This document shows positions 1 to 64,000 of a DNA stretch of 64,000 nt, in pieces (positions within the stretch are counted from its first letter, which is position 1; every line of letters begins with the position of its first letter). Under the pieces are notes generated by a model that ran no database searches, was not told where the DNA came from, and saw nothing but the letters and a program-made list of their open reading frames with translations. The position numbers were made by a program, and so were the translations under genes. The stretch covers positions 124,001 to 188,000 of the forward strand of contig CASFBK010000001.1 of NCBI GenBank assembly GCA_949292785.1, read 5' to 3'. Origin of the DNA: an uncultured Eubacteriales bacterium. GTDB lineage: Bacteria > Bacillota > Clostridia > Lachnospirales > Lachnospiraceae.

Positions 1-215
1 CTGGAGATACAGGTTCACCGGAAGTTCAGGTTGCTATTTTAACAGCAAGAATTCAGGAATTAACAGAGCATCTGAAAGAGAATCCGAAGGATCATCATTC
101 CAGAAGAGGACTTTTAAAAATGGTAGGTCAGAGACGTGGTTTACTTGCGTACTTAAAGAAAACTGATATTGAAAGATATCGTACTTTAATTGACCGTTTA
201 GGTATCAGAAAGTAA
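1..215 (+). CDS. rpsO: 30S ribosomal protein S15 (5' truncated by window edge)
   Basis: Only the C-terminal 70 or so residues are inside the window; codons are read from base 3 and end at TAA 213-215. The visible residues [13 protein letters not shown] and the later [15 protein letters not shown] and LIDRLGIRK are the diagnostic S15 core, which binds 16S rRNA in the small-subunit platform. The gene is followed by a strong intrinsic terminator and then by pnp. rpsO-pnp is a widely conserved pair, so both family and context agree. Confidence 0.97.
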
Positions 216-232
216 TTTTCTGGTGGTTATAG

Positions 233-260
233 AAAATAGAGCGGAGTTCCGCTCTATTTT
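233..260 (+). terminator. rpsO intrinsic terminator
   Basis: A perfect 13-bp inverted repeat (AAAATAGAGCGGA at 233-245 with TCCGCTCTATTTT at 248-260) lies 18 bases after the rpsO stop. The last four bases of the 3' arm supply a short T tract, so it can act as a terminator or as a 3'-end-stabilising hairpin that partly separates rpsO from pnp. Confidence 0.8.
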
Positions 261-307
261 CGTAATGTAAAGATTTTTTAGGATAGGAATACCAAAATCA
301 GTAATTC

Positions 308-384
308 GGCAGAAGGCACTCCCGAGACCACTGAGATGTACATAAATTTTTATGTATGGCTCAGTAGTTTCGGTATCTTCTGCC
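308..384 (+). promoter_or_regulatory. Long hairpin in the pnp leader
   Basis: GGCAGAAG (308-315) pairs with CTTCTGCC (377-384), CCGAGACCACTGAG (322-335) pairs with CTCAGTAGTTTCGG (360-373, one mismatch and one wobble), and TACATAAA pairs with TTTATGTA around 339-355. The whole 77-base segment folds into one long, nearly continuous stem that ends 50 bases before the pnp start codon. In enterobacteria the pnp mRNA carries a long leader stem cut by RNase III and used for autoregulation; the same logic is inferred here from position and shape only. Confidence 0.65.
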
Positions 385-433
385 ATAACGGAGGGCAAAG
401 CCTTCTGAAATATATATGAAGGAGATAGAAAAT

Positions 434-2527
434 ATGTACAAACAGTTTACAATGGAGCTTGCAGGAAAAACGCTTCGCGTAGATATTGGAAGAGTTGCTG
501 CACAGGCAAATGGAGCTGCTTTGATGCACTATGGTGACACCGTAGTATTGTGTACCGCCACAGCATCTGAGAAGCCAAGAGAGGGAATTGATTTCTTCCC
601 ATTAAGTGTAGAATACGAAGAAAAGTTATATTCTGTAGGAAAAATTCCGGGAGGATTTAATAAGAGAGAAGGAAAAGCATCAGAAAATGCAATTTTAACT
701 TCCCGTGTTATTGACCGTCCGATGCGTCCTTTGTTTCCAAAGGATTACCGCAATGATGTAACCTTAAATAATCTGGTTATGAGCGTAGACCCGGAATGCC
801 GTCCGGAAATTGTAGCAATGCTTGGTTCTGCTATTGCAACCAGTATTTCCGATATTCCGTTTGCAGGACCTTGTGCGACTACTCAGGTAGGAATGATAGA
901 TGGAGAATTCATCCTTAATCCAAGTCAGGAACAGTGGAAAAACGGCGATTTGAATCTGACCGTAGCTTCTACCAGTGAAAAAGTGATTATGATTGAAGCC
1001 GGAGCAAACGAGATTCCGGAAGCCAAAATGATTGAAGCAATTTATATGGCTCATGAAATTAACCAGACCATTATTGCATTTATCAATGAAATCGTAGCAG
1101 AAGTTGGAAAACCAAAGCACGAATATACCAGCTGTGCAGTACCGGAAGAATTGTTTGCGGCTATTAAGGAAATCGTACCGCCGGAAACCATGGAAGAAGC
1201 GGTATTTACTGATGTAAAACAGGTGCGTGAAGAAAATATCAGAAAGATTACAGAGCAGTTAGAAGAAGCATTTGCAGAGAACGAAGAGTGGCTTGCTGTA
1301 TTAGGTGAAGCAATTTATCAGTATCAGAAGAAGACAGTCCGCAAGATGATTTTAAAGGATCATAAGCGTCCGGATGGTCGTGCCATCGACCAGATTCGTC
1401 CGCTGGCAGCAGAAGTAGACCTGATTCCAAGAGTACACGGTTCCGCTATGTTTACACGTGGACAAACCCAGATTTGCGATGTGGTTACTTTAGCACCTTT
1501 ATCTGAAGTGCAGAGAATTGACGGATTAGATGAGAATGAAGTAAATAAGCGCTATATGCATCATTATAACTTCCCGTCCTATTCGGTTGGTGAGACAAAG
1601 CCAAGCAGAGGACCGGGACGTCGTGAAATCGGACATGGTGCATTGGCAGAGCGTGCATTGATTCCGGTTCTTCCGTCTGAAGAGGAATTCCCGTATGCAA
1701 TCCGTGCCGTATCCGAGACCTTTGAGTCCAACGGTTCTACCTCCATGGCGTCTACCTGTGCTTCCTGTATGGCACTGATGGCAGCCGGAGTACCGATTAA
1801 GAAAATGGTAGCAGGTATTTCCTGTGGTCTGGTAACCGGAGATACGGATGATGATTATATCGTACTTACCGATATTCAGGGACTGGAAGACTTCTTTGGC
1901 GATATGGACTTTAAGGTAACCGGTACTCACGAAGGTATTACAGCAATCCAGATGGATATTAAAATTCATGGTCTGACCCGTCCTATCGTAGAGGAAGCTA
2001 TTGCAAGAACCAGAGAAGCAAGACTTTATATTATGGATGAGGTAATGTCAAAAGCCATTGCAGAGCCGAGAAAAGAAGTTGGAACATATGCACCAAAGAT
2101 TATCCAGATTCAGATTGACCCTGCTAAAATTGGTGATGTGGTGGGTCAGCGTGGAAAGACCATCAATGCAATTATTGAGCAGACTGGTGTAAAGATTGAT
2201 ATTACAGATGAAGGTGCTGTTTCCGTATGCGGAACAGACAAGGAAATGATGGACAAGGCTGTTGAGATGATTCAGATTATTACCACTGACTTTGAAGCAG
2301 GTCAGATTTTTGTCGGAAAGGTAATCAGCATCAAAGAATTCGGTGCTTTCCTTGAGTTTGCACCTGGAAAAGAAGGAATGGTTCACATTTCCAAGATATC
2401 CAAAGAACGTATCAACCGTGTGGAAGATGTTCTGACACTGGGTGATGTAGTAAAAGTAATCTGTCTTGGAAAAGATAAGATGGGAAGAATCAGTTTCTCC
2501 ATCAAGGATGTTCCGGCAGAAGCATAA
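434..2527 (+). CDS. pnp: Polyribonucleotide nucleotidyltransferase (PNPase)
   Basis: Phosphorolytic 3'-5' exoribonuclease of mRNA decay, 697 residues, usual family length. Two RNase PH-like domains are separated by an alpha-helical segment; the second carries the FTRGQTQ and GPGRREIGHGALAERAL signatures of the active core. A KH domain (GxxGKTINAIIEQTG, about residues 555-610) and a terminal S1 domain (VGKVISIKEFGAFLEF, about 620-690) bind RNA. An ATG exists 18 bases upstream, but it overlaps the AAGGAG site at 419-424, so ATG 434 with 9-base spacing is the better start. A long leader hairpin precedes it and an intrinsic terminator follows. Confidence 0.98.
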   Translation: MYKQFTMELAGKTLRVDIGRVAAQANGAALMHYGDTVVLCTATASEKPREGIDFFPLSVEYEEKLYSVGKIPGGFNKREGKASENAILTSRVIDRPMRPLFPKDYRNDVTLNNLVMSVDPECRPEIVAMLGSAIATSISDIPFAGPCATTQVGMIDGEFILNPSQEQWKNGDLNLTVASTSEKVIMIEAGANEIPEAKMIEAIYMAHEINQTIIAFINEIVAEVGKPKHEYTSCAVPEELFAAIKEIVPPETMEEAVFTDVKQVREENIRKITEQLEEAFAENEEWLAVLGEAIYQYQKKTVRKMILKDHKRPDGRAIDQIRPLAAEVDLIPRVHGSAMFTRGQTQICDVVTLAPLSEVQRIDGLDENEVNKRYMHHYNFPSYSVGETKPSRGPGRREIGHGALAERALIPVLPSEEEFPYAIRAVSETFESNGSTSMASTCASCMALMAAGVPIKKMVAGISCGLVTGDTDDDYIVLTDIQGLEDFFGDMDFKVTGTHEGITAIQMDIKIHGLTRPIVEEAIARTREARLYIMDEVMSKAIAEPRKEVGTYAPKIIQIQIDPAKIGDVVGQRGKTINAIIEQTGVKIDITDEGAVSVCGTDKEMMDKAVEMIQIITTDFEAGQIFVGKVISIKEFGAFLEFAPGKEGMVHISKISKERINRVEDVLTLGDVVKVICLGKDKMGRISFSIKDVPAEA

Positions 2528-2537
2528 AACAAATGAG

Positions 2538-2577
2538 GAGGTTTGTCTTTGAAAAATGTCAAAGGCAAACCTCTTTT
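2538..2577 (+). terminator. pnp intrinsic terminator
   Basis: GAGGTTTGTCTTTG (2538-2551) pairs with CAAAGGCAAACCTC (2560-2573) with one wobble, followed by TTTTCT. It begins 10 bases after the pnp stop codon. Confidence 0.85.
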
Positions 2578-2583
2578 CTATTG

Positions 2584-2592
2584 CATATAGTA
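2584..2592 (+). promoter_or_regulatory. CATATAGTA box upstream of the subtilase gene
   Basis: CATATAGTA fits the CATAnnnTA shape of sigma-K -10 elements and is one base from the CATACAnT of sigma-E. The same decamer GCATATAGTA recurs before the genes at 9697 and 52609. No convincing -35 element is visible because the pnp terminator occupies that position, so sporulation control is a hypothesis. Confidence 0.35.
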
Positions 2593-2611
2593 ATAGAAAA
2601 AGGAAATAAAA

Positions 2612-3499
2612 ATGGACAGAGTCAGAAAAATCATGAGGGTGGAGCAGGCATACCGTAAAGGATATTTTGGTGAGAAAATAGGCGTCGCAGTTTTGGATAC
2701 CGGTATCTATCTGCATCCGGATTTTGAAAAAAGGGTAATATGTTTTCGAGATTATATTAGTGGCAGAACAACACCTTATGATGATAATGGCCATGGAACG
2801 CATATTGCAGGAATCATTGGCGGAAGTGGAGCAGCCTCTGCCGGAAAATATATGGGGATTGCTCCAAGATGTCATTTTATCATTATAAAAATTTTAGACC
2901 GAAAAGGGAATGGAAATACCGAAAATGTGGTAGAATCCATAAAATGGCTGGTAGCACAGAAAGAGCAATACCAAATCCGAATTATAAATATTTCGATTGG
3001 AATGGTGTTGGATGCAGAAAGCGCAGAGCGTAAGAAGCTGTTGCAGGCAGTGGATTATGCCTGGGATAATGGAATTGCTGTGGTGGCCGCAGCAGGAAAC
3101 AACGGACCGGAAGAAAATAGCGTAACAGTTCCCGGAGTTTCCAGAAAGATTATTACGGTAGGGTGTTACGATGATACCAAGGAAGAAATCGGGGCATCCA
3201 GATTAAAGCCTGATTATTCCGGACAGGGACCCACCGACAGCTGTATTGTAAAACCGGAGCTGGTAGTTCCAGGAACAAATGTGATTAGCTGTGCATCCAC
3301 TTCGGGAAGTTATATGAAAAAGAGTGGAACTTCAATGGCAGCACCTATGGTGAGCGGAAGTATTGCACTGTTGCTCTCAAAATATCCCAGATTTTCTCCG
3401 GCAGAGATAAAATTGCGTCTGTATGAAAGAGCAGTGGATTTGGGACTTCCTACTTCGAAACAGGGGTGGGGAATGGTGGACATTGGAAGATTATTGTGA
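2612..3499 (+). CDS. Subtilisin-like (S8) serine protease, probably intracellular
   Basis: 295 residues with the full subtilase triad: Asp29 in VLDTGI, His61 in NGHGTHIAG and Ser241 in GTSMAAPMVSG; the oxyanion Asn is in AAAGNNGPEEN. There is no signal peptide and no long propeptide: the catalytic Asp sits only 29 residues from the start. It therefore resembles the intracellular subtilases of Firmicutes rather than secreted subtilisin. The start is an ATG behind AAAAAGGAAAT. It stands alone between the pnp terminator and cls. The CATATAGTA box just upstream suggests possible sporulation-stage expression, but the substrate is unknown. Confidence 0.88.
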   Translation: MDRVRKIMRVEQAYRKGYFGEKIGVAVLDTGIYLHPDFEKRVICFRDYISGRTTPYDDNGHGTHIAGIIGGSGAASAGKYMGIAPRCHFIIIKILDRKGNGNTENVVESIKWLVAQKEQYQIRIINISIGMVLDAESAERKKLLQAVDYAWDNGIAVVAAAGNNGPEENSVTVPGVSRKIITVGCYDDTKEEIGASRLKPDYSGQGPTDSCIVKPELVVPGTNVISCASTSGSYMKKSGTSMAAPMVSGSIALLLSKYPRFSPAEIKLRLYERAVDLGLPTSKQGWGMVDIGRLL

Positions 3500-3537
3500 T
3501 AAAGTAACAGAGATGATATACATGAGAGGATGATTTT

Positions 3538-5076
3538 TTGAAGAAGATAAAGAAGCTTTTACTGGGAAGGGCTACCATTGTTGCCTTGGCAATTCTGGTG
3601 CAGTTATTATGGATATTGTCATTTTTAAGTGGAGTTATCGTAAAATATTCTTTTGTAAATACGGTTATAAAGATAATTGCAATTTTGGTGGTTTTGATTA
3701 TTGTAAACAAAAGAAGCGAGCCGTCTTATAAGATTGCGTGGTCCTTTGTGATACTGAGCATTCCGATTGTGGGACTGCTGATTTACTTTATATTTGGGCG
3801 TTCAGAGCTGACAAGAAGAACCAGAAAACGGATGGAAACGATTAATCGTGAACTGGAAAAAGAGCTCCCGGATGGCACGCAGTATATGGAGGAACTGAAA
3901 AAAAAGGATAAAAGTATCTACAACCAGGTGAAATACATTAATGACTGGGCATGTTTTCCGGTTTACCGTAATACGGCTACCAAATATTACCGGGTAGGAG
4001 AGGAAATGTTTCCGGATATTCTGAAGGCATTAAAGAGTGCGGAACACTTTATTTTTATAGAGTATTTCATTGTAGAAGAAGGTGTAATGTTTAATCAGAT
4101 ACTGGATATTTTAAAGGAGAAGGCTGCCAAGGGGGTAGATGTACGATTTATCTATGATGATTTTGGAAGCGTAACTACACTGCCGGCAGATTATTATAAG
4201 AAGATGCGTTCCTTTGGAATTCAGTGCGTGAAGTTCAATCCGCTGTATCCGGTGATGTCTGTTATTATGAACAACAGAGATCACCGGAAAATTCTGGTGA
4301 TAGACGGTAAGGTGGGCTTTACCGGAGGAATCAACCTGGCAGATGAATATATCAATAAGGTGAAGCGTTTCGGTTACTGGAAGGATACGGGACTTCGGCT
4401 GACCGGAGAGGCTGTATGGAGCTTTACCGTGATGTTTCTGGAAATGTGGAGCTATATTACGAAGGAGAACCAGGGAGACATTACAATATTCAAACCTCAG
4501 GTCCATCAGCAGGAGGTGTTTGAGGATGACGGATATGTACAGCCTTATGATGACAGCCCTCTGGACCATGAGACTTCGGGCGAAAACATTTACCTGAATA
4601 TTATCAGCCGGGCAAAGGATTACGTCTACATTTTCACTCCTTATCTGATACCGGACCATCAGCTGCTGAAATGTCTGGAAAATGCGGCAAAAAGCGGTAT
4701 AGATGTCCGGATTATTATGCCTGGAATCCCGGATAAGCGAGTGGTATATTGGATGGGACAGTCTTATTATGAAGAACTTTTGGAATGTGGCGTTAAAATC
4801 TATCAGTACAAGCCGGGGTTTGTTCATGCAAAATGCTTTGTGTGTGATGATGAAATTGCAACGGTAGGAAGTATTAATCTGGATTACCGCAGTCTGTATC
4901 TTCATTTTGAATGTGGTGTGTGGATGTATCAGTCTTCGGCGGTGGTGCAGGTAAAGGAAGATATTATGGACACGTTAAAAGAATGTGAGGAAATTACAAT
5001 GGAGTTCTGCCGGAAAAGACCGGCAGTAATCCGCACTTTTTTGGGTGTTCTGAAAATATTTACACCATTATTGTAA
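3538..5076 (+). CDS. cls: Cardiolipin synthase (phospholipase D family)
   Basis: Membrane enzyme that condenses two phosphatidylglycerols into cardiolipin. 512 residues, close to bacterial ClsA. Two N-terminal transmembrane helices (about residues 10-60, PLDc_N type) precede two HKD phosphodiesterase motifs: HRKILVIDG at His249 and HAKCFVCDDE at His430, each followed by a GG/GS and N motif. It starts at TTG 3538, eight bases after GAGAGGA; no better ATG lies in frame nearby. The gene converges on the carboxypeptidase gene with only six bases between their 3' ends, and I see no terminator between them. Confidence 0.95.
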   Translation: MKKIKKLLLGRATIVALAILVQLLWILSFLSGVIVKYSFVNTVIKIIAILVVLIIVNKRSEPSYKIAWSFVILSIPIVGLLIYFIFGRSELTRRTRKRMETINRELEKELPDGTQYMEELKKKDKSIYNQVKYINDWACFPVYRNTATKYYRVGEEMFPDILKALKSAEHFIFIEYFIVEEGVMFNQILDILKEKAAKGVDVRFIYDDFGSVTTLPADYYKKMRSFGIQCVKFNPLYPVMSVIMNNRDHRKILVIDGKVGFTGGINLADEYINKVKRFGYWKDTGLRLTGEAVWSFTVMFLEMWSYITKENQGDITIFKPQVHQQEVFEDDGYVQPYDDSPLDHETSGENIYLNIISRAKDYVYIFTPYLIPDHQLLKCLENAAKSGIDVRIIMPGIPDKRVVYWMGQSYYEELLECGVKIYQYKPGFVHAKCFVCDDEIATVGSINLDYRSLYLHFECGVWMYQSSAVVQVKEDIMDTLKECEEITMEFCRKRPAVIRTFLGVLKIFTPLL

Positions 5077-5082
5077 CAGCAA

Positions 5083-6258
5083 TCAGGAGACAAAGAATGC
5101 ATCCAGTGCACGCTTGAAATAATCCCTGAAGCTTGCTTTGTCTACTGCATTTTTGAATAAGATATTTACGGAACCGATTTCTTTTCCGTCCAGCTTGTAA
5201 ACTGCTTTTCCTGCGATAGAAGATTTTTTCAGGGGAGCAGAAACGGTATCCGGAAGCTTCAGCTCCTTGGTTACTTTTGAAAGGTCAGCTCCGGTTACAT
5301 CCAGATAAGAAAAACCGGATTCATAAGCAATGGGGACAGAATCCGCCACTCCTCCATTTACTACAAGTTCGGGTAATGCGTCCTGATTTTCATCACGGTA
5401 GATTTTGCATTTAGCAAAACCGTAGTTTAAAAGTGTTACTGCGTCCTGAAAACGAACCTTGTAGTCCGGGGCTGCCATGACTACGGCAATCAGTTCCATT
5501 CCGTCACGTTCGGCGGTGGCAGATAAACAGTATTTGGCAAGATTGGTTGAACCGGTTTTTAATCCGGTGGCATACTCATATTGCTTAATGAGCTTGTTGG
5601 TATTTGTCAAGCCGAATTCGGAAGAGCCTTTTGCAGTAACGTGGGTAATCGTGTCCATCCATACGGTACAGTAATTATGTATTTGAGGATATTTTGTAAT
5701 TAATTCCCGGGACATTAAAGCAACATCATAGGCTGTGGTCATATGTCCGTCTGTGTCCAGCCCGCAGCAGTTGACAAAGGTGGTATCTTTCATACCAAGT
5801 TCTTTGGCGCGCTGATTCATCTGGTTTACAAATTCCTGTTCACTTCCGCAGATATATTCTGCCATGGCGACACAGGCGTCATTAGCGCTTGCTATGGAGA
5901 TACATTTCAGCATAGTGTCAACTGTCTGGGTTTCACCGGGTTCTAAGTATACCTGGGAACCGCCCATACTGGCAGCATAATCGGATACTGTTACTGTATC
6001 ATCCAGGGTAATGGTTCCTTTTTCCAAAGCATCAAAAATTAGAATCATTGTCATGATTTTAGTGATGCTGGCAGGATGAAGAGAAGTATGGGAATCTTTT
6101 TCGTAAATTACCTGTCCGGTAGAGGCTTCCATTAAGACAACAGAGGGAGCCGAAACAGCTACTTCTTCCGTAGTGGTCTGGTCAGCTGTCGAAGCGGTAG
6201 GAAGAACAGAGCTAAGCAGCATGGCTGCCGACAAAAATAGAGATAAAATACAACGCAT
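5083..6258 (-). CDS. D-alanyl-D-alanine carboxypeptidase (penicillin-binding, DacF type)
   Basis: Trims the terminal D-Ala from peptidoglycan pentapeptides outside the membrane. 391 residues. An N-terminal signal peptide (residues 1 to about 25) leads to the S11 peptidase motifs SxxK at Ser64-Lys67, SAN at 124-126 and KTG at 234-236. A C-terminal PBP5-like beta domain and a short amphipathic end (DYFKRALDAFFVS) follow, the usual membrane tether. A longer reading frame runs 39 codons upstream, but ATG 6258 has GGAGG seven bases before it and starts directly with the signal peptide. It is the only minus-strand gene in the first 24 kb. A paralogue lies at 9697. Confidence 0.93.
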   Translation of the reverse strand: MRCILSLFLSAAMLLSSVLPTASTADQTTTEEVAVSAPSVVLMEASTGQVIYEKDSHTSLHPASITKIMTMILIFDALEKGTITLDDTVTVSDYAASMGGSQVYLEPGETQTVDTMLKCISIASANDACVAMAEYICGSEQEFVNQMNQRAKELGMKDTTFVNCCGLDTDGHMTTAYDVALMSRELITKYPQIHNYCTVWMDTITHVTAKGSSEFGLTNTNKLIKQYEYATGLKTGSTNLAKYCLSATAERDGMELIAVVMAAPDYKVRFQDAVTLLNYGFAKCKIYRDENQDALPELVVNGGVADSVPIAYESGFSYLDVTGADLSKVTKELKLPDTVSAPLKKSSIAGKAVYKLDGKEIGSVNILFKNAVDKASFRDYFKRALDAFFVS

Positions 6259-6361
6259 GGCAAAACCTCCAAATGTTATAGTACAGTTTAAGCAAGGTGC
6301 CTGTCTATTATTCCTGTTTCCTTGCAGGAGTGGAATAGAAAGGGAAAGGAAAGGCAGTAAT

Positions 6362-7219
6362 ATGATAAAAATCATTATAATTATCTTTTTGATAGGTGTT
6401 CTTTTCGTTATCTGGCAGAAATGGGAGCTGACCCGTTTTGAAGTAACGGATTATATTGTGGTTTCGGAAAAACTAAATAATCCGCACCGTGCCGTAGTGA
6501 TTGCAGACCTTCATGGTTTTACCTATGGAAAAAAAAATCAGCGATTATTACAAGCAGTCCAAAGATGCAATCCCGAAATGATTCTAATTCCGGGAGATTT
6601 AATTGTATCAAAATATTCCGATACCTTTGGAACGGCTTTGGAGTTTTTACGAGAATTAGTAAAAATTGCTCCGGTATATTATAGCTTTGGCAATCATGAG
6701 ACACGTTTAAGAGACCAGAAGAGAATCAATTATCAGCCCTTTTGGAACTATATAGAAGAAGTAAAACGCACAGGGGTGCAGATTCTTAATAATGAGAGTA
6801 TTTCGTTTCCGGAAGCAGAAGAGATACGGATTACCGGTCTGGAGCTTCCTATAGCGTATTATGAAAAAGGCAGAATTGTTCCTATGGAGCAGGCGTATTT
6901 AAAGGAATTCCTGCCAAAACCGGAGGGAGAAGCTTATGATATTCTGCTGGCCCACAATCCTGCATACGCAGAACGTTATGCCCAGTGGGGTGCTGATATT
7001 ACTTTTTGCGGACATAATCACGGTGGCTTGATACGAATACCGGGCATAGGCAGCTTATTGTCCCCACAGCTTACCCTGTTTCCCAAATATGATGCAGGAC
7101 GATTTGAAAAAGAGGGAAAAGAGATTATCGTAAGCCGTGGACTTGGCACGCATACCTTTCATATTCGGATTTTTAACCGGGCTGAATTAGTGAATATTCA
7201 ATTTTTTCCGAAAAAATGA
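6362..7219 (+). CDS. Membrane-anchored metallophosphoesterase
   Basis: Calcineurin-like phosphoesterase of the YkuE/YaeI type, 285 residues. One N-terminal membrane helix (residues 3-18) anchors it. Metal ligands are visible in ADLHGFTYG, IPGDLIVSK, SFGNHETR, LAHNP and FCGHNHGG. Members of this family hydrolyse phosphoesters such as UDP-diacylglucosamine or act near the cell envelope; the substrate here is not shown. ATG 6362 is chosen because it begins with the membrane helix; the reading frame is open 63 codons further upstream, but that part overlaps the divergent carboxypeptidase gene and carries no domain. Confidence 0.87.
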   Translation: MIKIIIIIFLIGVLFVIWQKWELTRFEVTDYIVVSEKLNNPHRAVVIADLHGFTYGKKNQRLLQAVQRCNPEMILIPGDLIVSKYSDTFGTALEFLRELVKIAPVYYSFGNHETRLRDQKRINYQPFWNYIEEVKRTGVQILNNESISFPEAEEIRITGLELPIAYYEKGRIVPMEQAYLKEFLPKPEGEAYDILLAHNPAYAERYAQWGADITFCGHNHGGLIRIPGIGSLLSPQLTLFPKYDAGRFEKEGKEIIVSRGLGTHTFHIRIFNRAELVNIQFFPKK

Positions 7220-7289
7220 GAAATACACAAACAAGACAACAACTTGTAGTAAGAAAACGATATATCCTACTAAATATTGTAAATTTTTC

Positions 7290-7318
7290 TTGAAATTTTT
7301 CATATCAGAAGGTAAAAT
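7290..7318 (+). promoter_or_regulatory. Sigma-A promoter for scpA-scpB
   Basis: TTGAAA (7290-7295), 17-base spacer, TAAAAT (7313-7318). It lies 30 bases before the scpA start codon. Confidence 0.7.
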
Positions 7319-7348
7319 AGATATGTTAGAGAGTATGGGAGCGTGTGT

Positions 7349-8095
7349 ATGGAATTAACAGTCAAGCTGCAGGTGTTCGAAGGTCCGTTGGACTTGCTGT
7401 TGCATCTGCTTGAAAAAAATAAAGTAAATATATATGACATTCCGATTGTAGAGATAACCAATCAGTACCTGGCGTATATTAGTGAGATGAAGCGTCAGGA
7501 TTTGAATATTATGAGTGAGTTTCTGGTAATGGCAGCTACCCTGATTGACATTAAGTCCAAGATGCTGCTGCCAAAGGAAGAGAACGAAGAAGAGGAAGAA
7601 GATCCAAGAGCAGAGCTGGTTCAGAAGCTGTTAGAGTACAAGATGTACAAATGCATGTCTTATGAATTAAAAGACCGGCAGATAGAGGCGGAGAGAGTTT
7701 TGTTTAAGGTTCCCACCATTCCGGAAGAGGTGAGAAAGTATGAGGAGCCGGTCAATATAGAAGAACTGGTTTCTGATATCACATTAAAGAAGCTGAACGC
7801 TATATTTAAGTCCATCATGAAGAAGCAGGTGGACAAGATTGACCCGATTCGTTCTCAGTTTGGAAAGATAGAGAAGGAAGAGGTTTCCTTAGAGGAACGC
7901 ATGGAATATCTGGAACATTATGCTATGCTACATAGGAATTTCAGTTTTCGGGGGCTGTTGGAAGCACAGAGCAGCAAGATGGAAGTTATTGTTACTTTCC
8001 TGGCAATTTTAGAGCTAATGAAAACGGGAAAGATTTTTATTTCTCAGGAAAATATCTTTGATGATATTTTAATTGAATCAAAGGTTGCAGCATAG
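7349..8095 (+). CDS. scpA: Segregation and condensation protein A
   Basis: Kleisin subunit that bridges SMC heads in the bacterial condensin. 248 residues. The N-terminal FEGPLDLLLHLLEKNKVNIYDIPI signature (residues 8-31) is diagnostic, an acidic linker (EENEEEEEDPRAE) follows, and the C-terminal winged helix is rich in FLAILELMKTGKI. A GTG at 7343 is possible, but ATG 7349 has GGGAG at the right distance. It is followed by scpB after 19 bases, the universal Firmicute arrangement, and both act on the nucleoid with SMC. Confidence 0.96.
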   Translation: MELTVKLQVFEGPLDLLLHLLEKNKVNIYDIPIVEITNQYLAYISEMKRQDLNIMSEFLVMAATLIDIKSKMLLPKEENEEEEEDPRAELVQKLLEYKMYKCMSYELKDRQIEAERVLFKVPTIPEEVRKYEEPVNIEELVSDITLKKLNAIFKSIMKKQVDKIDPIRSQFGKIEKEEVSLEERMEYLEHYAMLHRNFSFRGLLEAQSSKMEVIVTFLAILELMKTGKIFISQENIFDDILIESKVAA

Positions 8096-8114
8096 GGCCA
8101 GAAGGAGTAAAATA

Positions 8115-8684
8115 ATGGTATTAGAAGAAAAAGAAGCAATTATTGAAGCGGTTCTCTTTTCTATGGGAGAGTCCGTAGAACTTGCAAAATTGGCTGAGGT
8201 GCTGGAAGTAAGCAAAGAAGAAACAAAAGACATTATTTATAAAATGATGGATAAGTATGAGAAAGAACAGCGCGGAATCCAGATTATTGAGATTGAGGAT
8301 GCATTTCAGATGTGCACCAGAAAGGAAATGTACGAATATCTCATTAAGATTGCGAAGCAGCCGAAACGTCATGTGTTGACAGATGTTTTGCTGGAAACCT
8401 TGTCCATTGTTGCATATAAACAGCCGATTACAAAGTTAGAAATTGAAAAAATACGCGGGGTCTCCTGCGACCACGCTGTAAATAAGCTGGTGGAATATAA
8501 TCTGGTGTGTGAACTTGGCAGACTGGATGCACCGGGAAGACCGTTGCTTTTTGGTACAACAGAGGAGTTTTTGCGAAGCTTCGGAGTGCAGTCATTAGAT
8601 GAGCTTCCAATGTTGAATCCGGAGCAGGTAGAGGAATTTAAACAGCAGGCAGAAGAAGAAATGCATCTAAAACTGGACGTATAA
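8115..8684 (+). CDS. scpB: Segregation and condensation protein B
   Basis: Winged-helix partner of ScpA in the SMC complex, 189 residues. The IIEAVLFSMGESV start, the TLSIVAYKQPITKLEIEKIRGV core and the GRPLLFGTTEEFLRSFGV end are typical of ScpB. AGAAGGAG sits eight bases before ATG 8115; a longer frame upstream would overlap scpA without a ribosome site. Co-transcribed with scpA. Confidence 0.95.
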   Translation: MVLEEKEAIIEAVLFSMGESVELAKLAEVLEVSKEETKDIIYKMMDKYEKEQRGIQIIEIEDAFQMCTRKEMYEYLIKIAKQPKRHVLTDVLLETLSIVAYKQPITKLEIEKIRGVSCDHAVNKLVEYNLVCELGRLDAPGRPLLFGTTEEFLRSFGVQSLDELPMLNPEQVEEFKQQAEEEMHLKLDV

Positions 8685-8743
8685 GAGACATCCAAAGAAA
8701 ATTTAGGTCTAAAAGGCGAGGTAAAACGAAGGAGGAATAAAAA

Positions 8744-9586
8744 ATGGAAAGTGAAAGCAGAATCTTAGAGGAATTGAGGGAGACCATGCCGTTGTTTCGT
8801 CAGCTTGCAACAACGGATGCATATTTTGCATTATTTAGCAGAACAGAGGTGCTTGGCGTATGGCGGGCTGAGGAATTTCAGGTAGACTTTGTGCAGGAAG
8901 GGGAAGTGTTGAGCACTGCCAACCCAAAGCATGAATTGATTCTGGATACGATGGAAAAGGGAAGTGCCACAGAGGCAGAAGCGCCAGAAGAACTCTTTGG
9001 AATTCCGGTGCGTGGAAATCTGGTACCGGTTTATGAAGACGGTCAGGTAGTGGGACTGCTTGCGAGCATGATTAGCATGAAAGAGAATGTCAGAGTTGGG
9101 TCCTTGACAGAATCCTTAGACAATAATTTAGTAGACTCCTTACAGAGCATTGAAGAGATTGCAAAAGGAGCAAGTGATTTGTCCGACAAGCTCAATAATA
9201 TCCATGATACATCTGAAATGGTAAGAGACCAGGCAGACAAAGCCTCCAAGCTGGTAAGTGCAATTCAGGGAAATGCATCCCGCTCCAATATTCTGGCGCT
9301 GAATGCATCCATTGAAGCAGCAAGAGCAGGAGAAGCAGGAAGAGGATTTGCGGTCGTTGCAAATGAAATGGGAAAACTGGCGCAGGTCAGCGGAAGCTCT
9401 GCAAAGGAAATTGATACCTCGCTTAGCGATATTTTTGAAGCAATCAAAAGAGTGACGGATGAAGTAGACCAGGCAACAGAGGTTGCAACGGCACAGGCAT
9501 CAGAAACAGACAAAATTATTGCTACCCTTGAAGATATCGTATCCTGGGCAAGCGAATTGACAGAGTTCGTAAGAAAAACAAATTAA
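8744..9586 (+). CDS. Soluble methyl-accepting chemotaxis-like signalling protein
   Basis: 280 residues with no transmembrane helix or signal peptide, so cytosolic. Residues 1-115 form an uncharacterised sensory region (motifs [11 protein letters not shown] and [12 protein letters not shown]). Residues about 125-280 are a shortened chemoreceptor signalling hairpin with the conserved tip [21 protein letters not shown] split around residue 190. The domain is much shorter than that of a classical receptor, and few methylation-type Glu/Gln pairs are evident. It has its own AAGGAGG site and a terminator, so it is a separate unit after scpB. The same signalling module occurs fused to a hydrogenase-like domain at 16361. 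Confidence 0.85.
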
Positions 9587-9598
9587 ATGATAGTTTAG

Positions 9599-9638
9599 AA
9601 ACGACAGTTTTGGGTAAGACCAGGACTGTCGTTTTGTT
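9599..9638 (+). terminator. Intrinsic terminator after the soluble chemoreceptor gene
   Basis: AAACGACAGT (9599-9608) pairs perfectly with ACTGTCGTTT (9625-9634), followed by a T-rich tract. Confidence 0.85.
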
Positions 9639-9660
9639 GTTCTATGGATAGGGAAAAAGG

Positions 9661-9669
9661 CATATAGTA
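9661..9669 (+). promoter_or_regulatory. CATATAGTA box upstream of the second carboxypeptidase
   Basis: Identical nonamer to those at 2584 and 52570, 28 bases before the start codon. It fits a sporulation-type -10 (CATAnnnTA). In Bacillus, dacB and dacF are sporulation genes, which makes this reading plausible here. Confidence 0.4.
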
Positions 9670-9696
9670 GAGGGAAAAAGCAGAAAAGAAGATAAA

Positions 9697-10920
9697 ATGC
9701 CAAAAAAGAAATTTGTACTGATACTTTTGTCTGTTGTAATAAGTCTGCAATTATGCAAAAGCTTTTTCCTGCCGGTGCAGGCAGAGGAACAAAAAGATTT
9801 AACACTTTATGCAAAAAGTGCAGTCTTAATGGATGCAGAAAGTGGGAGAGTGTTATATGAAAAGGATGGCTATACCCATATGCCAAACGCCAGCACTACC
9901 AAAATTATGACATGCATATTGGCAATCGAAAACGGGAACCTGGAGGATACGGTTACCGTAAGCAGCTATGCAGCTTCTATGCCCCAGGTACACCTTGGAA
10001 TGACCAAGGATGACACCTTTTATCTAAAGGATTTGCTGTATTCTCTCATGCTGGAATCCCATAATGATTCTGCTGTGGCGATTGCAGAGCATATCGGTGG
10101 AAGCGTAGAGGGATTTGCAGATATGATGAATAAAAAGGCAGAGGAATTAGGCTGCCAGGACACTTATTTTATTACCCCAAATGGTTTGGATGCACAGGAT
10201 GAAAATGGGGTCCATGGAACAACTGCGGCAGATTTGGCGCGTATCATGAGCTATTGTATTAAAAATGAAACTTTTCTGGAAATTACCAGAACAGCCAGCT
10301 ACAGCTTTTCTAATATTGCAGGAACCAAAATTTATAACTGCAACAATCATAATGCTTTTTTGCAAATGATGGATGGGGCGCTATCGGGAAAAACAGGATT
10401 TACCGGAAATGCCGGGTACTGCTATGTTGGTGCTTTAAAAAGAGATGATAAAGTGTTTGTGGTTGCCCTTCTGGCATGCGGTTGGCCAAACAACAAAACC
10501 TATAAGTGGGCGGATACAAAGCAGTTGATGAATTATGGATTGGAAAATTATAATTATGAAGATGTGTTTGAAGAAAAAGAGCTTCCGGAGCTTGAGGTAG
10601 AAAATGCCGTTCCCCCAAACGGAGAACTCTATCAGCAGGTGTGTGTTCCCCTAAAAATAGACAAAGCAGAATTGACGGTTCTAAAACGAAGCGAAGAACA
10701 GATTCATACCGTATATGATATCCCAAAGACAATGGAAGCGCCGGTAAAAGCCGGGCAGGAGGTCGGAAAAGTAACTTATTACTTAGGCGAGAGGAAAATC
10801 GGAGAATTTCCGGTGAAAGCAGATGGAAATGTAGAAAAATTGGAATTTCCATGGTATGTAAATTATCTGTTGGAAAGATTCTGGATGCAGAAAAAATTAT
10901 GTATGAACTTCTGGGATTAA
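9697..10920 (+). CDS. D-alanyl-D-alanine carboxypeptidase (second copy)
   Basis: S11 family peptidoglycan carboxypeptidase, 407 residues. Signal peptide at residues 1-29 (cleavage near VQA-EE). Motifs: STTK at 66-69, SHN at 121-123, KTG at 232-234. The C-terminal PBP5 domain is followed by an aromatic/hydrophobic anchor (FPWYVNYLLERFW). It shares the family with the gene at 5083 but differs clearly in the SxN motif (SHN against SAN). No strong Shine-Dalgarno is present, only AGAAG. The terminator before it and promoter after it make it a single-gene unit; the CATATAGTA box hints at a sporulation role in cortex modification. Confidence 0.93.
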   Translation: MPKKKFVLILLSVVISLQLCKSFFLPVQAEEQKDLTLYAKSAVLMDAESGRVLYEKDGYTHMPNASTTKIMTCILAIENGNLEDTVTVSSYAASMPQVHLGMTKDDTFYLKDLLYSLMLESHNDSAVAIAEHIGGSVEGFADMMNKKAEELGCQDTYFITPNGLDAQDENGVHGTTAADLARIMSYCIKNETFLEITRTASYSFSNIAGTKIYNCNNHNAFLQMMDGALSGKTGFTGNAGYCYVGALKRDDKVFVVALLACGWPNNKTYKWADTKQLMNYGLENYNYEDVFEEKELPELEVENAVPPNGELYQQVCVPLKIDKAELTVLKRSEEQIHTVYDIPKTMEAPVKAGQEVGKVTYYLGERKIGEFPVKADGNVEKLEFPWYVNYLLERFWMQKKLCMNFWD

Positions 10921-10966
10921 ATTTCAGAAAATAGTGAAAAATCTAACAAAAAACGGAAATTGTCTA

Positions 10967-10995
10967 TTGAAAAATATGTGCAAAAGATATACAAT
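10967..10995 (+). promoter_or_regulatory. Sigma-A promoter of the decarboxylase operon
   Basis: TTGAAA (10967-10972), 17-base spacer, TACAAT (10990-10995), 53 bases before the first gene of the five-gene operon. Confidence 0.75.
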
Positions 10996-11048
10996 TATAA
11001 TCGGATAAAAAGTAAGAAAAATTTAAAATACACATGGAGGTCTAAGGA

Positions 11049-12482
11049 ATGAGTAATACTACAAACTCAGCAAGACAGAGGATTACCGGTCTTCTTGACG
11101 AGAAAAGTTTTATGGAAATCGGCGCTCTGGTAACTGCAAGAAACACAGATTTTGATTTAAGTCAATCTGAAACTCCTTCGGATGGAGTCATTACCGGTTA
11201 TGGTCTGATTGATGGAAATCTGGTTTATGTGTACAGCCAGGATGCATCGGTATTAAAAGGAACCATCGGAGAGATGCATAGTAAGAAAATTGCCGCGGTA
11301 TATGATATGGCAGTGAAGATGGGAGCACCGGTTATCGGATTAATTGATTGTGCCGGCATGCGTCTGCAGGAATCGGTGGATGCTTTAAATGGTTTTGGTG
11401 AAATCTATGCAAAACAGGTAATGGCAAGTGGTGTAGTACCACAGATTTCAGCTGTATTTGGCAGCTGTGGCGGAGGTCTTACCGTTATTCCTGCATTAAG
11501 CGATTTTGTATTTATAGAGAAAGAACAGGGAAGAATGTTTGTAAACTCACCCAATGCACTTCCTGGAAATAATATATCAAAATGTGATACTGCGGATGCT
11601 GCATATCAGAGCGAAAATAATGGCTGCATTGACGGCGTAGGAACAGAAGCAGAGATTTTGACGCAGATTCGTGAATTAATCTGTATGCTTCCCGGAAATA
11701 ATGCAGGAGGCGGCAGGGAAGAAGAATGTACCGACGATTTGAACCGTATCTGTGAGAATCTTGAGAACGGTGCAGAAGATGCACGTCTGGTCCTTACTCA
11801 TATTGCAGACGATAATTTGTTCCTGGAAACAAAAACAGATTATGCCAGAAATATGGTAACAGGGTTCCTTCGTTTAAATGGAATGACCATTGGAGCAGTT
11901 GCGAACAGCAGTGCCGTATTTGATGAGAATGGCGAAAAGACCGAAACCTTTGACAAAGGACTTACTGCAAGAGGATGTAACAAAGCAGCAGAATTCATTC
12001 AGTTCTGCGATGCCTTTGATATTCCTGTATTATCCCTTACCGCGGTCGAAGGATTTGCAGCCAGCACATGTTCAGAGAAAAATCTGGCAAAGGCAATGGC
12101 ACGTATGACCGCAGCATTTGCAACAGCTACCGTTCCAAAGGTGAATATTATCATCGGTAATGCATATGGAAGTGCATCTGTTATGATGAACAGCAAGTCT
12201 ATCGGCGCCGATTTGGTATATGCATGGGAAGGAAGCAAGGTTGGCATGATGGATGCAGCTATGGCGGCAAAAATCATGTATGAGGACAAGGGAGCTGAGG
12301 TAATCGACCAGAAAGCAAAAGAATACGAAGAATTACAGTCTTCTGTGCTTACAGCGGCAAGACGCGGGCTTGTGGATTTGATTATTTCTCCGGCTGATAC
12401 CAGAAAATATGCAGTAGCAGCATTCGAAATGCTTTATACAAAAGGTGTTGGAGAACCGACAAAAAAACATGCAGCAAAATAG
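11049..12482 (+). CDS. mmdA: Biotin-dependent acyl-CoA carboxyltransferase (MmdA / transcarboxylase 12S-like)
   Basis: Crotonase-fold carboxyltransferase, 477 residues, a little shorter than typical MmdA or PccB (about 510). Two tandem CT subdomains are visible: the first with LIDCAGMRLQESV and FGSCGGGLTVIPA (oxyanion glycines, about residues 97-145), the second with NSSAVFDENGEKT, FDIPVLSLTAVEGF and NAYGSASVMMNSKSIG (about 280-390). The family moves carboxyl groups between acyl-CoA (methylmalonyl-, glutaconyl- or malonyl-CoA) and biotin. It is the first gene of an operon with an OadG-like anchor, biotin carrier, OadB pump and OadA, so methylmalonyl-CoA or a related substrate is likely, though the acyl group cannot be told from sequence. 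GGAGG precedes ATG 11049. Confidence 0.88.
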   Translation: MSNTTNSARQRITGLLDEKSFMEIGALVTARNTDFDLSQSETPSDGVITGYGLIDGNLVYVYSQDASVLKGTIGEMHSKKIAAVYDMAVKMGAPVIGLIDCAGMRLQESVDALNGFGEIYAKQVMASGVVPQISAVFGSCGGGLTVIPALSDFVFIEKEQGRMFVNSPNALPGNNISKCDTADAAYQSENNGCIDGVGTEAEILTQIRELICMLPGNNAGGGREEECTDDLNRICENLENGAEDARLVLTHIADDNLFLETKTDYARNMVTGFLRLNGMTIGAVANSSAVFDENGEKTETFDKGLTARGCNKAAEFIQFCDAFDIPVLSLTAVEGFAASTCSEKNLAKAMARMTAAFATATVPKVNIIIGNAYGSASVMMNSKSIGADLVYAWEGSKVGMMDAAMAAKIMYEDKGAEVIDQKAKEYEELQSSVLTAARRGLVDLIISPADTRKYAVAAFEMLYTKGVGEPTKKHAAK

Positions 12483-12495
12483 AAAGGTGAAGCTT

Positions 12496-13215
12496 ATGAA
12501 AAAGAAAATATCGCTGATACTGGGTATGTGTCTTGTGATGCTTAGTCTGACCGCATGTGGAGAGGATCCGAAAAAGGTTGACTATAACGGTTATAGCTAC
12601 AACCAACTGCAGGAAGAACTTCAGAATACGGCAGAAGCGCTTGTTGCGATGTCAGACGAGGAAGCAGAGCAGTACAAGATGATGGAAGGCGAGCAGTATA
12701 AAACGCTGATTAATATGGTAACGCGCTGGCAGGAGGCAACCGATGAAGTAGGAGAATATAAGGAACTGGGCGAATTTTCCATTACCAAGTCGGGAAAAAC
12801 ACTTACCTGTGAACAGGAGGTCGTTTTTGAAGAAAGACCTGTAGTTCTTACCTATGTGTTTACCTACTATAATATGGAGCTTGATGATATTACGGTAGAT
12901 CCGGTACAGACCCTTGGGGAGAAGATGGCAAATGCAGGCTTGAATACCCTGATGGGAATGGGTGTAGTATTTATCGTTCTTATTCTGATTAGTCTGATTA
13001 TCTATTGCTTTAAGGTATTTCCGTATCTGGAGCAAAAAAGACAGGCAAAGAATACAGCAGTTCCGGTAGTAGAAAATGACAAAGAACAAGAAAATGTACC
13101 TGTGGCAGCACAGGATGATTTGGAATTAGTGGCAGTAATTGCAGCGGCAATAGCGGCGTCCACAGGAACCTCTACAGATGACTTTGTAGTACGTTCCATC
13201 AAAAGAAGATATTAG
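12496..13215 (+). CDS. OadG-type decarboxylase gamma subunit with lipoprotein N-terminus
   Basis: 239 residues. The start ATG 12496 follows GAAAGGTGA and opens with a lipoprotein signal (MKKKISLILGMCLVMLSLTAC) whose lipobox Cys is residue 21. An extracytoplasmic segment of about 115 residues follows, then a transmembrane helix (GVVFIVLILISLIIYC, about 155-172) with the FKVFP...EQKR pattern of OadG/DUF-type gamma chains, and a cytosolic tail ending in DDLELVAVIAAAIAAS and KRRY. OadG normally is about 80 residues and anchors the complex; the added lipoprotein domain is a clostridial variant. It probably holds the carboxyltransferases and biotin carrier to OadB. Confidence 0.8.
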   Translation: MKKKISLILGMCLVMLSLTACGEDPKKVDYNGYSYNQLQEELQNTAEALVAMSDEEAEQYKMMEGEQYKTLINMVTRWQEATDEVGEYKELGEFSITKSGKTLTCEQEVVFEERPVVLTYVFTYYNMELDDITVDPVQTLGEKMANAGLNTLMGMGVVFIVLILISLIIYCFKVFPYLEQKRQAKNTAVPVVENDKEQENVPVAAQDDLELVAVIAAAIAASTGTSTDDFVVRSIKRRY

Positions 13216-13233
13216 ATGCAGGAGGAAATCAAA

Positions 13234-13605
13234 ATGAAGAATTATACAATTACCGTTAATGGAAACGTTTACGATGTTACAGTAGAGGAAACAGGAGCAG
13301 GTACTGCACCGGTTGCACCAAGAAGAGCAGCAGCGCCTGTGGCAGCACCTGCAGCACCGGCAGCACCAAAGGCAGCAGGCGGCGCAGGAAGTATTAAAAT
13401 TGAAGCCGGAGCGGCAGGGAAAGTATTTAGCGTAGACAGCAAGCCTGGTGATGCGGTAAAACGTGGTGATACCATACTGGTATTAGAGGTTATGAAAATG
13501 GAGACACCAGTTGTTGCACCGGAAGATGGAACCGTAGCAAGCATTGATGTTACCGTAGGACAGGCTGTAGAAGCGGGTGCGTTACTGGCGACTATGAATA
13601 AATAA
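13234..13605 (+). CDS. Biotin carboxyl carrier protein of the decarboxylase
   Basis: 123 residues. An N-terminal KNYTITVNGNVYDVTVEE strand pair, an Ala/Pro-rich flexible linker (about residues 30-53) and a biotinyl domain with EVMKMETPV, in which the Lys of MKM is biotinylated. It is the 1.3S/MmdC-type swinging arm that carries CO2 from a carboxyltransferase to OadB. An in-frame ATG at 13216 overlaps the previous stop, but the AGGAGG at 13220-13225 lies after it, so ATG 13234 is the start. The single carrier must serve both carboxyltransferases of the operon. Confidence 0.95.
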   Translation: MKNYTITVNGNVYDVTVEETGAGTAPVAPRRAAAPVAAPAAPAAPKAAGGAGSIKIEAGAAGKVFSVDSKPGDAVKRGDTILVLEVMKMETPVVAPEDGTVASIDVTVGQAVEAGALLATMNK

Positions 13606-13620
13606 GCAGGAGGACAAAAT

Positions 13621-14769
13621 ATGAGTTACGTAGGAGAAACTTTATCAAACCTCCTGCATCAGACCGCATTCTTTAACCTGACCTGGGGCAACTATGTCAT
13701 GATTTTAGTGGCATTCATATTTCTTTTCCTTGCGATAAAGAAAGGCTTTGAACCCCTGTTATTGGTTCCGATTGCGTTTGGTATGTTATTGGTCAATATT
13801 TATCCGGATATTATTGCGTCACCGGAAGAGACCAGCAATGGCGTAGGTGGGTTACTTTATTATTTTTATTCACTGGATGAATGGTCGATTCTTCCTTCAT
13901 TGATTTTCCTTGGTGTAGGAGCGATGACAGACTTTGGTCCTTTGATTGCAAATCCAATCAGCTTTCTGCTGGGAGCAGCAGCGCAGTTTGGTATTTTTGG
14001 AGCATATTTCCTGGCAATTTTATTAGGCTTTAATGATAAAGCAGCAGCGGCAGTATCCATTATCGGTGGAGCGGATGGTCCTACTTCTATTTTCCTGGCT
14101 GGAAAATTAGGACAGACCGGACTCATGGGACCGATTGCGGTAGCGGCATATTCCTATATGGCACTGGTGCCGATTATACAGCCGCCGATTATGAAGCTGT
14201 TTACGACCAAGGAAGAACGTGCTATTAAGATGGAGAATTTAAGACCGGTTTCCAAACTGGAAAAAATCTTATTCCCTATCGTAGTAACATCAATCGTTTG
14301 TTTACTTCTTCCTACCACAGCGCCATTGGTTGGTATGTTGATGTTAGGAAACCTGTTCCGTGAATGTGGTGTTGTTCGTCAGTTATCCGAAACAGCATCC
14401 AACGCATTGATGTACATTGTTGTTATCTTACTGGGAACATCTGTAGGTGCAACCACCAGTGCAGAAGCATTCCTGAACATTACAACATTAAAAATCGTAG
14501 GTCTTGGATTAGCGGCATTTATGTTTGGTACCGCAGCAGGTGTGTTGTTCGGTAAGCTGTTATGCAAGCTTACCCACGGAAAGATTAATCCGTTGATTGG
14601 TTCTGCCGGAGTATCTGCAGTACCTATGGCGGCCCGGGTATCACAGAAGGTGGGTGCCGAGGAAGACCCGACGAACTTTTTACTTATGCATGCAATGGGA
14701 CCAAACGTTGCCGGAGTTATCGGTACAGCAGTAGCTGCCGGTGTATTTATGGCAATCTTTGGGATATAA
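13621..14769 (+). CDS. oadB: Na+-translocating decarboxylase beta subunit
   Basis: Polytopic membrane protein of 382 residues with about nine to eleven helices. It decarboxylates carboxybiotin and exports Na+. The conserved [10 protein letters not shown] segment carries Asp152, the residue equivalent to the essential Asp203 of Klebsiella OadB, and the C-terminal half holds the second signature region ([15 protein letters not shown]). AGGAGG lies nine bases before ATG 13621. It sits between the biotin carrier and OadA, with 12-16-base gaps, in one operon. Confidence 0.95.
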
Positions 14770-14781
14770 GGAGGATAAATC

Positions 14782-16200
14782 ATGGCTGAACAGATTAAAA
14801 AACCGGTGAAAATTACCGAGACCGTATTACGTGATGCACATCAGTCTCTGATTGCGACCCGTATGACAACAGAGCAGATGCTGCCTATCGTAGATAAAAT
14901 GGATAAGGTTGGTTTCCATGCAGTGGAATGCTGGGGTGGAGCGACCTTTGATGCATCCCTTCGATTCTTAAAAGAAGATCCGTGGGATAGATTGAGAAAA
15001 TTGCGAGATGGATTTAAAAATACAAAGCTGCAGATGTTATTCCGTGGACAGAATATCTTAGGATATCGTCCGTATGCAGATGATGTAGTAGAATATTTTG
15101 TACAGAAGTCCATAGCCAATGGAATTGATATTATTCGTATTTTTGACTGTCTGAATGATATTCGTAATCTGCAGACAGCAGTAAGTGCATGTAACAAAGA
15201 AAAAGGGCATGCTCAGGTTGCATTATCCTATACATTAGGAGATGCGTATACTTTGGATTACTGGATGGAAATGGCGAAAAAGGTAGAAGATATGGGAGCG
15301 GATTCCCTTTGTATCAAGGATATGGCAGGCTTATTAGTGCCGCAGAAGGCAGATGAACTGATTCGTGCACTGAAAGGTGCGACCGGTCTTCCGATAGAGC
15401 TTCATACCCATTATACCAGTGGTGTTGCTTCTATGACCTATATGAAGGCAATCGAGGCAGGCTGTGATATTATTGATACCGCAATGTCACCATTTGCATT
15501 AGGAACCAGTCAGCCGGCAACCGAAGTTATGGTAGAAGCCTTTAGAGGAACGGAATATGATACCGGCTTAGACCAGACTAAATTAGCTGAAATCGCAGAT
15601 TACTTCCGTCCGATGCGAGAGGAGTGTTTAGAAAACGGCTTAATGAATCCGAAGGTATTAGGTGTTAATATCAAGACCTTGTTATATCAGGTACCGGGAG
15701 GTATGTTATCCAATCTGCTTTCACAGTTGAAGGAGCAGGGCAAGGAAGATAAGTTTGACGAGGTATTAGCAGAGGTACCGCGTGTACGAAAAGACCTTGG
15801 TGAGCCGCCTCTTGTAACTCCATCCAGCCAGATTGTGGGTACACAGGCTGTATTTAACGTGCTGATGGGAGAACGCTATAAAGTGGCAACCAAAGAGACC
15901 AAGGATATTCTCCTTGGAAAGTACGGTCAGACAGTAAAACCATTCAATCCGGAAGTAGTAGATAAGGTATTAGGTGACGAGAAGAAGAATGCGATTACCT
16001 GTCGTCCGGCAGATTTGTTAGAACCGGAGCTTTCCAAGATTGAAGAAGAAATGAAACAGTGGAAACAGCAGGACGAGGATGTATTGTCTTATGCATTATT
16101 CCCACAGGTTGCAACAGAATTCTTTAAATACAGAGAAGCACAGCAGACAAAGGTGGATGCGACCATCGCAGATAAAGAAAACGGAGCATATCCTGTTTAG
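14782..16200 (+). CDS. oadA: Oxaloacetate decarboxylase alpha / transcarboxylase 5S-like carboxyltransferase
   Basis: 472 residues. HMGL-like TIM barrel with TVLRDAHQSLIATRM (metal and carboxyl binding, about residues 13-28), FDCLNDIRN, CIKDMAG (carbamylated Lys) and HTHYTSG (metal His pair), then the conserved post-catalytic domain ending in TPSSQIVGTQAVFNV. It transfers CO2 between oxaloacetate (or pyruvate) and biotin. There is no C-terminal biotinyl domain, consistent with the separate carrier at 13234. It is the last gene of the operon, followed by a terminator. PycB-like or 5S-like enzymes share this architecture, so the natural direction is open. Confidence 0.92.
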   Translation: MAEQIKKPVKITETVLRDAHQSLIATRMTTEQMLPIVDKMDKVGFHAVECWGGATFDASLRFLKEDPWDRLRKLRDGFKNTKLQMLFRGQNILGYRPYADDVVEYFVQKSIANGIDIIRIFDCLNDIRNLQTAVSACNKEKGHAQVALSYTLGDAYTLDYWMEMAKKVEDMGADSLCIKDMAGLLVPQKADELIRALKGATGLPIELHTHYTSGVASMTYMKAIEAGCDIIDTAMSPFALGTSQPATEVMVEAFRGTEYDTGLDQTKLAEIADYFRPMREECLENGLMNPKVLGVNIKTLLYQVPGGMLSNLLSQLKEQGKEDKFDEVLAEVPRVRKDLGEPPLVTPSSQIVGTQAVFNVLMGERYKVATKETKDILLGKYGQTVKPFNPEVVDKVLGDEKKNAITCRPADLLEPELSKIEEEMKQWKQQDEDVLSYALFPQVATEFFKYREAQQTKVDATIADKENGAYPV

Positions 16201-16234
16201 GAAAATGGGGGATAGATATCTGTATTTTAATACT

Positions 16235-16270
16235 AAAAAGTAGAAGACAGAAATGTTCTTCTACTTTTTT
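16235..16270 (+). terminator. Terminator of the decarboxylase operon
   Basis: AAAAAGTAGAAG (16235-16246) pairs with CTTCTACTTTTTT (16258-16270), with the T tract inside the 3' arm. Confidence 0.88.
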
Positions 16271-16290
16271 ATATTTTTACCAGAAAATCA

Positions 16291-16319
16291 GTGAAAATTG
16301 TCGAAAAATGTGATACAAT
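16291..16319 (+). promoter_or_regulatory. Promoter of the hydrogenase-chemoreceptor gene
   Basis: GTGAAA (16291-16296), 17-base spacer, TACAAT (16314-16319), 42 bases before the start codon. Confidence 0.6.
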
Positions 16320-16360
16320 AAACAAAAGCATGGATGCTAGAGCAGTTGGAGGAAAAGAGT

Positions 16361-18289
16361 ATGGAAAAGAATATGTTGAATCAAGGTCTTGTGTATACGA
16401 ATGATGATTGTATCGGATGTAACAGATGTATTTCCGTCTGTCCGGTATTAGGGGCAAATTATTCTTTGCGAGACGGCGACAAGAATGTGATTCATGTAGA
16501 TGGAGATGCTTGTGTACAGTGTGGTGCATGCATGGATGCGTGTCATCATGATTCGAGAGCATTTAGGGATGATACAGACAGCTTCTTAGAAGCATTGCAA
16601 AAAGGAGAAAAAATCAGTATTTTGATTGCACCTGCCTTTATTGCAAATTATCCGAACGAATACCGTAAGGTACTGGGATATTTAAAAAGCATTGGGGTAA
16701 ATCGAATGATAAGTGTAAGTTTTGGTGCAGATATTACCACATGGGGTTACTTGAATTATATTACCAAATATAATTTCAAAGGTGGAATATCACAGCCATG
16801 TCCGGCGATTGTGAATTATATTGAAAAGTACATACCGGAGCTTACAGAGAAACTGGTTCCGGTGCACAGTCCGATGATGTGCGCGGCAATTTATGTAAAA
16901 AAATATATGAATGTTAGTGATAAACTGGCATTTATCAGTCCGTGTATTGCGAAAAAGTCAGAAATTACACGTCCCGGAAATAAAGAGTATATTTCATATA
17001 ATGTGACCTTTCATCATTTGATGGAACGATTAAAGGGAATTAATCTGTCCGGCTATGACGCAGGAGATGAACTGGAATACGGAATGGGAAGCCTGTATCC
17101 GCAGCCTGGTGGACTTAAGGAAAATGTAGAGCATTTCCTTGGAAAAGATGTTATGGTACGCCAGATTGAAGGAGAAAGCCATGCATATCATTTTCTGGAG
17201 GAGTATGCAAGACGCGTTAAGGCAGGAAAGCCGCTTCCATTTTTAGTTGACGCACTGAATTGTGCAAGCGGTTGTATTCATGGAACAGCAACAGAGCCGG
17301 CGATGGATGAAAATGACGATGTTCTTTTTGAAATCCACAATCAGCGAATCAAAGCAAAGAACGATGATAAGAAGAATCCATGGGCAAAGGAAATCAGTTA
17401 CGAAAAACGTCTGGAAAATTTCAATGCCCAGTTTTCGGAATTAAAGCTGGAAGATTTCTTATGTAAATATTATCCGGGTGAAAAGAAAGAATCGGTGACC
17501 AATGAACAGCTTCAGGATGGATTTTCTGAACTCGGAAAAGATACGTTGGAAAAACAGAACATTGATTGCGGAGCCTGCGGATATGATAGCTGTAAAAAAA
17601 TGGCAGAAGCGGTTGCACTTGGATATAATCACAAAGAAAATTGTATTCATTATGTAAAGAATGAATTGTTAGAAGAACAAAGAACAATCAAAAATATGAC
17701 AGATGAGTTAAGACAGAAGCATCAGAAGAAGGAAGAGCTTTATGCAGAAATCATGAAGGATTTCCAGCAGATTAAGGATTCCATTGCAGAACTGGCAATC
17801 GGTAATCAGAATTCGGCAGAAGATGCTACACAGATGGCACAGGCGGTGGGGGATATCTCTGGTTTCACGGATTCCCTGAGAGATTCCATGGGTCAGGTAA
17901 CAGAGGCTGTGAAAGGATATGATACCATTAATGATGCCATCATAAAAATATCCAATCAGACGGGTATGCTTGCTCTGAATGCAGGAATTGAAGCTGCACG
18001 AAGTGGAGATGCCGGAAGAGGATTTGCAGTAATTGCAAATAGAGTAAGAGAATTATCCGAGCAGACCAAGGGTGCTGTAGTTACCGGTAAGAAGCAAAGT
18101 GATGTATTGCTGCCGGCAATGGAAGAGCTTGGCTCAGAAACGGAAAATTTTATAAAGAATATTGAAGATATCAATACCAGAACATCAGCGCTTGCGGCAA
18201 GCAGTGAGGAAATAGCTGCACAGACGGAAATGATAGAAGAAGTTGTAAATCGTGTGGCAGTAAAAATGAAAGATGTGGTAGAAGATTAA
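16361..18289 (+). CDS. [FeFe]-hydrogenase-like sensor fused to a chemoreceptor signalling domain
   Basis: 642 residues, no transmembrane helix. Order: two [4Fe-4S] ferredoxin motifs (C17/20/23/27 and C51/54/57/61); an [FeFe]-hydrogenase H-domain with SQPCP (C147), SPCIAKK (C195) and NCASGC (C301, C305), i.e. all four H-cluster Cys ligands; a further Fe-S motif CGACGYDSC with C403/406/411/428; a coiled segment; and a chemoreceptor tip (LALNAGIEAARSG, about 530-570). The Cys that relays protons in catalytic enzymes (first Cys of TSCCP) is replaced by Pro146. The architecture fits sensory group C hydrogenases that signal rather than turn over H2. GGAGG precedes ATG 16361; an upstream ATG lacks a site. 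It is monocistronic with its own promoter. Confidence 0.88.
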   Translation: MEKNMLNQGLVYTNDDCIGCNRCISVCPVLGANYSLRDGDKNVIHVDGDACVQCGACMDACHHDSRAFRDDTDSFLEALQKGEKISILIAPAFIANYPNEYRKVLGYLKSIGVNRMISVSFGADITTWGYLNYITKYNFKGGISQPCPAIVNYIEKYIPELTEKLVPVHSPMMCAAIYVKKYMNVSDKLAFISPCIAKKSEITRPGNKEYISYNVTFHHLMERLKGINLSGYDAGDELEYGMGSLYPQPGGLKENVEHFLGKDVMVRQIEGESHAYHFLEEYARRVKAGKPLPFLVDALNCASGCIHGTATEPAMDENDDVLFEIHNQRIKAKNDDKKNPWAKEISYEKRLENFNAQFSELKLEDFLCKYYPGEKKESVTNEQLQDGFSELGKDTLEKQNIDCGACGYDSCKKMAEAVALGYNHKENCIHYVKNELLEEQRTIKNMTDELRQKHQKKEELYAEIMKDFQQIKDSIAELAIGNQNSAEDATQMAQAVGDISGFTDSLRDSMGQVTEAVKGYDTINDAIIKISNQTGMLALNAGIEAARSGDAGRGFAVIANRVRELSEQTKGAVVTGKKQSDVLLPAMEELGSETENFIKNIEDINTRTSALAASSEEIAAQTEMIEEVVNRVAVKMKDVVED

Positions 18290-18296
18290 AAAACTA

Positions 18297-18325
18297 TTGT
18301 GATAAAACCGGCTTTTTGTTATAAT
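18297..18325 (+). promoter_or_regulatory. Sigma-A promoter of the RpiR-family regulator gene
   Basis: TTGTGA (18297-18302), 17-base spacer, TATAAT (18320-18325). Transcription would start near 18332, a few bases before the hairpin at 18337. Confidence 0.72.
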
Positions 18326-18336
18326 AAAAAAAGCGA

Positions 18337-18374
18337 CGGCGCTCAATGGCAATGTGCCAGGGGCGCCGATTTTT
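18337..18374 (+). terminator. Terminator-like hairpin in the leader of the RpiR-family gene
   Basis: CGGCGC (18337-18342) pairs with GCGCCG (18363-18368), with an inner TGGCA/TGCCA stem, followed by ATTTTTAT. It may end transcription from the gene before, but it also lies just downstream of the 18297 promoter and so may act as an attenuator. Confidence 0.65.
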
Positions 18375-18403
18375 ATGATTGATGCAACTTTGTGTCAAAT
18401 CAT
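18375..18403 (+). promoter_or_regulatory. Inverted repeat before the RpiR-family start codon
   Basis: ATGATT (18375-18380) and AATCAT (18398-18403) flank GATGCA...TGTGTC, which also pair with wobbles. As DNA it is a 29-base imperfect palindrome with TTGA/TCAA half sites, a possible autoregulatory operator; as RNA it is a hairpin five bases before the ribosome site. Confidence 0.4.
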
Positions 18404-18420
18404 AGCGGGAGGCAGGAAAA

Positions 18421-19347
18421 GTGGGAAATACCAATGATTTAATTAATCGAATTAATGAAAGGTATGGGAGTTTGAGCAAAGGACAGAAGGTTCTGGCAGC
18501 GTATATTACAGATAACTATGATAAGGCAGTGTTCCTTACGGCTGCACGCTTGGGAGAGGTAGTAGGCGTGAGCGAGTCTACGGTAGTGCGATTTGCCACG
18601 CATTTAGGGTACAAGGGATATCCGGAATTTCAAAGAGCGCTGGAAGAATTAGTGCGAAATAAATTAAATTCTGTACAGCGAATGGAAGATACTTATGGAA
18701 GAATCAGTCAGTCCAAGATTTTAGAGACCGTATTGACTTCCGATGCAGAACGGATTCGTGACACCTTAGAATCCATTGATGACCATGCATTTGATTTGGC
18801 GGTAGACACTATTTTGAATGCAAAGAACATTTATATTATCGGCATACGCAGTTGTGCGCCCTTAGCAGAGTTCCTTGCATTTTATCTCAATCTTATGTTT
18901 AAAAATGTACATTTGCTTCACACCAACAGTTCCAGCGAGGTCTTTGAACAGATGGTACGGATTGGTAAGACGGATGCAATTATCGGCATTAGCTTTCCAC
19001 GTTATTCCATGCGTACCTTAAAGGCATTGGAGTTTGCAAATAATCGAAGCGCCAAGGTAATTACGCTGACAGATAGCGTACATTCTCCGATGAATCTGTA
19101 TTCCTCCTGTAATTTAATTGCAAAGAGTGATATGGCATCCATAGTAGATTCTCTGGTAGCTCCCTTAAGCGTTATCAATGCATTAATTATGGCGTTATGT
19201 ATGAAGAAACAGGGAGAAGTTGTAAAGACGCTGGAAATGCTTGAAAATATATGGGAAGAATATCAGGTATATGGAAGTGATGAGATTAATTATATTGATG
19301 ATTCCATGAAAATGCGCTATGCAAGATTAGGTGAAAAGAATGAGTAA
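18421..19347 (+). CDS. MurR/RpiR family transcriptional regulator
   Basis: 308 residues. N-terminal HTH_6 domain (residues 1-80) with TAARLGEVVGVSESTVVRFATHLGYKGYPEFQ, and a C-terminal SIS sugar-phosphate-binding domain (about 125-265: NIYIIGIRSCAPLAEFL, IGISFPRYSMRTLKALEFA). These regulators sense phosphosugars. No sugar catabolic gene is adjacent, so the effector is unknown. The start is GTG 18421 behind GGGAGGCAGG. The 3' end overlaps the flavoprotein gene by eight bases, suggesting translational coupling and co-expression. Confidence 0.92.
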   Translation: MGNTNDLINRINERYGSLSKGQKVLAAYITDNYDKAVFLTAARLGEVVGVSESTVVRFATHLGYKGYPEFQRALEELVRNKLNSVQRMEDTYGRISQSKILETVLTSDAERIRDTLESIDDHAFDLAVDTILNAKNIYIIGIRSCAPLAEFLAFYLNLMFKNVHLLHTNSSSEVFEQMVRIGKTDAIIGISFPRYSMRTLKALEFANNRSAKVITLTDSVHSPMNLYSSCNLIAKSDMASIVDSLVAPLSVINALIMALCMKKQGEVVKTLEMLENIWEEYQVYGSDEINYIDDSMKMRYARLGEKNE

Positions 19348-20578
19348 AGTAATTGTGATAGGCGGCGGTGCAGCCGGAATGTTTGCAGCGATTCAGGCGG
19401 CAAAAAAAGGACATCAGGTAGTTTTATTAGAAAAAAACGAAAAGCTTGGTAAGAAGATTTATATTACCGGAAAAGGAAGATGTAATATTACCAATGCCTG
19501 TGATACAGAAGAATTGTTTCAGAATGTGATGCGAAACAATAAGTTTTTATATAGCGCTTTTTATACCTGTAGCAATTATCAGGTAATGGATTTTTTTGAA
19601 AGTAACGGTCTTCCCATTAAGACAGAGCGGGGGGAACGGGTCTTTCCCCAGTCTGACCACTCTTCGGATGTGATTGCAGTATTACAGCGGGTATTAAAGC
19701 AGGAAGGCGTAGATATACACCTCTATACCGAAGTAAAAAAAATCAGCATAAAAGAAGGACAAGTGAACGGAGTCTTTCTTGCAGACGGAAGTTTTCTGTC
19801 CGGAGAACAGGTGATTGTGGCAACGGGAGGTTGTTCCTATGTAACAACCGGTTCCACCGGAGACGGTTATCGGTTTGCGAAGGAAGCAGGGCATAAGGTA
19901 ACGAAGCTTACACCTGCGTTAGTGCCCTTTGAAACAGCGGAACCATGGATAAAAGAATTGCAGGGGCTTTCCTTGAGAAATGTCTCCGTAAAAATTGAAA
20001 AAAACGGAAAGGTATTGTATGATGCCTTTGGAGAAATGCTGTTTACTCATTATGGAGTCAGCGGACCGTTGTTTTTAAGCGCCAGCAGTGTGGTGAATGA
20101 TTACGAGGACAAGATGCCTTTGCATCTGACTATAGACTTAAAACCGGCATTAGAGGAAGAACAGTTAGACAAGCGCATTTTGCGGGATTTTGAAGAAAAT
20201 CAGAACCGGCAGTTTAAAAATGCAGTACAAAAGCTGTTCCCGGCGAAGTTGATACCTGTCATGATTCGCCTAAGCGGAATATCTCCGGAAAAGAAGGTAA
20301 ATGAAATTACAAGAGAGGAGCGACAGGGCTTTGTAAAGCTGATAAAAGCATTTCCGATGACCTTATCAAGACTACGTGATTTTAATGAGGCAATCATTAC
20401 ACGCGGTGGTGTCAGTGTAAAGGAAATCAATCCCTCCACCATGGAATCTAAGCTGGTAAAGGGACTTTATTTTGCCGGAGAAGTACTGGATTTAGATGCG
20501 CTTACCGGAGGCTTTAATCTCCAGATTGCATGGTCTACCGGTTATCTGGCAGGCGACAGTATCTTAGATGATATCTGA
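19340..20578 (+). CDS. NAD(P)/FAD-dependent oxidoreductase (HI0933/BaiN-like flavoprotein)
   Basis: 412 residues. Rossmann FAD site VIGGGAAGMFAAIQAAKKGHQV at the N-terminus (residues 4-25), the family motif GKGRCNITNAC (about 45-55), TGGCSYVTTGSTGDGY (about 165) and a C-terminal GLYFAGEVLDLDALTGGFNLQIAWSTGY segment that closes the FAD site. Relatives include the bile-acid reductase BaiN and many proteins annotated as aminoacetone oxidases; the substrate is not deducible. ATG 19340 follows AGGTGA and overlaps the regulator stop. This gene commonly precedes cmk in Lachnospiraceae. Confidence 0.9.
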   Translation: MSKVIVIGGGAAGMFAAIQAAKKGHQVVLLEKNEKLGKKIYITGKGRCNITNACDTEELFQNVMRNNKFLYSAFYTCSNYQVMDFFESNGLPIKTERGERVFPQSDHSSDVIAVLQRVLKQEGVDIHLYTEVKKISIKEGQVNGVFLADGSFLSGEQVIVATGGCSYVTTGSTGDGYRFAKEAGHKVTKLTPALVPFETAEPWIKELQGLSLRNVSVKIEKNGKVLYDAFGEMLFTHYGVSGPLFLSASSVVNDYEDKMPLHLTIDLKPALEEEQLDKRILRDFEENQNRQFKNAVQKLFPAKLIPVMIRLSGISPEKKVNEITREERQGFVKLIKAFPMTLSRLRDFNEAIITRGGVSVKEINPSTMESKLVKGLYFAGEVLDLDALTGGFNLQIAWSTGYLAGDSILDDI

Positions 20579-20648
20579 ATATGTAAAAAGGAATAAGAAA
20601 AAAATAGAAATTGATAAAAGAAATAAATGGAAAGAAAAGGAGAGCAAG

Positions 20649-21320
20649 ATGGCTTTTAATATAGCAATCGACGGACCGGCAGGTGCAGGAAAAAGCACCA
20701 TCGCAAAGAGAGTAGCAAAGGAGTTGGGCTACATTTATGTAGATACCGGAGCAATGTATCGGGCAATGGCGCTTTATTGCATCCGAAATGGAATCAACAA
20801 AGAAGAGGAAGAAGCAGTAACCGCCGCCTGTGAGCAGATAGAGGTGTCTATCGCTTACGAGAACGGAGAGCAACAGGTGCTGTTGAATGGAGAAAATGTC
20901 AACGGATTAATTCGTACAGAAGAAGTTGGAAATACAGCATCTGCCATTAGTGTATACGAAAAGGTGCGAAGTAAGCTGTTAGAACTGCAGCGTCAGCTTG
21001 CTGCTACGCAGGATGTGATTATGGATGGCAGGGATATTGGAACCTGCGTTCTTCCAAATGCCCAGGTCAAGATTTATCTGACCGCAAGTGTGGAAACCCG
21101 GGGACAGAGACGTTTTCTGGAATTGCAGGAAAAGGGGCAGGAATGTAATCTGGAAGAAATCTGTGCCGATATAAGGGACAGGGATTACCGGGACATGCAC
21201 CGGGAGATTTCACCGTTAAAACAGGCAGAGGATGCTGTTTTAGTAGACAGCTCCCATATGACCATTGAAGAAGTGGTGGCTGCTATTTTAAAGCTTGCAG
21301 AACAGGCGCAAAATCAATAG
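20649..21320 (+). CDS. cmk: Cytidylate kinase
   Basis: Phosphorylates (d)CMP with ATP. 223 residues. P-loop DGPAGAGKSTIAKRVAKELGY (residues 8-27), YVDTGAMYRAMAL substrate motif, and MDGRDIGTCVLPNAQVKIYLTAS with the catalytic Arg-Asp. AAAGGAGA precedes ATG 20649; an upstream in-frame extension of 27 Lys-rich codons has no domain. Followed by ispH and rpsA, a conserved clostridial order. Confidence 0.97.
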   Translation: MAFNIAIDGPAGAGKSTIAKRVAKELGYIYVDTGAMYRAMALYCIRNGINKEEEEAVTAACEQIEVSIAYENGEQQVLLNGENVNGLIRTEEVGNTASAISVYEKVRSKLLELQRQLAATQDVIMDGRDIGTCVLPNAQVKIYLTASVETRGQRRFLELQEKGQECNLEEICADIRDRDYRDMHREISPLKQAEDAVLVDSSHMTIEEVVAAILKLAEQAQNQ

Positions 21321-21354
21321 AAAACCACAAACAATATAAACGGAGAAGAACCAT

Positions 21355-22212
21355 ATGGAAGTAATACTTGCAAAAAGTGCCGGATTCTGCTTTGGTGTCA
21401 AACGTGCCGTAGATACGGTATATCAGCAGGCAGAAGAAAAAAATGGGAAAATCTACACCTACGGTCCAATCATACATAACGAGGAAGTCGTAAGAGATTT
21501 GGAAGAAAAAGGTGTTCAGGTGATTGAAACCCGGGAAGAACTAAAAAATTGTAAGGATGGCACTGTTATTATACGTTCTCATGGCGTTGGCAGGGAAATA
21601 TATGATTTGCTGAAAGAAGAAGAAATCCCCTATGTAGATGCGACTTGTCCCTTTGTATTGAAAATCCATCGTTTGGTGGAAAAGTACAGCAAAGAGGACT
21701 ACCATATCGTGATTATTGGAAACAATGAGCATCCGGAAGTACAGGGAATCAAGAGCTGGAGCAGCAATCAGGAAGAAACCACCGTGATTTCTGACCCCAA
21801 AGAAGCAGAAAATTTCAAGTTAAAAGTACCAAAAAAAATATGTGTTGTTTCCCAAACGACATTTAACAACAAGAAATTTAAAGAATTAGTTGAAATTATC
21901 ACGGAAAAAGGTTATGATATAATTGTTTTAAATACAATTTGCAATGCAACACAGGAGCGGCAGGCAGAAGCCAGAGAGATTGCCGGGAGTGTAGAGGCAA
22001 TGATTGTAATTGGCGGGAAGAGCAGCTCCAATACGCAAAAGTTATTTGAAATATGTAAAAAAGAATGTGAAAATACTTGCTATATACAGACACTGAAGGA
22101 TTTGGATTTGTCTAAATTACGGTCCATTAATAGCGTAGGTATTACCGCAGGGGCTTCTACCCCAAACAAAATTATTGAGGAGGTTCAAAAAAATGTCAGA
22201 AATGAGTTTTGA
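21355..22212 (+). CDS. ispH: 4-hydroxy-3-methylbut-2-enyl diphosphate reductase
   Basis: Final enzyme of the MEP isoprenoid pathway; reduces HMBPP to IPP and DMAPP. 285 residues. Three cluster Cys are visible: C12 in GFCFGVKRA, one in DATCPFV (about 97) and one in NTICNAT (about 194); the SHGVGREIYD and TAGASTPNKIIEEV motifs are also canonical. The 3' end overlaps the start of rpsA by 20 bases. In many clostridia these two are one fused protein; here they are two frames with their own stop and start. Confidence 0.97.
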   Translation: MEVILAKSAGFCFGVKRAVDTVYQQAEEKNGKIYTYGPIIHNEEVVRDLEEKGVQVIETREELKNCKDGTVIIRSHGVGREIYDLLKEEEIPYVDATCPFVLKIHRLVEKYSKEDYHIVIIGNNEHPEVQGIKSWSSNQEETTVISDPKEAENFKLKVPKKICVVSQTTFNNKKFKELVEIITEKGYDIIVLNTICNATQERQAEAREIAGSVEAMIVIGGKSSSNTQKLFEICKKECENTCYIQTLKDLDLSKLRSINSVGITAGASTPNKIIEEVQKNVRNEF

Positions 22213-23281
22213 ACAAATGCTGGAAGAATCATTTAAAACAATAAGAAATGGAGAGGTAGTCGACGGTACCGTTATTGATGTGAAACCAGACGAGATCATC
22301 TTGAATATTGGTTACAAGTCCGATGGAATCATTACTCGTAATGAATATACAAATGAACCAAATGTTGACTTGACCACCGTTGTATCCGTAGGAGATACCA
22401 TGGAAGCTAAGGTACTGAAAGTAAATGATGGCGAAGGCCAGGTATTGTTGACATACAAGCGTCTTGCTGCTGAAAAGGGAAGCAAGAGATTAGAAGAAGC
22501 GTTTAACAGCCAGGAAGTGCTTACTGCAAAGGTTGCACAGGTATTAGACGGCGGTTTAAGCGTAGTGATTGACGAAGCAAGAATCTTCATTCCTGCAAGC
22601 CTGGTATCCGATACATATGAAAAGGATTTAACCAAGTATAAGGATCAGGAAATCGAATTTGTAATTACAGAATTCAATCCACGCAGAAGAAGAATTATCG
22701 GTGACAGAAAACAGTTACTGGTTGCTAAGAAAGCAGAGTTACAGAAGGAATTATTTGCAAGAATTAACGTTGGTGATGTGATGGAAGGAACTGTAAAAAA
22801 TGTTACAGATTTCGGTGCATTCATCGACTTAGGTGGAGCTGATGGACTGCTTCATATTTCTGAAATGTCCTGGGGCAGAGTAGAGAATCCAAAGAAAGTA
22901 TTCAAGGTTGGCGATGTTGTTAAGGTATTCATCAAAGACATCAACGAGAATAAGATTGCATTAAGCATGAAGTTTGAAGATGAGAATCCATGGAAGGATG
23001 CAGCATCTAAATATGCAGTAGGAACTGTTGTAAAGGGTGTTGTTGCAAGAATGACAGATTTTGGTGCATTCGTTGAGCTGGCTCAGGGAGTAGATGCATT
23101 ACTTCACGTTTCTCAGATTTCCAAAGAGCATGTAGAAAAGCCGGCTGATGTATTAAGCGTTGGTCAGGAAATCGAAGCGAAAGTTGTTGACTTCAATGAA
23201 GAAGAGAAGAAAATCAGCTTAAGTGTAAAGGCATTATTAGCTCCGGAAGAAGAGGAAGAAGAAACTACTGTAGAAGAATAG
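22193..23281 (+). CDS. rpsA: S1 RNA-binding domain protein (ribosomal protein S1 homologue)
   Basis: 362 residues with four S1 repeats: about 17-85 (GEVVDGTVIDVKPDEIILNIG), 103-165 (EVLTAKVAQVLDGGLSVVI), 193-262 (GDVMEGTVKNVTDFGAFIDLG) and 278-348 (GTVVKGVVARMTDFGAFVEL). E. coli S1 has six; Firmicute forms have four and assist translation initiation on structured mRNAs. The acidic C-terminus is EEEEEETTVEE. ATG 22193 is chosen because GAGGAGG lies eight bases upstream, inside the end of ispH; the two genes are translationally coupled. Confidence 0.93.
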   Translation: MSEMSFEQMLEESFKTIRNGEVVDGTVIDVKPDEIILNIGYKSDGIITRNEYTNEPNVDLTTVVSVGDTMEAKVLKVNDGEGQVLLTYKRLAAEKGSKRLEEAFNSQEVLTAKVAQVLDGGLSVVIDEARIFIPASLVSDTYEKDLTKYKDQEIEFVITEFNPRRRRIIGDRKQLLVAKKAELQKELFARINVGDVMEGTVKNVTDFGAFIDLGGADGLLHISEMSWGRVENPKKVFKVGDVVKVFIKDINENKIALSMKFEDENPWKDAASKYAVGTVVKGVVARMTDFGAFVELAQGVDALLHVSQISKEHVEKPADVLSVGQEIEAKVVDFNEEEKKISLSVKALLAPEEEEEETTVEE

Positions 23282-23290
23282 GGGAATGTC

Positions 23291-24067
23291 ATGTTTACCG
23301 GATATGAAGAATTCAAAAAAGATATTTTTGCTTTGACAAAGATTGATTTGAATGCTTACAAAGAAAAACAGATGAAGCGTAGAATAGATACGCTGATTAC
23401 CAAGAACAGTATTAGTAATTACAAAGACTATGTGGCATTGATTAAAAAGGATTCCGAGAAATTTGAGCAGTTTGTAAACTTTCTTACCATCAATGTATCT
23501 GAGTTTTACCGGAATCCGGAGCAATGGCAAATACTGGACAAAGAGGTATTTCCTGATTTGATTCAGAAGTTTGGAAAGAATCTTAAGATTTGGAGTGCTG
23601 CCTGCTCTACAGGTGACGAGCCATATTCCTTGGTAATGGCATTATCGAAACATATACCAGTGAACCAGATTAAGATTATTGCTACAGATATTGATAAGCA
23701 AGTGTTGGATAAGGCAAGACTTGGGCTGTACAATGAGAAGAGTATTGCTTCCGTGCCGGAGGAATTCAAGAAGAAGTATTTTAAACAGATTGGCGGTTCT
23801 TATCAGATTTCTGACGAAATCAAACGTCAGGTAGAGTTTAAGGAGCATAATCTATTGAAAGACCCTTATCCCAGTGGATGCCATTTGATTGTCTGCAGGA
23901 ATGTTCTGATTTATTTTACAGAAGAAGCCAAGGATGATATTTATAAGAAGTTTAATGCTTCTCTTGTCAAAGAGGGAATCCTTTTTATAGGAAGTACCGA
24001 GCAGATTATGAATTACAAGGAACTGAATTATCATAGAAAACAGTCGTTTTTCTTTGAAAAAGCGTAA
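23291..24067 (+). CDS. cheR: CheR-type chemotaxis protein methyltransferase
   Basis: SAM-dependent glutamate methyltransferase of chemoreceptors, 258 residues. N-terminal helical CheR_N (residues 1-75, KEKQMKRRIDTLITKNSIS), then the catalytic domain with FLTINVSEFYRNPEQW, IWSAACSTGDEPYSLVMAL (SAM loop), IIATDIDKQVL and HLIVCRNVLIYFTEEAKDDIY. It lies ten bases after rpsA and ends at a terminator. No cheA, cheW or cheB is nearby, but two chemoreceptor-like genes at 8744 and 16361 are in the same window. Confidence 0.94.
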   Translation: MFTGYEEFKKDIFALTKIDLNAYKEKQMKRRIDTLITKNSISNYKDYVALIKKDSEKFEQFVNFLTINVSEFYRNPEQWQILDKEVFPDLIQKFGKNLKIWSAACSTGDEPYSLVMALSKHIPVNQIKIIATDIDKQVLDKARLGLYNEKSIASVPEEFKKKYFKQIGGSYQISDEIKRQVEFKEHNLLKDPYPSGCHLIVCRNVLIYFTEEAKDDIYKKFNASLVKEGILFIGSTEQIMNYKELNYHRKQSFFFEKA

Positions 24068-24081
24068 GACGAATCAAAAAG

Positions 24082-24131
24082 GAGCCTTTGCAAAACAGGT
24101 GAATCTATCTGTTGAGCAAGGCTCTTTTTTT
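24082..24131 (+). terminator. Terminator after cheR
   Basis: GAGCCTTTGC (24082-24091) pairs with GCAAGGCTC (24116-24124, one bulged T), followed by seven Ts. Confidence 0.85.
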
Positions 24132-24169
24132 ATATGATAGGAAATTGCGTTGCAATTACCTATCATATA
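24131..24169. repeat. 39-base near-perfect palindrome
   Basis: Arms of 18 bases (TATATGATAGG-A-AATTGC and GCAATT-A-CCTATCATATA) around the loop GTT, with only one A-A mismatch. It starts inside the T tract of the cheR terminator and ends beside the minus-strand terminator of the exonuclease gene. Its function is not known; it could be a mobile repeat relic or a transcript-end hairpin. Confidence 0.75.
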
Positions 24170-24203
24170 AAAACGCTCCGCTAAGGATGCGCACCTCGCG
24201 GAG
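24169..24203 (-). terminator. Probable terminator of the minus-strand exonuclease gene
   Basis: On the minus strand CTCCGC and GCGGAG (plus positions 24198-24203 and 24176-24181) form a stem followed by CG and five Ts (plus As at 24169-24173). Its loop of 16 bases is long. The 100 bases between it and the gene end contain one more small hairpin (AGTCT/AGACT, 24243-24259). Confidence 0.55.
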
Positions 24204-24303
24204 ATGAAATTAGTCATAAATGACATCGCTCGGGCGCGAAAGAGTCTGGTGAGCAGACTATTTGTTCCTCTATAGGAAATAATAGGAAATATATATTTAA
24301 AAA

Positions 24304-25407
24304 TTAAATTTTGGTATGAAGCAAATAGTTTAAAAGGTGTATGCAATACTTTTTCTGCGCTTCCGGTGAATCTGTAAAATCCTCTGTCATTTCAAAATAT
24401 AGAACTTTATCATGATATTCCAACTTAAAGTAAGGTTCAAAAACCTCTGTAAACTGTGGTAGAAAACATCCTGTTTTTTTACTGTAACAGGTGGCTGCTT
24501 TGGCGCGGGTACGATAATTCTTATCTACATAAAAAGCGACGCTTTTGTGAACAGCCATATCTTCTTTGGGAAGATAATAATAATCTTTATAATTAGAATA
24601 AAAGAACTTTAACTCTCCCTGATATATCTTAACTTTAAGTTTTACCTGATTCTGAAAGCCGGTAAGGTAAATATCCTGTAAGCCAAAGGAGAAACGCTTT
24701 GGCAGAGGAAAGCTGGTATTTAAGGTAAGATGAAGTTCCAGTGAAGGGGAGCCCTCATATTCTTCATAAGAACATTTTTCAAATCCTGTTACTTCAAAGT
24801 TTCCATCGAACAGCTGAACGTAGGAAAGTACCGGAAGTAAATCAATCATTCCTGTGACATCTTCATAGTTATGGAGACGAAGCAGTGTGAGAGCATCGTC
24901 AGAAGGTTCCTTTACATAACTGTCATATATATTAATCAATTCACCGCCAGAATACATATCTTCCCGATGAAGATTGAGAAACTGTTCTATGGTTTTTTGT
25001 TTTAGATTTTCCAATTTTAAAATATGCTTATACTTTGCGAGGGATTTATAAATATCCAGATATTGAAAACCGGAAAATGGTTCCGGCAGCTTGTGATATT
25101 GATAGCGTCCTTGGAGATAAGGAATATCAAAACCGATTCCATTAAAGGTAATCAATGTATTATAATGGGTCAAAAGTTCGGAAAACGCATTTAAAATCAA
25201 TTTTTCTTCCGAGGGATTTTCTGCAAAGAACTGAGTGGTGCACACCACATTCCCTTTTCTTGCAGCACAGCCGATTAAATAAACATGGGTGTGCGTGGGG
25301 GAAAATCCGGTAGTTTCAATATCAAAAAATGCAGAGGATTCTGAAAAAAGTGCCTCTGTGATAGGATTCTCTGGGTGAAACGGAAGCTCATTCTGCCAGG
25401 TTTTCAT
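24304..25407 (-). CDS. RNase H-like (YprB-type) DEDD exonuclease domain protein
   Basis: 367 residues. The N-terminal half is a predicted 3'-5' exonuclease with FFDIETTGF (Asp-x-Glu, about residue 27), ITFNGIGFDIPYLQ (about 100) and LHNYEDVTGM (about 185), the DEDD metal ligands of the YprB RNase H-like family. The C-terminal half has no clear domain. An upstream frame of 78 codons exists but reads through the rnf promoter region; ATG 25407 follows AAAGGAGAG at a slightly long 11-base spacing. It is transcribed divergently from the rnf operon. Confidence 0.85.
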   Translation of the reverse strand: MKTWQNELPFHPENPITEALFSESSAFFDIETTGFSPTHTHVYLIGCAARKGNVVCTTQFFAENPSEEKLILNAFSELLTHYNTLITFNGIGFDIPYLQGRYQYHKLPEPFSGFQYLDIYKSLAKYKHILKLENLKQKTIEQFLNLHREDMYSGGELINIYDSYVKEPSDDALTLLRLHNYEDVTGMIDLLPVLSYVQLFDGNFEVTGFEKCSYEEYEGSPSLELHLTLNTSFPLPKRFSFGLQDIYLTGFQNQVKLKVKIYQGELKFFYSNYKDYYYLPKEDMAVHKSVAFYVDKNYRTRAKAATCYSKKTGCFLPQFTEVFEPYFKLEYHDKVLYFEMTEDFTDSPEAQKKYCIHLLNYLLHTKI

Positions 25408-25497
25408 AGTCTTAAAATCTCTCCTTTCCTGTTCAAGTATAACACACTTTAAGTATGTAAAAAAGTACAAAAAATCAGTGCTATTGTATGAAAATTG

Positions 25498-25506
25498 TGC
25501 TATAAT
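25498..25506 (+). promoter_or_regulatory. Extended -10 promoter of the rnf operon
   Basis: TGCTATAAT forms an extended -10 (TGn-TATAAT). The -35 region (near 25478) is poor, as is common with extended -10 elements. The start codon of rnfC is 97 bases downstream. Confidence 0.55.
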
Positions 25507-25518
25507 TATTAAGATAAA

Positions 25519-25556
25519 GTTATTCTTGAAAAAAGTCAGACTTTTTATAGAATAAC
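25519..25556 (+). promoter_or_regulatory. Hairpin in the rnf operon leader
   Basis: GTTATTCT (25519-25526) pairs with AGAATAAC (25549-25556) and an inner AAAAAGT/ACTTTTT stem closes a CAG loop. It lies about 12 bases after the predicted transcription start, so it could stabilise the 5' end or serve as an operator or binding site. Confidence 0.55.
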
Positions 25557-25602
25557 GAATATAAGAAACATACATTTTATAGAGAAAGTGGGGCACGAAA
25601 AA

Positions 25603-26925
25603 ATGGGTTTCATGACATTTAAAGGTGGCGTTCATCCACATGATGGAAAAGAATTTTCCAAGGATAAGCCAATACGTGAATTATTACCCAAAGGCGAACT
25701 GGTATATCCTGTATCACAGCATATCGGAGCACCGGCAAGCCCTGTCGTAGCTGTGGGTGATACAGTGCTGAGAGGACAGAAGATAGCGGAAGCAGGCGGT
25801 TTTGTATCTTCACCGGTCTTTTCCTCTGTATCCGGGACAGTGAAGGCGATTGGACCACGTCGCAGCGCAGTCGGAGACATGGTAAATTCTATCATCATTG
25901 AAAGCGATGGAGAAATGAAGGAAGTGGAATATCAGCCGACAGATAATGTTGATACACTTTCGAAGGAGGAAATCATCAATAAAGTGAAGGAGGCTGGTGT
26001 AGTCGGAATGGGCGGTGCCGGATTCCCTACACATGTAAAATTGTCTCCAAAGGAACCGGAAAAAATCGAATACATTATTGCGAATTGTGCAGAATGTGAA
26101 CCGTATCTGACCGCGGATTATCGCCGCATGATAGAAAATCCGGAAATGCTTGTGGAAGGTATGAGAATTGTACTGAAGCTTTTTGAACATGCGAAAGGTA
26201 TTTTTGGAATTGAAGATAATAAGCCGGATGCGATTGCAAAAATGCAGGAACTGGTAAAAGACGAACCACGTATGGAAGTCTGTCCATTGCAGACGAAATA
26301 TCCGCAGGGTGGAGAACGTCAGTTGATTTATGCAACTACTCACAGGGAAATTAATTCTACGATGCTTCCGGCAGATGCAGGATGTATTGTAGACAACGTA
26401 GAGACACTGATTTCTATCTATAACGCTGTAAAGCTTGGAAAACCTGTTATGAACAGAATCTTTACTGTTACCGGTGATGCGGTAAAGGAACCGGGTAACT
26501 TTGATATCTGTATTGGTATGAGCTATGCAGAGGTTTTAGAGGCAGCAGGGGGATTTGAAGTACAGCCGGAGAAGATTATTTCCGGTGGTCCAATGATGGG
26601 ATTTTCCATGTTTGGCTTGGATATTCCAACGACCAAGACATCTTCTTCTTTACTTTGTCTGGCAAAAGACGATGTGGCAGCAAGCGAGACAACGGCATGT
26701 ATTAATTGTGGACGATGTGTAGAGGCATGTCCGGAACGAATTATACCATCCAGACTTGCTAAAATGAGTACATACGGCGACATGGCTGGATTTGAGAAAT
26801 GGAACGGAATGGAATGTATTGAATGTGGCAGCTGCAGCTTTATCTGCCCGGCAAAACGTCCGTTAGCACAGTCCATTAAGACTATGAAGAAACAGATACT
26901 TGCAGAAAGAAGAAAGAAAAATTAA
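25603..26925 (+). CDS. rnfC: Electron transport complex subunit RnfC
   Basis: NADH-binding, Fe-S subunit of the Rnf complex, which couples reduced ferredoxin:NAD+ electron transfer to ion export. 440 residues. GGVHPHDGKEFS start; VGMGGAGFPTHVKL glycine-rich NADH/FMN site (about residues 130-145); NCAECEPYLTADYR; and two ferredoxin motifs, CINCGRCVEACP and CIECGSCSFICP (about 367 and 408). ATG 25603 is preferred over an upstream GTG. First gene of the six-gene operon in the order C-D-G-E-A-B. Confidence 0.97.
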   Translation: MGFMTFKGGVHPHDGKEFSKDKPIRELLPKGELVYPVSQHIGAPASPVVAVGDTVLRGQKIAEAGGFVSSPVFSSVSGTVKAIGPRRSAVGDMVNSIIIESDGEMKEVEYQPTDNVDTLSKEEIINKVKEAGVVGMGGAGFPTHVKLSPKEPEKIEYIIANCAECEPYLTADYRRMIENPEMLVEGMRIVLKLFEHAKGIFGIEDNKPDAIAKMQELVKDEPRMEVCPLQTKYPQGGERQLIYATTHREINSTMLPADAGCIVDNVETLISIYNAVKLGKPVMNRIFTVTGDAVKEPGNFDICIGMSYAEVLEAAGGFEVQPEKIISGGPMMGFSMFGLDIPTTKTSSSLLCLAKDDVAASETTACINCGRCVEACPERIIPSRLAKMSTYGDMAGFEKWNGMECIECGSCSFICPAKRPLAQSIKTMKKQILAERRKKN

Positions 26926-26946
26926 CGAAGAAAGAGGTGGCTTATT

Positions 26947-27888
26947 GTGAGTGATTTATATAACGTATCTTCATCACCGCATGTACGTGCCAAAGATACA
27001 ACAGCCAGAATCATGCTTTATGTAATTATCGCTTTATTACCGACAACTGTTTTTGGTATTTTTAATTTTGGAATAAAAGCATTAATTTTAATCGCAGTCT
27101 GTATTGCAACCTGCGTGGTTTCAGAATATGTTTTTGAGTTATTGATACATAAAAAAAGTACGATTAATGATTTGAGTGCAGTAGTAACCGGTCTGTTACT
27201 GGCATTGAACCTTCCGGTGGGACTTCCAATCTGGCAGGCAGTATTGGGAAGTGTTTTTGCTATTGTAATCGTAAAAATGATGTTTGGCGGTCTTGGACAG
27301 AACTTTATGAACCCTGCACTGGGTGCAAGATGCTTCCTGCTGGTTTCTTTTGCAGGAACTATGACGAACTTTAACTGCGACGCATACACAGGAGCAACTC
27401 CACTGGCAATGATGCGTAATGGTGAGGCTGTAGATACCATGAAGATGCTGATTGGTACTACTGCAGGAACCATTGGCGAGACATCTACCATTGCAATTTT
27501 AGCAGGAGCAATCATTTTGATTCTGTTAGGCGTGATTGATTTAACCATTCCGGGAACTTATATTGTGTCCTTCGTAGTGTTTATCTTACTCTTCGGCGGA
27601 CATGGTATGGACTGGAATTATGTGACAGCACAGCTTTGCGGCGGTGGTCTGATGTTAGGTGCTTTCTTTATGGCAACTGACTATGTAACATCTCCGATTA
27701 CTCCGCTTGGTAAGGTGGTATACGGTATTCTTCTTGGTGTTTTAACCGGTTTATTCCGTATTTTCGGTGCCAATGCAGAAGGTGTTTCCTTTGCAATTAT
27801 TTTAAGCAACCTGTTAGTACCGATTATTGAAAAAGCTACCATTCCAAGAGCATTTGGACAGAAAAAGGAGGCAAAGCAGCATGAATAA
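26947..27888 (+). CDS. rnfD: Electron transport complex subunit RnfD
   Basis: Membrane flavoprotein subunit, 313 residues and about nine helices (first at residues 20-45). The GAT motif of TGATPLAMMRNG (about residue 150) carries the Thr to which FMN is attached by ApbE. Starts at GTG 26947, eight bases after AGAGGTGG. It overlaps rnfG by eight bases. Confidence 0.96.
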   Translation: MSDLYNVSSSPHVRAKDTTARIMLYVIIALLPTTVFGIFNFGIKALILIAVCIATCVVSEYVFELLIHKKSTINDLSAVVTGLLLALNLPVGLPIWQAVLGSVFAIVIVKMMFGGLGQNFMNPALGARCFLLVSFAGTMTNFNCDAYTGATPLAMMRNGEAVDTMKMLIGTTAGTIGETSTIAILAGAIILILLGVIDLTIPGTYIVSFVVFILLFGGHGMDWNYVTAQLCGGGLMLGAFFMATDYVTSPITPLGKVVYGILLGVLTGLFRIFGANAEGVSFAIILSNLLVPIIEKATIPRAFGQKKEAKQHE

Positions 27889-28492
27889 GAAAATTATACA
27901 TGACGCATTAGTGTTGACTGCCTTTACCTTGATTCTTGGATTTATTCTTGGTGCAGTAAATGAAATTACAAAAGAACCTATTGCGGCAGCCAATAAAGCA
28001 GCGCAGGATGCGGCATATAAAGAAGTGTTCAAAGATGCAAAGACCTTTGAAGATAATGCAGACTTTGATGCAGACAAGGCAGCAGAGATTATTGCAGACA
28101 GTGAATATTCGAATGATGAGATTTTGAATGTAAGCAATGCATTAGATGATTCCGGAAACATTCTTGGCTATGTAATTACAGTGACCTCCCATGAAGGAAG
28201 CCAGGCAGATATTACATTTTCCGTAGGAATTAAGAATGACGGAACCATAAACGGATATTCCATTACCTCTATTAGCGAAACGCCGGGACTTGGTATGCTG
28301 GTAAATGAAGATGATTTCAAAAAGCAGTTTAATGACAAGAGCGCGGAGGCTTTTACTGTTGTAAAGACAGAGCCGTCTGCTGATACCGAAATAGAAGCAG
28401 TTACAGGTGCGACCATTTCCTCCAGAGCAATCACCAATGGGGTAAATGCATGTCTGGTATATTTCAGAACAGCATTACAAGGAGGTAACTAA
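27881..28492 (+). CDS. rnfG: Electron transport complex subunit RnfG
   Basis: Periplasm-facing flavoprotein subunit, 203 residues. One N-terminal helix (residues 8-28) anchors an FMN-binding domain with the flavinylation motif AVTGATISSRA, Thr178 being the covalent FMN site. AAGGAGG precedes ATG 27881, which lies within the last codons of rnfD, so the two are coupled. Confidence 0.95.
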   Translation: MNKKIIHDALVLTAFTLILGFILGAVNEITKEPIAAANKAAQDAAYKEVFKDAKTFEDNADFDADKAAEIIADSEYSNDEILNVSNALDDSGNILGYVITVTSHEGSQADITFSVGIKNDGTINGYSITSISETPGLGMLVNEDDFKKQFNDKSAEAFTVVKTEPSADTEIEAVTGATISSRAITNGVNACLVYFRTALQGGN

Positions 28493-28494
28493 GT

Positions 28495-29166
28495 ATGAAC
28501 AAATATTTGGAACGATTATACAATGGTATCATCAAAGAAAATCCTACCTTTGTATTGATGTTAGGTATGTGTCCGACACTGGCGGTTACATCATCCGCAG
28601 TCAACGGACTTGGAATGGGACTTTCTACAACGGTTGTTTTAGTTATGTCCAATTTATTGATTTCTGCATTTCGTAAAATTATTCCGGATGGTGTGCGTAT
28701 GCCGGCATATATCGTTATCGTTGCATCTCTGGTTACGGTGGTACAGTTCTTAATGCAGGCATATACACCTTCGTTATCTGCATCCTTGGGCGTGTATATC
28801 CCATTGATTGTTGTAAACTGTATTATTTTAGGTAGAGCAGAAAGTTATGCGTCTAAGAATCCGATTGCACCGTCAATTTTTGACGGACTTGGAATGGGAC
28901 TTGGATTTACCATAGGTCTTACCCTGATTGGTCTGGTACGTCAGATTTTAGGTTCCATGCTTGGAATTACCGTATTTGTTATGGCACCGGGTGCATTCCT
29001 TGTACTGGCATTTTTAGTAGCAGGTATGAATGTGGTACGTGACAAGATGGAGAAGAAGGGCAAACCTTTAGCAGCGCCATCCGGATGTCTGACCGGAGAC
29101 TGTGCAAGCTGTTCCCAGTCCGCTATGTGTACCGGTAAGTCAGAGACCAAGAAAACAGAAGAATAG
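28495..29166 (+). CDS. rnfE: Electron transport complex subunit RnfE with a Cys-rich tail
   Basis: Integral membrane subunit of the NqrD/RnfE family, 223 residues, six helices; the core PTFVLMLGMCPTLAVT and CIILGRAESYASKN is typical. The family is usually 195-210 residues; here a cytosolic tail adds about 25 residues with four cysteines (C198, C203, C206, C212; spacing Cx4Cx2Cx5C). The core Cys in MGMCP and NCIILGR are the inter-subunit Fe-S site shared with RnfA. It starts two bases after rnfG. Confidence 0.95.
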   Translation: MNKYLERLYNGIIKENPTFVLMLGMCPTLAVTSSAVNGLGMGLSTTVVLVMSNLLISAFRKIIPDGVRMPAYIVIVASLVTVVQFLMQAYTPSLSASLGVYIPLIVVNCIILGRAESYASKNPIAPSIFDGLGMGLGFTIGLTLIGLVRQILGSMLGITVFVMAPGAFLVLAFLVAGMNVVRDKMEKKGKPLAAPSGCLTGDCASCSQSAMCTGKSETKKTEE

Positions 29167-29179
29167 GAGGCAGACGTAG

Positions 29180-29755
29180 ATGAAGGAATTATTAATTATT
29201 GCAATCGGCTCTGCCATTGTAAATAACGTAGTATTAAGCCAGTTCCTGGGGATTTGTCCGTTCCTTGGTGTTTCCAAGAAGACAGAGACCGCAGCAGGAA
29301 TGGGAGGAGCAGTTGTTTTCGTTATTACACTGTCATCCTTTGTAACTGCATTGATTTATAAGTTTATTTTGGCACCTCTTGATATTGCATATTTGCAGAC
29401 TATTGTATTTATTTTGGTAATCGCATCTTTAGTACAGTTTGTAGAAATGTTCTTAAAGAAAAATATGCCGCCCTTGTATGAATCCCTGGGGGTATATCTT
29501 CCGTTGATTACAACAAACTGTGCGGTATTAGGAGTTGCTTTGACTAATGTGACAAAGGCATATGGAATATTAGAAAGTGTTGTAAACGGATTTGCAACTG
29601 CAGTAGGATTCCTGATTGCCATTGTAATTATGGCAGGAATTCGTGAAAAAATTGAATACAATGACATTCCGGAGCGTTTTAAAGGAACAGCCATCGTGTT
29701 AATTACAGCAAGCTTAATGTCAATCGCCTTTATGGGATTCTCAGGCATGATTTAG
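29180..29755 (+). CDS. rnfA: Electron transport complex subunit RnfA
   Basis: Integral membrane subunit homologous to RnfE (NqrE family), 191 residues, six helices. SQFLGICPFLGVSKK and TTNCAVLGVAL hold the two Cys that with those of RnfE bind a [2Fe-2S] cluster in the membrane. It is 13 bases after rnfE and just before rnfB. Confidence 0.96.
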   Translation: MKELLIIAIGSAIVNNVVLSQFLGICPFLGVSKKTETAAGMGGAVVFVITLSSFVTALIYKFILAPLDIAYLQTIVFILVIASLVQFVEMFLKKNMPPLYESLGVYLPLITTNCAVLGVALTNVTKAYGILESVVNGFATAVGFLIAIVIMAGIREKIEYNDIPERFKGTAIVLITASLMSIAFMGFSGMI

Positions 29756-29767
29756 GAGGGAATGAAT

Positions 29768-30568
29768 ATGAATTTTACAGCAATTATCATTGCCGCCCTT
29801 GCCGTAGGCGGAACAGGTATTATCCTTGGATTTTTCCTTGGAATCTTCGGAGAGAAATTTAAAGTAGAAGTAGATGAACGAGAAGAAGCTATCTTAGGTG
29901 TTCTTCCGGGCAACAACTGTGGTGGATGTGGTTATGCAGGATGTTCCGGATTAGCAGCAGCTATCGCAAAAGGAGAAGCTCCGGTTAATCAATGTCCGGT
30001 TGGTGGTGCTCCGATAGCCGCTAAGATTGGAGAAATCATGGGTGTTTCCGCAGAAGAAGGCGCAAGAAAGGTTGCATTTGTAAAATGTGCGGGAGACTGT
30101 GAGAAAGCAAAGCATGACTATGAATATACCGGCGTAGAAGATTGTGCAGCAATGGCGTTCGTGCCAAACGGCGGACCAAAATCCTGTAACTATGGATGTC
30201 TTGGATATGGAAGCTGTGTAAAGGCATGTCCATTCGATGCAGTCCATATCGTAAATGGAATCGCGCTGGTAGATAAGGAAGCATGTAAAGCATGCGGTAA
30301 ATGTGTGGCAGCATGTCCAAAGAATCTGATTGAACTGGTACCATATGAAGCAAAACAGAAGGTACAGTGTAGTTCTAAGGATAAGGGTAAGGATGTTATG
30401 GCAGCATGTTCCGTAGGATGTATTGGATGCCACCTTTGTGAAAAGAATTGCCCAAGCGGTGCAGTGACCGTAACAGACAATGTGGCGCACATTGATTACG
30501 AGAAATGTACCGGATGCGGCGTTTGTGCAGAGAAATGTCCGAAGAAGATTATTACCATTAATGCATAG
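29768..30568 (+). CDS. rnfB: Electron transport complex subunit RnfB (ferredoxin-accepting)
   Basis: 266 residues. One N-terminal helix (residues 4-25) followed by the 4Fe-4S motif GNNCGGCGYAGC and then several ferredoxin motifs: CLGYGSCVKACP, CKACGKCVAACP, CIGCHLCEKNCP and CTGCGVCAEKCP. It is the entry point for ferredoxin electrons. The ATG at 29762 is only two bases from AGGAGGG, so ATG 29768 is chosen. Last gene of the operon, with a strong terminator. Confidence 0.97.
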   Translation: MNFTAIIIAALAVGGTGIILGFFLGIFGEKFKVEVDEREEAILGVLPGNNCGGCGYAGCSGLAAAIAKGEAPVNQCPVGGAPIAAKIGEIMGVSAEEGARKVAFVKCAGDCEKAKHDYEYTGVEDCAAMAFVPNGGPKSCNYGCLGYGSCVKACPFDAVHIVNGIALVDKEACKACGKCVAACPKNLIELVPYEAKQKVQCSSKDKGKDVMAACSVGCIGCHLCEKNCPSGAVTVTDNVAHIDYEKCTGCGVCAEKCPKKIITINA

Positions 30569-30604
30569 CAGAATGCAGGTAGCAGCATAAATGATAGAAC
30601 GAAG

Positions 30605-30648
30605 AACCACTTCTTTTCTAAATCACGTTAGAGAGAAGTGGTTTTTTC
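30605..30648 (+). terminator. rnf operon terminator
   Basis: AACCACTTCT (30605-30614) pairs perfectly with AGAAGTGGTT (30634-30643), followed by TTTTTC. Confidence 0.9.
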
Positions 30649-30702
30649 TATAAAAATATGATATACTTGTCAGGTTATTACGAAAGAAGGAGAAGGATTC
30701 CA

Positions 30703-32100
30703 ATGAATCGGAAATATTTCAGTAAATATATCGGAACAAAAGAATTTTATAAAATGGTATTGCTGGTAGTAATTCCAATTATCATTCAAAATGGAATTAC
30801 TAACTTTGTAAGCCTTTTAGATAATATTATGGTGGGACAGGTAGGAACCGAGCAAATGAGCGGAGTTGCTATTGTAAACCAGTTAATTGTAGTATTTAAT
30901 ATCTGTGTATTCGGTGGTGTTTCCAGTGCCGGAATTTTCACGGCGCAGTATTATGGTCAGGGGAACCGGGAAGGGGTACGAAATACCTTTCGGTTTAAGT
31001 TTATTATTTGTATGATAATGGCAGTATTTGCGATGCTATTATTTCTGTTGGGTGGAGAAGAACTAATTATGCTCTATCTGCATGAAGGAACACAGGAGGG
31101 AGATATTGCAAAGACGCTGCAATATGGAAAGGAATATCTTTCTGTCATTATGATTGGAATGATTCCATATGCCATATCCCAGACCTATGCAAGTACCTTG
31201 CGTGAAACAGGAGAAACATTGGTTCCAATGAAAATCGGAATCATCGCAGTGCTCTTGAATCTGGTGGGAAATTTCTTTTTGATATTCGGAAATCTGGGAG
31301 CGCCCAAGCTAGGTGCAGTAGGAGCAGCAATTTCTACGGATATTGCCCGCTTTGCAGAGTGCTTTATTTTAATCTGGTGGACGCATAGAAATCATGAGCG
31401 CCATAATTTTATAGAAGAAGCGTACCGCAGTATGCGGATGCCAAAGGAATTGATAAAGGATATTATTAAAAAAGGAATTCCGCTTTTGTTAAATGAAGCA
31501 GCATGGTCCATGGGACAGGCATTTTTGATGCAGTGTTATTCCATGCGGGGCCTTGCGGTGGTAGCAGGACTAAATATTTCCAGTACAGTATCGAATCTCT
31601 TTAATGTAGTATTTCTGTCCATGGGAAATGCCATAGCTATCATAATAGGACAACTCTTAGGAGCAGGAAAAATGGAAGAGGCAAAGGATACGGACCGAAA
31701 GCTTCTGGTATTTACGGTAGCTACTTGTGCAGTATTTGGAAGTCTGTTAGCTGCCATTTCTCCGTTTTTCCCTAAGATTTATAATACTTCTGCAGAAGTA
31801 CAGGGACTGGCAACACGTTTTATCTTAATTGCGGCTGCCTGTATGCCGTTGTATGCATTTATGCATGGATGCTATTTCACCCTGCGTTCCGGTGGTAAGA
31901 CCTGGATAACGGTGCTTTTTGACAGCGTATATGTATGGTTTGTGGATATCCCGCTTGCCTATGTGTTATCCAGATTTACAGGAATACCTATTGTATGGGT
32001 GTATTTAAGCTGTCAGTTGATAGAAACGATAAAGTGTTTTATTGGTTATGCACTGGTAAAGAAAGGAATCTGGCTTCAAAACATTGTTTCGGATTCTTAA
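30703..32100 (+). CDS. MATE family efflux transporter
   Basis: Multidrug/organic cation antiporter of the polytopic MATE superfamily, 465 residues, twelve predicted helices in two halves (NFVSLLDNIMVGQVG and VFGGVSSAGIFTAQYYGQGN in the first, VSNLFNVVFLSMGNAIAIIIGQLLGAG in the second). AGAAGGAGAAGG precedes ATG 30703; the 15 upstream codons have no support. Substrate is unknown. It follows the rnf terminator and is only 21 bases from the next membrane-protein gene, with which it may be co-transcribed. Confidence 0.92.
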   Translation: MNRKYFSKYIGTKEFYKMVLLVVIPIIIQNGITNFVSLLDNIMVGQVGTEQMSGVAIVNQLIVVFNICVFGGVSSAGIFTAQYYGQGNREGVRNTFRFKFIICMIMAVFAMLLFLLGGEELIMLYLHEGTQEGDIAKTLQYGKEYLSVIMIGMIPYAISQTYASTLRETGETLVPMKIGIIAVLLNLVGNFFLIFGNLGAPKLGAVGAAISTDIARFAECFILIWWTHRNHERHNFIEEAYRSMRMPKELIKDIIKKGIPLLLNEAAWSMGQAFLMQCYSMRGLAVVAGLNISSTVSNLFNVVFLSMGNAIAIIIGQLLGAGKMEEAKDTDRKLLVFTVATCAVFGSLLAAISPFFPKIYNTSAEVQGLATRFILIAAACMPLYAFMHGCYFTLRSGGKTWITVLFDSVYVWFVDIPLAYVLSRFTGIPIVWVYLSCQLIETIKCFIGYALVKKGIWLQNIVSDS

Positions 32101-32121
32101 TACAAAGGAGAAAAGACAGAT

Positions 32122-33447
32122 ATGTTGTTCGGTTGGTATGAAGTAATATGGTTATTTTTTATTTACAGTTTTCTGGGATGGGGAATGGAAGTTGTCCATG
32201 CAGTGTATGGGAACAGGAAATTAGTAAACCGTGGATTTTTAAACGGAATCGTTTGTCCGGTATATGGATTTTCTATGATTTTTTTATCGGTGTTTATGGA
32301 TTCCCTGAAAAATGGATGGTTTTACCTGTTCCTGGGATGTATGATAGTAGGTTCTGTGATTGAACTGGTGACAGGTCTGCTTTTAGAAAAAGTATTCCAT
32401 ATCAGACTTTGGGACTATTCAGACATGAGATTTCAGGTAGGGGGATATGTTTGTCTGAAATATTCCATCCTCTGGGGCGTATTTGGAACCTTGCTGATAA
32501 AGCTGGTAAATCCGTTTCTTTTAAGCATATTACATAATATTCCGGAACTGGTAGGCGGAATCCTTCTAATCGTCTTTACGATATTACTGGTATTAGATAC
32601 CGTGACAACGATAGTCGTATTGTGCAGAGGAAAGAAAAATGCAACGCGGATGGAAGAAATCGCAGATGGATTTACGCAGGCGTCTGATTCTCTGCGCAAT
32701 GCCATAACCGTAAAAATCGAACAACGTATGCAGCGTGCTTTCCCGGGACAAAAAAAGAAAGATATGGAAAGCGAAGAAGAAAAGGAAGAAAAGCGGCTGC
32801 GGGAGATGGTCTTTGCTTATGGTTGTGGATTTCATAAAATTGTCTGGATTTTTTTTCTGGGAGCATTTCTTGGGGATATTACAGAAACGATTTTTTGCTG
32901 GGCAACAACAGGGCAGATTATGAGCCGAAGCAGTGTGGTATATGGTGCTTTTAGTCTTGTCTGGGGAATTGGTGTTGCAGGTATTACCATGCTGCTATAC
33001 CGTTATCGTAATAAGGAAGACCGATATATTTTTCTTGCCGGAACGTTTTTGGGCGGTGCCTACGAATATATCTGCAGTGTCTTTACGGAACTGTGTTTTG
33101 GAACTGTGTTCTGGGATTACAGCGATATTCCATTTAATCTGGGCGGTCGTATTAACCTTTTGTATTGCTTTTTCTGGGGAATTGCAGCATTGGTTTGGAT
33201 GAAGCTGTTTTATCCGTTCTTTTCTAAATGGATAGAACGGATTCCCCGGAAAGCCGGAACGATATTAAGCTATGTTTTTGTAGTGTTTATGGCGGTGAAT
33301 ATTGTGATTTCTGCCGGTGCATTGGCGCGTTACAGTAACAGGGCGCAGGGAGTAGCGGCTGAGAATGTAGTGGATGAATGGTTGGACAGTCATTTTGATG
33401 ATGCTCGTATGGAACGGATTTATCCCAATGCGAAGATGACGGAATAA
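32122..33447 (+). CDS. Duplicated CmpB-family (PF06541, putative ABC permease type IV) membrane protein
   Basis: 441 residues and about ten helices. Two homologous halves are visible. The first (1-160) has FLGWGMEV, NRGFLNGIVCPVYG, GSVIELVTGLLLEKVF and LWDYSDMRFQVGGYVCLKYSILWG. The second (about 235-400) has FLGDITETIF, SRSSVVYGAFSLVWG, GGAYEYICSVFTELCF and FWDYSDIPFNLGGRINLLYCFFWG. The halves are joined by a charged cytosolic linker (KKKDMESEEEKEEKR). Family members of single-domain length are called putative ABC permeases, but no ATPase gene is adjacent. Function unknown. Confidence 0.85.
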   Translation: MLFGWYEVIWLFFIYSFLGWGMEVVHAVYGNRKLVNRGFLNGIVCPVYGFSMIFLSVFMDSLKNGWFYLFLGCMIVGSVIELVTGLLLEKVFHIRLWDYSDMRFQVGGYVCLKYSILWGVFGTLLIKLVNPFLLSILHNIPELVGGILLIVFTILLVLDTVTTIVVLCRGKKNATRMEEIADGFTQASDSLRNAITVKIEQRMQRAFPGQKKKDMESEEEKEEKRLREMVFAYGCGFHKIVWIFFLGAFLGDITETIFCWATTGQIMSRSSVVYGAFSLVWGIGVAGITMLLYRYRNKEDRYIFLAGTFLGGAYEYICSVFTELCFGTVFWDYSDIPFNLGGRINLLYCFFWGIAALVWMKLFYPFFSKWIERIPRKAGTILSYVFVVFMAVNIVISAGALARYSNRAQGVAAENVVDEWLDSHFDDARMERIYPNAKMTE

Positions 33448-33528
33448 CGGTTTTTCTTTTTTTACTAGGCTTTTTTGCATAATTGTGGTAAAGTAATAGA
33501 TGACCGTACCATATTGTGGCGGCAATTA

Positions 33529-33537
33529 TGGTATAAT
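33529..33537 (+). promoter_or_regulatory. Extended -10 promoter for proB
   Basis: TGGTATAAT is an extended -10 (TGn-TATAAT), 21 bases before the proB start; the -35 is poor. Confidence 0.5.
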
Positions 33538-33558
33538 TAGAATAAGGACGAATAGAAG

Positions 33559-34407
33559 ATGGAAACAAAGGAATATTTGAAAAGTAAAAAACGTGTAGTT
33601 GTAAAAATAGGTTCTTCTTCCCTTACCCATGAGGCAACTGGCGGGCTAAATTACACGAAGCTGGAAAAGCTGGTAAGAGAATTATGTAATATTCATAATC
33701 AGGGACTGGATGTATGTCTGGTAAGCTCTGGAGCTATTGCGGTAGGAAGAAAGGCGATGGGGTTAAAAGAACGACCGAAAAGCATTTCGACCAAGCAGGC
33801 GTGTGCGGCAGTAGGGCAGGCAAGACTTATGATGACATATCAGAAAATGTTTTCTGAATATAATCATACAGCGGGACAGGTATTGATGACGAAGGGAACC
33901 ATGCTGAATAACGTGTCCAGAAAAAATGCACAGAACACATTTGAAGAGCTCTTTCGATTGGGCGTGATACCCATTGTAAATGAAAACGATACGGTATCTA
34001 CATACGAGATGCAGTTTGGTGATAATGATACCTTATCTGCCATTGTAGCATCTTTGGTTGGTGCAGACCTTTTGGTATTGTTGTCCGATATCGATGGATT
34101 ATTTACGGATGACCCGCACCAGAATCCGGAAGCGGAACTGATTAAGGTGGTAGATACGCTGGATGACGAGGTATTGTCCATGGCAAAGGGAACCACCGGA
34201 AGCGATGTAGGAACCGGGGGCATGGCAACGAAGCTTACGGCTGCGAAGATTGCAACACTTTCCGGGTCAGACATGATTATTGCAAATGGAGAGGATGTGG
34301 GGATTCTTCATGAGATTTTCGAAGGAGAATTTACCGGAACCTTGTTTAAGCAACATAAGAATGAAGATTTTTATATTGCAGATTTTATAGAAGAAAGTAT
34401 GGGATAA
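33559..34407 (+). CDS. proB: Glutamate 5-kinase (no PUA domain)
   Basis: First step of proline synthesis, phosphorylating L-glutamate. 282 residues: only the amino-acid kinase domain (VVKIGSSSLT, LVSSGAIAVGRKAMG, FGDNDTLSAIVASLVGADLLVLLSDIDGLFTDDP, GTGGMATKLTAAKIA). E. coli ProB is 367 residues with a C-terminal PUA domain; its absence is common in Firmicutes. It heads the cluster proB-DUF896-cyclo-ligase-proA. Confidence 0.96.
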   Translation: METKEYLKSKKRVVVKIGSSSLTHEATGGLNYTKLEKLVRELCNIHNQGLDVCLVSSGAIAVGRKAMGLKERPKSISTKQACAAVGQARLMMTYQKMFSEYNHTAGQVLMTKGTMLNNVSRKNAQNTFEELFRLGVIPIVNENDTVSTYEMQFGDNDTLSAIVASLVGADLLVLLSDIDGLFTDDPHQNPEAELIKVVDTLDDEVLSMAKGTTGSDVGTGGMATKLTAAKIATLSGSDMIIANGEDVGILHEIFEGEFTGTLFKQHKNEDFYIADFIEESMG

Positions 34408-34419
34408 AAGGAGTTACAG

Positions 34420-34647
34420 ATGGAACAGAGTAAGATTGACAGAATTAATGTGTTAGCGCGAAAGTCTAAGGCAGAAGGACTTACTGAGGCAGAGAAGAAA
34501 GAACAAGATTTGCTGCGCAAGGAATATATTGCCAATATAAGAAGAAATTTAAGAGGTCAGCTTGATAATATTGATGTAGTAAATCCGGATGGAAGTATTG
34601 AAAATCTGGGAGAAAAATATGGAAAGAAAACAGCAAATAAGAGCTGA
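34420..34647 (+). CDS. DUF896 (YnzC-like) small protein
   Basis: 75 residues, soluble and highly charged. KIDRINVLARKSKAEGLTEAEKKEQDLLRKEYI is the DUF896 signature, a helical hairpin, followed by RNLRGQLDNIDVVNPDGS. The Bacillus homologue YnzC lies in the SOS-linked lexA-yneA region, but no direct biochemical role is established. It starts 12 bases after proB and overlaps the next gene by 29 bases, in a different frame. Confidence 0.9.
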   Translation: MEQSKIDRINVLARKSKAEGLTEAEKKEQDLLRKEYIANIRRNLRGQLDNIDVVNPDGSIENLGEKYGKKTANKS

Positions 34648-35203
34648 ATTAAAAGAAAAAAGGAATGTACTGACCAGGGCCCAGAGGGAGGAATATTCCC
34701 GGAAAATATGTGAAAATCTTCGAGCGTTTGTGAAGACAGTGAATCCGAAAGTGATATATTTTTATTATCCGCTGGGAAGCGAAGTGAATCTTCTTCCTTT
34801 GGCAGAAGAGCTCCTGAAAGAAGAATATTCCGCAGAAGCAGCTGCGCCGGAGGGCAGAGTCATAGCATTCCCAAGAACCTGTGGCGACACGATGGAATTT
34901 TATCCGGTAACGTCTCTTTCTGATTTTGTGGAAGGAAGATTTCATATTATGGAGCCGATGGGAGAGCTGCCGTTGACAGAAACGGAGCCTTTGGTCGTGG
35001 TGCCTGGACTTGGATTTGACAGACAGGGAAACCGCATGGGATATGGAAAGGGTTTTTATGACAGATATTTTGCAAGATTTCCTTCATGTCGAAAAATAGG
35101 TGCAGCTTTTGAAACACAGATAGTCGAAGAGATTCCGGCGCAAGCACATGATATTATTATGGATTTTGTTGTAACTGAAAAGGGTGTCTTGAATAGGAGG
35201 TAA
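34619..35203 (+). CDS. 5-formyltetrahydrofolate cyclo-ligase
   Basis: ATP-dependent conversion of 5-formyl-THF to 5,10-methenyl-THF. 194 residues. N-terminal [15 protein letters not shown] helix with basic residues, [25 protein letters not shown] (about residues 128-152), the ATP/phosphate site, and [16 protein letters not shown] at the end, all typical. GGGAG lies near ATG 34619, inside the 3' end of the DUF896 gene. It is an unusual passenger between proB and proA, with four bases to proA. Confidence 0.93.
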
Positions 35204-35207
35204 TAAA

Positions 35208-36458
35208 ATGAACAGTATGTTAGAGCAGATTGGAAAAAACGCACGGGAAGCAGAAGGTGTCTTACGTGTGTTGACGGTAAAAGAAAAAAATAAGGCATTA
35301 ACCACTGCGGCAGATTATCTGATGGCAGGTATGAAGCTATTGCTTGAGGCAAATGCAAGAGATATGGCAAATGCAAAGGAAAATAATATGCCTCCTGCGT
35401 TGCAGGACAGACTGCAGCTGACCGAGGCCAGAATTGCCCAGATGGCGGAGGGACTGCGCCAGATAGCAGCGTTAGATGACCCGGTGGGAGAGATTCTTTC
35501 CATGAAACAGAGACCAAACGGTCTTATGATTGGACAGAAAAGAGTGCCTTTAGGAGTCATTGGAATTATTTACGAATCAAGACCAAATGTAACCGCAGAT
35601 GCCTTCGGACTTTGCTTTAAAGCAGGAAACGTGGTGATTTTAAGAGGTGGAAAAGACGCAATCCATTCCAATAATGCCATTACGAAAACGATACAGGAAG
35701 CATTGCGTAAGTGTGGTTTGCCGATGCATGCGATTCAGTTAATCACAGATACCAGTCATGAGACGGCAGAAGAATTCATGCGTATGAATGAGTATGTGGA
35801 TGTGCTGATTCCAAGAGGAGGCGCAGGACTGATTCGTACTGTGGTACAGAAAGCAACTGTGCCGGTCATTGAGACCGGAACCGGTAATTGTCATATTTTT
35901 GTAGATGAGTCAGCGGATATGGATATGGCACTGGATATTATCTTTAATGCCAAAACACAGAGAATTGGCGTATGCAATGCCTGTGAGTCTGTGGTAGTCC
36001 ATGAAAAGGTGAAAGATGCCTTTTTGCCAAGACTGGCAGAGCGTTTAAAAGAGAAGAATGTAGAGCTTCGAGGGGATGAAATGAGTCGCGAAGCCTGTGG
36101 AGAAATTAAGGAAGCAACGGAAGAGGACTGGGGAAAGGAGTATCTTGACTATATTCTTTCTATTAAGACGGTATCCTCTATTGAAGAAGCCATTGCACAT
36201 ATCAACAAATACAATACGGGACATTCTGAGGCAATTATTACGAAGGATTACGCTAATTCGCAGAAGTTCCTGAATGAAATTGACGCGGCAGCAGTATATG
36301 TCAATGCATCTACCCGGTTTACCGATGGATTTGAATTTGGCTTTGGTGCAGAAATCGGTATCAGTACCCAGAAGCTTCATGCCAGAGGACCTATGGGATT
36401 AAAGGAACTGACGACTACCAAATATATTATTTACGGAAATGGTCAGATAAGAGAATAG
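35208..36458 (+). CDS. proA: Glutamate-5-semialdehyde dehydrogenase (gamma-glutamyl phosphate reductase)
   Basis: Second step of proline synthesis, NADPH-dependent, 416 residues. [47 protein letters not shown] and the catalytic Cys in [12 protein letters not shown] (about residue 250) are conserved. AGGAGG gives the start. It follows the folate enzyme by four bases and leads into a GNAT gene. Confidence 0.97.
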
Positions 36459-36465
36459 AAAAGCT

Positions 36466-36999
36466 ATGAGTACGAATTATATACAATTAACGGAAAAAGA
36501 AATCGAATTACAGTTATTCCAGGGATTTAGGCGGCATCAGGAAGTAAGCAGATGCTGGCGCAAAGAGAATGGAAAATGGCAGTTAAAGGATATTTCTTTT
36601 GTAGAAGACTGGGGGGAAGCGGAATATGCTTTTCTGGTGAAATGCTTAAAAAATACAGACCATACCGGTGGCTTTGTATTCGGGGCATTTGACGAAGGAA
36701 GACTGGTAGGCTTTGCTTCTGTTGAAAACAAGCTATTTGGTTCTAAAAATCAGTATGTTCAGTTGTCCTGTATTCATGTTTCTGAGGAAAGTCGTGGAAC
36801 GGGAATTGGAAAACGGCTTTTTGTGATTGCCTGCGAAGCGGGAAGAAGACTGGGAGCAGAAAAATTGTATATTTCCGCACATTCGTCAAAAGAGTCTCAG
36901 GCGTTTTATCATGCTATAGGCTGCATCGAAGCGAAAGAGTATAACAGGGAATTAAGTGAAGCAGAACCATGCGACTGCCAGTTAGAGTTTGTATTATAA
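36466..36999 (+). CDS. GNAT family N-acetyltransferase
   Basis: 177 residues. Acetyl-CoA motif A is CIHVSEESRGTGIGKRLF (about residues 102-119), and the C-terminal SQAFYHAIGCIEAKEY motif B is also present. The N-terminus has an uncommon FRRHQEVSRCWRKENGKW segment. The substrate is unknown. It starts eight bases after proA and closes that operon at a bidirectional terminator. Confidence 0.85.
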   Translation: MSTNYIQLTEKEIELQLFQGFRRHQEVSRCWRKENGKWQLKDISFVEDWGEAEYAFLVKCLKNTDHTGGFVFGAFDEGRLVGFASVENKLFGSKNQYVQLSCIHVSEESRGTGIGKRLFVIACEAGRRLGAEKLYISAHSSKESQAFYHAIGCIEAKEYNRELSEAEPCDCQLEFVL

Positions 37000-37005
37000 A
37001 AAATG

Positions 37006-37055
37006 AACAGGCGGCTAAGAACATTGTGAATGATGTTTTTGGTCGCCTGTTGTGT
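37006..37055. terminator. Bidirectional terminator between convergent genes
   Basis: AACAGGCG (37006-37013) pairs with CGCCTGTT (37044-37051), with an inner AACAT/ATGTT stem. Ts follow on the plus side (TGTGTTTATT) and, on the minus side, the As at 36998-37003 give a T tract. Confidence 0.75.
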
Positions 37056-37060
37056 TTATT

Positions 37061-38089
37061 CTATAGAGGCTTTCCCTGTAGAACCTCCCTATAGTCTTTG
37101 TAATTTTCTTCCAGCAAGGTCGGGGTGTCCAGTCCATAAGGACAGTGTGCGCTGCATTGGCCGCAATGAATACAGTCCTCGATTTTTTTCATTTTTGCCT
37201 GAACCTCCGGAGTAAGCTGTAGTTCAGAGGGAGAACGGCGAAGCAGCAATGACATACGGGCACAGTTGTTGATTTCAATTCCTGCCGGACAGGTAGGCAT
37301 ACAATAGCCGCAGCCACGACAGAAGTTTCCTGCAAGCTGTGAGCGGTCATTTTCAATAATCTTTTGAATCTCCGGCGTCATGGCTGGTGGATTATCAATA
37401 TAGCTTATGAATTCATCCAGTTCTTTTTCACGCTGTATCCCCCAGATAGGAAGCACATTGTCAAACTGGTCCAGATAAGCGTAGGCAGCAGCTGAATTGG
37501 TGATAAGTCCGCCAGACAGCGCCTTCATTGCAATAAATCCCATGTTTTTTTCCTGGCATCTCTTTACCAGCTCTAAATCCTTTTCTGTGGCAAGATAACA
37601 GAATGGAAATTGTAAGGTTTCATAGAGTCCGCTGTCGATGGCCTCGTGTGCTACCGAAAGGCGGTGGTTGGTAATTCCGATATGCCGGACCTTACCTTCT
37701 TGCTTTGCCTGTTCCATAGCTTCGTATAATCCGGTGCCATCTCCCGGCTTTGGACAAAAGGAAGGATTGTGGAACTGATAAAGGTCAATATAACTTGTTT
37801 TCAGAAGAGAAAGGCTGGTTCTTAAGTCTTTCCAGAAATCAGCTCCGTTTTGGGCGCCGGTTTTGGTTGCAATATAGATATGCTCCCGGACATCGGAAAG
37901 TGCCTCGCCAATTTTGGCTTCGCTGTCGGTGTAAAAGCGGGCAGTATCAAAAAAGGTTACTCCGGCATCATATGCTTTACGCAATAATTTTCCTGCATCT
38001 TCCGTGGAGATACGTTGAATGGGAAGAGCACCGAAACCATTTTTATTGGTGGTAATTCCGGTTGCTCCAAGGGTAACAGTTTTGTTCAT
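37061..38089 (-). CDS. Aldo/keto reductase with C-terminal ferredoxin domain
   Basis: 342 residues. TIM-barrel AKR core with FFDTARFYTDSE (catalytic Asp/Tyr, about residue 46-57), YIATKTGAQ (Lys), LYQFHNP (His) and GGLITNS. The C-terminal 110 residues hold two ferredoxin motifs, CRGCGYCMPTCP and CIHCGQCSAHCP, so electrons may pass between the Fe-S clusters and the AKR site. Such Fe-S AKRs are common in anaerobes; the substrate is unknown. AGAGGTG precedes ATG 38089. Its promoter is divergent from miaB. Confidence 0.9.
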   Translation of the reverse strand: MNKTVTLGATGITTNKNGFGALPIQRISTEDAGKLLRKAYDAGVTFFDTARFYTDSEAKIGEALSDVREHIYIATKTGAQNGADFWKDLRTSLSLLKTSYIDLYQFHNPSFCPKPGDGTGLYEAMEQAKQEGKVRHIGITNHRLSVAHEAIDSGLYETLQFPFCYLATEKDLELVKRCQEKNMGFIAMKALSGGLITNSAAAYAYLDQFDNVLPIWGIQREKELDEFISYIDNPPAMTPEIQKIIENDRSQLAGNFCRGCGYCMPTCPAGIEINNCARMSLLLRRSPSELQLTPEVQAKMKKIEDCIHCGQCSAHCPYGLDTPTLLEENYKDYREVLQGKPL

Positions 38090-38143
38090 GGTGAAACACC
38101 TCTTTCGTAAAAATCATTTGTGAGAATATTTTTCATTAGAGAT

Positions 38144-38172
38144 ATTTTAGCATGAACTATTTTCAAATACAA
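38144..38172 (-). promoter_or_regulatory. Promoter of the ferredoxin-type aldo/keto reductase
   Basis: On the minus strand TTGTAT (plus 38167-38172), 17-base spacer, TAAAAT (plus 38144-38149), 54 bases before the start codon. Confidence 0.6.
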
Positions 38173-38263
38173 GAAGTTAAGAATTACGAACAAATGGTTG
38201 GATTTTTTTACAGAGACATTTACATTCCGAAGAAAAAAGTGTATGATATAAATTAGGTTTGCC

Positions 38264-38290
38264 TTGACAATCCTGATTTTAAATTATAGT
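38264..38290 (+). promoter_or_regulatory. Promoter region of miaB
   Basis: A consensus TTGACA at 38264-38269 is followed by TATAGT at 38285-38290 (15-base spacer) or TAGTAG at 38287 (17 bases). The exact -10 is uncertain. Confidence 0.5.
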
Positions 38291-38309
38291 AGAAAAGGAA
38301 TTTTTATAT

Positions 38310-39737
38310 ATGGAAAATAAGATGTACGACCAGGTTCCAACAACGGAGCCACAGCGCCAATTTTATTATATGGAAAAAGCAAAGAGCTATGTGGAGGCTT
38401 TGGCACAGCAGTTAGGCAGAAGACCTACCTTTTGTGTCACTACGTTTGGGTGCCAGATGAATGCCAGAGATTCCGAAAAACTGACGGGAATCCTTGAGAA
38501 GATTGGATATGAAGAGGCAGACAGTGAAGAGGCAGATTTTGTAATTTATAATACCTGCACGGTCAGAGAAAATGCGAATAACAAAGTATGGGGGCGTTTG
38601 GGGTATCTGAATACCTATAAGAAGCATCACCCGAATATGAAAATCGCGCTCTGCGGCTGTATGATGCAGGAGCCTGAAGTGATTGAAAAATTACAGAAAA
38701 GTTATCGTTTTGTAGACTTAATATTTGGAACCCATAATATTTATAAGTTTGCAGAGCTGATTGTAGCAACCTTTGAACAAAAAGGAATGGTAGTCGATAT
38801 CTGGAAGGATACGGATAAGATTGTGGAAGACCTTCCGGTTGACCGTAAGTATACTTTTAAATCCGGAGTAAACATTATGTTTGGCTGCAATAATTTCTGT
38901 AGTTACTGTATTGTTCCTTATGTGAGAGGAAGGGAACGAAGCAGAAAGCCAAAGGATATTATTCGTGAAATTGAACATTTGGTGTCGGATGGCGTGGTAG
39001 AAGTCATGCTCTTAGGACAGAATGTCAATTCCTATGGAAAGAATTTAGAAGAGCCAGTGACCTTTGCAGAGCTTTTAGAGGAAATTGAAAAAATTGAAGG
39101 GTTAGAGCGAATTCGTTTTATGACCTCCCATCCAAAGGATTTGTCCGACGAATTAATTGAGGTGATGGGAAAATCCAAGAAGATATGTAAGCACTTACAT
39201 CTTCCGTTACAGTCCGGAAGCAGTCGGATTTTAAAGGAAATGAACCGTCATTATGACAAAGAGCAGTATTTGATACTGGTAGATAAGATAAGAAAGGCGG
39301 TACCGGATATTGCCCTTACCACGGACATTATTGTGGGATTTCCGGGAGAAACAGAAGAAGATTTCTTAGAGACTATGGATGTGGTAAAAAGGGTGCAGTA
39401 TGACAGTGCATTTACGTTTATTTATTCCAAACGTACCGGAACTCCGGCGGCTGCCAAAGAAGAGCAGGTGCCAGAGGATGTGGTAAAAGACCGTTTTGAC
39501 CGTTTGCTAAAAGAGGTACAAGGCTGTGCGGCAAAAAAAGCAGAAGCCCTGACCGGAAAAACAGAAGCGGTTCTGGTAGAAGAAGTAAACGAACAGGATT
39601 CTAACTTAGTAACCGGAAGACTCAGCAACAACTTTGTGGTACATTTTCCGGGAGCAGCGGAACTGATTGGAAAAATCGTGAACGTGAAGTTAAAGGAATG
39701 TAAGGGCTTCTATTTCTATGGAGAGGCAGTCGAGTAA
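38310..39737 (+). CDS. miaB: tRNA-2-methylthio-N6-dimethylallyladenosine synthase
   Basis: Radical-SAM methylthiotransferase acting on A37 of tRNAs after MiaA. 475 residues. N-terminal UPF0004 domain with TFGCQMNARDSE, YNTCTVRENA and LCGCMMQ (auxiliary cluster Cys), the radical SAM motif FGCNNFCSYCIVPYVRGRERSR split around residue 190, and a C-terminal TRAM domain (ALTGKTEAVLVEE onward). AAAGGAA precedes ATG 38310. Followed by ruvA after 12 bases. RimO at 61836 is its paralogue. Confidence 0.97.
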   Translation: MENKMYDQVPTTEPQRQFYYMEKAKSYVEALAQQLGRRPTFCVTTFGCQMNARDSEKLTGILEKIGYEEADSEEADFVIYNTCTVRENANNKVWGRLGYLNTYKKHHPNMKIALCGCMMQEPEVIEKLQKSYRFVDLIFGTHNIYKFAELIVATFEQKGMVVDIWKDTDKIVEDLPVDRKYTFKSGVNIMFGCNNFCSYCIVPYVRGRERSRKPKDIIREIEHLVSDGVVEVMLLGQNVNSYGKNLEEPVTFAELLEEIEKIEGLERIRFMTSHPKDLSDELIEVMGKSKKICKHLHLPLQSGSSRILKEMNRHYDKEQYLILVDKIRKAVPDIALTTDIIVGFPGETEEDFLETMDVVKRVQYDSAFTFIYSKRTGTPAAAKEEQVPEDVVKDRFDRLLKEVQGCAAKKAEALTGKTEAVLVEEVNEQDSNLVTGRLSNNFVVHFPGAAELIGKIVNVKLKECKGFYFYGEAVE

Positions 39738-39749
39738 AAAGGAGACATT

Positions 39750-40361
39750 ATGTATTCTTATATTAAAGGTGAACTGGTTGAGATTATGGATGATATCATT
39801 GTAGTAGAAGCCGGACAGATTGGCTACAACATTCATATTCCAGCCAGTATGATAGATAATTTTACCGGAACAGGACAAGACGTAAAAATCTATACTTATC
39901 TTCAGGTAAAGGAAGATGATATGCAGTTGTATGGATTTCTGACAAGGGATGACCTGAACATCTTCAAGTTGCTGCTTGGAGTGAATGGTATCGGACCAAA
40001 GGGCGCTCTTGCCGTATTATCGGTGATGACACCGGATGATTTGCGGTTTGCGGTGTTAGGAGAAGATGCGAAAGCCATTGCCAAGGCACCGGGAATCGGA
40101 ACTAAGACAGCGCAGCGCGTTATTTTGGAACTAAAGGATAAGTTAAGTCTGGAAGATGCGTTTGAAGCGAAAACAGCTCATGTGGCAGAGGCAAATACCA
40201 ATTCACTTTCCAGCGTGAAAAACGAAGCAGTACAGGCGTTGGTTGCTTTGGGATATTCCTCCTCCGAGGCATTAAAGGCAATTAATGGAGTGGAGCTTAC
40301 CGAGAATATTACGGTAGAGGAAGTGCTGAAGGAAGCGTTGAAGCAGATGGCGTTTCTGTGA
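39750..40361 (+). CDS. ruvA: Holliday junction branch migration protein RuvA
   Basis: Junction-binding tetramer partner of RuvB, 203 residues. OB fold (residues 1-65: YIKGELVEIMDDIIVVEAGQIGYNI), tandem helix-hairpin-helix LLGVNGIGPKGALAVLS and APGIGTKTAQRVILELKDK, and the C-terminal RuvB-binding domain (NEAVQALVALGYSSSEA). It is co-transcribed with miaB, and unusually is not followed directly by ruvB. Confidence 0.97.
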   Translation: MYSYIKGELVEIMDDIIVVEAGQIGYNIHIPASMIDNFTGTGQDVKIYTYLQVKEDDMQLYGFLTRDDLNIFKLLLGVNGIGPKGALAVLSVMTPDDLRFAVLGEDAKAIAKAPGIGTKTAQRVILELKDKLSLEDAFEAKTAHVAEANTNSLSSVKNEAVQALVALGYSSSEALKAINGVELTENITVEEVLKEALKQMAFL

Positions 40362-40390
40362 ATGGAATGTATCACAAAGACAATGGATAA

Positions 40391-40399
40391 TGGTATAAT
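40391..40399 (+). promoter_or_regulatory. Extended -10 promoter before the GNAT gene
   Basis: TGGTATAAT (40391-40399) is an extended -10 in the 113-base gap after ruvA. The -35 is poor. It would start the three-gene insert separately from ruvA. Confidence 0.45.
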
Positions 40400-40474
40400 C
40401 GCCCAGAGATTTCTGATTTTAAGAAAGAATGATAGCTTTATACAATGCGAATTATAATGAGAGGATAACAAATC

Positions 40475-41011
40475 ATGATGAAAACAGAACGTCTATTGAT
40501 ACGTAATTTCACACAGGATGACGCAGAGACATGTTTTCAGAGCTGGGGACAGGATAAGGAGCTTGGAAAATACATTATTTCCTATCCAATGAAAGATATT
40601 CAGCAAATGAGGAATTACGTTGCAGAGCTTAGTGAAAATGAGAATGCCTGGATAATTACTGACAAAAAAAGAAATACAGTGATTGGTTATATTACACTTG
40701 ATATACCATATGAACAGTTGGGGATTGGCGAGATTGGATATATAGTCGGTGCGAAATATCAACATCAGGGATATGCTTTTGAGGCAATTAATTGTGTTAT
40801 GAAGGAATATTTTATCAATAAAAATATGTATATGATTGAGGCAAAGTACAATGAGACAAACATAGCTTCTTCAAAATTGTTGGAAAAAACAGGGTTTCAG
40901 GTAGATGGAAAACTTAGGGACAGGAGAATCGATTTTACAACTGGCGAAAGAAGTAATCTTATTGTATGTTCCATGACCCGGCAGGAGTTTATGAAGTTTT
41001 CTACAGTTTAG
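40475..41011 (+). CDS. GNAT family N-acetyltransferase (RimJ/RimL-like)
   Basis: 178 residues. KTERLLIRNFTQDDAETCF start, GEIGYIVGAKYQHQGYAFEAINCVMKEYF (acetyl-CoA site, about residues 87-115) and EAKYNETNIASSKLLEKTGFQVDGKLRD are RimJ/RimL-type. Possible targets include protein N-termini, antibiotics or small amines; nothing decides. Two ATGs overlap (40475 and 40478); GAGAGGA precedes both. It is the first of three genes that separate ruvA from ruvB. Confidence 0.87.
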   Translation: MMKTERLLIRNFTQDDAETCFQSWGQDKELGKYIISYPMKDIQQMRNYVAELSENENAWIITDKKRNTVIGYITLDIPYEQLGIGEIGYIVGAKYQHQGYAFEAINCVMKEYFINKNMYMIEAKYNETNIASSKLLEKTGFQVDGKLRDRRIDFTTGERSNLIVCSMTRQEFMKFSTV

Positions 41012-41035
41012 CAAAGATAATTAAGGAGGACTATT

Positions 41036-41956
41036 ATGAAACAAATTACAATAGGGGAACAGAAATGGAAAGCACCTGCCATTGTAGCAGGATGTATGAG
41101 ACTGGCTGATTTTGATAAGCAGCAGATGAATCATTTTATACATACCTCAATGGAGCTCGGGGTGAACTTTTTTGACCATGCGGATATTTATGGTGGTGGT
41201 AAGAGTGAAGAGATTTTTGGCGAAGCAATGAAAGGTGATGAAACACTGCATCGGGAGGATATGATAATCCAATCCAAATGCGGAATCAGACAGGGCTTTT
41301 ATGACCTTTCTAAGAAGTATATCTTAGACTCGGTTGATGGGATTTTGCAAAGACTTCAGACAGAATATCTTGATGTGCTGCTTTTACACCGTCCGGATGC
41401 GCTGGTGGAGCCGGAAGAGGTAGCGGATGCCTTTTCTGCTTTGGAGAAAAGTGGAAAGGTTCGCAATTTTGGTGTTTCCAATCATAAACCTATGCAGATT
41501 GAGTTGTTGCAAAAATATGTAGAGCAGCCGTTGGTAATTAATCAGATGCAGTTCAGCATACCGGTTTCCAATATGATAGCCAATGGTATGGAGGTAAATA
41601 TGGAGACAAACGGCGCCACAGACAGGGATGGAAGTGTGCTGGATTACTGTCGCTTACATGATATTACCATTCAGGCGTGGTCTCCGTTTCAGATGCCGGG
41701 GTGGAAAGGCTGCTTCTTAGGCTCAGAGGAGTATCCGGAATTGAACAACAAGATTCAGGAACTGGCTGACAAGTATCAGGTGAGCGGAACCACGATTGCG
41801 ACAGCATGGATACTTCGTCATCCAGCAGGAATGCAGGTGATTGCAGGTACCACCAGTGAAGAACGGTTAAAAGAAATTGTGCAGGCATGTACCATTGAGT
41901 TGACGAAAGAAGAATGGTATCAGTTATATCTGGCAGCAGGACATCCATTGCCATAG
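41036..41956 (+). CDS. Aldo/keto reductase (YdhF-like)
   Basis: 306 residues. NFFDHADIYGGGKSEEIFG (catalytic Asp and Tyr), IIQSKCGI (Lys), VLLLHRPDALVEPEEVADAF (His), FGVSNHKPMQIELLQ and a C-terminal NADPH site (QVIAGTTSEERLKEIVQA). The HRPD segment places it close to E. coli YdhF. It is likely co-transcribed with the preceding GNAT gene (24-base gap), and its substrate is unknown. Confidence 0.9.
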   Translation: MKQITIGEQKWKAPAIVAGCMRLADFDKQQMNHFIHTSMELGVNFFDHADIYGGGKSEEIFGEAMKGDETLHREDMIIQSKCGIRQGFYDLSKKYILDSVDGILQRLQTEYLDVLLLHRPDALVEPEEVADAFSALEKSGKVRNFGVSNHKPMQIELLQKYVEQPLVINQMQFSIPVSNMIANGMEVNMETNGATDRDGSVLDYCRLHDITIQAWSPFQMPGWKGCFLGSEEYPELNNKIQELADKYQVSGTTIATAWILRHPAGMQVIAGTTSEERLKEIVQACTIELTKEEWYQLYLAAGHPLP

Positions 41957-41968
41957 GGGTTATACCAA

Positions 41969-42670
41969 ATGAAACATCCGATAAAAACAATATATGACAA
42001 AAAAGCAATAAGAATCATTCTGATTTTATGTATCTATTTGTTTGATATGGTATTTGTGATAGGATATATGCATCATTTAAAACAAGCAGGAAATTTGCTA
42101 GGCGTTTCTACAGCCTCTTCACATATGCCGGATATCCTGTTTCAGAATATAATTGAAATAGTTCCAATGCTGCTTGTTCTTGTCTTATCCTTACTGTTAA
42201 TGAGAGGAGAAAGTCGCAAAAACCTTGACTTGGGCATCAACGAGAAGAAACAGCTCGTGGCTGTAACTGTTTTGGCATTGGTGATGATTGGAATGGCAGT
42301 TTCTGCAGTTTGTATGGACATTTCAGATGTGGGAACTATTTTATACCAATTATGTTATTATTTATGTTTCATTGCTTTTTTTGAGGAATTTGAATATCGC
42401 TGTCTGTTTCCGGCATTACTAAAAGGCAGGTTTTCAAATAAGTGGGTTTGGATTATCCCTAATTTACTATTTGGGCTCTGTCATTTGTTTTCTTATAATG
42501 GTTTTTCCATAACGTCCTATGAACAGATACTTCATTTCCTGACAAGTGATGTATTGGGGCTGTTTGTGGCGGGCTGTATGTTTCAGTTGGTTAAGGAAAA
42601 AACAGGTACGGCCTGGACAGCGATATTGCTTCATGCAATATTTGATTATTCAGGAATATTCCTTTCCTAA
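41969..42670 (+). CDS. CPBP family intramembrane metalloprotease
   Basis: 233 residues, about seven helices. The CAAX-protease/CPBP motifs are present: EEFEYR (EExxxR, about residue 136), FGLCHLF (FxxxH) and HAIFDYSG (HxxxD). Family members cleave in the membrane or serve as bacteriocin immunity proteins. Starts 12 bases after the aldo/keto reductase. The third and last gene of the ruvA-ruvB interruption. Confidence 0.87.
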   Translation: MKHPIKTIYDKKAIRIILILCIYLFDMVFVIGYMHHLKQAGNLLGVSTASSHMPDILFQNIIEIVPMLLVLVLSLLLMRGESRKNLDLGINEKKQLVAVTVLALVMIGMAVSAVCMDISDVGTILYQLCYYLCFIAFFEEFEYRCLFPALLKGRFSNKWVWIIPNLLFGLCHLFSYNGFSITSYEQILHFLTSDVLGLFVAGCMFQLVKEKTGTAWTAILLHAIFDYSGIFLS

Positions 42671-42674
42671 ATCA

Positions 42675-42703
42675 TTGTCTTTGGGAGTCAGAACAGGTAT
42701 AAT
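42675..42703 (+). promoter_or_regulatory. Sigma-A promoter of ruvB
   Basis: TTGTCT (42675-42680), 17-base spacer, TATAAT (42698-42703), 32 bases before ATG 42736. It gives ruvB its own expression, apart from ruvA. Confidence 0.72.
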
Positions 42704-42735
42704 ATAAAAAGTTAAGAGAAAAGGAAGCAATTTTC

Positions 42736-43728
42736 ATGGAAAAAAGAGTAATTTCCACACAGGCACAGGAAGAAGACTTAAAAATAGAAACAAGTCTGCG
42801 CCCGCAGACCTTAGCGGAATACATTGGACAGGAAAAGGCAAAGAATATGCTAAAGGTCTATATTGAAGCGGCAAAGCAGCGACAGGAATCCCTGGATCAT
42901 GTGTTGTTCTACGGACCACCGGGACTTGGAAAAACAACCTTGGCAGGTATCATTGCCAACGAAATGAACGTACATATGAAGATTACCTCCGGTCCTGCGA
43001 TTGGAAAGCCGGGAGAAATGGCTGCTATCTTAAGCGGACTTCAAGAGGGAGATATTCTCTTTGTAGACGAAATCCACCGTCTGAACCGTCAGGTAGAAGA
43101 GGTGCTGTATCCGGCAATGGAAGACTATGTTATCGATATCATGATAGGAAAGGGAGCAACTGCACGTTCCATTCGATTAGATTTACCGCATTTTACGCTG
43201 GTAGGAGCTACCACAAGAGCAGGACTTTTGTCTGCTCCTTTGCGTGACCGTTTTGGCGTGGTACATCACATGGAATTCTATGCGCCGGAGGAATTAAAGA
43301 CCATTGTGCTCCATTCCGCAGACAAGCTTTCAGTTGAAATTGATGAAGAAGGGGCATTTGAGCTTGCCAGACGTTCCAGAGGAACCCCAAGACTTGCCAA
43401 CCGCTTACTAAAGCGTGTTCGTGACTTTGCTCAGGTAAAATATGACGGAAAGATTAACAAAGAAGTCGCTTCCTTTGCACTGGACTTACTGGAAGTAGAT
43501 AAGTTTGGGCTGGACCAGAGTGATCGAAATATCCTGATGACCATTATTGAGAAGTTCCAGGGAGGTCCGGTTGGGCTAGATACCCTTGCGGCATCCTTAG
43601 GTGAAGATGCTGGAACCATTGAAGATGTATACGAACCTTATCTTGTGAAAAATGGCTTTATTAACCGAACGCCGAAGGGAAGGGTTGCTACGGATTTTGC
43701 ATACCAACATTTCGGAATTGAAAAATAG
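42736..43728 (+). CDS. ruvB: Holliday junction branch migration helicase RuvB
   Basis: Hexameric AAA+ motor that drives branch migration on RuvA. 330 residues. Walker [17 protein letters not shown] (about residue 58), Walker [17 protein letters not shown], sensor [20 protein letters not shown] and C-terminal winged helix ([24 protein letters not shown]). No ribosome site beyond AAGGAAGC. Separated from ruvA by 2.4 kb. Confidence 0.97.
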
Positions 43729-43731
43729 TTG

Positions 43732-43759
43732 TTGTTTTTCTTGAAAAATCAGGTATAAT
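43732..43759 (+). promoter_or_regulatory. Promoter of zapA
   Basis: TTGTTT (43732-43737), 16-base spacer, TATAAT (43754-43759). It lies directly after the ruvB stop. Confidence 0.55.
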
Positions 43760-43770
43760 ATACGCGTAGG

Positions 43771-43821
43771 CAATGAGACGTGAACTTCGCTACAGAGTTC
43801 GCACGTCAGAGAAAGTCATTG
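43771..43821 (+). promoter_or_regulatory. Structured zapA leader
   Basis: CAATGA (43771-43776) pairs with TCATTG (43816-43821); inside it GACGTGAACT (43777-43786) pairs with AGTT-CG-CACGTC (43796-43807, two-base bulge). The structure lies about five bases after the expected transcription start. Not a class I recognise. Confidence 0.45.
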
Positions 43822-43854
43822 ATAGAATCAGTTAGACCAGAGAGGATGGAAATT

Positions 43855-44334
43855 ATGTCAGCGAAAACCAGCGCAGATGTTTTAATCGGAGGTAAAATCT
43901 ATACGTTAAGCGGATATGAAAGTGAAGCTTATCTACAGAAGGTTGCCACTTACATCAACAACAAAATGAGTGAATTTGATGAAATGGAACAGTTCCGTCG
44001 TTTTCCAATGGACATGAAATCTACCCTGTTGGAGTTGAATATTGCGGATGATTATTTCAAAGCAAAGGATCAGGCGGAGAAGTTAGAGCAGGATATTGAG
44101 GTAAAAGACAAGGAAATTTATGATTTAAAGCATGAATTGATTTCTGCCCAGATAAAGATGGAAAGTAATGATAAGACCATTGCGGAGCTTGAAAAGGAAA
44201 ATAAGGAATTATTATTACATAAAGCAAAGTTGGAAGCTTCTTTGGAAGATGCCCTGCTTGGAAAAGTAAAGGGACAGGCTTCTTCTGAGGAGACGAAAAA
44301 CGATATCTCCAAGAAGAAAACCAAAGAAGTATAA
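43855..44334 (+). CDS. zapA: Cell division protein ZapA
   Basis: FtsZ-ring stabilising protein, 159 residues. The ZapA domain is residues 1-90 (ADVLIGGKIYTLSGYESEAYLQKVATYINNKMSEF split by the beta strands), followed by a long coiled coil (about 70-150: KLEQDIEVKDKEIYDLKHELISAQ). This is longer than E. coli ZapA (109 residues), a common Firmicute form with an extended coiled coil. ATG 43855 is chosen over 43846 because GAGAGG immediately precedes the latter. Confidence 0.88.
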   Translation: MSAKTSADVLIGGKIYTLSGYESEAYLQKVATYINNKMSEFDEMEQFRRFPMDMKSTLLELNIADDYFKAKDQAEKLEQDIEVKDKEIYDLKHELISAQIKMESNDKTIAELEKENKELLLHKAKLEASLEDALLGKVKGQASSEETKNDISKKKTKEV

Positions 44335-44347
44335 TACAAGTGATAAG

Positions 44348-44383
44348 AAGCTCTGGAAAGCCGGCGGTTTTTCAGGGCTTTGT
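44348..44383 (+). terminator. Terminator-like hairpin after zapA
   Basis: AGCTCTG (44349-44355) pairs with CAGGGCT (44373-44379, one wobble) with an AAA/TTT inner continuation; only a weak T tract follows. Confidence 0.5.
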
Positions 44384-44438
44384 TCTATGACGGAAAATTG
44401 CGGACTCTTTGTTTTAGCATAATAATGAGGATAGGAAA

Positions 44439-46640
44439 ATGAGTAAAATAAATACAGGAAAAACAGAACTTTTGGCACCGGCAGGCTCTTTTGAAACCTT
44501 AAAGGCAGTGGTAAATGCCGGGGCAGATGCAGTGTATTGTGCCGGGAATCGTTTTGGTGCAAGAGCATATGCAAATAATTTTACCGAAGAGGAAATGATT
44601 TTTGCCATAGACTTTATGCATATCAAAGGGAAAAAGCTTTATATGACAGTCAACACTCTTTTAAAAGAAAAAGAATTAGAAGAAGAGCTGTATTCTTATT
44701 TGATGCCATATTATGAGGCAGGACTGGATGCCGTTATCGTACAGGATTTGGGTGTGATGCATTTTATAAAGGAGCATTTTCCGGGACTTCACATTCATGC
44801 CAGTACCCAGATGACCATTACCGGAGCGTATGGGGCAGAAATGATGCTGAATGCCGGATGCAGCCGGATTGTAACAGCAAGAGAGCTTTCTTTGCAGGAA
44901 ATACAGGATATTTACGAAAAGACCGGAGCTGAAATTGAAAGCTTTGTTCATGGTGCCTTGTGTTACGGTTATTCCGGACAGTGTCTGTTAAGCAGTATGA
45001 TTGGAGGAAGAAGCGGAAATCGTGGCCGTTGTGCGCAGCCCTGTCGTTTGCCCTATGAATTATTTGAAGATAAGCAGAAGTCTATCTCGTCTAAGAATAA
45101 GAAAGAAGCTTATCTTTTGAGCCCCAAGGATTTATGTACCATAGATTTGATACCGGAATTAATTGAGCATGGGGTACATTCCTTTAAGATTGAAGGACGC
45201 ATGAAGCAGGCGGAATATGCGGCAGGAGTTACCAGTATTTATCGGTATTACATTGATAAATATGAGTCGAATCCTAAGGCGCCTTATCAGGTATCCCAAG
45301 AGGATAAGCAGAAATTGTGGGATTTGGGGAATCGTTGCGGATTTACCGATGGATACTACAAGAGACATAATGGGAAGGAAATGATTACCTTTGAAAAACC
45401 TTCCCATGAAAAAGGAAACGAGAAGTTACAACAGCAGATACGGCAAACTTACATGGAAAAAGAAGAAAAAGAAAAAATAAATGGAATCTTAATACTTTCC
45501 AAAGAATTTCCGGCAAAACTTGTGTTAGAATATAAGGGCGTAAAAACTGAAGTAATGGGTGATACCGTACAAAAAGCCCAGAAACAGCCAATGTCAAAGG
45601 AAACCATTCTGGATAAAATGAGAAAGACCGGGAATACGCCTTTTGTCTTTGAAACCTTATCCGTGGAGATGGAAGAGGATATTTTTATTCCGGTAGGCGC
45701 ATTAAATCAACTGCGAAGAGATGGACTCGAACAGCTGGAGCAGAATATTCTTGGAGCATATAAAAGAATATTGTCAAAGGAACAATATCAAAAAGAGCAG
45801 CAAACCCTAAAATCGTCAGAAAAAGCATGGAAGCCGCAGCTTCGGGTGATGGTAGAGGAGCGGGAGCAGTTTTTCGTAGCATTAAAACAAGCTGAGATTC
45901 GTAGAATCTATATGGATGTTTTTAAAGTGACCCCGCAGGATATCATAGCAGCGCGGGAATGTGGAAAGGAATTATATCTGGCGCTTCCCTATATCCTGCG
46001 AAAAAACGTGGCTGAACAACTACAGCAGGTCTTTACGAAGCTTTCAGAGCAAAATCCGGATGGGTATCTGGTGCGGAATTTAGAAGAAATCTGCTTTTTA
46101 CAGAAAAGGAAAGTAGAGGGTAAAAAAATACAAACGGATTATGGCGTATATGTGTTTTCCAATGAAGCGAGAAAAGCGTTAGAAGAATGGGGAATCGAGC
46201 ACTTTACCCTGCCGGTAGAATTAAATCGCAGCGAGCTTTTCGACCTGACATGTGAAAAGGGAGAGATGATTCTGTATGGACACCAGCCCTTGATGATAAG
46301 TGCAGGGTGTCTTCATAAGAATACGGCAGGCTGTGACAGAACGCCCGGAACCTTTTATCTGAAAGACAGATATGCAAAAATTTTTCCAGTGAAAAATAAT
46401 TGCCGGGAATGTTATAATGTGATTTATAATACCAGTCCTTTATGCCTGCTCCATCATCAGCGGGAACTTCAAAGACTGGCGCCGGAGGCGGTAAGGCTTC
46501 ATTTTACCATAGAAAATGAACAAAAAATGGAACAGGTATTTTCCTTATACCGGCAGGCTTTTTGGGAGAAAAAGAAAATATTGCCGGAACAGTATTTTAA
46601 GGATTATACCAATGGTCATTTCAAACGAGGAGTAGAATAG
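44439..46640 (+). CDS. Peptidase U32 family protein (RNA hydroxylase-like, RlhA/TrhP type)
   Basis: 733 residues. The U32 core is residues 5-300: ELLAPAGSFETLKAVVNAGADAVYCAG, HASTQMTITGAYGAEMML, ESFVHGALCYGYSGQCLLSS, GGRSGNRGRCAQPCRLPYEL, LSPKDLC and HSFKIEGRMKQAEYAAGVT. A further long collagenase-like region follows and a C-terminal block with four Cys (CLHKNTAGCDR, CRECYN) suggests an Fe-S cluster. Characterised relatives hydroxylate C2501 of 23S rRNA (RlhA) or U34 of tRNA (TrhP), not proteins. Which RNA it acts on is not decided. It precedes a cell-wall pair. Confidence 0.87.
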   Translation: MSKINTGKTELLAPAGSFETLKAVVNAGADAVYCAGNRFGARAYANNFTEEEMIFAIDFMHIKGKKLYMTVNTLLKEKELEEELYSYLMPYYEAGLDAVIVQDLGVMHFIKEHFPGLHIHASTQMTITGAYGAEMMLNAGCSRIVTARELSLQEIQDIYEKTGAEIESFVHGALCYGYSGQCLLSSMIGGRSGNRGRCAQPCRLPYELFEDKQKSISSKNKKEAYLLSPKDLCTIDLIPELIEHGVHSFKIEGRMKQAEYAAGVTSIYRYYIDKYESNPKAPYQVSQEDKQKLWDLGNRCGFTDGYYKRHNGKEMITFEKPSHEKGNEKLQQQIRQTYMEKEEKEKINGILILSKEFPAKLVLEYKGVKTEVMGDTVQKAQKQPMSKETILDKMRKTGNTPFVFETLSVEMEEDIFIPVGALNQLRRDGLEQLEQNILGAYKRILSKEQYQKEQQTLKSSEKAWKPQLRVMVEEREQFFVALKQAEIRRIYMDVFKVTPQDIIAARECGKELYLALPYILRKNVAEQLQQVFTKLSEQNPDGYLVRNLEEICFLQKRKVEGKKIQTDYGVYVFSNEARKALEEWGIEHFTLPVELNRSELFDLTCEKGEMILYGHQPLMISAGCLHKNTAGCDRTPGTFYLKDRYAKIFPVKNNCRECYNVIYNTSPLCLLHHQRELQRLAPEAVRLHFTIENEQKMEQVFSLYRQAFWEKKKILPEQYFKDYTNGHFKRGVE

Positions 46641-46643
46641 TTT

Positions 46644-48056
46644 ATGGTACACTTGATTACAGAGTTATCGAAATATTTAATGATTATTCTGTTTGCGCTG
46701 TATACCTATCAGTGTTTTGCAGTATTGAAACGAAAGATAGAACCAGAGAAGCAGACAAGAAAGTTTCATCAGCAGATGGTCTATATGTTTCTTATCCATC
46801 TCAATGCCTATGCAGTATTATATTTTTCTACTAAAAATCAGGATTTGATACTATTCTATCTGATGCAGGTGGTATTTTTTATTGTGGTACAGATTTGTTA
46901 TCTGACTATTTACCGCAGAGCATCCCGATTGGTAGTGAATAATATGTGTATGCTTATGATGATTGGCTTTATCATCCTTACCAGATTGTCTGTGGATTTT
47001 GCAGTAAAGCAGTTTAAGATTGCCATTATTTCCATGGCAGTTACGATGTTGATTCCGTTTCTGATTAGCAGATTAAAGTTTTTCCGGAATCTGGCGTGGA
47101 TGTATGCCATCGCAGGAATCACCTTGCTTGGGGTTGTGGCAGTATTAGGAGCGGTATCTCATGGAGCAAAGCTTTCCTTTACCGTAGCGGGAATTACCAT
47201 TCAGCCATCGGAATTTATCAAGATTATCTTTGTTTTCTTTGTGGCTGCAATGTATCATGAATCTACCGAATTTATACAAGTGGTGAAGACCACGGCAGTT
47301 GCGGCACTTCATGTCATTATATTAGTGTTATCCAAAGACCTGGGAGCAGCATTGATTTTCTTTATTGCCTATATGGTGATGCTTTATGTTGCCACCAGAA
47401 AGATTTACTATTTTCTGGGAGGGCTTTTGTGCGGATGTCTTGCATCGATAGTTGGATATTATCTGTTTAGTCATGTTCGGGTGCGTGTCATTGCATGGCA
47501 GGACCCGTTGGCAAATTTTGAAAACGAGGGAAATCAGATATCGAATTCCCTGTTCGCTATTGGAACAGGGGGCTGGTTTGGCATGGGCTTGAATCAGGGA
47601 ATGCCAAACAAGATTCCGGAAGTAAAGCAGGACTTTATTTTTTCTGCGGTTTCGGAAGAATTAGGCGGTGTATTTGCATTATGCCTGATTCTGGTATGCG
47701 TCAGCTGTTTTCTTATGTTCCTAAATATTGCCATGCAGATGAAGGATTCCTTTTATAAGTTTGTGGCTTTGGGGCTTGGAACGATATACGGATTCCAGGT
47801 GTTCCTGTCGGTAGGCGGAGATATTAAGTTCATTCCATCTACCGGAGTGACGTTGCCGTTAGTAAGCTACGGCGGTAGTTCGCTGCTTAGTACACTGATT
47901 ATCTTTGCGATTATTCAAGGCTTGTATTTACTACGGGAGCGGGAGGAGCATGAAACGGAGATAAAAGGAACGAAAAAGAAGAAAAAGAAAGGAGGCAGGG
48001 TGTCTCATGAAGAAACCGTCAAAATCCACGGAACGAAAGTCCAAAACTTCGATTAA
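46644..48056 (+). CDS. SEDS family peptidoglycan polymerase (FtsW/RodA/SpoVE)
   Basis: Glycosyltransferase that polymerises lipid II in the membrane. 470 residues, about twelve helices. ITIQPSEFIKIIFVFF (about residue 185), VLSKDLGAALIFF (about 230), GTGGWFGMGLNQGM, DFIFSAVSEELGG and GVTLPLVSYGGSS are the SEDS signatures. The N-terminus has extra helices compared with FtsW. The C-terminal KKKKKKGGR tail is cytosolic. It overlaps the class B PBP gene by 50 bases, forming a SEDS-PBP pair; whether it acts in elongation, division or sporulation is not clear. Confidence 0.92.
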   Translation: MVHLITELSKYLMIILFALYTYQCFAVLKRKIEPEKQTRKFHQQMVYMFLIHLNAYAVLYFSTKNQDLILFYLMQVVFFIVVQICYLTIYRRASRLVVNNMCMLMMIGFIILTRLSVDFAVKQFKIAIISMAVTMLIPFLISRLKFFRNLAWMYAIAGITLLGVVAVLGAVSHGAKLSFTVAGITIQPSEFIKIIFVFFVAAMYHESTEFIQVVKTTAVAALHVIILVLSKDLGAALIFFIAYMVMLYVATRKIYYFLGGLLCGCLASIVGYYLFSHVRVRVIAWQDPLANFENEGNQISNSLFAIGTGGWFGMGLNQGMPNKIPEVKQDFIFSAVSEELGGVFALCLILVCVSCFLMFLNIAMQMKDSFYKFVALGLGTIYGFQVFLSVGGDIKFIPSTGVTLPLVSYGGSSLLSTLIIFAIIQGLYLLREREEHETEIKGTKKKKKKGGRVSHEETVKIHGTKVQNFD

Positions 48057-49470
48057 GAAAAATAAAAATCGGGAATTCGTAACCATTACATACATGTTCC
48101 TTGGAATGTTTATTCTTATGATGGGATATTTTGCTTACTTTCAGGTGTTTAAGAGTGAGGATTTTATCAATAGTCCTTACAATACCAGACAGGATAAGTT
48201 CGGAGAACATGTAGTACGTGGAAGTATTTTATCTGCGGATGGAAAAACACTGGCAGAAACCATTGTGGAAGAGGATGGCAGTGAAACGAGATATTATCCT
48301 TATGGAAGCATGTTCGCTCATGCAGTAGGCTATGACAGCAATGGAAAGTCGGGAATTGAATCCTTTGCTAATTTTAACCTGTTGCGCTCCCATGCATTTT
48401 TCTTGGAACAGGTTGTAAATGGACTGAAGGATGAGAAGAATCCGGGAGATAATGTAATCACCACACTGAATTACTCCTTGCAGGAAACGGCATATAACGC
48501 CCTTGGAGATAATAATGGAGCAGTGGTCGCGTTAGAGCCTGAGACCGGGAAAATACTGGCGTGGGTGTCAAAACCGGATTTTAACCCGAATACCATAGCA
48601 GCAGACTGGGACAGCATCATTTCTAATACAGACAGTGAGAATTCCGTATTGTTGAATCGGGTAAGTCAGGGACTCTATCCGCCCGGTTCTACCTTTAAAA
48701 TTTTGACAACTTTGGAATATATCAATGAAAATCCGAATTATTCGGATTATACTTACGATTGTACGGGAAGTATTAGTAAGGATGACACTGAAATCCACTG
48801 TTATGATAATGCGGTGCATGGTACGGAAGATTTAAAGACTTCTTTTGCCAAGTCCTGTAATGCTTCCTTTGCTAATATTGGATTGTCATTAAATAAAACT
48901 TCTTTTGCAAAATTATGTGACAGTCTCTTGTTCCATGCGGATTTGCCCATTGCTTATCCTTATCAGAAAAGCAGCTTTGTATTAAATGAGGATTCCGATA
49001 CCTCTGCTACCATGCAGACCGCTATCGGACAGGGGCAGACCTTAGTAACTCCTCTTCATATGGCATTAATTACTTCTGCCATTGCAAATGATGGTGTATT
49101 GATGAAGCCGTATGTTATCGACCATACGGAAAATTATAAGGGGATTTCGGTAAAAGAGTATAAGCCCTCTGCCTATGGAACCTTATTAGATGAGACACAG
49201 GCAGCTACCATGCAGGAGTTTATGTCTTATGTAGTCAGTGATGGTACGGGTTCTAAGTTAAGTGGACAAAGTTATGAAGCAGCAGGAAAAACAGGTTCTG
49301 CAGAGTACAGTAATACCAAGGGAGAAAGTCATGCCTGGTTTACCGGATATGCTTCTACAGAGGAAAAAGGAACCATTGTGGTGACGGTAATCGTAGAAGG
49401 CGGTGGTGCAGGAAGTACTACGGCAGTTCCGATTGCAAAGAAGATTTTCGATACCTATTTTAATAATTAA
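48007..49470 (+). CDS. Class B penicillin-binding protein (peptidoglycan transpeptidase)
   Basis: Cross-linking partner of the SEDS protein. 487 residues. Basic cytosolic N-terminus, one helix (residues 26-46), a pedestal domain, and the transpeptidase with STFK at Ser228-Lys231, SCN at 283-285 and KTG at 428-430. There are no PASTA domains. Overlaps the end of the previous gene in a different frame with GGAGG 11 bases upstream. The pair is the same in many Firmicutes and Actinobacteria. Confidence 0.93.
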   Translation: MKKPSKSTERKSKTSIKKNKNREFVTITYMFLGMFILMMGYFAYFQVFKSEDFINSPYNTRQDKFGEHVVRGSILSADGKTLAETIVEEDGSETRYYPYGSMFAHAVGYDSNGKSGIESFANFNLLRSHAFFLEQVVNGLKDEKNPGDNVITTLNYSLQETAYNALGDNNGAVVALEPETGKILAWVSKPDFNPNTIAADWDSIISNTDSENSVLLNRVSQGLYPPGSTFKILTTLEYINENPNYSDYTYDCTGSISKDDTEIHCYDNAVHGTEDLKTSFAKSCNASFANIGLSLNKTSFAKLCDSLLFHADLPIAYPYQKSSFVLNEDSDTSATMQTAIGQGQTLVTPLHMALITSAIANDGVLMKPYVIDHTENYKGISVKEYKPSAYGTLLDETQAATMQEFMSYVVSDGTGSKLSGQSYEAAGKTGSAEYSNTKGESHAWFTGYASTEEKGTIVVTVIVEGGGAGSTTAVPIAKKIFDTYFNN

Positions 49471-49483
49471 TTTCTTGTCCATC

Positions 49484-49512
49484 TTGCAAGATAACTAAAA
49501 AAGAGGTATACT
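49484..49512 (+). promoter_or_regulatory. Promoter of the NUDIX gene
   Basis: TTGCAA (49484-49489), 17-base spacer, TATACT (49507-49512), 38 bases before ATG 49551. Confidence 0.6.
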
Positions 49513-49550
49513 GTTTTCAAGTTCTAAAAACCACATCAGGAGGTATTGCA

Positions 49551-50003
49551 ATGATTGAAGCAACGAGTTGTGGTGGTGTGGTAATATTTCGTGGGAAGAT
49601 ACTGCTTCTGTATAAGAATTACAGGAATAAGTATGAAGGCTGGGTTCTTCCAAAGGGAACGGTAGAGCCGGGCGAAGAGTATAAAGATACGGCAGCAAGA
49701 GAGGTGCTGGAAGAGACAGGCGTGGAAGCCTCAATTATTAAATACGTCGGCAAGAGCCAGTATACCTTTAATGTTCCTGAGGATACTGTTGAAAAGGATG
49801 TTCATTGGTATCTTATGATGGCAGATAGTTATTACAGCAAACCACAACGGGAAGAATATTTTGTTGATTCAGGGTACTACAAATTTCATGAAGCATATCA
49901 CTTATTAAAATTTGCAAATGAGAAGCAGATATTGGAAAAGGCATACAATGAATATCTGGATTTAAAAAAAAGTAATCTTTGGGGCAACAGAAAATATTTT
50001 TAA
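49551..50003 (+). CDS. NUDIX hydrolase
   Basis: 150 residues. Complete Nudix box GTVEPGEEYKDTAAREVLEETGV (about residues 37-59), with the REVLEE metal ligands. It pairs with the KYEGWVLPKG lead-in. The family hydrolyses nucleoside diphosphates linked to another moiety, such as (d)NTPs or diadenosine polyphosphates; the substrate is not decided. AGGAGG precedes the start. Single gene with promoter and terminator. Confidence 0.9.
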   Translation: MIEATSCGGVVIFRGKILLLYKNYRNKYEGWVLPKGTVEPGEEYKDTAAREVLEETGVEASIIKYVGKSQYTFNVPEDTVEKDVHWYLMMADSYYSKPQREEYFVDSGYYKFHEAYHLLKFANEKQILEKAYNEYLDLKKSNLWGNRKYF

Positions 50004-50034
50004 AAGGTGCTCATCGAAAGACGGGCGCCTTTTT
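50002..50034 (+). terminator. Terminator after the NUDIX gene
   Basis: AAAAGGTGCTC (50002-50012) pairs with GGGCGCCTTTTT (50023-50034) with wobble pairs. The As of the 5' arm overlap the stop codon. Confidence 0.8.
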
Positions 50035-50061
50035 AACGAAATAGCAGTGTGAGAGGTTTGG

Positions 50062-50418
50062 ATGATTTGGTATAAGGATTTCTATGCAGGGGAAGCCGTT
50101 GCAGCAAAAAAAGAAAAAATAAAATGGAAGATTCAGCATAAAGCAGGGCAGTTGGATGTCTATGTGATTGCTCTTGGAAGTGCAGAAGGTAATCTGTTAG
50201 ATATCATTCCATCCTGGGAGCTGATGCAGAAGTATTATCCCAAAATGGACATGCTGATTGTCGGCATCGACAAGGGATATGACAACGCCATGGAACTGGC
50301 GGGAAGAATTGTGACAGACGTTTATAAAGAGACCGGAACGTTTGCAGTAAAAGAGTATTTTCTTGAGAAAAATCGGGAAAATCTCAGAAAAGAGCCTGTA
50401 TGGAAGTCTTGCTCCTGA
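50062..50418 (+). CDS. Conserved hypothetical protein (118 residues)
   Basis: No family recognised. A soluble alpha/beta protein with no signal peptide or helix; visible stretches are WYKDFYAGEAVAAKKEKIKWKI, VYVIALGSAEGNLLDIIPSWEL and MLIVGIDKGYDNAMELAGRIV. GAGAGG lies eight bases before ATG 50062. The last 19 bases overlap the DUF2953 gene, so both are likely expressed with gerW, which hints at a sporulation context but does not establish it. Confidence 0.72.
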   Translation: MIWYKDFYAGEAVAAKKEKIKWKIQHKAGQLDVYVIALGSAEGNLLDIIPSWELMQKYYPKMDMLIVGIDKGYDNAMELAGRIVTDVYKETGTFAVKEYFLEKNRENLRKEPVWKSCS

Positions 50419-51380
50419 TTTTAAAAATCATCGGCATTTGCCTGCTTGTTCTATTTGGAATATTTCTGTTTCTGGTACTTTCCATTCTATTTGTTCCGGT
50501 CAGGTATCGTATCAGAGGAAAGGGAGTAATTCCGGAGCCCTTAGAGGCAGAGGCGGGATTCAGCTGGTTTTTTCATATCATTCACGGCAGGGCGTGGTAT
50601 GGAGAAGACGGGGCTGGTTTTCAGGTAAGACTATTTGGAATCCCCATAAGGCTTGGTGCAAAGAAGCCTAAAAAAGACAAAAAACAAAAGAAAGACAAAA
50701 AACAAAAGGCAGGAAAAATAAAAAAGAAAAATAGAAGAAACGGTTCTAATGAGAAGAAAAAAAGAAAAGAAGCAGAAGCTTCTTGCGAACCTGACTCTTT
50801 CGGAAAAACAGAAGCAGCAAAAGAAACGGAAGGGATAGAAAAAGCAGAGTCAGTAAAAGAAACAAAGCTGATAGCGAAAACAGAGGATTTCGGGAACACA
50901 GAAACTTTCGGGGAACACAGAAATATCTTTCAGCGAAAAGCTGATAAGATAAAACGAATATTCCGGAATTTAAAAGAAAAACTGCTTCAGTTAAAAGAAA
51001 AACTGTTTCAGTTAAAAGAACAACTTGGTAACATAAAAATCATTCTTTCGGAAGAGACTAATAGAAATGCTGTGGCTGCTTTGTTTCGGGAATTTAAGTA
51101 TTCCATGAAGCATTATGCACCCAGAAAAGCATCTGGTGAACTTCAATTTGGAACAGATGATCCGGCGAATACCGGGCAGATTCTTGGGATTATCAGTCTG
51201 TTCCCATTCTGGTATCGCTATAAAGTATCCGTCATGCCTGATTTTGAGTCAGAGGGCTTGTATGCGAAAGGAGAGCTTTCCATGAAAGGACATATCCGAA
51301 GCATACATCTGCTCATATCCGGAATACGGCTTATAAAAAATAAAGATATACGCAAACTTATCAATCAGATTAGAGAATAA
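50400..51380 (+). CDS. DUF2953 domain protein (YtfI-like)
   Basis: 326 residues. N-terminal helix (residues 4-28: LLLILKIIGICLLVLFGIFLF and onward), the short conserved VPVRYRIRG block, a very Lys-rich low-complexity linker (about 82-200, KKDKKQKKDKKQK) with internal repeats, a heptad section (LKEKLLQLKEKLFQLKEQL), then the C-terminal DUF2953 domain (TDDPANTGQILGIISLFPFW). The Bacillus homologue YtfI lies beside ytfJ (gerW), as here. It may anchor GerW to the spore membrane, an inference from neighbourhood. Confidence 0.82.
   Translation: MEVLLLILKIIGICLLVLFGIFLFLVLSILFVPVRYRIRGKGVIPEPLEAEAGFSWFFHIIHGRAWYGEDGAGFQVRLFGIPIRLGAKKPKKDKKQKKDKKQKAGKIKKKNRRNGSNEKKKRKEAEASCEPDSFGKTEAAKETEGIEKAESVKETKLIAKTEDFGNTETFGEHRNIFQRKADKIKRIFRNLKEKLLQLKEKLFQLKEQLGNIKIILSEETNRNAVAALFREFKYSMKHYAPRKASGELQFGTDDPANTGQILGIISLFPFWYRYKVSVMPDFESEGLYAKGELSMKGHIRSIHLLISGIRLIKNKDIRKLINQIRE
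50673..50708 (+). repeat. Perfect 18-bp tandem duplication inside the DUF2953 gene
   Basis: Two exact copies of the 18-mer AAAGACAAAAAACAAAAG (50673-50690 and 50691-50708). They encode KDKKQK twice and keep the reading frame. Confidence 0.9.
50970..51011 (+). repeat. 21-bp tandem repeat inside the DUF2953 gene
   Basis: Two copies differing at one base (TTAAAAGAAAAACTGCTTCAG at 50970-50990 in spirit, second copy at 50991-51011) and a partial third copy. They code for LKEKL(L/F)Q heptads of a coiled coil. Confidence 0.85.
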
Positions 51381-51394
51381 CAGGAGGATTTTAT

Positions 51395-51829
51395 ATGCAG
51401 GACAACAATTTTAACACAACCGTACAATCATTATTTAAGGGAATGGACAGCTTTATTACTACAAAAACAGTGGTAGGAGAAGCTGTACACATTGGAGATA
51501 CCATTATTCTCCCATTGATAGAGGTTTCCTTCGGTGTAGCTGCCGGAGCATTTTGTCAGGAGAAGAAAAATAACGCGGCCGGAGGTATGGGCGGTAAGAT
51601 TACTCCAAGCGCAGTGCTGGTTATCCAAAATGGTTCTACCAGACTGGTAAATATCAAAAATCAGGACGGAGTTACCAAGATTTTAGATATGGTGCCGGAT
51701 TTTGTAAATCGCTTTACCAGCGGAAAAGATAACAGTAAATCAAGCGGAGTCGTAGACGAAGCCGCAAAAGATGCCGCAGCAAAGGATTTATCAGAGAAGC
51801 TGAATATTGTTGATGAAACACAAGAGTAA
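51395..51829 (+). CDS. gerW: GerW family spore protein (YtfJ)
   Basis: 144 residues. The GerW signature GEAVHIGDTIILPLIEVSFGVAAGAF and GGMGGKITPSAVLVIQNG (about residues 29-80) are clear, and MVPDFVNRF closes the domain. In Bacillus it is a forespore protein needed for germination with L-alanine. AGGAGG precedes ATG 51395. It follows the DUF2953 gene by 14 bases, as in Bacillus ytfI-ytfJ. Confidence 0.93.
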   Translation: MQDNNFNTTVQSLFKGMDSFITTKTVVGEAVHIGDTIILPLIEVSFGVAAGAFCQEKKNNAAGGMGGKITPSAVLVIQNGSTRLVNIKNQDGVTKILDMVPDFVNRFTSGKDNSKSSGVVDEAAKDAAAKDLSEKLNIVDETQE

Positions 51830-51883
51830 GGAAATAACATAAATTTCATATGCTAAAATCTTGTAAAAATCCCGGGAAAGAGC

Positions 51884-51912
51884 TTGTAGAGCAGAAAATC
51901 GAATGCTATAAT
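51884..51912 (+). promoter_or_regulatory. Sigma-A promoter for the DUF2798-like gene leader
   Basis: TTGTAG (51884-51889), 17-base spacer, TATAAT (51907-51912). Transcription would begin near 51919, exactly where the CGGAAAAG half of the leader pairing begins. Confidence 0.72.
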
Positions 51913-51918
51913 AAGTCA

Positions 51919-52016
51919 CGGAAAAGCGAATAAGAAATAATAAGACAATAAATGTCACTTGTCCATTTGTCAGACGGACGGGTAATGTTATTGTCTTTTT
52001 TCTTTTCCGGGAAAAG
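51919..52016 (+). promoter_or_regulatory. Attenuator-like leader with mutually exclusive hairpins
   Basis: A terminator hairpin (AAGACAATAA 51942-51951 with TTATTGTCTT 51988-51997, inner GTCC/GGAC) is followed by a T-rich tract to 52007. CTTTTCCG (52002-52009) can pair with CGGAAAAG at the very start of the transcript (51919-51926), or its first six bases can pair with GAAAAG (52011-52016) next to the ribosome site. These pairings compete. No known riboswitch class is recognised. It may end transcription from gerW as well. Confidence 0.55.
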
Positions 52017-52038
52017 CAGGCAAAAGGAGGAAATAAAA

Positions 52039-52542
52039 ATGCCAAAAACAAGATTTCAAGAAATTATTTTTACTTTACTTACAGCAGTGATGATGGTCTA
52101 TATTATGACACTTTACAATACGGTACTGGCGATGAAAGATTTTACGAATAGCACTTTTTTGATTGCATTGAAAGAAATGTGGACAGAGTTTTTCATTATT
52201 ACGCTTTGCGCATATTTCATTTCAACAAATGCAGCAAAGCACTTTGCTTTCCGCATCGTCAAGGAGGATGACCGTCCTATTTTTATTATTTTTGCAATTC
52301 AGATATTTACGGTAGTGTTCCAGGTGGCATTAGCAAGTATTATTGGAACCATAAAAGGTTATGGAATAACAACGCAGTTTTTGCCGGATTATCTGATGAC
52401 CTATTGCAGAAATTTTCCAATGGCATTGCTGATACAGTTATTTCTGGTAGGACCATTGGCAAGAAAAATTTTCCGTAGTATATTTTTAAGAAAAGAGAAG
52501 AGCAGTTCCGGTTCTGCCAATGAGATACCGGTCAGAATTTAG
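52039..52542 (+). CDS. DUF2798-like membrane protein
   Basis: 167 residues, four predicted helices (about 9-28, 48-65, 82-105 and 128-145). The repeat of two helical pairs and the FxxxxxxxTxxMVYIMTLYN start resemble DUF2798 proteins. No known function. CAAAAGGAGG lies nine bases before ATG 52039; the frame upstream would include the leader hairpin and is not expected to be translated. Its expression is probably governed by the leader. Confidence 0.72.
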   Translation: MPKTRFQEIIFTLLTAVMMVYIMTLYNTVLAMKDFTNSTFLIALKEMWTEFFIITLCAYFISTNAAKHFAFRIVKEDDRPIFIIFAIQIFTVVFQVALASIIGTIKGYGITTQFLPDYLMTYCRNFPMALLIQLFLVGPLARKIFRSIFLRKEKSSSGSANEIPVRI

Positions 52543-52569
52543 TTCCCCGGCATTTATTCCGGTTTTCTG

Positions 52570-52578
52570 CATATAGTA
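52570..52578 (+). promoter_or_regulatory. CATATAGTA box before the 45-residue gene
   Basis: Third copy of the CATATAGTA nonamer; a TATAAT also lies at 52578-52583, so either a sporulation-type or sigma-A -10 is possible. Confidence 0.4.
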
Positions 52579-52608
52579 TATAATAGAAAGGTTTGCAGGA
52601 GGGAAAAT

Positions 52609-52746
52609 ATGCGACGGCTGATAGGATTTGTTCTGTTCTGGATAGCAATCGGAATGGCGCTTATGATGTTTCTGCACAGCCAATTATTGGGATTGATTAT
52701 CATATTTCTTCTTTTATTACTGGGATATAATATGTTTTCGTGTTAA
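52609..52746 (+). CDS. Small hydrophobic membrane peptide (45 residues)
   Basis: ATG 52609 follows CAGGAGGG with seven-base spacing and runs to TAA 52744-52746. The product has a basic MRRL start and two hydrophobic segments (GFVLFWIAIGMALMMFL and LLGLIIIFLLLLLGYN), probably a membrane hairpin. Family unknown. The strong ribosome site, an upstream promoter-like box and the terminator after it support a real gene. Confidence 0.65.
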   Translation: MRRLIGFVLFWIAIGMALMMFLHSQLLGLIIIFLLLLLGYNMFSC

Positions 52747-52791
52747 AGGAACTTAATTTAAAAGGTTACTCACTATGAGAGTACAAAAAAT

Positions 52792-52822
52792 GCCAACCTT
52801 TGAGATTCAAAGGTTGGCTTTT
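52792..52822. terminator. Bidirectional terminator between the small gene and rpmB
   Basis: GCCAACCTTTGA (52792-52803) pairs perfectly with TCAAAGGTTGGC (52807-52818). TTTT follows on the plus strand and the As at 52785-52790 give Ts on the minus strand. Confidence 0.88.
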
Positions 52823-52832
52823 GATTGAATGT

Positions 52833-52863
52833 AACCATTTTTTCGCGGAGCATAAAAATGATT
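52833..52863 (-). repeat. 31-nt stem element, copy A
   Basis: On the minus strand AATCATTT, 15 bases, AAATGGTT. It lies 12 bases after the rpmB stop codon and just before its terminator. In RNA the arms form eight pairs with one U-G wobble. Same geometry as copies at 57530 and 61784. Confidence 0.65.
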
Positions 52864-52874
52864 GCCTCCGCTAA

Positions 52875-53060
52875 TTAAGCTCTTTCAACTTTACCGCTTC
52901 TTAAGCAAGAAGTACAAACATACATCTTCTTAGCAGCACCATTTACTTTACACTTTACGGATTTTACATTAGACTTCCACATTCTGTTGGATCTTCTATG
53001 AGAATGGCTGACATTATTTCCGAAATGAGCAGCTTTTCCACAAACATTACACTTTGCCAT
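52875..53060 (-). CDS. rpmB: 50S ribosomal protein L28
   Basis: 61 residues. MAKCNVCGKAAHFGNNVSHSHRRSNRMWKSN is the L28 signature and KKMYVCTSCLRSGKV its end. CNVC and CTSC form a zinc-binding ribbon, the Zn form of L28. AAGGAGGTG precedes ATG 53060. It is divergent from asp23-fakA, as in Bacillus (rpmB-yloU-yloV). Confidence 0.97.
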   Translation of the reverse strand: MAKCNVCGKAAHFGNNVSHSHRRSNRMWKSNVKSVKCKVNGAAKKMYVCTSCLRSGKVERA

Positions 53061-53119
53061 AATTGCACCTCCTTGCAACTTACTAAGTCTACATATTGTT
53101 GTAGGCTCACAACAAGCAT

Positions 53120-53148
53120 ATTCTAACAGAAAGAGTATTGAATTGCAA
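53120..53148 (-). promoter_or_regulatory. Promoter of rpmB
   Basis: On the minus strand TTGCAA (plus 53143-53148), 17-base spacer, TAGAAT (plus 53120-53125). A small TGTTGT/ACAACA hairpin (plus about 53094-53113) lies in the leader. Confidence 0.68.
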
Positions 53149-53210
53149 GTGAAAAATGAATTTTTTATAAAAAAGAGAAAATTTATGTTTCATTTTTCCG
53201 TAAAAGCGGT

Positions 53211-53216
53211 TATAAT
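53211..53216 (+). promoter_or_regulatory. -10 element of the asp23-fakA-recG operon
   Basis: TATAAT at 53211-53216 with a poor -35 (TTTCAT, 17 bases upstream). Start codon of asp23 is 35 bases downstream. Confidence 0.5.
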
Positions 53217-53251
53217 ATAAGCTAGTGAATGTAGAAAATGGAGGTTATGGT

Positions 53252-53608
53252 ATGAAAGGACAAATGGACACACCGTATGGTAAAGTGTTAATTGATACAG
53301 ATGTCATTGCAACCTATGCCGGTTCCGTAGCGGTAGAATGTTTCGGTATTGTAGGCATGGCTGCCGTAAATGTAAAAGATGGTCTTGTAAAGCTTTTAAA
53401 GCGTGATTATCTAAATCATGGTATAAATGTTACCATCACAGATAACAAAATTACATTGGATTTTCATGTAATTGTTTCTTATGGCGTTAGTATTTCAACT
53501 GTTTCTGATAACTTGATCAGTACGGTGAAATATCAGGTAGAAGAATTTACCGGTATGGAAATCGAAAAAATCAACATCTTCGTTGAAGGTGTAAGAGTGA
53601 TTGATTAA
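53252..53608 (+). CDS. Asp23/Gls24 family protein (YloU-like)
   Basis: 118 residues. TPYGKVLIDTDVIATYAGSVAVECFGIVGMA and DFHVIVSYGVSISTVSDNLISTVKYQVEEFTGMEI are the Asp23 family core. Members are abundant envelope-stress proteins; the Bacillus homologue YloU precedes the fatty-acid kinase gene, as here. ATG 53252 follows GGAGG; the upstream GTG at 53225 lacks a site. Confidence 0.92.
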   Translation: MKGQMDTPYGKVLIDTDVIATYAGSVAVECFGIVGMAAVNVKDGLVKLLKRDYLNHGINVTITDNKITLDFHVIVSYGVSISTVSDNLISTVKYQVEEFTGMEIEKINIFVEGVRVID

Positions 53609-53621
53609 GGAGGAAACTGTA

Positions 53622-55328
53622 GTGCAGATTAATACAATAGATGCTCCCATGCTTGCTAAGATGTTCTTAGCAGGTGCGAAGAATCTGGAATCAAAGAAAG
53701 AATGGATCAATGAGTTAAATGTGTTCCCGGTACCGGATGGAGATACTGGAACGAATATGACCATGACAATTATGTCTGCGGCAGCAGAAGTAAGCAATCT
53801 GGGTGAGAATCCGGATATGAAGTCTCTGGCAAAGGCAATCTCTTCTGGTTCCCTGCGTGGTGCAAGAGGAAATTCCGGAGTTATACTTTCACAGCTGTTT
53901 CGTGGATTTACCAAAGGAATTAGTGAATATGATGTAATAGATGTAGTAGTGTTATGCGATGCTCTCCAGAAGGCAGTAGAAACTGCATATAAGGCAGTTA
54001 TGAAGCCGAAGGAAGGTACGATTCTTACCGTTGCAAAAGGCGGCGCAGACAAGGCACTGGAATTGATAGGGGAAACCGATGATCTGGTGTACTTTGTTGA
54101 TGAAGTAATTAAGCATGCAGATTATGTATTAAGTCAGACACCGGAGATGCTTCCGGTACTGAAACAGGCTGGAGTTGTGGATTCCGGCGGACAGGGTCTG
54201 ATAACCGTATTAAAGGGAGCATATGATGCGCTCCTTGGAAAAGAAATTGATTATACCATTGAGGGTGCTTCTACAGGCTCCGGTGTGGTTAAGATTTCAG
54301 CCCAGACAGAACAGGATATTAAATTTGGTTATTGTACAGAGTTCATCATTGTATTGAATAAACCTTTAAGTGAACAGGAAGAACTTAACTTTAAGGGGTT
54401 CTTAGAATCTATCGGTGATTCTATCGTGGTTGTTGCAGATGATGAGATTACAAAAGTCCATGTACATACCAATGATCCTGGACTTGCAATTCAAAGAGCA
54501 TTGACCTATGGTTCTTTAAGTAAAATTAAGATTGATAACATGCGCGAAGAACATCAGGAAAAGCTTATCAAAGATGCTGAAAAGGCAGCAGCTGCACAGA
54601 AAGAAGAAGATGCGAAGAGACGTTCTAAGAAGGATGCGGAAGAGGAAGCCAGAGCAAAGGCTGAGCGAAAAGAAATGGGATTTATTTCGGTATCCATCGG
54701 AGAAGGAATTAATGAAATCTTCAAAGGACTTGGGGTAGACTATATTATTGCCGGTGGTCAGACCATGAATCCAAGTACAGAGGATATGTTAAATGCCATC
54801 GAAGAAGTAAATGCAGATAATATTTTTATTCTTCCAAACAATAAGAATATCATTCTTGCAGCAAATCAGGCAGCTTCTTTAATGGAAGAAAAGAATATTT
54901 ATGTAATTCCAACCAAAACAGTACCGCAGGGAATTACCGCATTGATTAATTTTATGCCGGATAAAACAGCAGAAGAAAATGCACAGCAGATGACGGAGGA
55001 ACTTTCCAACGTTAAGACCGGTCAGGTAACTTATGCAGTACGTGATACTTTGATTGATGATAAAGAGATTAAGCAGGGCGATTATATGGGAATCGGTGAC
55101 AGCTCTATTCTTTCCGTTGGACAGGATATGGATGCAGTTATCAAAGAAATGATTGCTCAAATGGTAGAGGAAGATTCTTCTATTATCAGTATCTATTATG
55201 GAGAAGAGATAACAGAAGATGCGGCAGAAGTCTTAGGAAATGAATTAGAGGAGCTTTATCCGGATTGTGAAGTGGAAGTTCATTCCGGAGGACAGCCAAT
55301 CTACTATTATGTAATTTCTGTAGAATAA
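53622..55328 (+). CDS. fakA: Fatty acid kinase A-like, DAK2/YloV domain protein
   Basis: Fatty-acid kinase catalytic subunit, which phosphorylates a fatty acid held by FakB. 568 residues. N-terminal DhaL/DAK2 kinase domain (NVFPVPDGDTGTNMTMTI with metal Asp, SLRGARGNSGVILSQLFRG), a middle domain, a Lys/Glu-rich helical linker (about 305-345), and a C-terminal domain with FISVSIGEGINEIFKGLGVDYIIAGGQTMNPSTED. Start is GTG 53622, eight bases after AAGGAGG. Followed by recG after 15 bases, the standard Firmicute order. Confidence 0.92.
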   Translation: MQINTIDAPMLAKMFLAGAKNLESKKEWINELNVFPVPDGDTGTNMTMTIMSAAAEVSNLGENPDMKSLAKAISSGSLRGARGNSGVILSQLFRGFTKGISEYDVIDVVVLCDALQKAVETAYKAVMKPKEGTILTVAKGGADKALELIGETDDLVYFVDEVIKHADYVLSQTPEMLPVLKQAGVVDSGGQGLITVLKGAYDALLGKEIDYTIEGASTGSGVVKISAQTEQDIKFGYCTEFIIVLNKPLSEQEELNFKGFLESIGDSIVVVADDEITKVHVHTNDPGLAIQRALTYGSLSKIKIDNMREEHQEKLIKDAEKAAAAQKEEDAKRRSKKDAEEEARAKAERKEMGFISVSIGEGINEIFKGLGVDYIIAGGQTMNPSTEDMLNAIEEVNADNIFILPNNKNIILAANQAASLMEEKNIYVIPTKTVPQGITALINFMPDKTAEENAQQMTEELSNVKTGQVTYAVRDTLIDDKEIKQGDYMGIGDSSILSVGQDMDAVIKEMIAQMVEEDSSIISIYYGEEITEDAAEVLGNELEELYPDCEVEVHSGGQPIYYYVISVE

Positions 55329-55343
55329 GATAGGAGGATTCCC

Positions 55344-57431
55344 ATGGAATTAAGTTCTGGAATTGGAACCATTAAGGGAATCGGTGCAAAAACAGAAGAG
55401 TTGTTTCATAATATAGGAGTATACACCTTAGGTGATATACTCCTTCATTATCCAAAGAATTATGACAAATTGCCCGAAATTACTCCGGTGGCTGAACTGG
55501 GGACCAGGTTTGAAAATGGCGCAGAGAGCATAACAGCGGCAATAGCTGTACATATTCAGAAAACACCTTTTGTAAAAAATGCCCGTTCCATGCAGATTAC
55601 CACATTACAGGTTCAGGAGCAAAGGGCTCGTCTGGATGTGGTGTGGTTTCGTATGCCTTATTTAAAAAATACCCTTACCCTCGGAAGCTGGTTTATTTTT
55701 CTTGGAAAAGTAACATTAAAGGGAAATAGTTATCATATGGAACAGCCCCAGATATTCGTACCGGAAAAATACCAGTCCATGCAGAATTGTCTGTGGCCAA
55801 GCTATGCCTTGACTTCCGGATTAAGCAAGAACAAATTATCTCAGACCATTCAGCTGGTATTAAAGGAGCTGGACTTATCCAAAGATTACCTTCCGGAGGA
55901 AATTCGCAGCCGTCATCAGCTGGCGGAATATAATTTTGCCATAGAAAATATTCACTTTCCGGAGAATGAAAAGGCGTTAGAAGAAGCAAGAAAACGCTTG
56001 ATTTTTGATGAATTTTTCCAGTTTATTCTGTCAGCAGGAATGCAAAAAGGGCAGATGGAAGAGATACAGAATGACTTTTCGTTTTTACCAATGAAAGAGG
56101 AAATGTGGGCAGATGAGGTGATAAAGCAGCTTCCCTATCAGCTTACAGGGGCACAGCTTCGTACCCTTGGTGAAATCAGGAATGACTTGCGCGGGAAAAA
56201 GGTCATGCAGCGTCTGGTGCAGGGAGATGTGGGTTCCGGTAAGACCATCATTGCCTTTCTTGCTATGCTGGATGCGGCACAGTCCGGGTATCAGTCTGCC
56301 TTGATGGCGCCAACTGAAGTTCTTGCGGGGCAGCATTATCAGACCTTTACCAATTTGTGTGAGGAACATGGGTTAAAGATTCCGATTGTGCTGTTGACCG
56401 GTTCACTTACTGCCAAGGAAAAGAGGCGGGCTTATGAGCGGATGGAACTATATCCCAATGCTATGGTGATAGGAACCCATGCACTGATTCAGGAGAGAGC
56501 AGTATTTGACAATCTTGCGCTGGTCATTACAGACGAACAGCACAGGTTTGGAGTAAAGCAGAGAGAAACACTGTTTTTAAAGGGCGCGCAGCCACATACG
56601 CTTGTAATGAGTGCAACGCCGATTCCCAGAACGCTTGGTATTATTTTGTATGGAGACCTGGATATTTCCGTCATTGACGAAGTGCCTGCAAAGCGTCTTC
56701 CGGTAAAAAGCTGTGTAGTAGGGAAACAGTCAAGAAAGACGTCCTATGAGTTCCTTGCCAAAGAAATCCAAAACGGACATCAGGTCTATGTTATTTGTCC
56801 CCTGGTGGAGGAAAGCGAGGGCTTAGAAGCAGAAAATGTTACAGATTATACCAATGTTTTAAAGGAAAATCTTCCCAAGGATGTGGTAGTGGAATGTATG
56901 CACGGCAAGATGAAATCGGGGCGTAAGAATCTGATTATGGAGCAATTTGCACGAAACGAAATTCAGGTGCTGGTCTCTACCACTGTTATAGAGGTAGGAG
57001 TAAACGTGCCGAACGCTACCGTTATGATGATAGAGGATGCCCAGCGCTTTGGACTTGCCCAGCTTCATCAGCTGAGAGGCCGGGTTGGACGTGGAGACGC
57101 CCAGTCTTATTGTATTATGATTAATACCAATGATTCAGAGAAGGCAAAAAAACGGTTGGAAATATTAAATCAGTCCAATGATGGATTTTTTATTGCCAGC
57201 GAAGATTTGAAGCTGCGTGGGCCGGGAGACTTTTTTGGAATTCGACAAAGCGGTCTGTTAGAATTTCGCTTAGGAGATATTTATCAGAACGCAGATTTGC
57301 TAAAGCAGGCTTCGGAGGAAGCACAGCAGATTTTGGCAGAAGACCGGCAACTGCAGTCGGAGAAGTATCGTTTCGTTCGGGAACGGATTCGGGATTATTT
57401 AAAAGAGCAGGCAGAAATCGCTAATTTATAA
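55344..57431 (+). CDS. recG: ATP-dependent DNA helicase RecG
   Basis: Branched-DNA helicase that reverses stalled forks. 695 residues, usual length. N-terminal wedge domain (DVVWFRMPYLKNTL), Walker A LVQGDVGSGKTIIAFLAM (about residue 295), DEAH-type Walker B VITDEQHRFGVKQRE, MSATPIPRTLGI, and motifs ISTTVIEVGVNVPNATVMMIEDAQRFGLAQLHQLRGRVGR split over residues 550-590. GGAGG precedes the ATG. Confidence 0.97.
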   Translation: MELSSGIGTIKGIGAKTEELFHNIGVYTLGDILLHYPKNYDKLPEITPVAELGTRFENGAESITAAIAVHIQKTPFVKNARSMQITTLQVQEQRARLDVVWFRMPYLKNTLTLGSWFIFLGKVTLKGNSYHMEQPQIFVPEKYQSMQNCLWPSYALTSGLSKNKLSQTIQLVLKELDLSKDYLPEEIRSRHQLAEYNFAIENIHFPENEKALEEARKRLIFDEFFQFILSAGMQKGQMEEIQNDFSFLPMKEEMWADEVIKQLPYQLTGAQLRTLGEIRNDLRGKKVMQRLVQGDVGSGKTIIAFLAMLDAAQSGYQSALMAPTEVLAGQHYQTFTNLCEEHGLKIPIVLLTGSLTAKEKRRAYERMELYPNAMVIGTHALIQERAVFDNLALVITDEQHRFGVKQRETLFLKGAQPHTLVMSATPIPRTLGIILYGDLDISVIDEVPAKRLPVKSCVVGKQSRKTSYEFLAKEIQNGHQVYVICPLVEESEGLEAENVTDYTNVLKENLPKDVVVECMHGKMKSGRKNLIMEQFARNEIQVLVSTTVIEVGVNVPNATVMMIEDAQRFGLAQLHQLRGRVGRGDAQSYCIMINTNDSEKAKKRLEILNQSNDGFFIASEDLKLRGPGDFFGIRQSGLLEFRLGDIYQNADLLKQASEEAQQILAEDRQLQSEKYRFVRERIRDYLKEQAEIANL

Positions 57432-57481
57432 TGTGCTATTAAAAAATATTTTTATGAAATTATATAATGAAATCACATATG

Positions 57482-57523
57482 AAAAGGGAGCAGACACATC
57501 GTTTGTGCATCTGCTCCCTTTTT
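57482..57523. terminator. Bidirectional terminator between recG and the small spore protein
   Basis: AAAAGGGAGCAGA (57482-57494) pairs with TCTGCTCCCTTTTT (57510-57523), with Ts on both strands. Confidence 0.9.
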
Positions 57524-57529
57524 GAATGC

Positions 57530-57560
57530 AACCACTTTTGCGCAAAGCGTAGAAGTGATT
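57530..57560 (-). repeat. 31-nt stem element, copy B
   Basis: On the minus strand AATCACTT, 15 bases, AAGTGGTT. It lies between the spore-protein stop codon and the terminator, as copy A does for rpmB. C-G pairs in this copy replace U-A pairs of copy A. Confidence 0.65.
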
Positions 57561-57604
57561 GCTCTGCTGAGGACAAGTGATTGTTTCAGCACGCCGGTAA
57601 ATTA

Positions 57605-57808
57605 CTATTTACCAGACATCTGTCTTTCCTGGGCTTCGATCATTTTCTTCACCATATAACCACCAACAGAACCATTCTGTTTAGAAGTTAAATCTCCGTT
57701 ATAACCGTCCTTTAAAGGAACACCAATTTCATTAGCCACCTCAAATTTGAACCTGTTTAACGCGCTTTTTGCTTCAGGCACTACCGCCTTGTTAGAAGAA
57801 TTAGACAT
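57605..57808 (-). CDS. Alpha/beta-type small acid-soluble spore protein
   Basis: DNA-binding protein of dormant spores, 67 residues. ALNRFKFEVANEIGVPL contains the GPR protease site (near Glu-Ile-Gly) and GDLTSKQNGSVGGYMVKKMIEAQER is the second conserved DNA-contact region. AGGAGG lies eight bases before ATG 57808. A longer in-frame reading of 96 residues starts at 57895 behind AGGAAAG, but the conserved family begins at 57808 and the extension overlaps the predicted promoter. Confidence 0.95.
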   Translation of the reverse strand: MSNSSNKAVVPEAKSALNRFKFEVANEIGVPLKDGYNGDLTSKQNGSVGGYMVKKMIEAQERQMSGK

Positions 57809-57864
57809 ATCGTTACCTCCTGTTCTCTTTCTCTTTGGTTGTGTAACAAGATTTGTTACGATTC

Positions 57865-57898
57865 TAGTATATGCAGGAGTTGCTTTATTAGACATGCA
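57865..57898 (-). promoter_or_regulatory. Candidate sporulation (sigma-G/F) promoter of the spore protein
   Basis: On the minus strand GCATG (plus 57893-57897) and CATATACTA (plus 57865-57873) resemble the GHATR and CATnnTA elements of sigma-G. Their spacing of 19 bases is one longer than ideal. A GTAACAA/TTGTTAC hairpin (57843-57859) follows in the leader. Confidence 0.45.
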
Positions 57899-57950
57899 AT
57901 TCTTTCCTGTGGAAGCATGAAATGGAAAAAATCATAAAAAATAAAAAATA

Positions 57951-59687
57951 TTATTCTATCTGAGAAATTCCGCTGATATCGGGACTGGTAGTAAGAGAGT
58001 AGTTGGTATAATACACCACAAATCCCGGTTTGCTTCCGTTTGGCTTTTTCACATTTTTCTTTTCTAAATAATCAATTTCTACCTTATCGTTGTCCCTGCC
58101 CTTTGAATAGTAGGCGGCAAGATGTCCTGCTTCTTCAAAGGTACGGTCCGGAAGCTCTTCGCCATTGGTCTTTACAATGACATGGGAGCCGGGCATTCCC
58201 TTAGCATGGAACCACCAGTCATTTCCAACTGCAAATTTAAAGGTAAGTTCATCGTTCTGCAGGTTATTCTTTCCAACGTAGATATGAAAACCATCCGAAG
58301 AAATATAGTGAAAAGGTTTGCTTTTGACCCGTTCTTTTTTGCCGGTACTTTTCTTTTTGATATAGCCGGATTGCACCAATTCTTCCTTAATCTGTGTTAA
58401 GTCTTCCTCAGAGACCGCAATATCCATGGAAGTGGCAATAGATTCCAGATGTTCAATTTCGGCATGGGTCTCCTGAATCAAATCATTTAATGCTTCACTG
58501 GTGCGCTTCAGTTTGTTGTATTTATCAAAATATTTCTGCGCATTTTCCTGGGGAGACAGCTGTGGGTCTAAGGGAATGGTTATCATTTCATTATTATAAT
58601 AATTCAGTGCCTCAAGTTTTTTGGCACCTTCCTCCAAATGATAGCCATAGGTGTTAATTAACTCTCCATATACCTTGTATTTATCTCGTTTTTCCGTATC
58701 CTTTAACTGTTTTGCCTGTAAATCGTATTTTTTACGGTTACGTTCTAATGCAGTAGTGACGATTTTTCGTAAATCTACGGACTTTTGACGGATTCTGGTG
58801 TAGATATTTTTTGCCGCATAATATTGTTCTAATACGCTAGAAATCGTATCGTAATTGATAATTTCATAATCCGCATATTGTTTGAGGGAAACGGCGGCAA
58901 ATTCTACCGGCTCTTTTCCGTTTTTTACAATATTCGGCTGAAAGCTTCCTTCTGCAATATCATCCATCAACCATTGAAAATGGTGGAAGAGGTGGAGCTT
59001 TTCTTCCTCTGTCAAAGCGTCTAACGGACGGTCTCCGTCAATTCCCGCGCGGAAACAAAGCTCCGAGGCAATGACCGGGCTGATGCCATTGTAAGTGGTG
59101 TAGATTGCTTTCGTAACCGGTACAGGCTTTGTGTATACCTTTTCAAAAAAGCTGTTTTGGTCCGCGGTCAGCGGATTGTACTTATCCTGTGTTTCCGGGA
59201 TAAAATAAGTTCTGCCGGGAAGGACTTCGCGTACCGAGCTGACCTGAGCGGAAATGTGCTTGATGCTGTCAATAATCATACCGTCTTCCTTGCAGAAAAT
59301 AATATTGCTGTGTTTTCCCATGATTTCTACAATTAATGTTTTATGGCATAAGTCTCCCAGTTCATTTAAGTGTTCAATTTCAAAATTAATGATACGTTCC
59401 ATTTCCGGCTGGTAAATGCGGGTGATTCTGCCGTTTGCAATATGTTTTCGCAGCAGCATGCAAAAGTTTGGTGCCGTCATGGGACTTGGTTTGTTTTCAT
59501 TGGTGAGATAAATCAGCGGAAGAGAGGCGCTTGCAGACAAGACAAGACGAACCTGTCCATTTGTCCCCTTTATGGTCAGAAGCAGTTCATCTGTTTCCGG
59601 CTGGGCGATTTTGCTGATTCTTCCGTTTAATATATTTTCATTTAATTCTTTTACGAGGTTTGCAATTACAATTCCATCGAATGCCAT
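57951..59687 (-). CDS. rqcH: NFACT family ribosome quality control protein RqcH
   Basis: Binds the stalled 50S-nascent chain and recruits tRNA-Ala for alanine tailing; once called a fibronectin-binding protein. 578 residues. NFACT-N (1-190, AFDGIVIANLVKELNENILNGRISKI), HhH and coiled-coil middle (about 250-440) and NFACT-R at the C-terminus (GKNNLQNDELTFKFAVGNDWWFHAKGMPGSHVIVK). Position 97-98 is Glu-Arg; the Bacillus protein has Asp97-Arg98 there for tRNA contact. GGAG precedes ATG 59687. Confidence 0.93.
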   Translation of the reverse strand: MAFDGIVIANLVKELNENILNGRISKIAQPETDELLLTIKGTNGQVRLVLSASASLPLIYLTNENKPSPMTAPNFCMLLRKHIANGRITRIYQPEMERIINFEIEHLNELGDLCHKTLIVEIMGKHSNIIFCKEDGMIIDSIKHISAQVSSVREVLPGRTYFIPETQDKYNPLTADQNSFFEKVYTKPVPVTKAIYTTYNGISPVIASELCFRAGIDGDRPLDALTEEEKLHLFHHFQWLMDDIAEGSFQPNIVKNGKEPVEFAAVSLKQYADYEIINYDTISSVLEQYYAAKNIYTRIRQKSVDLRKIVTTALERNRKKYDLQAKQLKDTEKRDKYKVYGELINTYGYHLEEGAKKLEALNYYNNEMITIPLDPQLSPQENAQKYFDKYNKLKRTSEALNDLIQETHAEIEHLESIATSMDIAVSEEDLTQIKEELVQSGYIKKKSTGKKERVKSKPFHYISSDGFHIYVGKNNLQNDELTFKFAVGNDWWFHAKGMPGSHVIVKTNGEELPDRTFEEAGHLAAYYSKGRDNDKVEIDYLEKKNVKKPNGSKPGFVVYYTNYSLTTSPDISGISQIE

Positions 59688-59750
59688 AGTTTGTTCTCCT
59701 GTTTCTATTTCTACATGTTCTACATGCAAAGTCATACTACTCCGCAGGAT

Positions 59751-59779
59751 ATTATATCATTCTTCCTGTCTCACGTAAA
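59751..59779 (-). promoter_or_regulatory. Promoter of rqcH
   Basis: On the minus strand TTTACG (plus 59774-59779), 17-base spacer, TATAAT (plus 59751-59756). Confidence 0.6.
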
Positions 59780-59850
59780 TAAAGCAAAACAATTTATAAA
59801 ATTAAAAACAATTTATTTGGGTTGGTCCTATAAAAAATACATGTTATGAT

Positions 59851-59879
59851 TTGACTATTTTAGAAAAGTGTTCTATAAT
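59851..59879 (+). promoter_or_regulatory. Sigma-A promoter of yicC-gmk-rpoZ
   Basis: TTGACT (59851-59856), 17-base spacer, TATAAT (59874-59879), 45 bases before ATG 59925; among the best matches in the window. Confidence 0.8.
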
Positions 59880-59924
59880 ACAAATAATTATGCACACAGT
59901 AATGTATGAGACAGGAGGTTTCGC

Positions 59925-60803
59925 ATGATTAAGAGCATGACGGGCTTCGGACGCTGTGAACTTACGGAAAAGGAACGCAAAATTACCGTAGAGATGAAAG
60001 CGGTAAATCACCGGTATCTGGATGTAAATATCAAGATGCCGAAGAAGCTGAATTTTTTTGAAAGCAGTATCCGCAGTCTTTTGAAAGAGTATATTCAGCG
60101 CGGAAAGGTAGATATTTTTATTGCCTATGAAGATTATACGGAAAATAATGTAATACTGAAATATAATCAGGAGCTGGCGGCAGAGTATGTAAAATACATA
60201 GGACAGATGGCAGAACAGTTTTCCCTGAACAATGATTTGCAGGCATCTACCCTTTCACGATACCCGGAAGTGTTGACGATGGAAGAGCAGACAGTAGATG
60301 AAGATGCTTTATGGGCAACATTGGAACAGGCTGTCCGCGGTGCGGCAGAGCAGTTCGTTGAGACACGAATCAAAGAGGGCAATAATCTGAAAGAGGATTT
60401 ATTCCGGAAGTTAGATGGAATGTTACTATATGTAGAAGAAATCGAAAAGCGTTCTCCTGAAATTATTGCAGAATATCGCCAGAAACTCCAGGATAAGGTA
60501 AATGAGCTTTTGGCAGATGCACAGATAGATGAGAACCGTCTGGTAACGGAAGTTACTATTTTTGCGGATAAGATATGTACGGATGAAGAGACGGTTCGCT
60601 TAAAGAGTCATATCCTCGCCACCAAGGAAACACTTTCACAGGGTGGAAGTATCGGAAGAAAGCTTGACTTTATTGCGCAGGAGATGAATCGGGAAGCCAA
60701 CACCATTCTTTCTAAGGCAAATGACCTTACGGTTTCCGATATTGCAATTAATTTAAAGACGGATATTGAAAAGGTAAGAGAGCAGATTCAGAATATTGAA
60801 TAA
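59925..60803 (+). CDS. yicC: YicC family endoribonuclease
   Basis: 292 residues. IKSMTGFGRCELTEKERKITVEMKAVNHRYLDVNIKMP split over the first 40 residues is the YicC signature, and ETVRLKSHILATKETL with GGSIGRKLDFIAQEMNREANTILSKAND is the C-terminal DUF1732 block. The Bacillus homologue is YloC; E. coli YicC cleaves RNA. AGGAGG precedes the start. Followed by gmk after 14 bases. Confidence 0.93.
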   Translation: MIKSMTGFGRCELTEKERKITVEMKAVNHRYLDVNIKMPKKLNFFESSIRSLLKEYIQRGKVDIFIAYEDYTENNVILKYNQELAAEYVKYIGQMAEQFSLNNDLQASTLSRYPEVLTMEEQTVDEDALWATLEQAVRGAAEQFVETRIKEGNNLKEDLFRKLDGMLLYVEEIEKRSPEIIAEYRQKLQDKVNELLADAQIDENRLVTEVTIFADKICTDEETVRLKSHILATKETLSQGGSIGRKLDFIAQEMNREANTILSKANDLTVSDIAINLKTDIEKVREQIQNIE

Positions 60804-60817
60804 AGAGGTTCGTGAAC

Positions 60818-61453
60818 ATGAAGAACAAAGGAATATTAACTGTGGTTTCCGGTTTTTCCGGTTCGGGAAAAGGAACCATTATGAAGGAACTAATGGCAAA
60901 TTACAGTGATGTTTATGCATTAAGCATTTCTGCCACTACCAGAGCGCCACGTCCCGGGGAAACACATGGAAAAGAGTACTTTTTTGTAAGCAAAGAAGAA
61001 TTCGAAGGGATGATTGCGGGAGAAGAATTGATTGAATATGCGCAATATGTCAATAATTATTATGGAACTCCCAGAGATTACGTGTTTGAGCAGTTAGAAA
61101 ATGGGAAAGATGTTATTTTAGAAATTGAGATTCAGGGAGCCTTGAAGGTGAAAGAGAAATATCCGGATACGTTATTACTGTTTGTTTCTCCGCCGGATGC
61201 CGCAGAATTAAAAAAACGTCTGACGAACAGAGGAACCGAGGATGCAGCCACCATCGCTTCCCGATTAAGCCGTGCATGGCAGGAGGCCCAGGGCGTAGAG
61301 AATTACGACTATTTTGTAATAAATGATGTTTTAGAGGATTGTGTGAAGAAAGTTCATGGGATTATTCAGAATGAACATGCAAGAGTATTCCGAAATCAGG
61401 AATTAATTGATACCATTAAAAACGAATTAAAAGAATTTTCAAAAGGAGAATGA
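60818..61453 (+). CDS. gmk: Guanylate kinase
   Basis: Converts GMP to GDP. 211 residues. P-loop VVSGFSGSGKGTIMKEL (about residue 10), ISATTRAPRPGE GMP-binding region, EYFFVSKEEFEGM, YYGTPRDYVFEQLENGKDVILEIEIQGA and RLSRAWQEA are canonical. ATG 60818 is preferred over GTG 60812. Bacillus has remA between yloC and gmk; here the gap is only 14 bases, so remA is missing from its usual place. Confidence 0.97.
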   Translation: MKNKGILTVVSGFSGSGKGTIMKELMANYSDVYALSISATTRAPRPGETHGKEYFFVSKEEFEGMIAGEELIEYAQYVNNYYGTPRDYVFEQLENGKDVILEIEIQGALKVKEKYPDTLLLFVSPPDAAELKKRLTNRGTEDAATIASRLSRAWQEAQGVENYDYFVINDVLEDCVKKVHGIIQNEHARVFRNQELIDTIKNELKEFSKGE

Positions 61454-61458
61454 GAATT

Positions 61459-61710
61459 ATGATGTTACATCCATCTTACACAGATTTAATGAAAGTAGTA
61501 AACAGCGGAGTAGAAATTGGAGAGGAACCTGTTGTAAACAGCCGTTATTCCATCGTGCTTGCAACTGCAAAGCGTGCAAGACAGATTATTGCAGGAGAAG
61601 AACCCTTGATTGATGATGTTGCTGGCAAAAAGCCTTTTTCTGTTGCAGTAGAAGAACTTTACACCGGTAAAGTACAAATTGTCGGTGATGAAGACGATTC
61701 AGAAGAATAA
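61459..61710 (+). CDS. rpoZ: RNA polymerase omega subunit
   Basis: 83 residues. MLHPSYTDLMKVV, NSRYSIVLATAKRARQI and KKPFSVAVEELYTGKV are omega signatures; it assists beta' folding. An ATG at 61450 overlaps the gmk stop but sits two bases from AAAGGAG, so 61459 is more likely. Closes the yicC-gmk-rpoZ operon. Confidence 0.95.
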   Translation: MMLHPSYTDLMKVVNSGVEIGEEPVVNSRYSIVLATAKRARQIIAGEEPLIDDVAGKKPFSVAVEELYTGKVQIVGDEDDSEE

Positions 61711-61734
61711 AACAGCATAAAATCAGAGGTACTT

Positions 61735-61768
61735 TACCACATTGTTCTGAAGTCAAGACAATGTGGTA
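61735..61768 (+). terminator. Hairpin after rpoZ
   Basis: TACCACATTGT (61735-61745) pairs perfectly with ACAATGTGGTA (61758-61768). The following T tract is weak (ATATTTGTTT). Confidence 0.7.
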
Positions 61769-61783
61769 ATATTTGTTTGTTGT

Positions 61784-61814
61784 AATCACTTATTTGTGAA
61801 GTGATAAAGTGGTT
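61784..61814 (+). repeat. 31-nt stem element, copy C
   Basis: AATCACTT, 15 bases, AAGTGGTT on the plus strand, between rpoZ and rimO. It has the same arms and spacing as copies A and B, but is here 21 bases before the rimO start codon rather than in front of a terminator. Confidence 0.6.
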
Positions 61815-61835
61815 GTGTGAAATAATGGAGGAACT

Positions 61836-63167
61836 ATGAAGATTTTATTTGTATCCCTGGGGTGTGATAAAAACCTTGTGGACACGGAATTTATGCTGGG
61901 AACCTTACGGGAAGCCGGACATACTTTTACGAATGATGAAACAGAAGCAGAAGTAATTGTTATCAATAGCTGTTGTTTTATTAATGATGCAAAGGAAGAA
62001 AGCATCAATACTATCTTAGAGATGGCAGAATATAAGGATGCTGGGAGCTGCAAAGTGCTTATTGTTACAGGATGCCTTGCGGAGAGGTATAGAGAAGAGA
62101 TTATAAAAGAGATTCCACAGGTAGATGTAATCCTTGGAACCAACTCTTATGAGGAAATCGCAAAGGCATTAGAAGAAGTACAAAAGCATTCCGGTCAGCA
62201 TTATGAGGCATATAAGCCATTAGAAGGACTTCCTAAGGTAAAGGCGTCACGTTCCCTTACTACCGGAGGCCATTATGCGCACCTTAAGATTGCAGAGGGA
62301 TGTAATAAGAACTGCACATACTGTATTATTCCACATATCCGGGGACGATACCGTAGTGTGCCCATGGAAGAATTACTGAAACAGGCACGTGAATTAGCTG
62401 ACCAGGGGGTAAAGGAATTGATTCTGGTCGCACAGGAAACTACCTTATATGGTGTTGACCTATATGGGGAAAAGTCCCTTCACAAGCTGCTGGATGCATT
62501 AAATGAGATTGCAGGAATTCAGTGGATTCGGATTATGTACTGTTATCCGGAAGAAATCTATGAAGAACTGATTCAGTCTATGAAGCGAAATAAAAAGGTC
62601 TGTCATTATCTGGACATGCCGATACAGCATATTAATAATGAGATATTAAAGCGTATGGGCAGACGTACCACCAAGGAAGAATTAGTAGAAAAGATTTCTC
62701 ATCTGAAACAGGAGATACCGGATATTGCATTACGAACCACATTAATCAGTGGATTTCCGGGGGAGACTCAGGAAATGCACGAAGAACTGATGTATTTCTT
62801 AAATGAAATGGAATTTGACCGTCTGGGAGCATTTCCTTACTCTACGGAGGAAGGAACGCCTGCGGCAGAATTTCCGAATCAAATCGAAGAAGAATTAAAG
62901 TCAGAGTGGCGTGATGAAATCATGGAGCTACAGGAGGAAATCATTTTTGACAAAAACGAGGAAATGAAAGAGCGTGAGCTCTGGGTGATGATAGAAGGTA
63001 AAGTTGATGCTGAAAATGCATATGTGGGTAGAACTTACCGTGATGCACCCGAAATAGATGGGTATGTATTTGTCAATACGGATGAGACCCTTATGACCGG
63101 GGATTTTGTAAAGGTGAAAATAACCGGAGCGTATGAATACGATTTAATAGGAGAGATGATAAGATGA
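61836..63167 (+). CDS. rimO: Ribosomal protein S12 methylthiotransferase RimO
   Basis: Radical-SAM enzyme that methylthiolates Asp of S12. 443 residues. LGCDKNLVDTE, NSCCFINDAKEES and VTGCLAERY supply the auxiliary cluster, EGCNKNCTYCIIPHIRGRYRS the radical SAM cluster (about residue 155) and the C-terminus is a TRAM domain. GGAGG precedes ATG. Its stop overlaps the pgsA start (ATGA). Confidence 0.97.
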   Translation: MKILFVSLGCDKNLVDTEFMLGTLREAGHTFTNDETEAEVIVINSCCFINDAKEESINTILEMAEYKDAGSCKVLIVTGCLAERYREEIIKEIPQVDVILGTNSYEEIAKALEEVQKHSGQHYEAYKPLEGLPKVKASRSLTTGGHYAHLKIAEGCNKNCTYCIIPHIRGRYRSVPMEELLKQARELADQGVKELILVAQETTLYGVDLYGEKSLHKLLDALNEIAGIQWIRIMYCYPEEIYEELIQSMKRNKKVCHYLDMPIQHINNEILKRMGRRTTKEELVEKISHLKQEIPDIALRTTLISGFPGETQEMHEELMYFLNEMEFDRLGAFPYSTEEGTPAAEFPNQIEEELKSEWRDEIMELQEEIIFDKNEEMKERELWVMIEGKVDAENAYVGRTYRDAPEIDGYVFVNTDETLMTGDFVKVKITGAYEYDLIGEMIR

Positions 63168-63706
63168 ATTTACCAAACAAATTAACGATTTTGCGTGTGA
63201 TTTTAATTATTCCGTTCGTGTTGTGTATGTTGCTCCCGGGGGTTGGAGCAGCGGGAAAATATGCAGCTGTTGCAATTTTTATTATTGCCAGCCTGACGGA
63301 TATGCTGGATGGAAAGATTGCAAGAAAAAATAATCTTGTGACCAACTTTGGAAAATTTATGGACCCTTTGGCAGATAAGCTGCTGGTATGCTCTGCCATG
63401 ATTTGTCTGACTGCCAATAATAAGCTGGAGGCATGGATTGTGATTATCATTATCAGCCGTGAATTTATTATCAGCGGTTTCCGTCTGGTGGCTTCGGATA
63501 ATGGTGTAGTAATTGCGGCAAGTTACTGGGGAAAGTTCAAAACAACCTTTCAGATGGTTATGATTGTAATGCTGATTTTGGATTTTGATAATGATATTTA
63601 CCGTGTTTGTGCAACGATTGTTACTTATATTGCATTAATTTTAACTGTAGTTTCCTTGATTGATTATATTGCAAAGAATAAAGAAGTGCTGAAAGAGCAA
63701 AAATAA
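63164..63706 (+). CDS. pgsA: CDP-diacylglycerol--glycerol-3-phosphate 3-phosphatidyltransferase
   Basis: Makes phosphatidylglycerol phosphate, the precursor of PG and of the cardiolipin formed by Cls at 3538. 180 residues and about four to five helices. The CDP-alcohol phosphotransferase motif DMLDGKIARKNN-LVTNFGKFMDPLADK holds the catalytic Asp residues (DG-AR-G-D-D). Start overlaps the rimO stop by four bases. Confidence 0.96.
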   Translation: MNLPNKLTILRVILIIPFVLCMLLPGVGAAGKYAAVAIFIIASLTDMLDGKIARKNNLVTNFGKFMDPLADKLLVCSAMICLTANNKLEAWIVIIIISREFIISGFRLVASDNGVVIAASYWGKFKTTFQMVMIVMLILDFDNDIYRVCATIVTYIALILTVVSLIDYIAKNKEVLKEQK

Positions 63707-63745
63707 GGAACGAAAAAGCTCATTCAGAAAAAGGACGGTAGAATT

Positions 63746-64000
63746 ATGACAGTAGAATTAATATGTGTAGGAACAGAACTTTTGCTTGGAAATATTGTAA
63801 ATACCAATGCGGCGTATATGTCAGAAAAGTGCGCAATGCTCGGACTTTCCATGTATTATCAGAGTGTGGTAGGAGATAATTCTGGAAGATTGGAAGAATT
63901 ATTGCAGACAGCCAAGAATCGTTCCGATATTATTATTTTGTCCGGTGGACTTGGACCCACTCAGGATGACTTGACAAAAGAGACCGCGGCCAGGGTAATG
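63746..64000 (+). CDS. cinA: CinA competence/damage-inducible protein (3' end beyond window)
   Basis: The first 85 residues are visible. [29 protein letters not shown] and [21 protein letters not shown] split over the segment are the MoaB/MogA-like CinA N-terminal signature. Family members also have pyrophosphatase or nicotinamide mononucleotide deamidase domains, which lie outside the window. It follows pgsA by 39 bases, the common rimO-pgsA-cinA-recA order. Confidence 0.93.

Follow-up and report, generated by a model that had tools for sequence, protein, structure and literature searches.

Gene, domains and genomic setting

The window, that is, the whole 64,000-nucleotide stretch of DNA analyzed here, lies in a genome (G000) of 3.65 Mb and 99.7% completeness and carries on its forward strand, like all window features located below, a gene for a hydrogenase-like chemoreceptor of 642 aa (16361..18289). 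The open frame in the ORF listing extends from 16334 to 18289; ATG 16361 was preferred over 16334 because GGAGG is found at 16348-16352, eight bases before it, and residue numbers throughout refer to the 642-aa chain from ATG 16361. The chain starts with a two-cluster ferredoxin domain matched by Pfam Fer4 models (residues 10-75; 16388..16585; invariant C17/20/23/27 and C51/54/57/61), followed by an H-domain delimited by PF02906 and alignments (residues 84-312; 16610..17296), which contains C147, C195, C301, and C305 together with Pro146, Ser193, Lys198, Leu252, Asp297, and Leu299, and by a C-terminal Fe-S motif, Cx2Cx4Cx16C, matched by PF04060 (invariant C403/406/411/428; 17567..17644). The remainder of the chain is predicted to form a receptor hairpin, with a single long helix as the N-arm straight after C428 (residues 429-547; 17645..18001), a tip region with NAGIEAARSGDAGRGF recognized by the MCPsignal model and conserved tip residues (residues 534-565; 17960..18055), and a C-arm helix (residues 549-641; 18005..18283).

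All modules were recovered in the same chain by Pfam: Fe_hyd_lg_C at 7.9e-32, MCPsignal at 4e-20 (72.8 bits versus a cut-off of 34.6), FeS PF04060 at 2e-7, and several Fer4 models above cut-off. The best 25 of 96 NCBIfam rows were all under their own cut-offs (e.g., 144 versus 450 bits for group B1). Hydropathy analysis revealed no transmembrane stretch in the 642-aa receptor, and Pfam, alignments, and hydropathy together bear out the first-pass annotation, which had described two ferredoxin motifs, four H-cluster cysteines, a third Fe-S motif, and a receptor tip in one soluble chain. Neither PAS nor HAMP was found in the receptor among the best 25 of 28 Pfam families, so the Fe-S module appears to connect directly to the receptor arm. 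In the AlphaFold2 model (monomer, 64 sequences, pLDDT 84.4, pTM 0.70), the hairpin part of which has a pLDDT of mostly 69-84, an uninterrupted helix spans residues 429-547 and a second one residues 549-641, with a turn at 548 between them. Foldseek searches with this model retrieved [FeFe]-hydrogenases first, with a best E of 7.8e-16 and an E of 1.4e-11 for CpI (4xdc_B).

The receptor gene is probably transcribed alone, because hairpins with U runs flank it on both sides. Between the gene ending at 16200 and the receptor gene, a hairpin followed by a U run (16230..16276; -15.5 kcal/mol, z -6.0) is a likely terminator, which was absent from the pattern-based terminator scan of the window, and a GC-rich hairpin 3' of the receptor gene (18336..18370), identified by pattern scan and folding (z -3.5 for 18300-18380), is another. 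A sigma-28-like promoter pattern had 0 matches in the window. Upstream, the translations of positions 11049-16200 on the forward strand resemble a sodium-pumping, biotin-dependent decarboxylase cluster that comprises a carboxyltransferase, a biotin carrier, and the beta and alpha subunits.

Conserved gene partners were sought within 4.5 kb of the receptor gene in 80 named relatives retained from the matches listed and were rejected, the commonest neighbor cluster being present in just 21 of the 80; the downstream neighborhood of the window was common to one relative only (L123). None of the 573 neighbor frames was hydrogenase-like at 1e-10, and six contained a receptor tip, two of which (L123 and L152) look like the cut-off remainder of the relative's own receptor. 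In one genome lacking HydE, HydF, and HydG above cut-off (G099), a PF02906 gene immediately precedes the receptor gene (C8:227992-229164, partly within L039 and partly before it).

In the genome of the window as a whole, PF02906 matches 3 proteins, namely, the receptor, L001 (624 bits, above the group B1 cut-off), and L002 (B1-like, 324 bits, below cut-off), and there are 24 MCPsignal regions, CheW domains at four places, and one CheA. The chemotaxis-type output proposed in the first-pass annotation has its partners here, since CheA and CheW are both encoded in a flagellar cluster, the nine scanned ORFs of which correspond to FHIPEP, SRP54-type, YcgR, CheB, CheA, CheW, CheC, CheD, and sigma-70 family proteins. 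A genome search likewise recovered all three maturases, HydG (943 bits), HydF (591 bits), and HydE (605 bits). The receptor resembles soluble methyl-accepting chemotaxis proteins (MCPs) in its PF00015 match above cut-off, its tip motif, and the CheA and CheW of its genome, but differs from them in its input, a hydrogenase-like Fe-S core. Its C-arm comprises 99 residues, compared to 136-166 in 14 of the 15 other receptors examined from among the 24 MCPsignal regions (291 in the fifteenth). The window also encodes, at 8744-9586 on the forward strand, another soluble chemoreceptor (280 aa), whose C-arm has 90 residues and whose N-terminal part lacks Pfam matches at 1e-8. Short receptors might form a separate cytosolic array.

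Conservation, active site and placement of the H-domain

Among the matches listed for named genomes, a relative is encoded by 579 of the 595 stretches that fit the scan patterns, and at the level of sequence a chance origin of the arrangement is excluded. Of the 80 retained relatives, 59 carry Lachnospiraceae in their titles and one is Roseburia hominis; the receptor tip is present in the frames of 75 of the 80, and four of the remaining five frames are short. The 16 cysteines of the ferredoxin domain, H-domain, and C-terminal motif are invariant in an alignment of 14 relatives and likewise in 64 sequences. So is Pro146, which the first-pass annotation had correctly placed at the proton-relay position; its conservation in the pattern-scanned loci and in alignment A2 is partly due to selection, because one of the two scan patterns includes ISQPC, and in an alignment not selected by pattern, Pro occupies position 146 in 37 of 38 receptor-form rows. 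Lys198 is kept in all 38 of these rows, and the four H-cluster cysteines in all 48 rows of the C2-type assemblage described below. Tip residues are invariant or almost so in the 64 sequences. The methylation consensus was matched in 42 of 64 relatives versus 57 of 1,280 shuffles, with no exact match in the window protein.

One reading makes the H-domain a relict, a mere dimer scaffold with no role in sensing, and the receptor paralogue L068, whose H-domain has strongly diverged, speaks for it. Against this reading, no part of the protein is better conserved than the H-domain, with a mean identity of the window protein to its relatives of ~0.60 compared to ~0.53 for the tip and ~0.21 for the flanking helices, and many pocket residues are invariant in the 64 sequences, making a relict very improbable. 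The L068 paralogue itself (L068:4845-6821, forward strand) has Tyr at 146, Thr at 194 and 299, and Asp at 201, and keeps the four cysteines. Another receptor form (L051:454-2856, reverse strand) carries an extra C-terminal receiver domain at residues 681-797.

In alignments with A-like rows, Tyr130, Tyr133, Tyr137, Pro146, and Val166 of the window protein correspond to E279, E282, R286, C299, and S319 of CpI, respectively, and Ser193 and Leu299 to M353 and M497, the CpI numbering and its placement on the motifs following in part PMC8163306, PMC11803613, and PMC10407848. Leu252 falls at CpI V423, which is the position of TamHydS Glu252, and Asp297 at that of TamHydS Glu289. With the roles and positions of relay residues reported in these three papers, the sequence of the window protein departs at almost all positions from both published proton relays, that of group A and that of group D. 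The alterations point to slow or no turnover, although tyrosines are able to carry protons and the relay positions vary among the 38 receptor-form rows, 7 of which have His at 130 and 7 of which have Ser at 166. Pro at the relay position has been reported for some 10% of the sensory sequences in HydDB (PMC10055695).

Two characterized sensory enzymes were compared with the receptor via the residues reported in the respective papers rather than via full sequences. TmHydS of Thermotoga maritima (group C, M2f) shares with the receptor the two N-terminal clusters, the H-domain, the C-terminal Cx2Cx4Cx16C motif, and the loss of the relay Cys, but has a PAS domain where the receptor has its hairpin, and the positions of CpI M497 and M353 are reported as Ser and Gly in TmHydS (PMC8163306), compared to Leu and Ser in the receptor. 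TamHydS of Thermoanaerobacter mathranii (group D, M2e) has the same Leu and Ser, a C-terminal Fe-S module, and no relay Cys (PMC11803613), but lacks an output domain and is described as using Glu252 as a relay (PMC10407848), where the receptor has Leu252. According to PMC13104023, the C-terminal cluster of TamHydS is not reduced by H2, and secondary structure changes are reported; hence, signaling by a change of fold, rather than by redox of the C-terminal cluster, is possible.

To place the H-domain, we analyzed a midpoint-rooted tree built from 87 sequences by quick search, in which 48 C2-type rows fall on one side of a branch with SH-aLRT support of 100, and 22 A-like, 9 B-like, and 8 HydS-like rows fall on the other. 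The A and B labels are our own, derived from PF02906 score and frame length, with NCBIfam scans confined to L001 and L002; 4 of the 8 HydS-like rows were scanned and PAS was found in 2 of them. With labels so defined, the H-domain clade differs from the catalytic A-like and B-like clades. Membership in catalytic group A or B was rejected, with Pro146 in place of CpI C299, where Cys is present in 30 of 31 A/B-like rows and one row has a gap. Membership in group D (M2e) was rejected as well, with Leu252 instead of Glu (Leu in 38 of 38 receptor-form rows) and a signaling output domain present. For the PAS type of group C (M2f), PAS is missing from the 25 best of 28 Pfam families, and the HydS-like rows form another clade. 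In 8 of the 22 A-like rows (L090, L091, L093-L097, and L100), the motif reads TSCSPGW, with Ser at the CpI C300 ligand position.

These results also bear on whether the protein might be a catalytic hydrogenase whose receptor-like tail is structural. The Fe_hyd_lg_C match, the four cysteines, and the tyrosines at three relay positions, which could carry protons, speak for this reading, as do the low-activity enzymes TmHydS and TamHydS, which are reported to turn over H2 (PMC10055695 and PMC8163306). We nevertheless consider it highly unlikely, given the clade separate from A-like and B-like rows, the replaced relay residues of both CpI and group D, the conserved tip, and the CheA found in every receptor genome (see below).

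The protein combines four H-cluster cysteines, placement outside groups A and B, and MCPsignal in the H-domain chain, as well as the chemoreceptor features of PF00015 above the Pfam cut-off and CheA in the genome. It belongs by sequence to a known but uncharacterized kind, putative HydDB group C2, the label being applied by description only. This group is listed as "Chemotactic (putative)", with a sensory-type H-domain linked to methyl-accepting chemotaxis proteins (PMC5037454), a link also given in PMC9431212, where the C2 hits of that study were discarded after checks. HydDB gives the role of C2 as undetermined, stating that it "may sense H2" (PMC5037454). The novelty implied by the first-pass annotation is therefore reduced, as such proteins already have a place in HydDB; apart from the HydDB table (PMC5037454) and PMC9431212, the literature searched on the topic contained no C2 receptor study, and the linkage to CheA and the independence from maturases are absent from the C2 descriptions in these two sources. 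The same C2-type input module is also fused to a histidine kinase (L088), in some cases with a receiver (L059, L061, L062, and L073) or PAS (L064), and to GGDEF-EAL (L057, L071, and L074), which, from the sequences, marks the hydrogenase-like module as a general input module.

Distribution of the receptor, CheA and the maturases

To assess the distribution of the receptor, we used a set of 200 genomes of the family, which the titles of the named relatives suggest is Lachnospiraceae; they come from 199 genera and are phylogenetically not independent. The best match was at least 262 bits in 40 of the 200 genomes and at most 132 bits in every other genome, and the receptor form was present in 36. 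CheA was found in all 36 receptor genomes versus 62 of the 164 others (Fisher p 1e-13, the genomes being non-independent), which suggests that the tip of the receptor is being used; the two C2-type genomes that lack CheA (G042 and G069) carry histidine-kinase forms. Outside the family, 58 of the 299 genomes sampled from the phylum had a match at 1e-40 or better, and the tip motif was present in 13 of 23 newly fetched loci from this set. Signaling of a cytosolic Fe-S receptor to CheA is well supported by these sequence comparisons.

The maturases follow a different distribution. HydG is present in 18 of 36 receptor genomes versus 73 of 164 others (p 0.58) and, among CheA-bearing genomes, in 18 of 36 with the receptor versus 31 of 62 without it; HydE and HydF are each present in 21 of the 36 receptor genomes. 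All three are missing in 14 of the 36, and 4 have a partial set. In one 100% complete genome among those lacking maturases (G195), the receptor (L040) is the sole PF02906 protein. With no association to the maturases, the function kept by selection may need no diiron site. This distribution favors an account in which the H-domain holds only 4Fe-4S cubanes, or another cofactor, and never a diiron site, such that the receptor would respond to how reduced the cytosolic ferredoxin pool is, and H2 would be irrelevant. Also on its side are the replacement of residues in both published proton relays and the constancy of the four cysteines, the most constant feature of the C2-type rows, which are retained by forms with drifted pockets, namely, the EAL-linked L071 and L074 and the receptor L068, despite the loss of Pro146 and Leu299 (and, in L071 and L074, a change of Lys198).

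Other observations weigh against an H-domain devoid of a diiron site. Beyond the constancy of Lys198 in the receptor form, the pocket is about equally conserved with and without maturases: identity of the H-domain to that of the window protein is 0.595 in maturase-less and 0.597 in maturase-bearing genomes, and the four cysteines, Pro146, Lys198, Glu201, and Leu299 are invariant in both. The pocket comparison set 15 sequences from genomes without maturases against 18 from genomes with them (37 given, with 4 from partial-set genomes set aside; L047 and L068, which are split or diverged, and 9 of 10 non-receptor forms were left out, and L088 was included) and revealed no consistent difference, the largest one beside a ligand being Asn300, present in 13 of 15 versus 18 of 18. 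Missing maturases may also not mean a missing H-cluster: 184 of the 200 genomes have a strong non-C2 PF02906 match (below 1e-50), and only 91 have HydG above cut-off. In 11 A/B-like proteins from maturase-less genomes, the second and third ligand motifs are intact, eight reading TSCCP and three TSCSP, a form that occurs in maturase-bearing genomes too. Across the family, the sequences suggest that either the known maturases are not the sole route or many hydrogenases are unmatured, and since many maturase-less genomes keep other hydrogenases, maturase absence cannot decide the matter for the receptor alone. Finally, the genome of the window encodes all three maturases. Taken with the points in its favor, redox sensing without a diiron site is a serious contender that we rate as somewhat improbable.

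Candidate input, signaling route and implications

We consider the protein to be, with fair probability, a cytosolic receptor for energy taxis that belongs to the putative C2 class of HydDB. Of what the first-pass annotation had inferred, a sensory-type H-domain, a cytosolic receptor, and coupling to chemotaxis are supported; H2 as the signal is not established, as the family tracks CheA and not the maturases. H2 is a plausible signal, for which the genome comparison provides a specific ground for doubt. In the source organism, H2 or an H2-linked redox state is the most likely single input, because HydE, HydF, and HydG are encoded and the H-cluster can be made; that such an input acts through an H-cluster has, in our view, a slightly better than even chance of being correct.

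In sequence and model, a hydrogenase-derived input of two ferredoxin motifs and the H-domain is followed by the C-terminal 4Fe-4S-type module and then by one helix leading into the short hairpin with its conserved tip. The receptor would dimerize through this hairpin. The H-domain would change upon binding of H2 at a slow diiron site or upon reduction of its clusters by the ferredoxin pool or H2; this change would alter the C-terminal Fe-S module, which would shift the helix, and the shift would change CheA activity and swimming. As a more tentative proposal, C2 chemoreceptors could represent a hydrogenase fold exapted as cytosolic 4Fe-4S redox receptors with no need of a diiron site or HydEFG, the pocket serving as a cubane-based or differently loaded switch. 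Conversely, a diiron site in the maturase-less genomes would mean that these bacteria assemble the H-cluster by a route not yet described.

Sensory hydrogenases of group C have been detected in the gut, and their characterization is described as still needed (PMC12578642); H2 is among the central currencies of this habitat. A C2 receptor would link H2 or the ferredoxin redox state directly to swimming in motile gut Clostridia, and its occurrence without known maturases makes it testable whether "sensory hydrogenases" need an H-cluster at all.
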